Below are positions 1 to 40,164 of a DNA stretch of 40,164 bases, in pieces. The translations under genes were made by a program, and so were the position numbers. The notes beneath the pieces are model-generated. The model had not been told where the DNA came from and searched no databases. It worked only from the letters and a program-made list of their open reading frames with translations. The stretch's first letter is position 1. Each line of letters begins with the position of its first letter. Source of the DNA: a bacterium (lineage in GTDB: Bacteria > SM23-31 > JAUVVT01); contig JAUWXV010000004.1 in assembly GCA_030616165.1 (NCBI GenBank), forward strand, positions 1 through 40,164, given 5' to 3'.

Positions 1-1137
1 CAGAAACAAGCAGATGTTACAATTGACCTGGCAGGGATGTTCAGACTTAAAAAGAGCGATACTACAAAAAGGGCAGGAGCAGGAAATGTAAGAATAAGAA
101 GACCTATTATTAAAGATGAAGAGGAGAAAAAAGAAGATTCAGAAGATAAAGAGGAGAAAAGTTTTTTTCTTTTTAGAGGTTTTGCTTCTTTGATAAAAAA
201 GGTCAATCCGATATCTTTAAGATATTCACAAACTGTAAATGTCCGAAATGTAGGTTTAGAAGCAAATCCTTCTTTAAAATATCAGTTTGGATTAGATAAT
301 GATCCCGGTGTTTTATTTAAAGCAAATGTGGGGACAAATCAAGGCTCGGTTATTATAACAGATGATTTTAACATCACTACTGGCTTTAATTTTACAAGTA
401 ATATCAAAAGTGTTTTAAACTATTTAAAGAGAGATAATACTACCGAGCGTGCAAATACTTATACTGGAAATATAAGTGAGACATACATTATTTTAGGTGA
501 TAAAAAGATTCCGTTTTTTAACTGGAAATTTTCTTTGAGCGGGCTTGAAAAGCTGAAATTTTTATCATCTCTTTTTCGGACTGTATCTTTTAGTCATATT
601 TATTCCGGAACAAAAGAAACTCAATTACAGACGACTGATAATGTTTATATACCAATAACCGAGTCTTATAAATCGGGATTTAGACCTCTTGCTGGTCTGA
701 CATTTAATTGGAAAAATGGAATATCTTCAAAATTCACCTGGAATGTTTCGGAGACCATTAGTGATAATTTAAAAGTTAATTCCAGCAGTAAAGTTATTCA
801 GCAGAATATTAGTTTTATCACCACTTACCTTACAAGGGGAGGATTCAATCTTCCCCTGCCTTTCTTAGGTTCAAAAAAGGTGGATAATAATGTTAGCTTC
901 AGATTTACGTTTAATATGAGTTCCAATGCAACATTTAATAACAATCCCCAGGGTGAATATATAAAGTTTAGCGAAAATTCAAACTGGTCGTTAAAACCAG
1001 AAATTACATACAACTTCAGTTCAAGGATTAGCGGCGGAATGCACTTTGAACTGATGAGTATCAAAGATAATTTATCAGGCAAGAAATCCACTAAAGATTT
1101 TGGCATCTCCGTTGATATTATTATTGCAGGAAGTTGA
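1..1137 (+). CDS. SprA-like outer-membrane protein, C-terminal end (5' truncated by window edge)
   Basis: The reading frame is open back to base 1, so the gene starts outside the window; 378 residues are visible. After a charged Lys/Glu-rich stretch (about residues 25-58) comes the segment IKKVNPISLRYSQT, then alternating polar and hydrophobic beta strands to the C-terminus, as in the last part of SprA/Sov, the very large translocon barrel of type IX secretion. SprA relatives also occur in phyla related to Bacteroidetes, usually over 2000 residues long. It would sit in the outer membrane and export proteins or assemble surface structures. No other type IX secretion gene is visible. The family call rests on the NPISLRYSQ region and the barrel-like tail, so a different large outer-membrane barrel is possible. 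Confidence 0.72.
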   Translation, partial: QKQADVTIDLAGMFRLKKSDTTKRAGAGNVRIRRPIIKDEEEKKEDSEDKEEKSFFLFRGFASLIKKVNPISLRYSQTVNVRNVGLEANPSLKYQFGLDNDPGVLFKANVGTNQGSVIITDDFNITTGFNFTSNIKSVLNYLKRDNTTERANTYTGNISETYIILGDKKIPFFNWKFSLSGLEKLKFLSSLFRTVSFSHIYSGTKETQLQTTDNVYIPITESYKSGFRPLAGLTFNWKNGISSKFTWNVSETISDNLKVNSSSKVIQQNISFITTYLTRGGFNLPLPFLGSKKVDNNVSFRFTFNMSSNATFNNNPQGEYIKFSENSNWSLKPEITYNFSSRISGGMHFELMSIKDNLSGKKSTKDFGISVDIIIAGS

Positions 1138-1270
1138 TACAAAAATAAGAGATTTGTTATTTAATGTGAATAGATGTATTGCCGCTGTAAAAATGCAGCA
1201 GCATTTCCTGGTTCTGCTTAATTATTAAAAGAACGTTAATAAATTATCAATCACGCAGAATTTTTATTAG

Positions 1271-1420
1271 AGTTTCTCTCCTTATTTTCTTTTAAAAGAA
1301 CCAGCTGTAATTTATTATGGCAAGATATATTCTCCTTTAACTGTATCCATTATATGCGTTTTTGCAACCTGTATCAGTGCTTTGATAGACAATATAGTTA
1401 TAGGAACATTCTTTTGGTGA
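1271..1420 (+). pseudogene. Relic of a VTT/DedA-type membrane protein
   Basis: This unannotated stretch translates, in the frame ending at the TGA at 1418-1420, to a peptide containing EPAVIYYGKIYSPL and then FATCISALIDNIVIG. It matches, residue by residue with many identities, the PPTIMVYGESFNP and GIGTCIASLIDYTVI segments of the intact protein encoded just downstream (1428-2093). There is no start codon and an in-frame stop at 1268 cuts the upstream part. It is therefore the middle of a second, decayed copy. It ends 8 bases before the GTG start of the intact gene, as expected after tandem duplication followed by deletion. Both the similarity and the stop codons are seen directly. Confidence 0.7.
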
Positions 1421-1427
1421 ATAAACT

Positions 1428-2093
1428 GTGAATTTCATAAACAAACTGAGTATTTTGAGAGGTAAGTGGAGCGTTCTGATTTTTTCTTTGGCTGCCTATG
1501 TAATGACGTTGGTTATTCTATTCTTTTCTTTTCCGCTTCAACAAAGTTTGGAACTGCTGTTCTTGCTTGTATATATGACCTTTGCGTGTACCTTCTTTCC
1601 CCTCCCAACACCTCCAACAATTATGGTCTATGGTGAAAGCTTTAACCCTATCCTGGTAGCTATAGTCGGTGGGATTGGCACTTGCATAGCAAGTTTAATT
1701 GATTACACTGTGATAACCTTTATTTTTGAGTACAAAAAATTCGCAAAGTTAAAGCAGACGAAGACTTATAAATATTGTGCTTGGTTTTATAACAAAGTTG
1801 CTTTCATAAGTTTAGTTATAGCGGGTTTTACCCCCATTCCATTTGAACCCTTCCGATTTTTGGCTGCTGCTACGAAATATAACAGGGTCAAATATGTTCT
1901 GGCTATATTTATAGGTAGGGCGCCGCGATATTATCTCCTTGCGAAGTTTCAACATCTGTTTCCCATTCCACGCAGCATTCTTATTGGTTCTATTCCTTTG
2001 ATACTGATAATCGGACTAATAAGGGTGCTTTGGAATAGAAGAATTCAAAAGAAGACTCTGCAGGAACACATATATGAGGAGAATGTCAATTAA
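1428..2093 (+). CDS. VTT-domain (DedA/SNARE-associated-like) membrane protein
   Basis: A 221-residue protein with about five hydrophobic segments (near residues 15-35, 38-58, 75-100, 125-150 and 185-203) and a positively charged tail. The order FFPLPTPP, YGESFNP, IASLIDY and GFTPIPFEPFR resembles the VTT domain of DedA/YqaA proteins, with the proline-rich re-entrant loops that are typical there. Family members act in the inner membrane in lipid scrambling, undecaprenyl-phosphate recycling or small-molecule flux; the substrate here is unknown. The start is a GTG, chosen because no in-frame ATG lies near and because the first hydrophobic segment begins soon after. A relic of a sister copy lies immediately upstream. 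The gene is separated from the next one by about 190 AT-rich bases, so it may be transcribed alone. Confidence 0.65.
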   Translation: MNFINKLSILRGKWSVLIFSLAAYVMTLVILFFSFPLQQSLELLFLLVYMTFACTFFPLPTPPTIMVYGESFNPILVAIVGGIGTCIASLIDYTVITFIFEYKKFAKLKQTKTYKYCAWFYNKVAFISLVIAGFTPIPFEPFRFLAAATKYNRVKYVLAIFIGRAPRYYLLAKFQHLFPIPRSILIGSIPLILIIGLIRVLWNRRIQKKTLQEHIYEENVN

Positions 2094-2280
2094 GCCTCGT
2101 GATTCTGTTAATCAGGAGGGGCTTGTGAAAAGTCATAAGGTAAAAGTTAAAATAATATAAATATTCAGCCAAAAATTTTGATTGATTTTATAAAGTATTA
2201 TCATATATTATAAAAAATAAATGAATTCATAAAATCTTAAATTCGTTCAAGTTAGATAAGGAGGAATACAAACGAAAGAT

Positions 2281-3045
2281 ATGTCGTTGACTCAATCTTT
2301 GCGGATTTTGGGACGGGCCCTGCGTAATTATATAATCGAAAAGCCGCTTGTTGTTTCATTTGAAGTTACCCATTCTTGTACCTGCAATTGTCTTCACTGT
2401 GTTATGGGAGGAATAAAAGAAGAAAAGGATTTACTCGAACCAGCAGGCTATACAGCCCTGGTGTCATCATTACGCCCTTGTGTGGTGCAGGTGTCAGGTG
2501 GAGAACCACTTCTCAGACCAGAAGTGGTAGATATAGTTAAAGCGATTAAAAAGTATCATAACGGTCTTATACATGTAATTCTTGTAACTAATGGTTCTCT
2601 TTTGAATAAAGAGAATTATGCAGAATTGAAGGAAGCTGGCGTTGACCGCTTTTTTGTATCGCTTGACTTCCCCAATGAGAAACACGACGAGTTTCGGCGG
2701 CATCCCGGTCTATATGCTCATCTGCATGAAATCATCCTGCGTCTTGCAGCCGAGTCTGGTTATGATGATATTGCGTTGAATTCTGCAATAACCCGATTGA
2801 ACCTGCCATATCTTATAGATTTAACAAATAAAGCTGAGGAATGGGGTGTATCCATCTCTTACAGCACCTATGGTCTTTTCGTAAGAAAGATAAAAACTTC
2901 TTTATTTACTCCAAAGAAGACTTGGAAATGTTACAGCAGCAAATACTTTATCGAGACACGGTATATCATTTTTCTATTTCTGATTGTGATAATTCCACTT
3001 ATAAAACAGGATTGTCTGTGGGAGGATTATGTAAATGGATTATGA
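2281..3045 (+). pseudogene. Radical SAM enzyme, frameshifted and truncated
   Basis: The first about 200 residues form a radical SAM core: CTCNCLHC gives the CX3CX2C cluster (Cys33, Cys37, Cys40), followed by QVSGGEPLLR and ILVTNGSLL. It is a clear paralogue of the intact enzyme at 4673-5656. After SISYSTYG (near 2870) the annotated frame turns into a Lys-rich, then hydrophobic tail with no match. Reading one base earlier restores family-like sequence, IYSKEDLEML, against MLSKEELEEF in the paralogue. A one-base indel near 2868-2880 is therefore likely. Even after correction the C-terminal part with the auxiliary cysteines is missing, because the phosphodiesterase gene starts at 3035. AAGGAGG lies 16 bases before the ATG, rather far. 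The product is probably inactive, unless the shortened core has been retained for another use. Confidence 0.72.
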
Positions 3046-4447
3046 TAAATGTGTAATGCTTTTATTTGATGGTGCAAGATTTGATGTCTTTAATGATTTA
3101 CTAAAAGCAGATAAACTTCCTAATATTAAAAAATATATACTGTCTAACGGAACTTTTTTGAAAGGATATTCGAGTCTACCTACAACTACTGGTCCAGCAC
3201 ATATACCATTTATTTACGGAATATATCCAGGTAAGGCAAATGTACCCGGGATAAGATGGTTTGATAAAACTACTGCAAAAAGAAATATTATGACCAATTC
3301 AGATATAAGGTCGTATGTTGGTCCTGGTTGTTTTTCTATGGGGACTGACGTTGCAAAGAATTATATCCCATTGTATAATTATTTTTCAAAACCGATAAAC
3401 ATACTCGGTTTTTTAGATAAGAATTATAATGTTAAATTAAAGACCGACAGAATCCAAAAAACTCTGTATTATATATATGCTCATTATACAGGTAAATGGG
3501 GGGTAGTAGATTATTTTACTGCACAATCTGTAAAAAGATATATCGAGCAAGGTAATGATTTTATCTTTTCATTATTCCCTGCCATAGATGAAATAACACA
3601 CCTCCATAATCCAGTTCATGAAAAGGTTCTGAGACAATATTGTAAACTCGATGAATTTGTAGGAGAAATATTTCATAGTTTATCGGATGGAGAACTTGGG
3701 AAAATTTTGGTCTTTATCGTGAGTGACCATGGCCTTTCCAAAACTCATACTCATATTCCATTAGTTAATTTATCCAAAGAGGAAGGGTATTTACCAATAT
3801 TTTATCCAAAGATATTAAGAAGAAAATATGACATAGCAATTATGGAAAGTGGCAATGCCATGGCATTTATATATTTTATGGAACCTGTAAATAACAGACC
3901 TGCTCTTTATGGAGAATTTAATATAGTTGATAAAAACAAGAAATTTATTAACCGGCTTTTATCCCATGATGGTATCGATTTCATAGCTTACAGAATAGAT
4001 AACTCTTCTATAGTCGTGAGGAATAGACATGGAGAGATCATATTTGACTTTAAAGAAAACGAGCGTATAAAATTAATAAATATTGGTGATAATCCATTAG
4101 AATTTAAAGTGGATAAGGATTCAATACCTCTGAGTGAATCATTGAACTTCACGATGAATACCAATTATCCAGATTCGATAGTTCAATTAAGACAGCTATT
4201 TAATTCAAATCGTACAGGCGATTTAGTAATATTTGCAAAAGATGGTTTTGATTTAAGAGAAAGATATGAATGGCCAGAACATAGAAGTTCGCATGGTTCA
4301 TTATTAAAATCACATATGGAGGTGCCAATTTGCACTAATATCAAATTGAAATCTACATCATGTAGGACAGTCGATATTTTTCCAACAATACTCTATAAGT
4401 TAGGATATAATATCTCAAGCAACATAGATGGAAAAGTTATACAATAG
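3035..4447 (+). CDS. Type I phosphodiesterase / nucleotide pyrophosphatase family protein
   Basis: A 470-residue alkaline-phosphatase-superfamily hydrolase without a signal peptide. LLFDGARFD near the N-terminus supplies the first metal aspartate (Asp12), PTTTGPAH (about 49-56) carries the nucleophilic threonine, PAIDEITHLH (about 186-195) supplies the Asp/His pair, and VSDHGLSKTHTH (about 230-241) the second metal site. These are the hallmarks of the nucleotide pyrophosphatase/phosphodiesterase branch, which hydrolyses phosphodiester or phosphonate bonds with two zinc ions. GGAGG lies 9 bases before the ATG. The start overlaps the end of the broken radical SAM frame by 11 bases, so the two were probably once co-transcribed. 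The substrate is unknown; a role on a lipid or polysaccharide head group would be a guess. Confidence 0.75.
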   Translation: MDYDKCVMLLFDGARFDVFNDLLKADKLPNIKKYILSNGTFLKGYSSLPTTTGPAHIPFIYGIYPGKANVPGIRWFDKTTAKRNIMTNSDIRSYVGPGCFSMGTDVAKNYIPLYNYFSKPINILGFLDKNYNVKLKTDRIQKTLYYIYAHYTGKWGVVDYFTAQSVKRYIEQGNDFIFSLFPAIDEITHLHNPVHEKVLRQYCKLDEFVGEIFHSLSDGELGKILVFIVSDHGLSKTHTHIPLVNLSKEEGYLPIFYPKILRRKYDIAIMESGNAMAFIYFMEPVNNRPALYGEFNIVDKNKKFINRLLSHDGIDFIAYRIDNSSIVVRNRHGEIIFDFKENERIKLINIGDNPLEFKVDKDSIPLSESLNFTMNTNYPDSIVQLRQLFNSNRTGDLVIFAKDGFDLRERYEWPEHRSSHGSLLKSHMEVPICTNIKLKSTSCRTVDIFPTILYKLGYNISSNIDGKVIQ

Positions 4448-4672
4448 GGGCTGGTTTTTTAAACCTTTTTATTTATGGTGAGATGTTATAGTGAGCGGTG
4501 TGAATTACGTGGATATGTAAGATAACACGGACTTTTTGGGGGGGTAAAATAAAAAAACACAGATGCATGAGGAGCAACTGAAATTAGAAACTGAGGAGAA
4601 AAGAACTACAAGTTTTTTTGCATAGATTCTGAACTATACTGCAACACAAGCAGTATGACTATTACACAAATT
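4448..4672. other. Intergenic gap between convergent genes, nothing convincing
   Basis: This 225-base gap separates the phosphodiesterase gene from the convergent radical SAM gene. It holds a G8 run at 4539-4546 and a weak GGTTT/AAACC hairpin followed by T residues just after 4447, which could help end transcription. A 20-codon ATG frame from 4563 has no ribosome binding site and no recognisable sequence. Nothing else is seen. Confidence 0.4.
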
Positions 4673-5656
4673 TCAAGAATATTGTGAAGTGACTTTTTGA
4701 TAAACATTATCCTTAATTAAATACCAAACAGGTTTTTCAGTATTGGGACGAATACTTGTATAACATTTCCCACAAGTATTATTTTTTGTAAAATCTTTCA
4801 CGATTTCATCCTGAGATTTACAATGTGCTGTAATTAATCCGCAAGGTGATAAGGTACCATCCGGATTCACAATTAAAAATCTTTCACCTGCACGACAGTC
4901 AGAACGGAAACCGTTTTTAAAATAAGTAACCATATTCTTAAAGCTATATTCGGATGTATAGATTGTATTGTTTCTCTTCCTCAAATCCAAAACTTGTTTA
5001 ATTATTTCCTTAAATTCTTCCAGTTCTTCCTTTGAAAGCATGTAATCTTTGTTGCCTGTTCTAAGTGGTGTATAAGCACTAAAACTGATTGTGACATTCC
5101 ACTTTTTAGCTAATTCAACCAATTGAACCATCTCTCTAAAATTATCACTTTGTAATACACAGGCGATGTTAATTGCTTTATGATTTTCTGAATCAAGAGA
5201 CTTTATAAGTGTTTCAATATGTTTGAAGAGTCCAGGGACCTGTCGGAATTTGTCGTGACGCTCATCAGGATAATCTAAAGAGATTGAGAATCTGTTCGCT
5301 CCACCTTCTAAGAGTTGGAAGTATTTCTCTTTTGTCAAGAGCACACCATTGGTTGTTACTATGATATAAGGAGCCCTATTCGGAATTCTTATAGCTTTCA
5401 AAATTTGTTCAAAATCCCTGCGTAGCAAAGGCTCACCACCGGAAAGTTGTGCAATAACAGGCTTGATTTGACTGCAAATTTCACCATATATTTGGGCTGA
5501 AGCTCTTTCTTCATCAACCGGACCTCCCAAGTGGCAGTGTTTGCATCGGGCATTACATTTATAAGTAATCTCAAAAGAAACACAAATTGGACTTTTTAAA
5601 AAATAACTTCTAAACCCGCGATTTAGGTACGAAAGAAAGTGTGTTACAGAATCCAT
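4673..5656 (-). CDS. Radical SAM/SPASM-like enzyme
   Basis: A 327-residue cytosolic radical SAM enzyme. CNARCKHC (Cys34, Cys38, Cys41) binds the SAM-cleaving 4Fe-4S cluster; AQLSGGEPLLRR contains the GGE motif that holds the SAM amino group; VTTNGVLL and SISLDYPDERHD are the next conserved strands. The C-terminus carries further cysteines in SDCRAGERF, SPCGLITAHC and CGKC, as in SPASM or twitch domains that bind auxiliary clusters. Its N-terminus (SYLNRGFRSYFLKSP before the core) matches that of the broken paralogue at 2281. Members of this broad group modify peptides, lipids or sugars; the substrate cannot be told, and no small precursor peptide gene was found nearby. The gene reads convergently toward the phosphodiesterase gene. 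No clear ribosome binding site precedes its ATG. Confidence 0.82.
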   Translation of the reverse strand: MDSVTHFLSYLNRGFRSYFLKSPICVSFEITYKCNARCKHCHLGGPVDEERASAQIYGEICSQIKPVIAQLSGGEPLLRRDFEQILKAIRIPNRAPYIIVTTNGVLLTKEKYFQLLEGGANRFSISLDYPDERHDKFRQVPGLFKHIETLIKSLDSENHKAINIACVLQSDNFREMVQLVELAKKWNVTISFSAYTPLRTGNKDYMLSKEELEEFKEIIKQVLDLRKRNNTIYTSEYSFKNMVTYFKNGFRSDCRAGERFLIVNPDGTLSPCGLITAHCKSQDEIVKDFTKNNTCGKCYTSIRPNTEKPVWYLIKDNVYQKVTSQYS

Positions 5657-6026
5657 TGGTTTGATTATATTTTATTTAAATATTCTTTTAATATATATTA
5701 TTTCTCAAATTAACATAAAAAATTAATTATTAATATAACTATTGTTTTTCTTAATTAAAATTATCTTAATAGTTAATAACTATTTATATAATTGTCAAGT
5801 ATTTTTTTAGTAAAGTCCCAGTTGACATTTAACATAGAATGAATGAATTTTAAAAATTTTTAATATATTTTTATTGTTATATGATATTCATTATTGTATA
5901 TTTACTTGAAAATAAAAAATTACCTATTTTGATTCAGAATAACCCATTCATTTAAATCCTTTATTTCAAAAGTAATTTAATCAATTATATTCATAAGTGT
6001 TTTAAGATAAAATAAGGAGAAAAATA
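5657..6026. other. AT-rich divergent intergenic region
   Basis: These 370 bases lie between the divergently read radical SAM gene and the isomerase-like gene and must hold both promoters. The region is extremely AT-rich. A TTGACA occurs at 5822-5827 but no matching -10 sequence lies at the right distance. AAGGAG at 6014-6019 is the ribosome binding site of the next gene. No repeat, hairpin terminator or coding signal was seen. Confidence 0.4.
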
Positions 6027-6938
6027 ATGTTCAAAGAAATGGACCGTAGGAAATTTTTAAAAAGTTCCGCAGTTATTCCTGTTGTAGCAGCGGCAGGTTT
6101 GAGCATCAAAGGGGATAAAAGTTATTCCCAGACAAAGATAAAAAGGGTAGGAAGTCCAAGTCTTAAGGTAAGTTGTTGTGCATATTCGTATCGTCAGTAT
6201 TTGACAAAAGGTAAATGGACACTCGATAATTTTTTGGAAACTGCGGCAGAGTTAGGATTTGATGGAGTAGAACTAACTTCTTATTATTTCCCAAATTATC
6301 CAAATAGGCCTGATGATGAATATCTTTGTCACATTAAGCAGAAAGCATTTTTACTTGGACTTGATGTAAGTGGGACAGCGGCTCGAAATAATTTCTGCAA
6401 CCCTGATAAAAATAGAAGAAAAGAGGATGTAGAAGATGTTAAAATGTGGATGGAATGTGGAGCAATGTTTGGGGCACCTGAAATACGAATATTCGGTGGA
6501 AATGGTATCCCCAAGGGACATACTGAAGAGGAGGCAACTGAATGGGTAGCAGAATGTTTAAAAGAGTGTGCTGACCATGGAGCAAAATATGGTGTAATGG
6601 CTGCATTGGAAAATCACGGTGGTTTTCCTGAAAAGGCTGAACAGGTATTAAGGGTATTAAAAATGGTTGATTCGGATTGGGCTGGCGCAAATCTGGATAC
6701 TGGCAACTTTAGGAGTGATGACCCTTATAAAGAGATAGAAGAAGTTGCCCCATATACTATTACCTGTCATGTTAAAGTAAGCTTAAGAAAGGGAGTAAAA
6801 GCCGACATGGGAAGGATTGTTGATATACTTAAAAAAGCGGGTTATAGAGGACATCTTCCAATTGAATACGAGGAAAAAGAAGACCCAATAACAGGGGTGC
6901 CAAGGTTTCTTAACGAAATTAAAGAGGCTATTGGTTAA
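6027..6938 (+). CDS. Tat-exported sugar phosphate isomerase/epimerase-like TIM barrel
   Basis: A 303-residue protein beginning with a twin-arginine signal: DRRKFLKSSA followed by a hydrophobic stretch to about residue 25, so it is folded before export to the periplasm. The rest fits the AP endonuclease-2/xylose isomerase-like TIM barrel: FDGVELTSYYFP, EIRIFGGNG, AALENHGGF, NLDTGNF, CHVKVS and PIEYEEKE carry the usual Glu, His and Asp metal ligands. Such enzymes isomerise or epimerise sugars or keto-sugars. AAGGAG stands 7 bases before the ATG. The next gene follows after 17 bases, which indicates an operon with the amidohydrolase. A periplasmic barrel of this type is often found with exported Gfo/Idh oxidoreductases and DUF1080 proteins, which occur later in this window. 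Confidence 0.8.
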   Translation: MFKEMDRRKFLKSSAVIPVVAAAGLSIKGDKSYSQTKIKRVGSPSLKVSCCAYSYRQYLTKGKWTLDNFLETAAELGFDGVELTSYYFPNYPNRPDDEYLCHIKQKAFLLGLDVSGTAARNNFCNPDKNRRKEDVEDVKMWMECGAMFGAPEIRIFGGNGIPKGHTEEEATEWVAECLKECADHGAKYGVMAALENHGGFPEKAEQVLRVLKMVDSDWAGANLDTGNFRSDDPYKEIEEVAPYTITCHVKVSLRKGVKADMGRIVDILKKAGYRGHLPIEYEEKEDPITGVPRFLNEIKEAIG

Positions 6939-6955
6939 ACTTTCGAGAGGATAAA

Positions 6956-8704
6956 ATGAAAAAAATTTTAAAAACAATAATGATTTTTCTTGTATTGATT
7001 GGAATGACCCGATGTGCAAGAGAACCTGAAGTGAGCAATTTTCCTGAACTTATTTTGTATAATGGAAAGATAATTACAGTAGATGAGAATTTTTTTATAG
7101 CGGAGGCTTTGGCAATAAAAAGGGATAAATTTGCAGCAGTTGGTACAACCAATGAGATTGAAAAATTGGCTGGCAAAACTACAAAGAAAATAAATTTAAA
7201 CGGTAAAACAGTAATACCAGGGCTTATAGAGGCTCACGCCCACCCTGAGGGAGCATCCACAAGCGAACTTTTTGAGGAAATACCAGATGTTCATTCTGTT
7301 GGTGAACTCCTTGACTGGATTAAACAACAGGCTGAAAAGAAAAACTCGGGTGAATGGATTATCCATCCTAAATTTTTTCCTACAAGACTGAAAGAGATGA
7401 GACAGCCCACTAAAGAGGAACTGGATAAGGCTGCTCCTGAAAATCCTGTTTTTTTAAATGGGAGTTATGGAGGGATGATAAATACCGCCGCTATGCGTAT
7501 CTCTATGATTACGAAGAATACAAGACATCCAGGGATTCTGAAAGATACAAAAACTGGTGAGCCAACAGGATTCATTCAGGCATCTGCCTTTAGTCTTCTT
7601 AAAGGAAGACCGTCAAGAGATATCTTGTATGAGGAAAGACTTGATGCTCTGGTAAATATGATTAAAAGATATAATAGTGTTGGTATAACAAGTTTTTGGT
7701 CTGGGTCAGGTGGTCCGTCTAATTCAAAGATGTATATGGACCTGTGGAAGAGTGGAAGGCTTACCGCAAGGGTGTTTCAAAATATAAGTGTTCCAGTGAA
7801 TATAAGGGCACCAATTGAAGAAATTAGAGAAAAGTTATCCAGTTTAGGATATTATACCGGTTTTGGAAACGAATGGGTACGGGTGGGGGCACTGAAAACG
7901 AGTATGGACGGGGGTATTCTCACGGGAACTGCGTACTTGAGAGAACCATGGGGGAGTAAAGCAGAAGAAATTTACGGAATAACAGACCCGAAATACAGGG
8001 GTGGCTTTAAGATATCAAAAGAAGAATTGATTCCTGTCGTTACAGTTGCAAACGAGATTGGCTGGAAATTTACCGCTCACTGCACCGGCGGCGGTAGTGT
8101 AGATATTATGCTCGCTGCTTATGAAGAGGTAAATAAAAAAAGACCAATCAAGGATAGGCGATTTTCTATCATACACGGAAATTTCTACACACCTGATGCT
8201 ATCGAAAAGATGAAAAGGCTCGGCGTTTGTGCAGATATGCAGCCTGCCTGGTTTTACAAGGATGCGGATGCAATGAAGTATGTGCTTGGCGATAGAAGAA
8301 TCAAAACATTTCATCCTTATAAATCACTGTTCGATGCCGGTGTTGTTGTGAACGGCGGCTCTGACCATATGGTCAAATTCGATTCCCATACGTCTATCAA
8401 TCCATACAATCCTTTTCTCGCTATGTGGTCAATAATCACAAGGAAAACCGAAAGGGGGAGTGTTATAATTCCTGAGGAAGCAATTACAAGAGAAGAGGCT
8501 TTGAAGATGTACACAATAAATAATGCATTTGGTTCATTTGAAGAGGATATTAAAGGCTCGATTGAACCAAATAAACTCGCAGATTTGGTAGTTATCTCGG
8601 ACGATATTTTGACCTGCCCTGTTGATAAAATCAAGGACATTAAAGCAGAGATGACTGTGGTGGGTGGCAGAGTTGTTTATAAAAGCGAATCTTTTGAATT
8701 TTAG
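6956..8704 (+). CDS. Amidohydrolase family protein (YtcJ-like), secreted or lipid-anchored
   Basis: A 582-residue metal-dependent hydrolase. The N-terminus LILYNGKIITVDE and the C-terminus PNKLADLVVIS form the small beta sandwich of the amidohydrolase superfamily. VIPGLIEAHAHPEG holds the HxH metal pair, and TAHCTGGG, SIIHGNFYTPD and GGSDHMV supply later His and Asp ligands; this order is typical of YtcJ-like proteins, which cleave C-N bonds in amides of unknown identity. The N-terminus is a signal peptide ending near Cys20 (IGMTRC). An Arg just before the Cys is unusual for a lipobox, so lipid attachment is uncertain. GAGAGG lies 5 bases before the ATG and the gene sits 17 bases behind the isomerase-like gene, so the two are co-transcribed and both act outside the cytoplasm. 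Confidence 0.8.
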   Translation: MKKILKTIMIFLVLIGMTRCAREPEVSNFPELILYNGKIITVDENFFIAEALAIKRDKFAAVGTTNEIEKLAGKTTKKINLNGKTVIPGLIEAHAHPEGASTSELFEEIPDVHSVGELLDWIKQQAEKKNSGEWIIHPKFFPTRLKEMRQPTKEELDKAAPENPVFLNGSYGGMINTAAMRISMITKNTRHPGILKDTKTGEPTGFIQASAFSLLKGRPSRDILYEERLDALVNMIKRYNSVGITSFWSGSGGPSNSKMYMDLWKSGRLTARVFQNISVPVNIRAPIEEIREKLSSLGYYTGFGNEWVRVGALKTSMDGGILTGTAYLREPWGSKAEEIYGITDPKYRGGFKISKEELIPVVTVANEIGWKFTAHCTGGGSVDIMLAAYEEVNKKRPIKDRRFSIIHGNFYTPDAIEKMKRLGVCADMQPAWFYKDADAMKYVLGDRRIKTFHPYKSLFDAGVVVNGGSDHMVKFDSHTSINPYNPFLAMWSIITRKTERGSVIIPEEAITREEALKMYTINNAFGSFEEDIKGSIEPNKLADLVVISDDILTCPVDKIKDIKAEMTVVGGRVVYKSESFEF

Positions 8705-8713
8705 ATTAATTTA

Positions 8714-8767
8714 CAAAAAAGGGAACAGGCGGGCAAATAATATCGATAGACCTTCGAGCCTGTTCCC
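8714..8767 (-). terminator. Rho-independent terminator (minus strand, perhaps bidirectional)
   Basis: GGGAACAGGC (8721-8730) pairs perfectly with GCCTGTTCCC (8758-8767) around a 27-base loop. On the minus strand the stem is followed by six T residues, so it ends the Gfo/Idh/MocA gene whose stop lies at 8772. On the plus strand the T content after the stem is weaker, but it may also stop transcription from the amidohydrolase gene. Confidence 0.7.
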
Positions 8768-8771
8768 GTCT

Positions 8772-9827
8772 TTATTGGATTATATCTTTTACTTTTACAA
8801 GTTTTCCAGTTTCCGCAGATTCATAAATTGCCGATACAACAGCAAGTGCTTTGAGACCATCCTCACCTCTGGTTCCCTCTTTAGGTTCGGTATTGTTTCG
8901 CACACAATCCACAAAGTGAGAAATCTCATTAAAATAACCGAGTGACTGAATTTCATCCACAGCGGGTTTTGTCCAGCCATAAGTAAAATCTGCCTTCTCT
9001 ACAGCATATCCGTATCCTTTACGGCTGTAAACAGAGATAGGTGAGCCTTTTGTCAGGTCTATATGAAGATTCCCGTTGGTGCCATAAATTTCAATTATGT
9101 CGTCCATCCCTCCACAGGTTATATAATTTCCTTCAACAAATCCCCTTATACCATTTTCAAATGTCACAAGTGAAGCAGCCCAATCTTCCCCACTGTAATT
9201 TTTATGGAGAAGATTTTTTTCCTCACCACCTGATTTCATACTCACTACTTCAATAATCTCTTCTCCGACAAACCATGGTAAGAAACCAATCGGATGAATA
9301 CCAAGATGAATCATTGAACCACCTCCGCAGTATTCTTTTTTCTGGGCATAAACCGAGTGCGAACCGCTGTGGGTCTCTTTTGCCTTTATATAAAGGACTT
9401 CCCCGACTGCACCCTCTTTGCATATCTGTTTTGCTCTGGTCAAAGCAGGAGCAAAAATCCAGTCCTCAGCATACATAAGTTTTACTTTGTTTTTCTTGCA
9501 AACATTGACCATTTTTTCAGCGTCTGCTATACTCGTTGCCAGTGGTTTTTCGCAAATTATATCCTTACCAGTTTCAGCAGCAGCAACAACCACATCTTTA
9601 TGCAGAAAATTTGGCACGCAAACACTGACAAGATTAATATCCTCTTTTTCAAACATCTCGTGATAATCTTCATACCGTTTTGGAATTTTGTATTCATCTG
9701 CAAACTCATTAAGATTATCGATTGCAGATACAGACTTAATCTCTGCATATATACAGCGCTTATATGACTCCGCATGAAGCATTGCGGCAAACCTTGAACC
9801 TACTATTCCTATTTTTATTTTATCCAT
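8772..9827 (-). CDS. Gfo/Idh/MocA family oxidoreductase
   Basis: A 351-residue NAD(P)-dependent sugar dehydrogenase-like protein without a signal peptide. The N-terminus IGIVGSRFAAMLHAESY is the Rossmann nucleotide-binding loop, CEKPLATS (about 94-101) is the EKP motif with the lysine near the cofactor, and CGGGSMIHLGIHPIG (about 168-182) supplies the catalytic His region of the C-terminal sheet domain. The substrate would be a sugar or inositol alcohol oxidised to a keto form. It is most like the protein at 29269-30318 (both have FAPA..RAK/KAK after the EKP region and similar tails). It is transcribed alone, or downstream of the PreA-PreT fusion, which ends about 200 bases before it on the same strand, although three hairpins stand between them. 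Confidence 0.85.
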   Translation of the reverse strand: MDKIKIGIVGSRFAAMLHAESYKRCIYAEIKSVSAIDNLNEFADEYKIPKRYEDYHEMFEKEDINLVSVCVPNFLHKDVVVAAAETGKDIICEKPLATSIADAEKMVNVCKKNKVKLMYAEDWIFAPALTRAKQICKEGAVGEVLYIKAKETHSGSHSVYAQKKEYCGGGSMIHLGIHPIGFLPWFVGEEIIEVVSMKSGGEEKNLLHKNYSGEDWAASLVTFENGIRGFVEGNYITCGGMDDIIEIYGTNGNLHIDLTKGSPISVYSRKGYGYAVEKADFTYGWTKPAVDEIQSLGYFNEISHFVDCVRNNTEPKEGTRGEDGLKALAVVSAIYESAETGKLVKVKDIIQ

Positions 9828-9883
9828 GTCTAAATTCCGTTTTTATTAAGTGAATATAAAATTATAACAAAATAACAAAATAA

Positions 9884-9924
9884 CTTACTTTCTTTGAAAA
9901 GAAAGTAAGCAAAGAAACTTTAAA
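9884..9924 (+). repeat. Dispersed palindromic repeat, copy 1
   Basis: CTTACTTTC (9884-9892) pairs with GAAAGTAAG (9901-9909) and is followed by CAAAGAAACTTTA. A degenerate copy of the whole unit lies at 17672-17713, also between genes. This looks like a genome-wide intergenic repeat. The two copies are seen directly; their wider distribution is inferred. Confidence 0.7.
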
Positions 9925-9927
9925 CTT

Positions 9928-9960
9928 ATTCCTAATCCTTGCGGAGCAAGGATTAGGAAT
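9928..9960 (-). repeat. Strong inverted repeat (14-bp stem)
   Basis: ATTCCTAATCCTTG (9928-9941) pairs with CAAGGATTAGGAAT (9947-9960) around a five-base centre. It lies between the Gfo/Idh gene and the PreA-PreT gene and is part of a run of three hairpins. There is no T tract directly after it, so it is more likely a repeat element than a classic terminator. Confidence 0.65.
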
Positions 9961-9978
9961 ATAGATAAGTTTTTTGGG

Positions 9979-10005
9979 GACACCTTTTTTTCTAAAAAAG
10001 GTGTC
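9979..10005 (-). terminator. Hairpin after the PreA-PreT fusion gene
   Basis: GACACCTTTTTT (9979-9990) pairs with AAAAAAGGTGTC (9994-10005) with a three-base loop, 26 bases beyond the stop of the minus-strand PreA-PreT gene. The stem is strong, but on the minus strand it is followed by CCCC and then A residues rather than a T tract. It may act in termination or mRNA protection, or be part of the repeat cluster. Confidence 0.45.
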
Positions 10006-10030
10006 AAAAAAGTAACTATTCTGTATTATA

Positions 10031-12682
10031 TTAGTCAACTTTTATTATTTCAATATTTTTGTTTGGGCATCGCCATACACAAACTCCACAGGCAACACAT
10101 TCTTCGTTATCAATAAAGGGTCTCCCTTTGACATTACTTACAGCAAAAGAATTGCAGACATCAACACATAAAAGGCACCCTTCACCGCAACCGCAGTTCA
10201 AACATCTTTTTGCCTCCACAATGGCCTCTTCTTCCGTAAGTGTTCTGCTGTAAATATCGAAATTCTTTCTTCTCTCTTCCGGACTTTTTGTATAAATCTT
10301 AATGCTGGAAATTCGTTCAACATTTCCTGTTCTTTGAAGCACGCTGTTTCTATTAATCTCGTTTAACTGTTTCATTGAATCCAGTATGGAGTTTTCACCC
10401 GATATATATTTATCCACAGAAATCGCTGCTCTTCTCCCGCTGGCAACTCCCGTTATTATATTACTTGCGCCAACAGCCGCATCTCCAGCAGCAAAAACAC
10501 CGTCGATATTAGTTTTACCTGTTTCTGGAACATTTTCAATTATTCCTGTCGAAGTGAGCTTTAAACCATCATAACTTATGTCGCTCTCTACTCTTTGACC
10601 GAGTGCAGAAATAACTGTATCAACTTTAAGGGTGAATTCAGTTCCCTCAACTTCTACTGGTCTTCTTCGATTGGATAAATCCTTTTCACCTAAAACATAG
10701 TTCACAAGTCGAATTCCAATAACTCTGCTATCTTCTGTTAATATTTCCTTCGGTGAAACCAAATACATTATATTTACCCCTTCTTCTTCGGCTTCAATAA
10801 CCTCTTCCGGGATAGCAGGCATTTCGTCTTTAGTCCTTCTATATAATATAAAGACCTCTTTTGCACCTAATCTTCGACAGGATCTTGCAGCGTCAACCGC
10901 AGTAAATCCTCCCCCGATGACTGCAATTCTCTCTCCAATTTTATATTGTTTACCATTTGACAAATCTTTTAGAAAATCGAGTGCAGGTAAGCATCCATCC
11001 GCCGATTCTCCGGGAATATTGAGATTAATACCCTCCTGAGCACCTACCGCTATTATTATCCCCTTATAACCTTGTTTTTTCAGTTGGGGAATTGTAAAAT
11101 CTTTAAGAAATCTTTTTCCCGTTATAATTTCAACCCCCAATTCCTTAATTATATCAATTTCGTAATCGATTATGTCCAGAGGGAGTCGGAATCTTGGGAT
11201 TGCATATCTCAGCATTCCACCGGGCTTGTCTTCTGCTTCAAAAACCGTAACATCATAACCAGCAACCGCAAGGTAATATGCCGAAGAAAGTCCAGCAGGA
11301 CCTGATCCAATCACCGCTACTTTATCAGATTTTTTACTTGCTGTCGTAATTTCAGGTTTCCAGTTGTTTTTTCTTGCATATTCAAGAACAAACCTTTTAA
11401 CTTCCCTAATTTTAATGGATTCATCAATGTCTCCTCTGATACAAACCGATTCACAAGGATGGTGACAAACATATCCACATATCGATTGAAATGGTCCTGC
11501 AGAGACTATGAGGTCGTATGCCTCTCTAAAATCTCTTTTTGAAACTGCCATGACATAACCTTGTGCAGGAACGAAGTTCGGACAGGAAGTTACACAAGGG
11601 GCTGAAATTGTAGTATCTTTAATCTGAGCATGTCCCTCAAATATAGTCAGTTCTTCGGCAGATTTCAGTTTTTCAACGATTTGACCCCTTATCTCATCCA
11701 ATGAAGAATAGCCCATTTCTTCTAAATAAAATTTTAAATCCTCAATCAGGTTTCCAAGAAAACCATAACCGCTGATAATGGTTTCTGTGCATATTCCGAA
11801 GAGGTTAGCCCCCATCAATGCCATCTTCACCACATCGCGAAAACTTCTAATCCCTCCAGTAGCGGCTATAATGGGCTCCTTGCCGAGTAGTTTTCTCATT
11901 TCATAAGTATCTCTTAGAGCAAGGGGTTTGACCCATTCCCCTGAAAAACAGGATAGACTTATTTCCTCCTGGAGTGCATAGGGTGCCTTTCCGGGGTGAT
12001 ATATATCAAATGGCGGTATAGCCAATCTGTTTGCGGTTCCACTGACCGCATCAGCACCTGCATCGATACAGGCTTTTGCTACTTGAGCTATTTTTCCACC
12101 CTCAGGCGTTAACTTAACAAATACCGGAATTGAAACCATCTCTTTTACTACTTTTGTTATGTAGCTCACTGCTTCTGCATCCTGCCCCAGACTTGCACCA
12201 GTTTTAGGACTATCGGTATGTGCCTCACCTGACAATTCCACGTTAAATGACATATTCGGACAGCACATGTTTAATTCAATAATATGAGAACCCGCACTTT
12301 CAAACCTTTTTGCAAGTTTTCCCCAGCCCTCTTCTACACCCTTTTCACCGGCATAGGCTATGTTTGCGAAAATAATAAGTTCTGAAGTCTTTTTTCTTGC
12401 CTCTTCAACAAGTCTCAAACCTTCATCAGGAGTCAATCTTTTCTCGGCTGTAAATGCAAAAATACCCTTGTTTGAAAACCAGCCGTACCTTGGTTCTCTG
12501 TTGATGTATGGTGCCGGGTCAATTATCAGTTTTATGCTTGCTCCACCCCACCCGCATTCCTCTGCCTTAATAATCTGCTTAATATTTTTTGTTGTTGGTC
12601 CAGAAGAGATATAAAATGGATTGCGAAATTTTACTCCTTTTACTGAAATTGGATGAAAATAGAATATTTCTTTATCTTTCAT
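10031..12682 (-). CDS. PreA-PreT type fusion: dihydropyrimidine dehydrogenase-like iron-sulfur flavoprotein
   Basis: An 883-residue cytosolic redox enzyme with three parts. Residues 1 to about 345 are an FMN-binding dihydroorotate dehydrogenase-like barrel (NPFYISSGP, ELNMCCPNM, FVKLTPEGG, ATGGIRS). Residues about 355-780 resemble the small subunit of glutamate synthase and PreT: Cys363, 367, 402, 406, 410 and 414 for 4Fe-4S clusters, VIGSGPAGLSSAYY for FAD and VIGGGFTAVDAAR for NAD(P)H. Residues 827-872 are a two-cluster ferredoxin with ten cysteines. Mammalian dihydropyrimidine dehydrogenase has the same modules but with the glutamate synthase-like part first. Aligned by eye on GQD, the catalytic Cys of that enzyme corresponds to Leu165 here, preceded by Ser164, so pyrimidine reduction is uncertain. 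No hydantoinase or ureidopropionase gene is nearby. Confidence 0.85.
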   Translation of the reverse strand: MKDKEIFYFHPISVKGVKFRNPFYISSGPTTKNIKQIIKAEECGWGGASIKLIIDPAPYINREPRYGWFSNKGIFAFTAEKRLTPDEGLRLVEEARKKTSELIIFANIAYAGEKGVEEGWGKLAKRFESAGSHIIELNMCCPNMSFNVELSGEAHTDSPKTGASLGQDAEAVSYITKVVKEMVSIPVFVKLTPEGGKIAQVAKACIDAGADAVSGTANRLAIPPFDIYHPGKAPYALQEEISLSCFSGEWVKPLALRDTYEMRKLLGKEPIIAATGGIRSFRDVVKMALMGANLFGICTETIISGYGFLGNLIEDLKFYLEEMGYSSLDEIRGQIVEKLKSAEELTIFEGHAQIKDTTISAPCVTSCPNFVPAQGYVMAVSKRDFREAYDLIVSAGPFQSICGYVCHHPCESVCIRGDIDESIKIREVKRFVLEYARKNNWKPEITTASKKSDKVAVIGSGPAGLSSAYYLAVAGYDVTVFEAEDKPGGMLRYAIPRFRLPLDIIDYEIDIIKELGVEIITGKRFLKDFTIPQLKKQGYKGIIIAVGAQEGINLNIPGESADGCLPALDFLKDLSNGKQYKIGERIAVIGGGFTAVDAARSCRRLGAKEVFILYRRTKDEMPAIPEEVIEAEEEGVNIMYLVSPKEILTEDSRVIGIRLVNYVLGEKDLSNRRRPVEVEGTEFTLKVDTVISALGQRVESDISYDGLKLTSTGIIENVPETGKTNIDGVFAAGDAAVGASNIITGVASGRRAAISVDKYISGENSILDSMKQLNEINRNSVLQRTGNVERISSIKIYTKSPEERRKNFDIYSRTLTEEEAIVEAKRCLNCGCGEGCLLCVDVCNSFAVSNVKGRPFIDNEECVACGVCVWRCPNKNIEIIKVD

Positions 12683-13251
12683 ATTGTCTGGTAATGTTAA
12701 TTGTATTGTTATGAGTTATTTAATGGTATAGTATTAAATTTCCTGTAAAAATAGATATGAAAATGGCGCATCTCCTTTTAAATTATAATCAAAAAACTGA
12801 AAATTATTAACAGAAAGAAAAGGACAACACAATAAGTAAAAAGTTAACACATTCAGAAAGAATAAGCAAGTAAATTTCTAAACTTTTAAAGTATGGAGCC
12901 GAAGAAGAAGAATTTATGAATATTTTTATTAAAGTGTGTGGAGTTTACAAGTCAAATAATATATTTTAATATATATGGTTATCCGGATTTTTTGATTAAA
13001 AGGCAAAATTAATTTTTTAAAGTTGCAAATATAATATAAAATAGCAATAATTTCAAAAGCCGCAGTTGAATCAAATAACTGCGGTTTTTTTATTTTTTGA
13101 TTTGATTTGATATGATAATTTGTTATATTTAAAAATAATAATAGAGTTTATTTAACTGAAAAAAAATTAATTATCAAATTCCATTAAATTTATATTTTTG
13201 ATAATTTAGTTTTAAATCTTTATATAAATATTATATTTAGGACTGTAAATT
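12683..13251. other. 569-base AT-rich gap with a small decayed reading frame
   Basis: No intact gene is seen. A frame at 12874-12969 reads ISKLLKYGAEEEEFMNIF and continues for 13 more codons to a TAA; just before it, after an in-frame TAA at 12871, the same frame reads KKLTHSERISK. This looks like a small relic of a protein gene but the family is not recognised. A plus-strand terminator follows at 13055-13092, so the region may produce a short transcript. The last 150 bases are nearly pure A/T and precede the TIGR04255 cassette. Confidence 0.4.
13055..13092 (+). terminator. Rho-independent terminator without an obvious upstream gene
   Basis: CCGCAGTT (13060-13067) pairs with AACTGCGG (13077-13084) around a nine-base loop, followed by eight T residues and preceded by four A residues that extend the stem. 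It has all parts of an intrinsic terminator for the plus strand, yet no intact plus-strand gene lies upstream. It may close a small RNA or belong to the decayed frame at 12874-12969. Confidence 0.75.
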
Positions 13252-13995
13252 ATGAATAAAAGATATAAAAATCCACCTATAGTAGAAGCTTTGTGTGAAT
13301 TTCAGTTTATTCCGGGACAACCCTGGGATTTAACAATTCCGGGTTTAATATACGAAAAAATAAAAGAAAAATTTCCAAATAAAAAGCAGCAACAAATGAT
13401 GCACATGCAATTTAAGCCTACAGATAAAGGTTTAGAACACAAACTCGAATCTGTTCCTCCAAGAATGCAATTTCTAAATAAAGATAAAACAATTTTAGTC
13501 CAGGTAGGTACAGATTTGTTGTCTATAAATCTTCTAAAACCATATACAACTTGGAATGAATTTAGACCTTTGATACTAAAAAATTTAAGAGTATATAGGA
13601 ACATTGCAAAACCCAAAGGGATTAAAAGATTGGGATTAAAGTATATAAATAAAATTAATATACCTAAAAAGACAATAGAATTAACTGAATATTTTAAATT
13701 TTATCCATATATACCAGAAGAATTACCCCAAATCAAAATAAATTTTAATATTAGAGTTGAAATTCCCTACGAAAAAAATAGAGACATTTTACTCTTGACT
13801 TTAGCCAGCACAACTCCTAGTAAAGAAGGTGAATTATCTATAATACTTGATTTGGATTATGTAATGATTATCCCTGAAAAAATAACTTTTAAAGATATAA
13901 TTAAATGGATTGATAAAGCTCATCATAATTTAGAAAATGCCTTTGAAGAGTGTATTACAGATAAAACCAGAATTTTATTTGAGGAGGTTAAATAA
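13252..13995 (+). CDS. TIGR04255 family protein
   Basis: A 247-residue protein starting NPPIVEALCEFQF (residues 7-19), the signature opening of the TIGR04255 family, which is scattered widely among bacteria and has no assigned function. Further family-like parts are MQFLNKDKTILVQVG, LGLKYINKINIP and the late helix IDKAHHNLENAFEECIT. There is no signal peptide or membrane segment, so it is cytosolic. The coding sequence is more AT-rich than its neighbours and its stop overlaps the next start in TAATG, indicating coupled translation. With the two genes that follow it forms a compact cassette that looks acquired. Sporadic distribution and pairing with a HEPN-like protein suggest a defence or toxin-antitoxin-like role; this is inference. 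Confidence 0.8.
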   Translation: MNKRYKNPPIVEALCEFQFIPGQPWDLTIPGLIYEKIKEKFPNKKQQQMMHMQFKPTDKGLEHKLESVPPRMQFLNKDKTILVQVGTDLLSINLLKPYTTWNEFRPLILKNLRVYRNIAKPKGIKRLGLKYINKINIPKKTIELTEYFKFYPYIPEELPQIKINFNIRVEIPYEKNRDILLLTLASTTPSKEGELSIILDLDYVMIIPEKITFKDIIKWIDKAHHNLENAFEECITDKTRILFEEVK

Positions 13996-14516
13996 TGTTA
14001 CATACTTCAACTTTAAAAACATTGGAACCCCCTACTACTAATTATATTAATTTACCATTATTAGTTGGTAATTTTGATTCAAAAGAATCCTCATTAAAAA
14101 ATCTTTTATATGATATAAAAAGATGTTATACAGATAAAATAACAGCTGAACCTAATATTATTGGAGAATCGTCTATTTTCTTTTCGATTCAAAAACATAT
14201 AGATTTATTAGAAAATTATTATATTATTGATAATTATGATGAAATTTTAATGTTTTTATTGACGAATGATTTTCTTATTAATATTCTTTTAGAAGCTACA
14301 CAACCGATTAGAAAGGTATTTGGAGAATCTATAAAAATTCATCTTAACCTTCATAGTGATCCCGAAGAAAATTATGATGAACTTTTTATTGTAATAAAAA
14401 ATCGTTTTAATCCCAATAAGGCTTTAAAATGTATGGATGAGTTAGACCTAATTTGGTTTGACAAAATTGACAATAACACTCAGGGAAAATTAAATATCAT
14501 AGAAGAACCATTATGA
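13995..14516 (+). CDS. Uncharacterised protein, middle gene of the TIGR04255/HEPN cassette
   Basis: A 173-residue acidic, soluble protein that I cannot assign to a named family. It has a mixed alpha/beta look: a helical part around residues 75-105 (DEILMFLLTNDFLINILLEA) followed by IKIHLNLHSDPEENYDELFI, a beta strand with an acidic loop, and then FNPNKALKCMDELDLIWF near the C-terminus. No signal peptide, transmembrane segment or catalytic motif is evident. The ATG overlaps the TIGR04255 stop by one base and its own TGA overlaps the ATG of the HEPN-like gene by four bases (ATGA), so the three proteins are probably made together in fixed ratio. It might be an adaptor or antitoxin for the HEPN-like protein. 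Confidence 0.7.
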   Translation: MLHTSTLKTLEPPTTNYINLPLLVGNFDSKESSLKNLLYDIKRCYTDKITAEPNIIGESSIFFSIQKHIDLLENYYIIDNYDEILMFLLTNDFLINILLEATQPIRKVFGESIKIHLNLHSDPEENYDELFIVIKNRFNPNKALKCMDELDLIWFDKIDNNTQGKLNIIEEPL

Positions 14517-14899
14517 CTTTTGATTGGTTTTTTTATATAAAATTAGCGAATGAATTAATAAATTTTCAAAAAACCTCCTATATAAAAGAAGCATATTTTA
14601 GAACCTCTATAAGCCGCTCATATTATGGAGCTTTTTGCTTATCAAGAAATTTTTTAGAAAGAAAAGGCATTTCACTAATTCCTAAAGACAAAAGTGTCCA
14701 TCAATTTGTGATTGAGAAATACAGATATTCTAATAATAGCATTGAAAGAGAAATTGGTAAAAAACTTGATCGTTTAAGAAAAGAACGTAATGATTCAGAT
14801 TATAATGATAGAAAGAAAGTAAAATCTCAAAATGCAGTTCGAGCATACAACAAATCTAAAAAAATTTTAAAACTATTGAAAAATATTAAGGCTATTTAA
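14513..14899 (+). CDS. HEPN-like small protein
   Basis: A 128-residue all-helical protein. RTSISRSYYGAFCLSRNFLE (about 30-49) resembles the second helix of HEPN domains, and LRKERNDSDYND (about 88-99) aligns with their R-x4-6-H region. The Arg-Asn pair (92-93) is present, but the expected His is replaced by Tyr97, as in some RN..DY-type HEPN proteins. HEPN proteins are often RNases in toxin-antitoxin and phage defence systems; forms without the His may be non-catalytic or use a changed active site. The gene overlaps the preceding one by four bases and ends the cassette. The fold call is by pattern only and is moderately secure; the function is inferred. Confidence 0.65.
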   Translation: MTFDWFFYIKLANELINFQKTSYIKEAYFRTSISRSYYGAFCLSRNFLERKGISLIPKDKSVHQFVIEKYRYSNNSIEREIGKKLDRLRKERNDSDYNDRKKVKSQNAVRAYNKSKKILKLLKNIKAI

Positions 14900-14967
14900 C
14901 AAGTTTAGTATTATAAAAGTTTTACTTTTAATTAATTTTTGTAAATTTTAAAGTCTGGAGATTAGAC

Positions 14968-16356
14968 ATGAAAACCATAACCAGAAGGGAGTTTATAAGG
15001 TACTCATCTGCGGGTATATTGAGTTCGGCTGTTGGGCTGGGTCTTCATTCTTGCGCTAAAAAAGAAGCAGAACGACCGAACTTTGTTTTTTTTATGACCG
15101 ATGACCAGAGATGGGATGGTATGAGTTGTGCCGGAAATCAAATACTCAAAACGCCCAATATGGACAGAATAACCCAGGAGGGTGTTAGGTTTGAGAATAT
15201 GTTTGTTACAACATCTTTGTGCAGTCCAAGCAGGGCATCTTTTTTGACCGGAAAATATGTTCACAATCACGGCATCAGACGGAATGGAATGATGCTTCCC
15301 ATGGAAGAGAAGACTTTTCTGGAAATGTTAAAAGATGAAGGATATGAAACAGCATTCGTAGGGAAATGGCATATGCAGGACTCAGGAAGGAACAGAGACT
15401 TCGATTATTACTTTGGTTTTAGAGGGCAGGGCAGATACTATAATCCCGTTATTGCTGAAAATGATGGCCCGGATATAGAATATACGGGGCACGTTACCGA
15501 TATATTGACAGACCATGCTATAAATTTTTTAAGAAGGGAGCATAATAAACCATTTTGTCTTCTTTTGTGGTATAAGGCGCCGCACAGGAGCTGGCTGGCG
15601 GCTGAACGTTTTCAGGATTTATACAAGGAAATTAAGATGCCCAAACCAGTTACATTTAACGACACTTACGAAGGAAAGCCAGATGCAGTTAAGAATGCTG
15701 ATATGAAAATTGGGGATTTCAAAGATGTTCCTGACCTTGATACCTTCCTTAAGAATTATTACAGGTGTCTTGTTGGTGTTGATGAAAATGTGGGTCGTGT
15801 GCTGAACATTCTTGACCAATTGGGATATTATGATAATACTGTTGTAATTTACAGTGGTGATAACGGATTTTTCCTTGGAGAGCACCACTTCTTTGATAAA
15901 CGGCTTATGTATGAAGAATCGATTCGAGTGCCGCTGCTTGTTCGTTATCCGAGAATGATTAAAATGGGGACAACAAACTCGGAGATGGTTTTAAATGTTG
16001 ATGTAGCACCGACAATTTTAAATCTTGCTAGTGCTCTGATACCGGAAACGATGGATGGAATGAATTTTAAACCTCTTTTAGAAGGAAAGAAAATAGAATG
16101 GAGAGAAGATTTCTTATATGAGTATTACGAATATCCTGGTGCTCATTCTGTTAGAAAGAACCGCGGTATCCGCACAAAAAGATGGAAATATATCCATTTT
16201 TTTGAAGAGCCTCAAGAGTTTGAACTTTACGATTTGCAGTATGACCCCAACGAGATACGTAATCTTATCAATGAACCAGTATATAAGAATATAGTGGTAT
16301 ATCTTAAAAATCGTATGACCTCACTGAGGAGAGAACTTAAAGACCCGGATTTATAA
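14968..16356 (+). CDS. Tat-exported sulfatase (Cys-type)
   Basis: A 462-residue arylsulfatase-family enzyme. TRREFIRYSSAGIL at the N-terminus is a twin-arginine signal and GLHSC (Cys29) fits a lipobox, so it is probably a Tat-exported lipoprotein. FFMTDDQRWDG gives the Asp pair for calcium, CSPSRASFLTGKY (Cys85) is the sulfatase signature in which the Cys becomes formylglycine, and VGKWHM, YSGDNGFFLGEHHFFDK and SIRVPLLVRYP complete the active site. Length and C-terminal layout (FELYDLQYDPNEIRNL) match sulfatases acting on sulfated polysaccharides. The radical SAM maturase needed to convert the Cys under anaerobic conditions follows 100 bases downstream, so this pair forms a functional unit. 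GGAGA precedes the ATG. Confidence 0.93.
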   Translation: MKTITRREFIRYSSAGILSSAVGLGLHSCAKKEAERPNFVFFMTDDQRWDGMSCAGNQILKTPNMDRITQEGVRFENMFVTTSLCSPSRASFLTGKYVHNHGIRRNGMMLPMEEKTFLEMLKDEGYETAFVGKWHMQDSGRNRDFDYYFGFRGQGRYYNPVIAENDGPDIEYTGHVTDILTDHAINFLRREHNKPFCLLLWYKAPHRSWLAAERFQDLYKEIKMPKPVTFNDTYEGKPDAVKNADMKIGDFKDVPDLDTFLKNYYRCLVGVDENVGRVLNILDQLGYYDNTVVIYSGDNGFFLGEHHFFDKRLMYEESIRVPLLVRYPRMIKMGTTNSEMVLNVDVAPTILNLASALIPETMDGMNFKPLLEGKKIEWREDFLYEYYEYPGAHSVRKNRGIRTKRWKYIHFFEEPQEFELYDLQYDPNEIRNLINEPVYKNIVVYLKNRMTSLRRELKDPDL

Positions 16357-16456
16357 AAATCTTCATTTTACCTGTTCTATACATAAACCTTTTGTCATCC
16401 TTTGAAACTTGTATTAAATTAATAATTAATATTTTTAACAATCTTCTGTTAATAAG

Positions 16457-17671
16457 ATGGTTTTCGATAAGTCATTAATTATAAAGCCAGCAGGTGCAAA
16501 CTGCAATTTCGATTGTGATTATTGCTTTTATTTAAAGAAAAGTGAGTTGTATCCTGATGTTAAAAAGCATCGTATGTCTGTTGATGTGCTGGAGGAGATG
16601 ATAAAGCAGGTTATGCAGTCATCGGGAAAGCAGGTTGGTTTTATCTGGCAGGGTGGAGAACCTACACTAATGGGGCTTGATTTTTTTAAGAAAGTTGTTG
16701 AGTTTCAGCAGAAATATGGAAAGGGACAAATAGTTTCCAACGCATTTCAGACAAATGGATATCTCTTGAACGAGGATTGGGCAAGACTTTTTCATCAATA
16801 TAAATTTTTGATTGGGCTTTCTATCGATGGGGAGCCGTTTGTCCATAATCGTTTCCGAAGGACTATTGGAGGTGGTTCAACTTTTGAGAAAATCTGGAAG
16901 AATATGGAGATACTTAGACGGTATGATGTTGACTTCAACTTTCTTGCAATGGTCAACAGTGAGAGTGCAAAATATCCTGAAAAGACTTTTAATTTTTTCT
17001 TAAAAAACAATATAATTTATATGCAGTTTATTCCAATAGTAGAGTATGATAATAAAGGAGAAATAGCGGATTTTTCTGTATCCCCATCTGCGTATGGCGA
17101 TTTTTTATGCAGGTTGTTTGATTTATGGTATAATAATGGGCATCCAAATACTTCAGTTCGTGATTTTGATTCATTACTTCACAAAGAGGTTCGGGGAAGA
17201 TGCACCATCTGTATATACGACAATCGCTGTGGACAGCACGTTGTAGTTGAGCATAATGGAGACGTTTACGCCTGTGATTTTTTTGTTGAGCCAAAGTGGA
17301 AATACGGTAACCTAATGGAAACTCCTCTGCCAGAACTCGTTTTAAGCGAAAAGTGTAAAGAATTCACAAATCTAAAAATGGATTTACAAAGGCAGTGCAG
17401 AAATTGCAAATGGTTCAGTTACTGTTATGGAGGATGCCAGAAATATAGAGGTATTAAGGATGACCCTGAAAAAAAGTACTACTTCTGTGAGTCATATAAA
17501 ACTTTTTTTGAGTATAGTGTTCCGAAGGTAAAAAAACTTGCAAAAATTGTAGCGGAATCAAATAGAGTACATAGTGATAATGCCTTGATGGATGCCAATA
17601 AAAAAGTAGGAAGAAATGCCCCATGTCCCTGTGGAAGCGGGCTTAAATACAAACACTGCTGTGGAGCATAA
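16457..17671 (+). CDS. Anaerobic sulfatase-maturating enzyme with C-terminal SEC-C motif
   Basis: A 404-residue radical SAM/SPASM enzyme. KPAGANCNFDCDYCFY holds Cys16, Cys20 and Cys23 for the SAM cluster; WQGGEPTLMG and FQTNGYLL follow, and LSIDGE contains the conserved Asp thought to act as base. The SPASM part has CTICIYDNRCG, DVYACDFF and CRNCKWFSYCYGGC, for two auxiliary clusters. Its role is to oxidise the active-site Cys of a sulfatase to formylglycine in the cytosol before Tat export, which fits the sulfatase gene just upstream. The last about 20 residues, GRNAPCPCGSGLKYKHCC, are a SEC-C zinc motif, an addition seen in part of this family. No strong ribosome binding site is visible before the ATG, so translation may depend on the upstream gene. 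Confidence 0.92.
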   Translation: MVFDKSLIIKPAGANCNFDCDYCFYLKKSELYPDVKKHRMSVDVLEEMIKQVMQSSGKQVGFIWQGGEPTLMGLDFFKKVVEFQQKYGKGQIVSNAFQTNGYLLNEDWARLFHQYKFLIGLSIDGEPFVHNRFRRTIGGGSTFEKIWKNMEILRRYDVDFNFLAMVNSESAKYPEKTFNFFLKNNIIYMQFIPIVEYDNKGEIADFSVSPSAYGDFLCRLFDLWYNNGHPNTSVRDFDSLLHKEVRGRCTICIYDNRCGQHVVVEHNGDVYACDFFVEPKWKYGNLMETPLPELVLSEKCKEFTNLKMDLQRQCRNCKWFSYCYGGCQKYRGIKDDPEKKYYFCESYKTFFEYSVPKVKKLAKIVAESNRVHSDNALMDANKKVGRNAPCPCGSGLKYKHCCGA

Positions 17672-17713
17672 CTTACTTACTTTGTGTAGAAAGTAAACAA
17701 AGAAACTTTATAA
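17672..17713 (+). repeat. Dispersed palindromic repeat, copy 2 (degenerate)
   Basis: TTACTTTGTGTAGAAAGTAA followed by ACAAAGAAACTTTATAA is a mutated copy of the unit at 9884-9924. The stem is shorter (TTACTTT against AAAGTAA). It starts right after the stop codon of the maturase gene, so it could also serve as its 3' hairpin. Confidence 0.6.
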
Positions 17714-17729
17714 TTATGACCTTTTATAG

Positions 17730-17820
17730 CGGAAAGGGGGGGATTCGAACCCCCGGTAAAGATATTCTCCCTACAATCGCTTAGCAGGCGATCGCCTTAA
17801 ACCAACTCGGCCACCTTTCC
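17730..17820 (-). tRNA. tRNA-Ser (anticodon GCU)
   Basis: Read on the minus strand, the gene begins GGAAAGGTGGCCGAGTTGG and closes with GGGGGTTCGAATCCCCC and CCTTTCC plus a discriminator G. The 7-bp acceptor stem is perfect. The anticodon loop CTGCTAA (anticodon bases at 17783-17785) reads AGC/AGU serine codons. A long variable arm lies between the anticodon and T arms, as required for class II tRNA-Ser. CCA is not encoded after the discriminator base, so it is added by the CCA enzyme. The gene stands alone. Confidence 0.95.
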
Positions 17821-17950
17821 GAAATGGTTAAACAATTATTAAACCTTATCTTCTATCAATTTAATTTGTAAATAAGATTAACTTTATTATTTTTAAATTT
17901 TTTGGAAAAAAAGTTGCACAAAAAAACTGTTTAATTTTTATCAGTTAAAA

Positions 17951-17978
17951 TTTAAAAAATATTTACTTAAATAACAAG
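17951..17978 (+). repeat. 28-base direct repeat, left copy
   Basis: The 28 bases starting TTTAAAAAATATTTACTTAA recur unchanged at 19888-19915, on the other side of the isomerase-like gene and in the same orientation. Two identical copies flanking one gene suggest a mobile or duplicated segment, or simply two members of a dispersed repeat. Confidence 0.7.
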
Positions 17979-17990
17979 TGTTTTATTTAC

Positions 17991-18034
17991 TTAACCTATT
18001 CATGAAATTTGATAGTATGATAATTTGTCATTTC
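17991..18034 (+). repeat. Dispersed TTATTCATAAAATTTGA-type repeat, copy 1
   Basis: CCTATTCATGAAATTTGATA and the following bases up to GATAATTTGTCATTTC match, with a few changes, 22489-22531 and, in the first half, 34483-34510. In copies 1 and 2 the unit runs straight into a palindromic GC-rich element. Confidence 0.65.
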
Positions 18035-18070
18035 TCCACTTCGCAATACTCCCCCCCCAAAATATACTTT

Positions 18071-18115
18071 GTCATTACGAGGAGCGAAGCGACGCCTGCG
18101 CAGGCGTGGTAATCT
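18071..18115 (+). repeat. REP-like palindromic element, copy 1
   Basis: GTCATTACGAGGAGCGAAGC leads into the perfect palindrome CGCCTGCGCAGGCG and then GTGGTAATCT; the outer parts ATTAC and GTAAT also pair loosely. A close copy lies at 19571-19614 in the same orientation. Elements of this kind are common non-coding repeats in many bacterial genomes. Confidence 0.75.
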
Positions 18116-18268
18116 ACTTTTTCAGCATTCTCCTTAAAAAAAATAGAACGATTTTTATCAAGAGATATTTCCGTATTATTTCCAGAAAAAAAATGAATCC
18201 TTGCTGGTTCGGAAACAATCGTCAAGGACTACCTTTAAAAATTCTTTTCGTGTAACTTTTATGTTAAA

Positions 18269-19378
18269 TTAGATGAGCGCTGCCACGACGTCTTCCATTA
18301 GTTTTAATGTTCCCGCCACCACATCTCCGCCTGCCTCATATTCGAGGGAGATATACCCGTGATAATTGGCATTATTAAGAATATGAACGCATCGGGCAAT
18401 GTCAACATCCGGATATCTCGTCCAGCGTTTCGCATGACACATGGATGAAGCCAGAGGAATCAGAGCCTCAAGCCCATGGTACAGCATATACTCATGCTCC
18501 CAATTACAAAAATCGGGTGAGGTCTCACAATAGAGGCTGTTTACTTCATTGACGATAATTCTCACATTCATCGGGTGTGCGGCAATACCCCAGTGGTTTT
18601 CAATCGTAACTTTAACACCAACCTTTTCCCCGTAATCTGCCATCTCTTTAAACGACTCGATCGCTCGTTTTAAGTAAGGGACTATCTCTCTGTTCCGGGA
18701 ATATCCTTCCTTTGTATCCGCGGACGGGGCAATCCTGGGACCTCCAGTATTCACCCTCATCGACTGCACTCCAATCTGTTTAGCGGCGTCGAGCCATATT
18801 TTTGCTACACGAATTCCCTCATTCCGTGCTTCTTCATCCTCCTCGCATATGCTCCGGGGTGCATTATTGGATATATGTTTTGCCATCACTCCGGTTTCGA
18901 CAATTTTATCAGCAAGTTTGTCCAGATACCGCTTTGATGAAGGCAGCGACGGATCAAAGCCACGATTGGTAAATTGTGATTCATCATCGATATCCCCGAA
19001 TAGTGGGTCCCATAGGTCCATTTTTGTGACACCGGGATAGGTATCCTTTGTCCATTGAGGGAAGTCGAGCATAGTAATTTCACCATACTTCTGCTTGAAT
19101 TGCTCGAGTTCCTGCATACGTGCCTTCTGTGCGTCGCTCATCGGACGTGTCGGCGACCTCCTAGATCGTCGCTTGAACAAACGATTGACCGCATAACTGT
19201 TAGATGCTATCTGCTTAATGCGTTCATCTCTCGGTCTCGCATACGCCTTTTGGCTTGCAGTCAGTACCGCTCCTGCGGCTGCGGTCAACGCTATTCCTTT
19301 CCCCACTGATTTTAAAAAATCCCGGCGTCCCACTCCCGAAGATCCCAACTCCATTATTTGTTCTTCTATCCTGTCCAT
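18269..19378 (-). CDS. Tat-exported sugar isomerase/epimerase-like TIM barrel
   Basis: A 369-residue protein with a twin-arginine signal, GRRDFLKSVGKGIALTAAAG (about 17-36), so it is exported folded. The C-terminal 200 residues resemble the AP endonuclease-2 TIM barrel: SMRVNTGGPRI, VTIENHWGIAAHP, MCHAKRWTR and YISLEYEAGGD supply the expected Glu and His ligands. Between signal and barrel is an Arg-rich stretch (RLFKRRSRRSPTRP). It would act on sugars or keto-sugars in the periplasm. AAGGAG lies just before the ATG. The base composition is visibly richer in G and C than the neighbours, and repeats flank it on both sides, so the gene may have arrived by transfer. It is only distantly similar to the barrel at 6027. 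Confidence 0.78.
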   Translation of the reverse strand: MDRIEEQIMELGSSGVGRRDFLKSVGKGIALTAAAGAVLTASQKAYARPRDERIKQIASNSYAVNRLFKRRSRRSPTRPMSDAQKARMQELEQFKQKYGEITMLDFPQWTKDTYPGVTKMDLWDPLFGDIDDESQFTNRGFDPSLPSSKRYLDKLADKIVETGVMAKHISNNAPRSICEEDEEARNEGIRVAKIWLDAAKQIGVQSMRVNTGGPRIAPSADTKEGYSRNREIVPYLKRAIESFKEMADYGEKVGVKVTIENHWGIAAHPMNVRIIVNEVNSLYCETSPDFCNWEHEYMLYHGLEALIPLASSMCHAKRWTRYPDVDIARCVHILNNANYHGYISLEYEAGGDVVAGTLKLMEDVVAALI

Positions 19379-19570
19379 AATATTCTCCTTTTTAATATTA
19401 TATGTTATATGATAAAAGATTTTATTAATTACTGAACTTTTGTAAAATTCAGATTATGGTAAAAAAGCCAAAATAATAAGCTATGTGCGTGTCCATTGGG
19501 TTGGTGTTGTCACCAACACACTTTGCTACTTGCAAGATCAATAAATACATGTCATTGGGATCTACCTCTG

Positions 19571-19614
19571 GTACGACGAGGAGCGGTGCGACGCCTGCGC
19601 AGGCGTGGTAATCC
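19571..19614 (+). repeat. REP-like palindromic element, copy 2
   Basis: GTACGACGAGGAGCGGTGCG followed by ACGCCTGCGCAGGCGTGGTA is the same unit as 18071-18115 with about five changes. The central CGCCTGCGCAGGCG palindrome is unchanged. Confidence 0.75.
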
Positions 19615-19887
19615 AATCTTAAGAATCTTTGCATTGATTATATTCGTATAAAAAAATCAAAATTTACAAAAGTTTTGTAATTATATAAAAGAAACATCCT
19701 CCAAACTTTTCTGAAGTGACTAAATACTCACCTTTCACTTAAAACTTCAAGACTGATTAATTTCGGGCTTAGGAACCAGCTGATGTAAACCTATTCTTTC
19801 GACGAGAAAACTCACGATATGGGGTTTTTTTAGCCGAAGCTATAAAATTCTATAACTTAATATTTTCATTCCAATATTTAATTGAAG

Positions 19888-19915
19888 TTTAAAAAATATT
19901 TACTTAAATAACAAG
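19888..19915 (+). repeat. 28-base direct repeat, right copy
   Basis: Identical to 17951-17978 (ends TTACTTAAATAACAAG). The two copies are about 1.9 kb apart and enclose the Tat-exported isomerase-like gene together with both REP-like copies. Confidence 0.7.
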
Positions 19916-20111
19916 ATTTTTTTAATCTCACAAAATTTTGCTTTATTAAAAGTTAGTTTATTCCAAATTTCTAATTATTTTTTTATTTTTGATTGCCTTA
20001 TTCTTTTAGATTTTTTATATTTATTCAAACCCAAAAAATTAATAACCACTGTAAATAATAATTTTGAACTATTTCTCTCTCCCTTAATTTATTTAAATAT
20101 ATTTTAAACTT

Positions 20112-22289
20112 ATGTTATCACATATTTTACGAAGAAAAAGGGAATTTAAATACTTAATATTAATTGTATTATATTCTCTGGTTTTTGCCTGTGACGGAAA
20201 GAAAGATAAATTTGAATTTTTTGAGATTGATGGTAGTTATATCTGGTTTAGAAACGATATTATCAAGCTTCGGATTGACAATAAAATGCTTATGAAAGTA
20301 TATTTTAAAACTGAAAAAATGGGACAATCTTTAAATATAGCAGAACCGGAAGAGTTTTTATCAAAACCCCCTCATTATGTTACTGTGAGCGGAAGAGAGG
20401 TAAAAAATTTTAATTTGATATCTGAAAAACCTCAAATTTCATATATTACAGGCAATTTTGGTTCAGGTAAAAGATTGATATTAAGAGGTATTACGGATGA
20501 GTCAGAGAAAATTAAAATAGAAAAGAGATTGATAATAGAACTCTACGAAAAATTTCCTGACACTGCGATAATGTATGTGGTATATAAAAATCTTGAAGAT
20601 TATAGAACAATAACTATAGAAAAGATATATAGTAATAGTTTCAGACTTGATGCATCATTGGTGAATAAAATGGATGAGCCGTATGATTTCTGGTCGTTTC
20701 AGGGCATTTCAGAATTCAATGGTGATTGGGTTGTAAAGATTACTGAAAATTTTTCGAGAACTAACTACTGCGGCACAAGGAGAATAGTCGGCAGCAACTC
20801 TGCGTATACCAGTGGACAAGGAATACCATTAGTGGATTTATGGACAGAAAGAATGGGAATGGCAGTAGCAATGATTGAGTCAGAACCAAAAATTGTGAGT
20901 TTCCCCGTAAATGTTGAATTTGATAAGACAGTCAGGGTCAGCGTTTTAGAAGAGCCGAAAGTAAAACTCAAACCAGGAGAAAGTTTTCAAACTTTTAAAT
21001 ATGCTGTAATTGTCCATAAACTTGACTATTTTGATACACTGAAAAGGTTAAAGGAATTACTTACAGTTCAGGGTTATACTATAAGGAATGCACCCCAGAT
21101 TGCTTATTATCCGTACTGGTCAACTCAAGGTTTTGGAAGTAATTTTATGCTAAATAATATATACGATAATTTTTCACAATTGAATAGACTTGGTATAGGC
21201 TGGATTGTTATAGATGAGGGTTGGTATAATCGGTTCGGAGACTGGATTCCTGTTAGGAAAATCTTTACTTCAGGTGAAGAGAGCGTAAAAGAGATTGTTT
21301 ATTTGATTCATAAGAACGGATTTAAAGCGATGCTCTGGTGGGTTCCCTTTTCGGTTCATATTGGTTCATTGATTGATAAAGAACATCCGGATTGGTTTAT
21401 ATTAAACGAAAAAGGGGAAAGGGAAGAAAGTGGTTGGGGTTCTTATTATATTTGTCCTGCTCATCCAGGAGTAAAAAAATATACAGTTAATCTTATTAGA
21501 AAGTTCATAAATGATTGGGGATTTGATGGATTTTATCTTGATGGGGCTTGTTTAAATTCTGTTCCATTTTGTTATACTGCAAATCATAATCATCCCTCTC
21601 CAACAGAATCGCTAAAATCTTTATCTGATTTTTTCAAAATTATATATGAAACATCGATTGATATTAAGCCGGATTTTGTAATAAAAGTGAGTCCGGATGG
21701 GATTTGCCCTTCAGTTTATAATATGTTCCAATACAATATGCCAGTTGTCGGCAGTCCGAACACAAGATTTCAGTTAAGAAGCAGGATCAAGGCGCTAAAA
21801 GCATTTTTTGAAGAAAAAGCACCAGTTGATTGCGATTACTACGAAGAAGGAATTCGGGATTTTGCTTCCTGTGTTGCCCCTGGCGGAGTGATATCGGTTA
21901 AATTCACAACCCTTAACCCCGATGATACAGATATACTAATAAGAACCGAGCCGAACATTCCCAAACCTACAAAATATACTGAAATGATTTATGAAAGATG
22001 GTTTACAATATATAGAGAAAAAAAATTATATAATGGAGAATATCTGAATCTTTATGATATAGGATTTGACAAACCAGAAACACATTTGATAAAAAAAGGA
22101 GAAAAATTTTATTACTCGTTTTTTTCAACATTCTGGGATGGTAAAATTGAATTAAGAGGTCTGGAAAAGAAAAGATATCAGGTGAGAGATTATATTCGTA
22201 ATGATGATTTGGAGAGTGTTAAAGGACCAGAAGATAATATTGAAATCGGATTTAAGGAATTTTTACTTCTTGAACTTACTCCGAGATAA
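20112..22289 (+). CDS. GH36-like (alpha-galactosidase-type) lipoprotein
   Basis: A 725-residue protein. The N-terminus is positively charged, then hydrophobic, ending LVFAC (Cys27), a fair lipobox, so it is probably membrane-anchored outside the cytoplasm. Residues about 40-310 form a beta-rich N-terminal domain. The rest is a TIM barrel of the GH36/melibiase clan: WIVIDEGWYNRFGDW, FKAMLWWVPF, WGFDGFYLDGACLN with the Asp at the nucleophile position, and VKVSPDGICP. In classical GH36 a Lys precedes the nucleophile by two; here Tyr stands there, so specificity or even activity may differ. A short beta domain closes the protein. It would release terminal alpha-linked sugars from oligosaccharides. 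It stands alone with long gaps on both sides. Confidence 0.72.
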   Translation: MLSHILRRKREFKYLILIVLYSLVFACDGKKDKFEFFEIDGSYIWFRNDIIKLRIDNKMLMKVYFKTEKMGQSLNIAEPEEFLSKPPHYVTVSGREVKNFNLISEKPQISYITGNFGSGKRLILRGITDESEKIKIEKRLIIELYEKFPDTAIMYVVYKNLEDYRTITIEKIYSNSFRLDASLVNKMDEPYDFWSFQGISEFNGDWVVKITENFSRTNYCGTRRIVGSNSAYTSGQGIPLVDLWTERMGMAVAMIESEPKIVSFPVNVEFDKTVRVSVLEEPKVKLKPGESFQTFKYAVIVHKLDYFDTLKRLKELLTVQGYTIRNAPQIAYYPYWSTQGFGSNFMLNNIYDNFSQLNRLGIGWIVIDEGWYNRFGDWIPVRKIFTSGEESVKEIVYLIHKNGFKAMLWWVPFSVHIGSLIDKEHPDWFILNEKGEREESGWGSYYICPAHPGVKKYTVNLIRKFINDWGFDGFYLDGACLNSVPFCYTANHNHPSPTESLKSLSDFFKIIYETSIDIKPDFVIKVSPDGICPSVYNMFQYNMPVVGSPNTRFQLRSRIKALKAFFEEKAPVDCDYYEEGIRDFASCVAPGGVISVKFTTLNPDDTDILIRTEPNIPKPTKYTEMIYERWFTIYREKKLYNGEYLNLYDIGFDKPETHLIKKGEKFYYSFFSTFWDGKIELRGLEKKRYQVRDYIRNDDLESVKGPEDNIEIGFKEFLLLELTPR

Positions 22290-22519
22290 CATAAACATTA
22301 ATAAAAATCTAATATTATATTTAAAATTGCAAAAAAGTCATTAAAAACTTAACAAAATATCATTCAGTAAGTTAATATTTTTTTGTTGATATATAAGAAA
22401 AATATGACTATTATTATGTATCAAAAAACGACAGGTAAGTGATAAAGTGTAAAAAAATTTTAATTATAATCCATAAATTTTTATTATCCTGACTTATTCA
22501 TAAAATTTGAGAGTAGTAT
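22290..22519. other. AT-rich intergenic stretch
   Basis: This lies between the GH36-like gene and the MITE-like element. It has no coding signal and no clear terminator. Its end (22489-22519) is the second copy of the TTATTCATAAAATTTGA repeat. Confidence 0.4.
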
Positions 22520-22531
22520 AATTTGTCATTT
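22489..22531 (+). repeat. Dispersed TTATTCATAAAATTTGA-type repeat, copy 2
   Basis: CTGACTTATTCATAAAATTT and the bases up to TAATTTGTCATTTC match copy 1 at 17991-18034 and, in part, 34483-34510. Its last bases are also the start of the MITE-like element. Confidence 0.65.
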
Positions 22532-22641
22532 CGACCGGAGTCCCCCGAGTACTCGGGGGACGGAGTGTCCGCCTTTGGCGGAGAGAAATCTCAAAAGAAG
22601 AGATGTCTCGTCCCGATGGTTCGGAATAGACATGACAAATT
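22520..22641. mobile_element. MITE-like palindromic element (122 bases)
   Basis: The ends AATTTGTCAT (22520-22529) and ATGACAAATT (22632-22641) are perfect inverted repeats. Inside are a perfect 20-base palindrome at 22541-22560 (TCCCCCGAGT and its complement) and TCCGCC/GGCGGA at 22568-22582. There is no coding capacity. The sequence GTCATTTCGACCGGAG with GAGAAATCT inside is of a kind found as dispersed non-coding repeats. Mobility is inferred from the shape only; no target-site duplication was identified. Confidence 0.6.
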
Positions 22642-22759
22642 GAGATATGCACAATTATTTGTATTTATATGAGTTATAAACCACAAAAAGAATATTTATG
22701 AATTATTCAGGTTATTTAAGTTAATTATTAATTAAAGGGCCTTATTGTTAAGGGCATTG

Positions 22760-23707
22760 ATGAGAATACTGAGTTTCAAATCATCTATGGTTGGGTTGGT
22801 CCTGACCTATTTCATGGCTCAAGTGCTCCCGGCGCAGCAAATTGGGGATGTGAACTTCAATCCGTCGATAGACAATCCAGCCTATCCTCAAGGGGAAGGC
22901 CCGGTGGTGCTCATCGATGAGGCTCATCACAATTTTCACACCGTAAATGGTCGCTATCAAGCATTCGCCGACTTGCTTCGACGAGATGGTTATGTGGTAA
23001 AAGGATTGGCATCCAAGTTCACTTTAGACGCTCTCCAGACAGGGGATATTTTAGTGATCTCAAACGCCCTTGCCGAGGCCAACGTAGAGGACTGGAGTTT
23101 GCCCACTTCTTCTGCCTTTAATGAAGCGGAAATCACAGCGGTCCAGAGGTGGTTGAATGGCGGTGGTTCCCTGCTGCTGATTGCAGATCACATGCCTTTT
23201 CCGGGTGCGGCTGCCCAGCTTGCAGAGAAGTTTGGTCTTCTGTTTAGCAATGGTTATGTCCTCCATGTCGACTCTAATTCTGGCCCTATGAAATTCCGGT
23301 TGAAGGATGGATCACTTCAAGACCATCCAATTACTCGTGGTCGTAATCCAACTGAAGCGGTGAAGTTCGTTACTACTTTTACAGGGCAAGCGTTTCGGAT
23401 AGAGCCAGGAGTCAGTGCTCAATCTCTCATGATCCTCGATACAAAGTCGGTTCTCATGTTTCCATTGGAAGCTGGGGGAGTTTCTGAGAAAACCCCCCGT
23501 CTCTCGGCGGCTGGCATGCTGCAAGGAGCCGCATTGCGCCTGGGTGCTGGTAGCGTGGCGGTGTTTGGTGAAGCGGCAATGTTTACGGCGCAGGTGTCTG
23601 GACCAGAACGCAGACCGATGGGTATGAATCATCCCGAAGCTCCGTACAATGCCCAGTTTGTTTTAAATGTACTTCACTGGCTCTCGGGATTGCTTCCTGA
23701 TAGATGA
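22760..23707 (+). CDS. DUF4350-like secreted protein, GC-rich and probably foreign
   Basis: A 315-residue protein with an N-terminal signal sequence (MRILSFKSSMVGLVLTYF ending near VLPAQQ). VVLIDEAHHNFHTVNGRY, YVVKGLASKF, DILVISNAL and WLNGGGSLLLIADHMPFPGA follow the pattern of DUF4350, a Rossmann-like domain related to glutamine-amidotransferase-like folds with no known reaction. An upstream TTG at 22745 is in frame, but the ATG at 22760 is preferred because AGGG lies 6 bases before it. The gene has a much higher G+C content and a different codon choice than its neighbours, and the high-GC sequence continues about 80 bases past the stop. A MITE-like element lies just upstream. Recent transfer is likely. 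Confidence 0.65.
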   Translation: MRILSFKSSMVGLVLTYFMAQVLPAQQIGDVNFNPSIDNPAYPQGEGPVVLIDEAHHNFHTVNGRYQAFADLLRRDGYVVKGLASKFTLDALQTGDILVISNALAEANVEDWSLPTSSAFNEAEITAVQRWLNGGGSLLLIADHMPFPGAAAQLAEKFGLLFSNGYVLHVDSNSGPMKFRLKDGSLQDHPITRGRNPTEAVKFVTTFTGQAFRIEPGVSAQSLMILDTKSVLMFPLEAGGVSEKTPRLSAAGMLQGAALRLGAGSVAVFGEAAMFTAQVSGPERRPMGMNHPEAPYNAQFVLNVLHWLSGLLPDR

Positions 23708-23743
23708 AAAGGGATGGCCCTCTAATCCGCGGTTCAAGCGGAC

Positions 23744-23766
23744 CGAAACTCGCTACGCTCGTTTCG
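23744..23766. repeat. GC-rich hairpin behind the DUF4350-like gene
   Basis: CGAAAC (23744-23749) pairs with GTTTCG (23761-23766), with a small inner GC/GC pairing. It belongs to the high-GC tail that seems to have come with the DUF4350-like gene and may end its transcript, though it is not followed by a T tract. Confidence 0.4.
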
Positions 23767-23816
23767 ACAGATTAACCGCCAGCCGATACGGGTAAAAAAG
23801 GAGAAGAGATTATTTA

Positions 23817-26099
23817 ATGATAACTGGACTTAAAACATTGAAGAGCATTTTTTATTTATCCATAAAGATATTTTTTATTCTTTCAGTCTCAGCATTTTAT
23901 GGATATTCCGCACAGGATAAGATAGAAGTTTCCGCTCAAGAGTCAGAATCTGATGAAAGGAAGATAATTTACGTCAAAAAGGTTAATTCATCCATTAAAA
24001 TAGATGGAATTTTAGATGACCCTGAATGGGAAGAAAGTATTCCTTCGAGTGGTTTTATTCAGCAGGAACCGCGTGATAAAAGCCCTGCAACAGAAAAAAC
24101 GGTTGTAAGGGTCATCAGGGATGATGATAATCTTTATTTTGGCATAACCTGTTATGACAATGAACCTGATAAAGTAATTTCAAATGAGATGAGGCGCGAT
24201 GCATCATTGTTCAATAATGATAATATTGAAATATTTTTAGACACATTCAATGATAGGAAGAACTGCTATTATTTTCGGACAAATCCTGCAGGGGCGAGGT
24301 ATGACGCAATGATATCAGAAGAGGGGAAGAACGTGAATTATGACTGGAATACTATATGGAGATGCAGTGCAAAAAAGAGTGATACTGGATGGACAGCAGA
24401 AATTGCAATTCCTTTTTATGCCATAAGATTTAAAGAAGATTTAGACAACTGGGGTGTTAACTTTGGCAGAGAAATCAGAAGAAAGAATGAAAGGACTTTT
24501 TGGTCATATATTCCACGCGGACTGGGAATGGGCGGAAAATATCGAGTTTCACTTTATGGAAATATGGTCGGTCTCGAGGGATTATCTAAGGGTAAGAATG
24601 TTGAGATTGTACCTTACGCTAATGGTGGAAAAACAACAGAATATGCTCCGAATAAATCTTCCTCAGACTTTGATGGAGGTGTAGATATTCTTTACAGGAT
24701 AACCGGTAATTTGAGGGCGGACTTTTCTTTTAATACTGATTTTGCTCAGGTAGAAGCAGACCAGGAGGTAGTTAATGTGTCACGGTTCAATCTGTTTTTT
24801 CCCGAAAAAAGGGATTTTTTTCTTGAAAATGCGGGGCTTTTCCAATTTGGAGATGTGGTTCTTTCCGAGAGGGCATCTGGTGGAGGCGGAGGTGGGAGGG
24901 TTTCTTCATCAAGTTCAAGTCGTCAGAGCGGATATTTATTGTATTACAGCAGAAGAATAGGATTAAAAGAGGAGGAAAAGATTCCACTTTATGGAGGGAC
25001 GAAGTTAGCAGGTAAAATAGGTAAAAATTCAATCGGTTTTATGAGCATGCAGACTAAAAAGAAACAATTATCAGAGGGGGAGACAGAACCCACAACAAAT
25101 TATACTTCATTAAGGATTAAGCATGATGTATTAAGGAATTCAAGTATTGGTATGATTTTTTTGAATAAACAGAGTTCTTATGAAAAATACAATCGTGCAT
25201 TTGGAATTGACGGGAATTTTCCTCTCACTACTTCATTTACTATGGGGGGCTCAATTGCAAAAACTTTTACTCCGAATGTTAAAGGAAAGGATTATGCAGA
25301 GACATTTTTTATGGACTTTAGAACCGACGTCTTTTCATGGAATGTAAAATATCTAAATCTTGGTGATAATTTTAATCCCGAAATGGGTTTTGTTAGAAGG
25401 GATAACATAAGAAGCACTTATGCTACTGCCACTCTCAACAAATGGATTAACAAGTATGGTCTCAGGAATTTCAGATTTTATACTTCATTTAACTATGTTA
25501 CCGATGATAAAAATATCCTTGAAACAAAACGTTTATCAGGAAGTTTATATACAATATTTTCTTCTGGTGACTACTTGGGATTTGGTGTTTATCGCAATTA
25601 TGAATTTCTTGATGAGAATGATGACATAAGAGATATTTTGATTCCATTGGGAGATTATAAATACGACACCTTTAATTTATTTTACAGTTCAGACCACAGC
25701 AGGGTGTTAGCTGGTGGGATAAGGTATAATTTTGGTGATTATTACGGGGGTAAAAAAAGGACATTTTCACCTCACTATCATTTCAGACCCACGCCGCACT
25801 TTAATATGGATGTAAATTACGATTATAATCATGTTATACTTCCAAATGGATATTTTTATTCCAATGTATTAAGCAGCAGGATAACATACATGGTTAATCC
25901 TGATATGTATATTAAAACCTACATACAATGGAATGACCTTGATAATCAACTTTCTGCAAATATTTTGTTTCATTATATTTATAATGCTGCAAACAACTTT
26001 TATATAGTTTACAACGAAAATCGCAATCCCGATACCCCAAGAATAGACCTCAGAGACCGTGTATTAATGGTAAAATTCGTATATCATTTGTTTATATAA
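23817..26099 (+). CDS. DUF5916 outer-membrane protein with CBM9-like N-terminus
   Basis: A 760-residue protein with a signal peptide (FYLSIKIFFILSVSAFYGYS). IYVKKVNSSIKIDGILDDPEW (about 50-70) starts a carbohydrate-binding-module-9-like sandwich that runs to about residue 230 (FFRTNPAGARYD, WTAEIAIPF). It is followed by VEIVPYANG, an RADFSFNTDFAQVEAD segment and then long beta strands to the end, as in DUF5916 proteins of Bacteroidetes and relatives, thought to be outer-membrane barrels. A low-complexity run of Gly then Ser sits near residues 353-370, an unusual insert between the two parts. Aromatic Tyr/Phe ends support a barrel. AAAGGAG lies 13 bases before the ATG. Role unknown; sugar binding at the surface is plausible. 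Confidence 0.82.
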   Translation: MITGLKTLKSIFYLSIKIFFILSVSAFYGYSAQDKIEVSAQESESDERKIIYVKKVNSSIKIDGILDDPEWEESIPSSGFIQQEPRDKSPATEKTVVRVIRDDDNLYFGITCYDNEPDKVISNEMRRDASLFNNDNIEIFLDTFNDRKNCYYFRTNPAGARYDAMISEEGKNVNYDWNTIWRCSAKKSDTGWTAEIAIPFYAIRFKEDLDNWGVNFGREIRRKNERTFWSYIPRGLGMGGKYRVSLYGNMVGLEGLSKGKNVEIVPYANGGKTTEYAPNKSSSDFDGGVDILYRITGNLRADFSFNTDFAQVEADQEVVNVSRFNLFFPEKRDFFLENAGLFQFGDVVLSERASGGGGGGRVSSSSSSRQSGYLLYYSRRIGLKEEEKIPLYGGTKLAGKIGKNSIGFMSMQTKKKQLSEGETEPTTNYTSLRIKHDVLRNSSIGMIFLNKQSSYEKYNRAFGIDGNFPLTTSFTMGGSIAKTFTPNVKGKDYAETFFMDFRTDVFSWNVKYLNLGDNFNPEMGFVRRDNIRSTYATATLNKWINKYGLRNFRFYTSFNYVTDDKNILETKRLSGSLYTIFSSGDYLGFGVYRNYEFLDENDDIRDILIPLGDYKYDTFNLFYSSDHSRVLAGGIRYNFGDYYGGKKRTFSPHYHFRPTPHFNMDVNYDYNHVILPNGYFYSNVLSSRITYMVNPDMYIKTYIQWNDLDNQLSANILFHYIYNAANNFYIVYNENRNPDTPRIDLRDRVLMVKFVYHLFI

Positions 26100-26263
26100 G
26101 ATTTTTAATTTTTATTGGCGTTTAATTTAAAATAGTTCAAATTTTTTATGCGTTTTGGTTAATCTGTTTAATTATTAAAAAATATTTCATCAAAAAAGTT
26201 TGCTAATCTATGGTCGTCTCTGCCCGCAGATTTGGTGAAAAATCTAATAATATTGGAGGAATT

Positions 26264-27607
26264 ATGTTTAAAAAATCAGATAAGATAACAATAAGTCTAA
26301 TTGGAGTATTGAGTGTGGTTTTTCTCTTTTTATCACTCAACTATTCCTTTTCGCCATTTTTTAAATCCGAAGCGAAGGCAAAATTCCAGAGGGCGAAAGG
26401 AAAAGCTGATGGTTGGATTTCTCTTTTCAACGGGAAAGACCTTACGGGATGGGACGTTCCTAAAAGGGGAAACTGGAGGGTTGAGAATGGTGAGATGGTT
26501 GTAACCTGGGATGAAGCAAATCCCGGTGGAGGATGGATTGTTACCAAGGAGATGTTTGATGATTTTATTTTAAGGATGAAGTTTAAAGTTAACAAAGGTG
26601 GCAACAGCGGAGTATGTATCCGTGACCCATCGCGGGCAACCAAAAATCCTGCATACTCTGGCTATGAAGTGCAGATTGATTTCAATGACCTAACAAATCC
26701 TACGGGGAGTTTATACAACCTTGCGAGGGCATATACGATAATTGGTGCATATACGCCTGAAGAAAGGATAGTGGGTAAAGAAGAGGAATGGAACCAGTTT
26801 GAAATCAGCGCAATAGGTGAGCATATAGTAGTTAAGTTGAATGGAGAGAAGGTAGTTGAACGGTATGACCGCAGGTCACTTAAGGGTGTAGTCGGGATGC
26901 AGCTTCATGACCGTGAATCGGTAGTTCGATTTATGGATATTGAAATTATGCCAATTTCTATGAGAGGACCAATTCCTCCACCTATAGAAGAGAGGCTAAA
27001 GAACGCAAAAGGAGATTTTAAAAAACTATTTAATGGAGAGAATTTGGCTGGGTGGCAGGTGCTATGGGGCGGTGATTGGAAGGTTGTGGATGGTGTGATT
27101 GAAGGGACAATTAAAGGTAGTATGGGATGGCTTGTTACAAAAGAGGAATATTCAGATTTTATATATCGTCTGAAGGTTAAGATTGCGAAAGGTGGAAATA
27201 GCGGTCTTACGACTCGCTTTCCTTTTCCAACGAGACCTGAAGATAAAACATATAAAGCCGGGATGAAAGATGATAAACTCAATCCTGCATTTGGTGGGTA
27301 TGAAATTCAAATACTTGCCTATGACCTTCCGCAGATTGGTAATCCTTCAGGAAGTATTTATAATATAGGACGTGCATATGCAGGAGTCTTGAAAGCTGGT
27401 GAATGGAATGAATATGTTGTCTATGCTCAGGGACCGCAGACTACTGTTTATATAAATGGCAGAAAGGCTGCCGAAGCAGAAGATACACGCTCTTTAAAGG
27501 GCATAGTGGGGCTTCAGGTTCATCATTTGGAAGAAGAACTTGTTGGAGTTGAAACTGAACCGTATAAGGTATGGTTCAAGGATATCGAGATAAAGGCGGT
27601 TAAGTAG
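26264..27607 (+). CDS. Tandem DUF1080 protein (3-keto-disaccharide hydrolase-like)
   Basis: A 447-residue exported protein made of two DUF1080 (concanavalin-like sandwich) domains. The first begins GWISLFNGKDLTGWDVP and the second DFKKLFNGENLAGWQVLWG; each has GGNSG, GYE.QI, GSIYN or GSLYN and a final RSLKG.VG.Q strand. An N-terminal hydrophobic segment (ITISLIGVLSVVFLFLSLNY) is a signal or anchor. The start at 26264 is chosen because GGAGG lies 4 bases before it; an in-frame ATG at 26210 has no such site. DUF1080 enzymes cleave 3-keto-glycosides in the periplasm of some Bacteroides. Gfo/Idh/MocA oxidoreductases, which could make the 3-keto group, lie just downstream. Two domains in one chain may bind two sites or different ligands. 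Confidence 0.85.
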   Translation: MFKKSDKITISLIGVLSVVFLFLSLNYSFSPFFKSEAKAKFQRAKGKADGWISLFNGKDLTGWDVPKRGNWRVENGEMVVTWDEANPGGGWIVTKEMFDDFILRMKFKVNKGGNSGVCIRDPSRATKNPAYSGYEVQIDFNDLTNPTGSLYNLARAYTIIGAYTPEERIVGKEEEWNQFEISAIGEHIVVKLNGEKVVERYDRRSLKGVVGMQLHDRESVVRFMDIEIMPISMRGPIPPPIEERLKNAKGDFKKLFNGENLAGWQVLWGGDWKVVDGVIEGTIKGSMGWLVTKEEYSDFIYRLKVKIAKGGNSGLTTRFPFPTRPEDKTYKAGMKDDKLNPAFGGYEIQILAYDLPQIGNPSGSIYNIGRAYAGVLKAGEWNEYVVYAQGPQTTVYINGRKAAEAEDTRSLKGIVGLQVHHLEEELVGVETEPYKVWFKDIEIKAVK

Positions 27608-27652
27608 TGAAATAGAAATATGTTGGGAAATGTGTTAGTGAGTGAGTATATA

Positions 27653-27693
27653 AAAAGTCGGGCAGCAAATTTTAATATTGCTGCCTGACTTTT
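27653..27693. terminator. Bidirectional terminator
   Basis: AAGTCGGGCAGCAA (27655-27668) pairs with TTGCTGCCTGACTT (27678-27691) with one G-T pair and a nine-base loop, flanked by A and T runs on both sides. It sits exactly between the convergent DUF1080 and Gfo/Idh/MocA genes and can stop transcription from either side. Confidence 0.85.
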
Positions 27694-27709
27694 AAATTTT
27701 GTTATTTTT

Positions 27710-28963
27710 TTACATAAATACGCTTTTTGCATCCCAGGTTCCTTTTGCGACTTGTGGGACGAATTCGTCGAGCCCGGGAGGTGGGAATTTGAGTTTTTCT
27801 CCTTTTTCTGATGCCATATAGCATGCAGCGAGGATTCTTGAGATAAAAAGACCATCCTCGAAGTTTTCTTCGGGCTGTTTTCCATCGAGAAAGCATTCTA
27901 TCATATACCTGTCTTCAGCAGCATATCCATATACCACATCTTCTGCTGAGAGTACAGGCATTAAACCCTGTTCTGCAGCCTGTTTTTCGACGAGGTCTTC
28001 ACCGGCTTTGCCTTTGACCTCCCGGCTGAAGAATATGTGAAGGTCGGGTGATAATGTGTTTATCTGCATATAGTATTCGGGACCCATCATTTCAAAACTG
28101 AGTCTCAGTCCGGGACCAACAAAACTCCATGAAGTAGTAACTTCTACAATGAGAGGCATTTTTTCCGGAGATTTATATACTACAGTTGCTCTCGCGAAAT
28201 CCTCAACCGGTGTTTTTGAATAATCGACTTTGCCACCTGACATATTTTTTAATTTTTTAATATATTTTGGTCTTGTCCATTTAATATTTGCGATTTCGCA
28301 GGATACACTCACAGGTTTGAGTGACGATTTCTTTTTACCTGGCTGTGTCAATAAAAATCTTGCTGCTTCCATACTGTGGCACATCATATCGCTGAGCACA
28401 CCGCCTCCCTGCTTTGTTCCCTGCCAGAACCAAGGTTCATGTGGACCGCCGTGTTCTTCAGCGCATCTTGCAAGATAAGGTCTTCCAGAAACGGATGCTC
28501 CCCGCTTCCAGATAATTTCTTTACCGCGTGTTATAGATGGGGCAAAACACTGATTTTCTAAATATCCATGCAGTATTCCTGCCTCCTTTACAAGTTCAAC
28601 CATTTTTTTTGCTTCTTTGACAGTCCTCGCAAGGGGTTTCTCACAGGCTACTCCGATGAGTTTGGCTTTTTTTCCAGTAGTTAATTTAACTATTTTTTCC
28701 ATTATTGGTATTCTGGTATAATTGGGAGAATTTATATAGATTACATCAATCTTGGGGTCTTTTACCATATCCGAGACATCGTTGTATATCTTCGGATTAC
28801 CCACTCGAAGTTTTTGGCAGACTTTGACAAATTCTCGTGCTCTTCTTTTGCTTATCTCGGCTACTCCTTTTATGTCCGCATGTCTTACATTTGTCCAGGC
28901 TGTGGCGTGAAAACCGCTTATAAATCCAGCCCCAACGAATCCTACTCCTAATCTATCTTTCAT
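27710..28963 (-). CDS. Gfo/Idh/MocA family oxidoreductase (417 aa)
   Basis: A cytosolic NAD(P)-dependent oxidoreductase. VGFVGAGFISGFHATAW is the dinucleotide loop, VIYINSPNY closes the first Rossmann half, CEKPLARTVKEAKKM is the EKP motif, and GGGVLSDMMCHSMEAARF (about 185-202) carries the catalytic His. It is longer than most family members because of an insert rich in Lys after SCEIANIKWTRPKYIKK (about 225-250). AAGGAGG lies just before the ATG at 28963. It is divergent from a second family member 305 bases away and convergent with the DUF1080 gene. The substrate would be a sugar or sugar acid; no residue visible here decides which. Confidence 0.85.
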   Translation of the reverse strand: MKDRLGVGFVGAGFISGFHATAWTNVRHADIKGVAEISKRRAREFVKVCQKLRVGNPKIYNDVSDMVKDPKIDVIYINSPNYTRIPIMEKIVKLTTGKKAKLIGVACEKPLARTVKEAKKMVELVKEAGILHGYLENQCFAPSITRGKEIIWKRGASVSGRPYLARCAEEHGGPHEPWFWQGTKQGGGVLSDMMCHSMEAARFLLTQPGKKKSSLKPVSVSCEIANIKWTRPKYIKKLKNMSGGKVDYSKTPVEDFARATVVYKSPEKMPLIVEVTTSWSFVGPGLRLSFEMMGPEYYMQINTLSPDLHIFFSREVKGKAGEDLVEKQAAEQGLMPVLSAEDVVYGYAAEDRYMIECFLDGKQPEENFEDGLFISRILAACYMASEKGEKLKFPPPGLDEFVPQVAKGTWDAKSVFM

Positions 28964-29268
28964 ATCAAACCTCCTTAGTTTTTTGTTAGTATTGTAAAAA
29001 TTTAATCACAATGAGTTAAGGGAAATACCATTCACTCCTCTCTGTGGTTTCATATTTTATCATCGTTTTTCATAGAACTTTTGACACTACCTTTTGGTTA
29101 AAAAAACTGAATTTTTATAAACTGAATAAAAATATAATACCATATTTTTATATAATCAAGTCAAAAAAATAAATATTTTAAAAATATATTGAATTAATGT
29201 ATTGAAAGTATTAAATTTATTTTAAATTTATATAAAAACCCTTATTAAATAAAAAAGGAGGTATAACT
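28964..29268. other. Divergent promoter region between two Gfo/Idh/MocA genes
   Basis: A 305-base AT-rich gap. A TTGACA at 29081-29086 and a TATAAT at 29133-29138 both occur on the plus strand but are too far apart to form one promoter. Strong ribosome binding sites border it on both sides. No operator-like inverted repeat was found. Confidence 0.35.
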
Positions 29269-30318
29269 ATGAAAATAATAAGAATAGGAATGCTCGGGAG
29301 CGGTTTTGTTGCAAATTTTTATATGGAGGGTTTAAAAAATGTCAACGGTCAGGAGGTTGTTATAAATTTTTCACGTCCTGATGACAAAATAAACACCGCA
29401 GAGGGTTTCGCAGAAAAATGGAACATTCCAGAATATACCAATAACCTGTTAGAAGTGATTGAAAGGGATGACATTGATTTATATTTTATAGCCTTGCCAA
29501 ACGAGGTTCATAAAGAGATAGCGTTAAAACTTGCTGATTATGGGAGAAATCAGGTGTGTACCAAACCACTTGGAAGGAATGAGGAGGAAGCGAAATCTAT
29601 GGTGGATGCGGTTGAGAAAGCAGGTGTATTTCATGGTTATGCGGAGACTGAGGTATTTGCACCAGCAGTTGTTAAGGCGAAAGGTATAATAGATATGGGT
29701 GGATTGGGAAGAGTGATATGGGTAAGGAGCCGTGAGGGACATGGGGGACCACACGCACCTCATTTCTGGGATGCTGACCTGACAGGTGGCGGGGCTCTGA
29801 TGGACCTCGGTGGACACTGTGTTGAAGCAGCAAGATACTTCTTCGGAAAAGATGACCATATTACAGAAGTCTTTGCCTGGGGAGACCTTATTGTCCATAA
29901 AGATAAGACTAAAGCAGAAGATAATGCCATTATGATTATGCGTTTTGCTTCAGGAGGAGTAGCACATATTGAACTTACGTGGTGCTCAAGAGGGGGGCTT
30001 GACCTGAGAAATGAAATTCATGGAACCGAAGGCTCAATTTTTACCGATGTTACCAGAGCAACACCGATAACCACATTTACCACAAAAGGAACTGGGTATG
30101 TGATAGAAAAGGCAGATGCAGACCGTGGATGGGTATTTCCACTGCCTGAAGAAGCATTTGTATATGGATATCAAGCGGAATGTCGGCACTTTGTGGAATG
30201 TGTGAGAGAGGGCAAACTACCAAGGGAAAATTATTACGATGGACTTGAAGTAGCAAAGGCTATTGATGCTGGATATAAGTCGATGAAAGAAAAAAGATGG
30301 GTAAAAGTTGGGGAATAA
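29269..30318 (+). CDS. Gfo/Idh/MocA family oxidoreductase (349 aa)
   Basis: A cytosolic sugar dehydrogenase-like protein. IGMLGSGFVANFYMEGL is the nucleotide-binding loop, VCTKPLGRNEEEAKSM replaces the usual EKP by TKP, FAPAVVKAKGIIDMGG follows, and GGGALMDLGGHCVEAARYF supplies the catalytic His region. It resembles the protein at 8772-9827 over its whole length, so the two are paralogues. AGGAGG stands 7 to 8 bases before the ATG. The gene reads toward the Tat-exported family member at 30601, with a 282-base gap that may hold another promoter. Its role is probably oxidation or reduction of a keto-sugar taken up from the periplasm. Confidence 0.86.
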   Translation: MKIIRIGMLGSGFVANFYMEGLKNVNGQEVVINFSRPDDKINTAEGFAEKWNIPEYTNNLLEVIERDDIDLYFIALPNEVHKEIALKLADYGRNQVCTKPLGRNEEEAKSMVDAVEKAGVFHGYAETEVFAPAVVKAKGIIDMGGLGRVIWVRSREGHGGPHAPHFWDADLTGGGALMDLGGHCVEAARYFFGKDDHITEVFAWGDLIVHKDKTKAEDNAIMIMRFASGGVAHIELTWCSRGGLDLRNEIHGTEGSIFTDVTRATPITTFTTKGTGYVIEKADADRGWVFPLPEEAFVYGYQAECRHFVECVREGKLPRENYYDGLEVAKAIDAGYKSMKEKRWVKVGE

Positions 30319-30379
30319 AGTTTATAAAAATGAAACATTGATGTATTTGAAAATTCCGAACTTTTTATTAAGAAATTAC

Positions 30380-30408
30380 TTGACAAAAGATTTTAATTTT
30401 AATAGATT
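30380..30408 (+). promoter_or_regulatory. Possible sigma-70 type promoter
   Basis: TTGACA (30380-30385) and TAGATT (30403-30408) are 17 bases apart, about 200 bases before the exported Gfo/Idh/MocA gene. Between this site and the gene is an imperfect inverted repeat (CAAGA..GCAAA with TTTGC..TCTTG, 30447-30475). In such AT-rich DNA chance matches are common. Confidence 0.3.
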
Positions 30409-30600
30409 TTAAAAGATTTGTTTTTAGAAGAATAAAATTATTCCTACAAGACCCGCAAATAGTTTGCAGTTCTTGAAAATGTTTTCCTTATAGTATATCT
30501 CATTTAATTATGAAATATAATATTCCTGATTTTAGATAATTATTTTAATGAGTAAAACATTTCTAATGCGATTTACCTGAAAAATAGATAGGAGGGCATT

Positions 30601-31938
30601 ATGCCATCAGATAAAAAAATAACAAGAAGGAGATTTTTTAAAAAAAGCGCTCTCGGAACTGCAGGAATAGCATTCGCAAGTACATTGGGGGCATCAACTG
30701 TCCTTGCAAGTCCTAACTCTTCTGATACAATAGGTATTGGAATAATTGGGGTTGGAGTACGAGGGATTGAACATTTAAGAGAAGTATTGAGAATTCCTGA
30801 TGCTCAAATTCGCGGTATATGTGATATATATACTGGACATATGGAAAGGGCTTTGAAGGCTGTTAATAATCCTGATGTGAAAAGTTATACTGATTATCGG
30901 AATTTACTGGAGAATAGGGACATCGATGCGGTAATTGTAGCGACACCTGACCACTGGCATGCGAAAATGGCAATCGATGCAGCCGAAGCGGGAAAGGATA
31001 TTTACGTTGAAAAATGTTTGACACGTACTATTTCGGAGGCAAAAGCTATAGTAAAAGCAGTTAAAGGAAATAAAAGGGTTCTTCAGTTAGGTCATCAGGG
31101 GAGAAGCAGCCCTACTAATGCGAGAGCAAAAGAGATTTATAATTCAGGGATACTCGGACCTGTCACAATGGTAAGGATTTCCACTTTTCGAAATAGTGAG
31201 ATTGCCCAGTGGAGATGGTATAGTAGTTATAGTAATTTCAATATACCGTCAGATGCTGACCCAGAACATATTGATTGGAATAAATTTTTAGGAGATGCTC
31301 CCAAAAGAGCGTTTGACCTCAGGAGATTTTTTCACTGGAGATGCTACTGGGATTATGGGACTGGCATTGCTGGAGATCTACTCAGTCATCAGTGGGATGC
31401 CGTTAATGATATAATGGGTGTTGGGATCGCAAAAACTTGTGTTGCTTCAGGTGGAGTTTATTATTGGGATGATGACAGAGAAGCTCCGGATGTATGGAAT
31501 GTTATATATGAATATCCAGATAAAAATTTAGCTATCACCTACAGTTGTGAATTTCAAAACAGCCACTACGGCTCTGAACTCCAACTTTTTGGGAAAAATG
31601 CGACCCTTGAAGGTGGAAGAGGCCTGAGGGTTTTTCTGGAACCATATGGAGAGAGAGATAGAGAAATGCTCAAAAAATTGGCTGAACGACAAAAAGGAGA
31701 AAAAGCAGAAGCGCCTGGAAGAGGAGCAGCAATTCCTATATATACCTATACCGAAGAGCCAGGATTATATTTCACAAGTCATATGCAGAATTTTATAGAC
31801 TGTGTTCGCTCCCGTGAGAAGCCAAGATGCCATATAGATGTTGCATTTGAAGAAGCTGTGACCGCCATTATGTCAGTCATTGCATATAAAGAAAAAAGAC
31901 AGGTTACTTGGGACTCGGTGAGGCAGGAGGTTATTTGA
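30601..31938 (+). CDS. Tat-exported Gfo/Idh/MocA oxidoreductase (445 aa)
   Basis: TRRRFFKKSALGTAGIAFAS is a twin-arginine signal, so the protein is exported with its bound nucleotide. IGIGIIGVGVRGIEHLREV is the dinucleotide loop; VVATPDHWHAKMAIDAAEAG is typical of exported members; YVEKCLTRTISEAK has Cys where the EKP motif has Pro; GHQGRSSPTNARAKEI and GTGIAGDLLSHQWDAVN carry the later active-site residues. Exported relatives oxidise or transiently oxidise sugars with tightly bound NAD, as in 3-keto-glycoside formation or retaining NAD-dependent glycosidases. GGAGG lies close before the ATG. The two PIG-L genes follow 86 bases later on the same strand, which suggests shared expression in a periplasmic sugar pathway. 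Confidence 0.88.
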   Translation: MPSDKKITRRRFFKKSALGTAGIAFASTLGASTVLASPNSSDTIGIGIIGVGVRGIEHLREVLRIPDAQIRGICDIYTGHMERALKAVNNPDVKSYTDYRNLLENRDIDAVIVATPDHWHAKMAIDAAEAGKDIYVEKCLTRTISEAKAIVKAVKGNKRVLQLGHQGRSSPTNARAKEIYNSGILGPVTMVRISTFRNSEIAQWRWYSSYSNFNIPSDADPEHIDWNKFLGDAPKRAFDLRRFFHWRCYWDYGTGIAGDLLSHQWDAVNDIMGVGIAKTCVASGGVYYWDDDREAPDVWNVIYEYPDKNLAITYSCEFQNSHYGSELQLFGKNATLEGGRGLRVFLEPYGERDREMLKKLAERQKGEKAEAPGRGAAIPIYTYTEEPGLYFTSHMQNFIDCVRSREKPRCHIDVAFEEAVTAIMSVIAYKEKRQVTWDSVRQEVI

Positions 31939-32024
31939 GATTTTTTAGAATTATTATTTAATAAAATTGAGTTTAGGTATATCTTAATTAAATCAACCAT
32001 AAATGAAAAAAGGAGGAATTTAAT

Positions 32025-32861
32025 ATGAAAACTAAAAAAATGTCATTTATTCTAATAGGTTTACTTATAATATTACTCCAGATGAGTATATTAGGGCAGG
32101 CAAGTGCCCAGGAAGATATTACCCAGTGGAGAAATAAGACAATAATGTGGGTTGGACCACATCAAGATGATGAGGGCGGGAGTATGGGGACGTTGGCGAT
32201 GCTTCAGGCAAATGGTAACAAAATTGTTCTCGTACTGTACACAACCGGTAATAAAGGTTCCAGAGACCTTGAGATGACAAGCGAGAGACTTGCTCAGATA
32301 AGGAGAAAAGAAGATGCAAATGCAATGAGAGAACTCGGAATACCAACGGAAAATTACATCTGCCTTGGATATGATGATGGAATGCTCGAGTACGTTCCAA
32401 AATTAGAACTAACTGAGAAAATTTGCAGGCTGATAAGACAATACCGTCCGGATGCAGTGTTTACTATGGACCCTGGTACTACCTGGATGCGGTGGCATAA
32501 AACAGACCATCGTTCTTCGGCTTTCATTACTCTTGACGGTGCACGTGCCGCCGCTTATCATTTATATTTTCCGCATCATAGAATCTATGAAGGATTACAA
32601 CCTTTTACTGTAAGAGATTATTTCTTTTATAGCACTCGTGAATCTAATTTTAAAGTAGATATTACTGAATTTAGTGAAAATAAAATCAGAGCTCGTTCCT
32701 GGTATGTAAGTCAATTCGGAGCAGGTAATTTTAAATATGTAGGTCCAGAACCAGACCAAGAAAGACTTAATCAACAATTGAAACGCAATGCCGATAGAAT
32801 AGCTAAAGGTGAAAGAATATCTGAAAATTTCAGGAGACTCTCAAGTTCGATGTCGTTCTGA
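32025..32861 (+). CDS. PIG-L family deacetylase, secreted, copy 1
   Basis: A 278-residue protein with a Sec signal (FILIGLLIILLQMSILGQAS). VGPHQDDEGGSMGT is the zinc motif, with Gln where most members have HPDDE; VLYTTGNKGSRD and WHKTDHRSSAF supply the remaining ligands. PIG-L enzymes remove acetyl or other acyl groups from N-acylated sugars such as N-acetylglucosamine derivatives. AAAGGAGG stands 7 bases upstream. It is a tandem duplicate of the next gene: LEMTSERLAQIR, YDDGMLEYVP and GARAAAYHLYFPHHRIYE are shared, and a 37-base run (32556-32592) is identical in DNA. The P-to-Q change may alter activity or partner choice. Confidence 0.87.
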   Translation: MKTKKMSFILIGLLIILLQMSILGQASAQEDITQWRNKTIMWVGPHQDDEGGSMGTLAMLQANGNKIVLVLYTTGNKGSRDLEMTSERLAQIRRKEDANAMRELGIPTENYICLGYDDGMLEYVPKLELTEKICRLIRQYRPDAVFTMDPGTTWMRWHKTDHRSSAFITLDGARAAAYHLYFPHHRIYEGLQPFTVRDYFFYSTRESNFKVDITEFSENKIRARSWYVSQFGAGNFKYVGPEPDQERLNQQLKRNADRIAKGERISENFRRLSSSMSF

Positions 32862-32894
32862 TATATTCTTTTGAAGTTTAAAAAAATAGCAAAT

Positions 32895-32931
32895 AGAATT
32901 AATAAATTTCATCTACTTTGCATTTTTTTGG
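32895..32931 (+). terminator. Weak hairpin between the PIG-L copies
   Basis: AGCAAATAG and CTACTTTGC pair with one bulge across an AT-rich loop, followed by an A and seven T residues. It may cause partial termination between the two PIG-L genes. Confidence 0.35.
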
Positions 32932-32966
32932 TAGGTCATACCAACAAAAATAAGGAGTAATTTCTT

Positions 32967-33830
32967 ATGAAAATTAAAAATTTTATTATTGTCAGTTTAC
33001 TGATAATAATACTGCCTTTGAGTCTTTTTGGGCAGGAACAAAAGCAACTATCGGATAGAGGTCAGGTTCGTGAACGGAATCCAGAAGATATAAATGACTG
33101 GAGGGGAAAGACTGTGATGGTATTTGCACCGCACCCTGATGATGACCTTTCACCTGCAGGAACAATGGCAAAACTCGTTGAAAATGGTAATAAGGTTTTT
33201 ATAGTAGTTTATACAAGCGGGAATAAGGGTTCAAGAGACCTTGAAATGACAAGTGAAAGGCTTGCCCAGATAAGGAAACAAGAGGATATAGCGGCAAATA
33301 AAATATTAGGGATTCCGGAAGAAAATATTATCTGGTTAGGATATGATGACGGGATGCTTGAGTATGTCCCTGAAAAAGAACTCTGTGAAAAGGTATGCTA
33401 TCTTATAAGGAAATATCGCCCGGATGCTGTGTTCTGTCATGACGCTGGTACTGACTGGATGCAGTGGCATAAAACTGACCATCGTATGTCGGCTTTCATA
33501 ACTCTTGATGGGGCGCGTGCTGCGGCGTATCATTTATATTTTCCGCATCATAGAATCTATGAAGATCTACAGCCCTTTACTGTAATGGACTATTTCTTTT
33601 GGGGTTCTCATGAGCCCAATTACAATGTTGATATTACAGATGTCATAGAACTTAAATTTGAAGCAGCATGTCAGCACGTGAGCCAGTTTGGTAAAGGAAA
33701 TTTTAAATACACTGGACCTGTAATGGACACTGAAGATAAGGAAAATATAAGAAAACGATATATGAGAAAAGAACCTGATGGAAAGATGTATGAAAGATTC
33801 AGAAGACTTCAAGGATCACGATCTTTCTAA
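32967..33830 (+). CDS. PIG-L family deacetylase, secreted, copy 2
   Basis: A 287-residue paralogue of the previous protein, with signal peptide (FIIVSLLIIILPLSLFGQ). FAPHPDDDLSPAGT is the zinc motif in nearly canonical form (last Glu replaced by Asp); VVYTSGNKGSRD, CHDAGTDWMQWHKTDHR and YFPHHRIYED complete it. Expected activity is N-deacetylation of a sugar in the periplasm. AAGGAG lies before the ATG and a strong terminator ends the transcript 63 bases after the stop, so the run from 30601 to here is a plausible transcription unit. The tail KYMRKEPDGKMYERFRRLQ is longer and more charged than in copy 1. Confidence 0.88.
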   Translation: MKIKNFIIVSLLIIILPLSLFGQEQKQLSDRGQVRERNPEDINDWRGKTVMVFAPHPDDDLSPAGTMAKLVENGNKVFIVVYTSGNKGSRDLEMTSERLAQIRKQEDIAANKILGIPEENIIWLGYDDGMLEYVPEKELCEKVCYLIRKYRPDAVFCHDAGTDWMQWHKTDHRMSAFITLDGARAAAYHLYFPHHRIYEDLQPFTVMDYFFWGSHEPNYNVDITDVIELKFEAACQHVSQFGKGNFKYTGPVMDTEDKENIRKRYMRKEPDGKMYERFRRLQGSRSF

Positions 33831-33892
33831 TCTGGAATTTAAAAAATTTGATTCAATATCCTTTTATTGAACAATATTTGTAATTTATTAAC

Positions 33893-33928
33893 TCAAAGGG
33901 GATGTATTTCATCCCCTTTGAATTTTTT
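33893..33928 (+). terminator. Rho-independent terminator
   Basis: TCAAAGGGGATG (33893-33904) pairs perfectly with CATCCCCTTTGA (33910-33921) with a five-base loop, followed by ATTTTTT. It ends the PIG-L transcript and lies 18 bases before the next ATG, so it may also influence that gene. Confidence 0.92.
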
Positions 33929-33945
33929 AGAGTATTGGAGGATTT

Positions 33946-34278
33946 ATGAAGTCGAAGAACTTATTTAAAATATTTGTGATTTTTACATTTATTTTATTGT
34001 TTGTTAATATTTATATTATATTTCTATTTACTCCTCGACTCACAGCCCAAGAGAACTATCAAAAGATGTCTGAAATAAATGTAAATCCAAATATTCCAGA
34101 GGCTGGTAAAGCAATAATTCCTGAAAATTTTGGCGAATTGAAAGGCATCGAAAATGTTGGAAGGTCAACAATGCTCTGGTTTGAATCGAGAGACGGAACA
34201 ATTAGAAGAGTAAATATAAGTTTCTGGGAAGATGAGATTATTCTGGATGATTTGGTTGTGGTAATCAAAAGAAGATAA
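33946..34278 (+). CDS. Small secreted protein of unknown function
   Basis: A 110-residue protein with a long N-terminal hydrophobic segment (IFVIFTFILLFVNIYIIFLF) that may be a signal peptide or a membrane anchor. The mature part has 60 to 70 residues: NVNPNIPEAGKAIIPENFGEL, then GRSTMLWFESRDGTIRRV and a short beta-rich end with DDLVVVIKRR. No cysteine or catalytic motif is seen, and I do not recognise a family. GGAGG lies 6 bases before the ATG. The strong terminator directly upstream separates it from the PIG-L genes, so it probably has its own promoter or depends on read-through. Confidence 0.6.
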   Translation: MKSKNLFKIFVIFTFILLFVNIYIIFLFTPRLTAQENYQKMSEINVNPNIPEAGKAIIPENFGELKGIENVGRSTMLWFESRDGTIRRVNISFWEDEIILDDLVVVIKRR

Positions 34279-34482
34279 AGGGACTACTGACAGTGGTGGG
34301 TAGAATAGGTGTTGATAGAAATATGAGAAAATGTCTTGGCTAAAATGAAGAAACGAGAAGCAGCCGGGATAAATAATGTAATATGAATAATCACCGAGGA
34401 TTATTATTGCACAGATTCAAGCATTCGTTATTTTTATCTAAATTTTCTGGTGCACTGCTTGTTAGACTTAATAAAATATATA

Positions 34483-34510
34483 ATCCTGATTTATTCATAA
34501 AATTTGAGAG
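34483..34510 (+). repeat. Dispersed TTATTCATAAAATTTGA-type repeat, copy 3 (short)
   Basis: ATCCTGATTTATTCATAAAA followed by TTTGAGAG repeats the first half of the unit at 22489-22531. The TAATTTGTCATTTC half is absent; TTCGCTCGAG follows instead. Confidence 0.65.
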
Positions 34511-34552
34511 TTCGCTCGAGAAAGTCAAGTAAATTTTAATTTAGAGTCTAGA

Positions 34553-34735
34553 CTATTTTAGTGAATTGTTTTCAAAATTATCCAATAATAATTTATAGAT
34601 ATTTTTATTTCTATTATTAAAACGAAATTCACATTCTTTAAGATGCAGGTGAAACGTTAACTTTGGCAAGCCATGAAATTTTTCTAAACGTCTTTTATTA
34701 TATGAACAAAAATAGAAATACTTTAATACAATAAT
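34553..34735 (-). pseudogene. IS1595-type transposase, C-terminal relic
   Basis: Read on the minus strand, 60 codons end at the TAG (34553-34555). FCSYNKRRLEKFHGLPKL and HLHLKECEFRFNNRN are the characteristic C-terminus of IS1595-group DDE transposases, which normally read FWSYAKRRL..F.G and HLKECE.RFN.R. An in-frame stop at 34736-34738 cuts it upstream and the catalytic core is not recognisable in the adjoining bases. It is therefore a dead remnant of an insertion sequence. No terminal inverted repeats were identified with confidence. Confidence 0.8.
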
Positions 34736-35053
34736 CTACTATTCGGGACGGAGTCAAGCCGCGAATATAAGGGTTTATTCTACTCTCGGTGTTTTAATTA
34801 TCACAACACACAAGAATTGAGAATAAAAGTATTTGTTTATGTATTTAAATAATATTCTGTCGATATATTGTAGCCGAATTTGGCCATCTCGGTAAGCATG
34901 AACATAAGTGCAAACTGAATAATTCTATCAGCAACCTACATTTTGATAAATTGTCATTAGAGGTAATAAGATTTACCAATGGCTTAGGATTCAAATGAAA
35001 TAAAAAATTTACTATTAATTTTAATTATAATTCACGTATTTACTAAAATTCTG

Positions 35054-37486
35054 TTATCTATTTTTAAGTTTTTCAAGTTCAAATTTTCTTATTTCTTCTC
35101 TCAACTTTCTACTGTATTCTTCTTGTGTAATAATTCCTTGATCAAGTTGTGATTTCAATTGTTTTTCAATTTTAAACAGTTGAAGTTGTGTAAGAAACTC
35201 CTCTGCTCTCTCTTCCCTTATTTCCTGTGCTTTAAGTTGTTCTTTTAAGAATTCGGTGACATCTGTTTGTGTTGGTCTATATCTTTTTAGTTTTTCTATC
35301 TCTTGAACGTAGTATCTTGATTCATTTTCTGATGCGATATTTTCATTTTGTGTTCTATAAATTTCACCCCAGTAGTTGTCATAGTCGTTCATGGCTTCTT
35401 TTACTCTTGGTTCATCAATGCTTCTGAGATAACCTTCAGCGGTTATTCTGATAATGGAACTTTCGTTCATAAGTGAATTGACCATACCATTAACTACCCA
35501 TTTAGGTTTTTGGTCGAGGATTTTAATCGCCTGAACCGCGTTTCTTCTTTCAAAGTATGAAGGGCTGTCTTTTTGTCTTGATATAAGCAAAAGTTCCGGA
35601 ACTACGGATGGGCTGCCTACTTGATTCATTACCCTTGTAAATACCTCCATTCGACTTTTGGGCATCGTAATATCTTTATTGGTCTCCCAGTTTATAATGT
35701 TTGTATACCTATCCTGATAGCTAATACTGGAAATACTTTTTGCAGTGGCATTTCTCCAGTTTTTTCCACCATCTGTTGAAAATTGAACAACAGGAGTAGT
35801 GGAATCGGAAATTGTGTTATAATATCTTAAAACGACATCATTTTTTCTCAAGCCCGCAACGGGTTTTGCATAGAAGCTTGGTTTCATGAAAAATTCATTA
35901 GTTTCGGCAGAAAGACCGAAATCATTATCATGAGGGGCAAGCCTAATTATAACAGGTGATTCTTTAATCTGTGGGATATCAAACCCAGCATACCATTTAA
36001 GAATTCCTTGATACATAGATGGGATTAATTTAGATATGTTACCCGATACTGTTGCCATTTCCCAGGAGGCTCCATTGTTTAATGAGAACTCCGGAATTAA
36101 TCCAATAGTATCTCCCTCTGCGTCAGTTATTTGATATTCAACCTCAAGAAGTTCTGCATCATTAATGCTAAGTATTTTTACTGATGGTGTTTCATTATTA
36201 TCGAGATGAAATGGGATTGTGGAGTCCCACTTCCCAAGGATTTTTCCTCCCCCTAATGATACCAAGAAAGAAACGTCTTCTGAATCATATCCTGAGAGGT
36301 CTTCGTCTGATTTCCATACAACCTTTTCAGTGTCTGGAGCAACTGTCTCCCCTTCTGTAATTCTCTGTGCAGTTGCGTATATCCAATTATTTCCACCATT
36401 TAAGGAGTACATATATTTAAATATATCCTCCGGAACAGGAATTTCTCCAGGATAGTAAACGGAGAATGATATATTTCCATTTACTTCCGCAAAGATATCT
36501 TGTATAGCCATCTCGTTGTAATTAACATTTATAGTGATTGCGTCATAAACACCATTCGATTCGAAGGCATATTTTTTGGCTGGTGTTAATTTGAAAAAAA
36601 TCTTTGTTTGAGGTGAATATTGGATATTATCCTTATCTGTTCTCCAGTATAGTTCACCCTCATAATTTTTTGAAGAGATGTTATTAGTTATTCCCTCGAC
36701 AGTTGCCACAGACCATGAGTTTCCACCATCTTGTGAGAATTCCGGTGTAATATTCAGGGTGTCGAGTTCATCATCAAAAAGTTGATAACGAATCCAGACG
36801 ATTCCTATTGGGCTCGTTCTATAATCGATAATTTCGATTCTCGGTGGAATATTGCTACCCAAATATTGATATGTCCTTGTGTGTTTCCAAGATGGGTCAT
36901 CCTTTCCTCTATGAATAACTCTTAACCTAACATCCTGCGGTTCTTCAGGAGTGGGCTTTTCCAGAAATTCAAGAAGATAAGGAATAACTGACTCATCGCC
37001 GATATTTCCTAAAGCAGTGAATGCAGAAAGATAATAAGGTTTTCTATCTTTAATTATCTGAATTAATGTTGGCACAGCACGGTCATCTTTTAATTCTGCA
37101 AGTATTTCGATTGCTTTTGGGGTGTAAGGACGGTCTTCTTTAACTACTCTTATTAAAATAGGAACCGATCTTTTGTCAAGTATCATACCCAGAGCAGTTA
37201 AGGATTCTTCAGCATAACGACCATCCCTTAATAATTCAGAACAGAGGTCTTGCGTGGCTCTTGGGTCTCCTATTTTTCCAAGGACCATGGCTGCATTTCC
37301 TGAATATTTATCCCCTCTTTTAAATGCTTCAAGAATTTCAAAAAATTTTGCATCATCTCCCTGAATATATTCCCAGAATGATTCGTCTATTTTCTGGTAT
37401 TCAGGTTGAGAAAATGCTATACAGCCAGGGAATATAAGTGTGGCTATTAATACTGGTAATAATAAACATTCTTTTCTCATTATCAT
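35054..37486 (-). CDS. HEAT-repeat lipoprotein with four internal beta repeats
   Basis: An 810-residue envelope protein. The signal ends IFPGC (Cys22), a probable lipobox. Residues about 55-180 are HEAT/PBS-lyase-like helical repeats (VLGKIGDPRATQDL, ILAELKDDRAVPTL, ALGNIGDESVIPYL). Then follow four copies of a beta unit about 100-110 residues long, each with the core [FY]S.[DN][GN]G..W..AT, at residues 250, 360, 467 and 569; the core resembles an Asp-box. A second helical region (about 640-700, VVPELLLISRQ, AVQAIKILDQ) and a charged, probably coiled-coil tail with LDQGIITQEEYSRKL, similar to a SHOCT motif, close the chain. A scaffold role in the periplasm is likely; no enzyme motif is seen. 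Alone on its strand. Confidence 0.78.
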   Translation of the reverse strand: MIMRKECLLLPVLIATLIFPGCIAFSQPEYQKIDESFWEYIQGDDAKFFEILEAFKRGDKYSGNAAMVLGKIGDPRATQDLCSELLRDGRYAEESLTALGMILDKRSVPILIRVVKEDRPYTPKAIEILAELKDDRAVPTLIQIIKDRKPYYLSAFTALGNIGDESVIPYLLEFLEKPTPEEPQDVRLRVIHRGKDDPSWKHTRTYQYLGSNIPPRIEIIDYRTSPIGIVWIRYQLFDDELDTLNITPEFSQDGGNSWSVATVEGITNNISSKNYEGELYWRTDKDNIQYSPQTKIFFKLTPAKKYAFESNGVYDAITINVNYNEMAIQDIFAEVNGNISFSVYYPGEIPVPEDIFKYMYSLNGGNNWIYATAQRITEGETVAPDTEKVVWKSDEDLSGYDSEDVSFLVSLGGGKILGKWDSTIPFHLDNNETPSVKILSINDAELLEVEYQITDAEGDTIGLIPEFSLNNGASWEMATVSGNISKLIPSMYQGILKWYAGFDIPQIKESPVIIRLAPHDNDFGLSAETNEFFMKPSFYAKPVAGLRKNDVVLRYYNTISDSTTPVVQFSTDGGKNWRNATAKSISSISYQDRYTNIINWETNKDITMPKSRMEVFTRVMNQVGSPSVVPELLLISRQKDSPSYFERRNAVQAIKILDQKPKWVVNGMVNSLMNESSIIRITAEGYLRSIDEPRVKEAMNDYDNYWGEIYRTQNENIASENESRYYVQEIEKLKRYRPTQTDVTEFLKEQLKAQEIREERAEEFLTQLQLFKIEKQLKSQLDQGIITQEEYSRKLREEIRKFELEKLKNR

Positions 37487-37857
37487 ATATTTAAACTTTT
37501 TGGAAGTCTAATAAGTTTCAGATATTTTTTAAAAAATAATTTTTATTTTATATCGAATTCTTTATAAATTAAAATATATTAAAAAATTATATCTACTTAT
37601 AAAAATATCGGCAGTTTATTAATATAAGGTTAGTAATTTTCAATTGTTTAAATATTTTTGCATACAATATTAAAAAAATATATTGATTTTTAATACAATA
37701 GAATTTAACTTAATAATTAATAAATATATGTATTATTTTGAAAATGTATTTACAAAAATGACCAAAAGTCAGGCGAGAATTTCTGAATTATCAGCATAAA
37801 TCATAAGTAGGACAGACATTCTTGTCTGTCTATGATACTTTCTTAAGGGAAATAATA
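37487..37857. other. 371-base divergent AT-rich region
   Basis: It lies between the HEAT-repeat lipoprotein gene and the MATE gene. Apart from the GACAGAC hairpin at 37807-37835 and AAGGGA (the MATE ribosome binding site) nothing is recognised. It must contain both promoters. Confidence 0.4.
37807..37835 (+). repeat. GACAGAC palindromic repeat
   Basis: GACAGACA (37811-37818) pairs with TGTCTGTC (37823-37830) around TTCT. The lead-in GTAGGACAGAC recurs at the very end of the window (40154-40164), where the second half is cut off. It lies directly in front of the MATE gene and resembles dispersed repeats of the form GTAGGACAGACATTC. Confidence 0.65.
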
Positions 37858-39201
37858 ATGGATGTCAGGTTTAATCGAGATTTAGTGAGTGTCATCCTTG
37901 GTCTTTCGTATCCGATAATGGCTGGGATGGTTTCGAGGACTTTGCTAAGTTTTATGGATACACTGATGGTAGGTCGTCTTGGGGCAATTGAGATTGCCTC
38001 TGTTGGGCTTGGCAGCATTACTGTGTGGGTAATTATTTACCTTTTCTTTTCGCTTGGAATGGGAACGCAGATTATGACTTCAAGAAGATACGGTGAGAAA
38101 AATTATAAAGAGTGTGGAGATGTTCTTAATAATGCTATTATGTTCTCAGTAATTGCCGCTTTAGTTTTTACTGCATTGGGTTTTATGGAGATCAGGAGGA
38201 TTTTCAAATTTGTTGCTGAAGACCCACTTGTATATCAACACGGCAGTTCATATATAAGGATACGCATTTTTGAGGTATTTTCATTTACAATAATATCTGT
38301 TTTTGCAGGATTTTTTAATGGAATAGGAATTACCAGAATTCACATGTATGTGATGCTTATTGTTAATCTTATGAATATTCTTCTGAATTATCTCCTGATA
38401 TTCGGGAAATTTGGTTTCCCGAGGCTTGAGGTAACCGGTGCTGCTTACGCTTCAACCATAAGCACATATTTGGGGGCAATTGTTATTGTGTTGATTTCAT
38501 TGAAAGAAAAATATTGGAAGAAATTTTTATATTTTAAAAATTTGAAGGTAAGTTTGAATACATTAACCACACTGTTAAAATTATCATATCCGAATGCATT
38601 AAAGAATTTCTTTATACTTTCTGGTTATATTATATTTTTTAAATTTATAGGTATTATAGGAACGAAGGACCTTGCAGCAAGCAGTATTTGTCTGACAGTA
38701 ACTTCAGTCTCATGGATGCCCGCAGTGGGGATTGGAGTGGCGACTGCCACACTAGTGGGTCAATCACTTGGCTCAGGAGAGAGTAAACTTGCAGAAAGAT
38801 ACAGCTGGGAATCTATTAAACTCTCCCTGGTTATTATGGGTAGCATTGGTATTCTATTTATGGTTTTTCCAAAATGGATAATAGAGATTTTTACTTCTGA
38901 TACAGAAATTATTCAAAAAGGGACAATTGTTTTGAGGATTCTTGGAGTAATCCAATTCTTTGATGCATTCGGAATCATATTATCAAGTTCTCTTGAGGGA
39001 GCAGGTAAAACCTTTTTTGTTGGTTTCTCTGAAATATTATTTTTTTGGCTCGTTTTTATACCGCTTTCGTATCTTTTGGGAGTGTTTTTAGAATTTGGTA
39101 TTATAGGTAGCTGGATTGCGATGATTGCTTATTTTTTAGGATTTGACATTGTATTGTTTAGGAATTTTAAGAAAGGGGAATGGAAAGAACATAAGGTATA
39201 A
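37858..39201 (+). CDS. MATE family efflux transporter
   Basis: A 447-residue inner-membrane protein with about twelve hydrophobic segments. LSYPIMAGMVSRTLLSFMDTLMVGRLG at the start, MGTQIMTSRRYGEKN after the second segment, and the repeat of this pattern in the second half (TATLVGQSLGSGESKLAERY) are typical of the two six-helix bundles of MATE proteins. They export cationic drugs or metabolites using a sodium or proton gradient. The ATG at 37858 is preferred: AAGGG lies at 37845-37849 and the residues after it begin the family pattern. An upstream in-frame TTG at 37822 lies inside a hairpin repeat. The TatD gene follows 83 bases downstream on the same strand. Confidence 0.92.
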   Translation: MDVRFNRDLVSVILGLSYPIMAGMVSRTLLSFMDTLMVGRLGAIEIASVGLGSITVWVIIYLFFSLGMGTQIMTSRRYGEKNYKECGDVLNNAIMFSVIAALVFTALGFMEIRRIFKFVAEDPLVYQHGSSYIRIRIFEVFSFTIISVFAGFFNGIGITRIHMYVMLIVNLMNILLNYLLIFGKFGFPRLEVTGAAYASTISTYLGAIVIVLISLKEKYWKKFLYFKNLKVSLNTLTTLLKLSYPNALKNFFILSGYIIFFKFIGIIGTKDLAASSICLTVTSVSWMPAVGIGVATATLVGQSLGSGESKLAERYSWESIKLSLVIMGSIGILFMVFPKWIIEIFTSDTEIIQKGTIVLRILGVIQFFDAFGIILSSSLEGAGKTFFVGFSEILFFWLVFIPLSYLLGVFLEFGIIGSWIAMIAYFLGFDIVLFRNFKKGEWKEHKV

Positions 39202-39284
39202 AAATTATCTTGCATTAATTATAAAAAAACAATATATTTAGGTTTATACTTAAAAATAAATTTTAACTTTACTGTATAATTTAA

Positions 39285-40049
39285 ATGTTAATAGACAGTC
39301 ACAGTCATCTTCAATTCAGCCAGTATGAAGATGATATTGATACTGTAATAGAGCGCTCGTTTAAAAATGGAATTGACTATATAATCAATGTTGGGACAAA
39401 TTATGAAGATAGTATTAAATCTGTTGAACTTGCGGATAGATACGATAATATTTTTACATCTGTTGGTGTTCATCCGCACGATAGTGCAAAAATGAGCGAG
39501 TCTGAATTTAACGATATAGTAGAACTTCTCAATATGAAAAAGGTTGTGGCTGTCGGTGAAATCGGGCTTGACTATTACAAGTGTTATTCTCCAAGAGAGG
39601 TTCAGAAAGAGATTTTTAAAAAATTTCTAAATCTTGCAGAAAATAAGAATATTCCAGTAATAATTCACAATCGTGCTGCTTCTGAGGATATAAAAAAAAT
39701 AATTTACAAAGAATCAAACGGAAGACTAATAGGTGTAATGCATTGTTTTTCTGGTGATGAAAAATTTGCAAAGGATATGATAAAATTGGGATTTTATATC
39801 TCTTTTGCCGGGAATATTACGTATCGTAGTTTTAAAAATGAGGAAGTAATAAAGAGTGTTCCGATAGAAAGAATTCTAATCGAGACAGACTGCCCGTTTC
39901 TAACTCCGGAATCGAAACGGGGAGAAAGAAACGAGCCTTTAAATGTATGGTTTGTTGTAGAGAAGATTGCCCAAATTAAAGACCTATCTTTTAAAGTAGT
40001 GGAAAGAATAACATCCGAAAATGCATGTAAACTTTTTGGGATTGAGTAA
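39285..40049 (+). CDS. tatD: TatD family hydrolase
   Basis: A 254-residue metal-dependent DNase/hydrolase TIM barrel of normal family length. MLIDSHSHL (His6, His8), VGVHPHDS, AVGEIGLDYYK, IIHNRAA, HCFSG and ETDCPFLTPE give the full set of metal ligands. TatD enzymes are cytosolic nucleases or D-aminoacyl-tRNA or phosphoester hydrolases with a housekeeping role in quality control. The ATG is followed directly by the family start; no strong ribosome binding site is visible. It is probably expressed with the MATE gene, although the gap is AT-rich. After the stop a short AATTTTTT/AAAAAATT palindrome may act as a weak terminator. Confidence 0.93.
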   Translation: MLIDSHSHLQFSQYEDDIDTVIERSFKNGIDYIINVGTNYEDSIKSVELADRYDNIFTSVGVHPHDSAKMSESEFNDIVELLNMKKVVAVGEIGLDYYKCYSPREVQKEIFKKFLNLAENKNIPVIIHNRAASEDIKKIIYKESNGRLIGVMHCFSGDEKFAKDMIKLGFYISFAGNITYRSFKNEEVIKSVPIERILIETDCPFLTPESKRGERNEPLNVWFVVEKIAQIKDLSFKVVERITSENACKLFGIE

Positions 40050-40153
40050 TAAAGTTTTTTAAGTAATTTTTTAAAAAATTGGAAAGATGATTGCTATTTA
40101 AATTTTACTAAATTTTTGGTATTAATTAAAATTACAGTGTTTGGTAAGTTTGG

Positions 40154-40164
40154 GTAGGACAGAC
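40154..40164 (+). repeat. GACAGAC repeat, second copy (cut by window end)
   Basis: GTAGGACAGAC is identical to 37807-37817. Only the left half is inside the window, so its palindromic partner cannot be checked. Confidence 0.5.

Follow-up and report, generated by a model that had tools for sequence, protein, structure and literature searches.

The HEPN protein of retron-Kva2, a type IX retron (PDB 36ht), is held in a complex and freed on infection. It carries a Tyr-Tyr pair, a mid-chain His and an R-x3-D-Y stretch, and the H64A and R122A substitutions or a triple Tyr mutation abolish defence against T5 (PMC13405049). As partners it has a reverse transcriptase, msDNA and a winged-helix protein. 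In the HEPN/MNT (HepT/MntA) systems, a PF05168-type HEPN protein and a nucleotidyltransferase are encoded by a small overlapping gene pair that clusters with restriction-modification (R-M) operons. RnlA-RnlB (RNase LS) combines a HEPN RNase with an antitoxin, and some RNase LS proteins have a TBP-like domain in the same chain as a HEPN domain with the R-x4-6-H motif (PMC3710099). PrrC, a HEPN RNase with an ABC-ATPase domain, is encoded inside the type I R-M operon EcoprrI, where it serves as a second defence line. The linkage of HEPN with R-M as such was already described in 2013. New here are a HEPN partner family, its joint exchange with the HEPN protein, and an interchangeable front end.

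The cassette under study consists of three ORFs, all on the + strand, read from the sequence at positions 13252-14899 of the window, by which we mean the whole stretch of 40,164 nucleotides that was analysed. Its features are as follows.

13055..13089, + strand: intrinsic-terminator-like hairpin upstream of the cassette (pattern scan)
13252..13995, + strand: gene 1, TIGR04255 family protein, 247 aa
13995..13995, + strand: 1-base stop/start overlap of genes 1 and 2, TAATG (sequence)
13995..14516, + strand: gene 2, unnamed HEPN partner, 173 aa
14513..14516, + strand: 4-base overlap of genes 2 and 3, ATGA (sequence)
14513..14899, + strand: gene 3, HEPN-T (PF05168) protein, 128 aa

We propose that the cassette most likely comprises an RNA-cutting HEPN toxin, its dedicated partner and a sensor-like protein, which would probably make it an anti-virus or toxin-antitoxin system that had escaped recognition.

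The first-pass annotation had described overlapping, AT-rich genes set between metabolic genes behind a terminator, and the sequence bears this out. Both overlaps are present. The cassette has a GC content of about 25% (0.245-0.248 over positions 13001-15000 versus mostly 0.30-0.45 elsewhere in the window), and its neighbours, identified by eye, are an 883-aa oxidoreductase (- strand), a sulfatase (+) and a radical SAM protein (+). Pattern scanning found three terminator-like hairpins in the region where 0.7 were expected. The strong hairpin at 13055-13089 has no + strand gene closely upstream, and a short untranslated transcript may terminate there; an Rfam scan for small ncRNAs upstream of the cassette returned no family above its threshold. 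Three loci have a sulfatase gene next to the cassette or gene 2: it comes after in the window (14968-16356) and before in L016 and L019. We set this adjacency aside as a functional link, since it is likely a coincidence. No R-M or other defence genes lie near the window copy, and its own genome has no complete match to type III mod or res. The window copy is the stand-alone form of the module.

Profile searches upheld the identities proposed earlier for the two outer genes and left the middle one as unrecognised as before. Gene 1 matched NCBIfam TIGR04255 at 148.8 bits (cut-off 30) and gene 3 matched Pfam HEPN (PF05168) at 34 bits, above the gathering score of 22, while gene 2 matched nothing in Pfam, NCBIfam or PADLOC. 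The cassette matched no known defence system strongly in PADLOC, where gene 1 was also without a match and gene 3 gave only weak ones (best E 0.001; HEPN_IX E 0.007). The locus is not a type IX retron: the neighbouring ORFs and Rfam revealed neither a reverse transcriptase nor an ncRNA or msDNA, nor a winged-helix protein, and the sequence match to the retron-Kva2 HEPN is weak (E ~0.005). It shares with HEPN/MNT the small overlapping pair, the type of HEPN and, in its relatives, the clustering with R-M operons, but gene 2 is no nucleotidyltransferase, having neither a Pfam match nor a fold match to one. Pfam scans of 50 gene 2 members gave no support to MNT, RnlB or another known antitoxin, and we rejected these assignments. 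The cassette also stands apart from RnlAB, as its proteins are separate and genes 1 and 2 have no Pfam RnlA or RnlB match. A PrrC-like location in or beside an R-M operon, not seen for the window copy, occurs in six relatives (L052, L053, L063, L065, L068 and L111), although these encode separate small proteins and mostly involve type III R-M.

The canonical R-x4-6-H motif is absent from gene 3, which carries Y37-Y38, H63 and R92-N-D-S-D96-Y97 and thus conforms to an alternative HEPN layout in which R-x3-D-Y and H63 stand in for it. Among about 78 aligned homologues, 77 of 78 retain H63, and the same count holds for R92, for D96 and for Y97; R35 is present in 79 of 79 counted. Because the scan patterns that retrieved these homologues included ISR[SGA]YYG, conservation of the residues it covers is biased, that of H63, R92, D96 and Y97 unbiased. 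In a profile alignment, H64 of retron-Kva2 falls on H63 and R122-GIV-DY on R92-NDS-DY, the latter stretch being below significance when taken alone. The absence of the usual motif might suggest a catalytically dead HEPN in an operon that is a regulatory or RNA-binding module. We regard this as highly improbable in view of the near-invariance of H63, R92, D96 and Y97, of the retron-Kva2 precedent (PMC13405049), and of a 2013 HEPN survey in which D substitutes for H in several PF05168 proteins that carry a conserved His elsewhere (PMC3710099). The earlier description of RN..DY in place of His was correct as to the motif, which nevertheless belongs to a conserved family layout with H63 and not to a degenerate or decayed site. 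Sharing its layout with the mutationally tested retron-Kva2 HEPN, and being conserved, gene 3 is predicted to be an active RNase. Judging by the alignments, proteins that combine R-x3-D-Y with an upstream His make up a conserved HEPN class, one that R-x4-6-H searches overlook.

To what extent the cassette is a unit can be read from its relatives. A gene 2 search of 386 mostly unrelated genomes gave 17 matches, and at these loci, chosen by gene 2, HEPN follows in 13 of 17 places. TIGR04255, gene 2 and HEPN occur in the same order in L002, L007, L011, L013, L014, L015 and L017; gene 2 and HEPN occur without TIGR04255 in L008, L009, L012 and L016; and L010 is a cassette copy with interrupted genes. 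Two further cassettes (L024, L040) came from the TIGR04255 search. We then used HEPN as the starting point, scanning 84,980 species, each represented by one genome, with four HEPN sequences; the pattern was taken from their 4-row alignment, a 12-row alignment being too varied for a pattern scan. Of the resulting 60 loci, selected without regard to gene 2 or neighbours, 53 have a gene 2 homologue, identified with iterated profiles, directly 5' of HEPN. TIGR04255 lies upstream of gene 2 in 25 of the 60, and in some the first position is taken by another gene, for example one for a TIR-like membrane protein. The commonest gene 2-HEPN junction is the 4-base overlap (38 of 71 junctions surveyed). 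Carriers belong to Nitrospirota, Caldisericota, Chloroflexota, Planctomycetota, Bacteroidota, Cyanobacteriota, Bacillota, Acidobacteriota and several archaea. Thus, the gene order recurs across distant bacterial and archaeal phyla, its conservation goes far beyond chance, and the homologues are far from being rarely adjacent. The 173-residue protein, put forward earlier as an adaptor or antitoxin, is part of a real unit as a dedicated HEPN partner. The core unit is gene 2 plus gene 3.

Gene 2 defines a new HEPN partner family without a Pfam entry. In its structural model, residues ~1-60 have low confidence and the C-terminal domain (~67-173) reaches a pLDDT of ~97, so that the N-terminus is probably disordered and the C-terminal part folded. 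A fold search of the PDB with this model gave no significant match, a PDB sequence search nothing useful, and protein searches in plasmids and phages no match. L086 (2240-5041) encodes an MmeI-like DNA methyltransferase that has a gene 2 domain joined to its C-terminal end, with HEPN following. More distant HEPN relatives from the same scan (L090, L103-L106, L109, L110) are without gene 2.

In the HEPN tree, phyla and types of first gene are interspersed, with 19 changes of the TIGR04255 label, of which only four are forced by well-supported forks; this mixing fits horizontal transfer and exchange. Two of the loci, L074 and L077, are nearly identical and come from one sediment sample, possibly through mis-binning. 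Plasmid pTB1 of Thermus brockianus, a cultured organism, carries a full cassette (L149, 9001-10692) near argonaute, VapC, methylase and cas6 genes; its HEPN gene (L149, 10303-10671) is missing from the record's gene table. In Gloeothece citriformis, two plasmids carry the two-gene form, and one of these plasmids is conjugative. Phage records and viral contigs, searched with limited sensitivity, yielded no copy of the cassette, and none of 11 matches from a HEPN pattern scan of viral contigs was confirmed. Tandem arrangements occur in Prochloron (L069, 2486-4906), in the order gene 2-HEPN-gene 2-HEPN-gene 2, and as two full cassettes in a Calditrichaeota MAG (L084, 7219-10450). L003 (1405-1917) looks like a decayed cassette: a natural internal deletion has brought the TIGR04255 N-terminus into one chain with the gene 2 C-terminal domain, and HEPN is absent.

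The minimal form on the Gloeothece plasmids, the tandem copies and the frequency of broken ones (L003, L008, L010) would suit a plain type II addiction module, in which gene 2 is the antitoxin, HEPN the toxin and TIGR04255 only an autoregulator, with no role against viruses. We consider such a module quite unlikely, as the R-M operons described below, with their embedded cassettes and exchanged partners, point to defence, as do the methyltransferase fusion in L086 and the TIR-like alternatives in first position.

Gene 1 is a clear member of a family that the gene 2-HEPN pair follows only in part. TIGR04255 was found in 50 of the same 386 genomes, and in the literature search, which covered few subscription journals, no paper found names it. 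The AlphaFold2 model of gene 1 has a pLDDT of 93.3, and the best Foldseek match in the PDB was TBP (probability 0.99-1.0, E 1.4e-4 to 1e-3), with a TM-score of only ~0.29. Viral TBPs were also listed in this fold comparison; a PDB sequence search with gene 1 gave nothing useful. With the reserve that the low TM-scores impose, gene 1 is predicted to be TBP-like. About half of the cassette relatives lack TIGR04255, which therefore cannot be essential to the pair of gene 2 and HEPN. Outside the cassette, another small gene lies tightly 3' of it in 12 of 17 loci, with unrelated overlapping partners, and it thus looks like a shared front end. Recurrent small partners at L026 and L028, L029 and L044, and L027 and L033 represent at least three unrelated, uncharacterised families. 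The first gene of the cassette is interchangeable, and TIGR04255 is one of several that fill this place.

An inhibitor or common scaffold might also show such overlaps with unrelated small partners, and the roles might then be reversed, with gene 2 an activator or substrate adaptor that joins HEPN to form the active enzyme and TIGR04255, or another first gene, restraining it. This arrangement seems to us unlikely. The gene 2-HEPN pair often occurs without TIGR04255, and something else would have to restrain the RNase there; a second argument against it comes from the R-M operons.

Enrichment beside defence genes had been suggested as a check on the defence role, and the surroundings of the relatives provide it. 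We compared the genes within 4 kb of cassettes with PADLOC models, 111 genes and then 137 more. Among the 111, the type III mod and res models had five matches each; among the 137, type IIG, HEC-01 and other defence models were matched. In contrast, 150 random control genes gave zero type III matches and a few to other defence families. Five loci, L052, L053, L063, L068 and L111 (a wider view of L009), have the cassette between mod and res of a type III R-M operon, and in L065 it sits just behind res. Eco57I/MmeI-type methyltransferases adjoin L077, L081 and L082. With 47 type III res genes in the 386 genomes, ~0.02 are expected near 53 loci; six loci were observed at type III R-M (Poisson 3e-14), three of these six operons being closely related and hence not all independent. 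The module is thus not confined to metabolic surroundings. In L053 the operon reads mod-TIGR04255-gene 2-HEPN-res, with 4-base overlaps up to HEPN, and L052 and L068 have the same order. In L063 a membrane protein, TIR-like by eye as in L064, replaces TIGR04255, and the TIR-like first gene of L009 has Pfam TIR/ThsB support. At L111 (6286-8408), mod and res enclose first an MNT-HEPN pair and then, next to it, the module, here made up of TIR-like, gene 2 and HEPN.

These operons also record exchange of the pair. Between L068 and L052, mod (86%), TIGR04255 (86%) and res (94%) are nearly identical, whereas gene 2 and HEPN share only 39% and 43% identity; the DNA is similar up to the end of TIGR04255 and again from res onward. 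Gene 2 and HEPN have therefore been swapped jointly, which is how a cognate pair should behave. That TIGR04255 stayed 86% conserved while the pair changed is the second argument against reversed roles. L063 and L068, with mod 78% and res 85% identical, have different first genes.

Taken together, the candidacy for defence or toxin-antitoxin function stands on a real conserved operon, a HEPN profile match and enrichment near defence genes; TIGR04255 as a fixed component does not. In our preferred explanation, to which we give moderate confidence, the cassette is a self-contained module of the toxin-antitoxin/abortive-infection kind: HEPN would be the RNase effector and gene 2 its cognate antitoxin or gate, both governed by a TBP-like sensor or adaptor. 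We infer that HEPN is a toxic RNase, that gene 2 inhibits it, that TIGR04255 is a sensor and that the module defends against phages. The RNase would need no metal and would work as a dimer, with H63 and R92 contributed by each chain and Y37-Y38 holding the RNA in position. The gene 2 product, made first and coupled through the ATGA overlap, would keep HEPN inactive, probably by binding the dimer, and its disordered N-terminus may be the switchable part. As an exchangeable front end, TIGR04255 would respond to a signal of infection, for which a nucleic-acid or protein ligand is the likeliest candidate, and then release or position the RNase. Where restriction fails, a module inside a type III R-M operon would probably serve as a suicidal back-up, like PrrC in EcoprrI. 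More tentatively, the immune architecture may be modular, with an exchangeable front end (TIGR04255 with a TBP-like fold, or a TIR-like membrane protein) joined to an exchangeable pair in a slot that also occurs inside type III and next to Eco57I/MmeI-type R-M genes; TIGR04255 would then be a general sensor for several unrelated effectors.

In conclusion, our study defines a new HEPN partner family and gives a testable role to TIGR04255, a widespread but uncharacterised family. With Thermus brockianus and its plasmid pTB1, the cassette has a cultured carrier. Furthermore, restriction operons gain an exchangeable slot for a predicted RNase.
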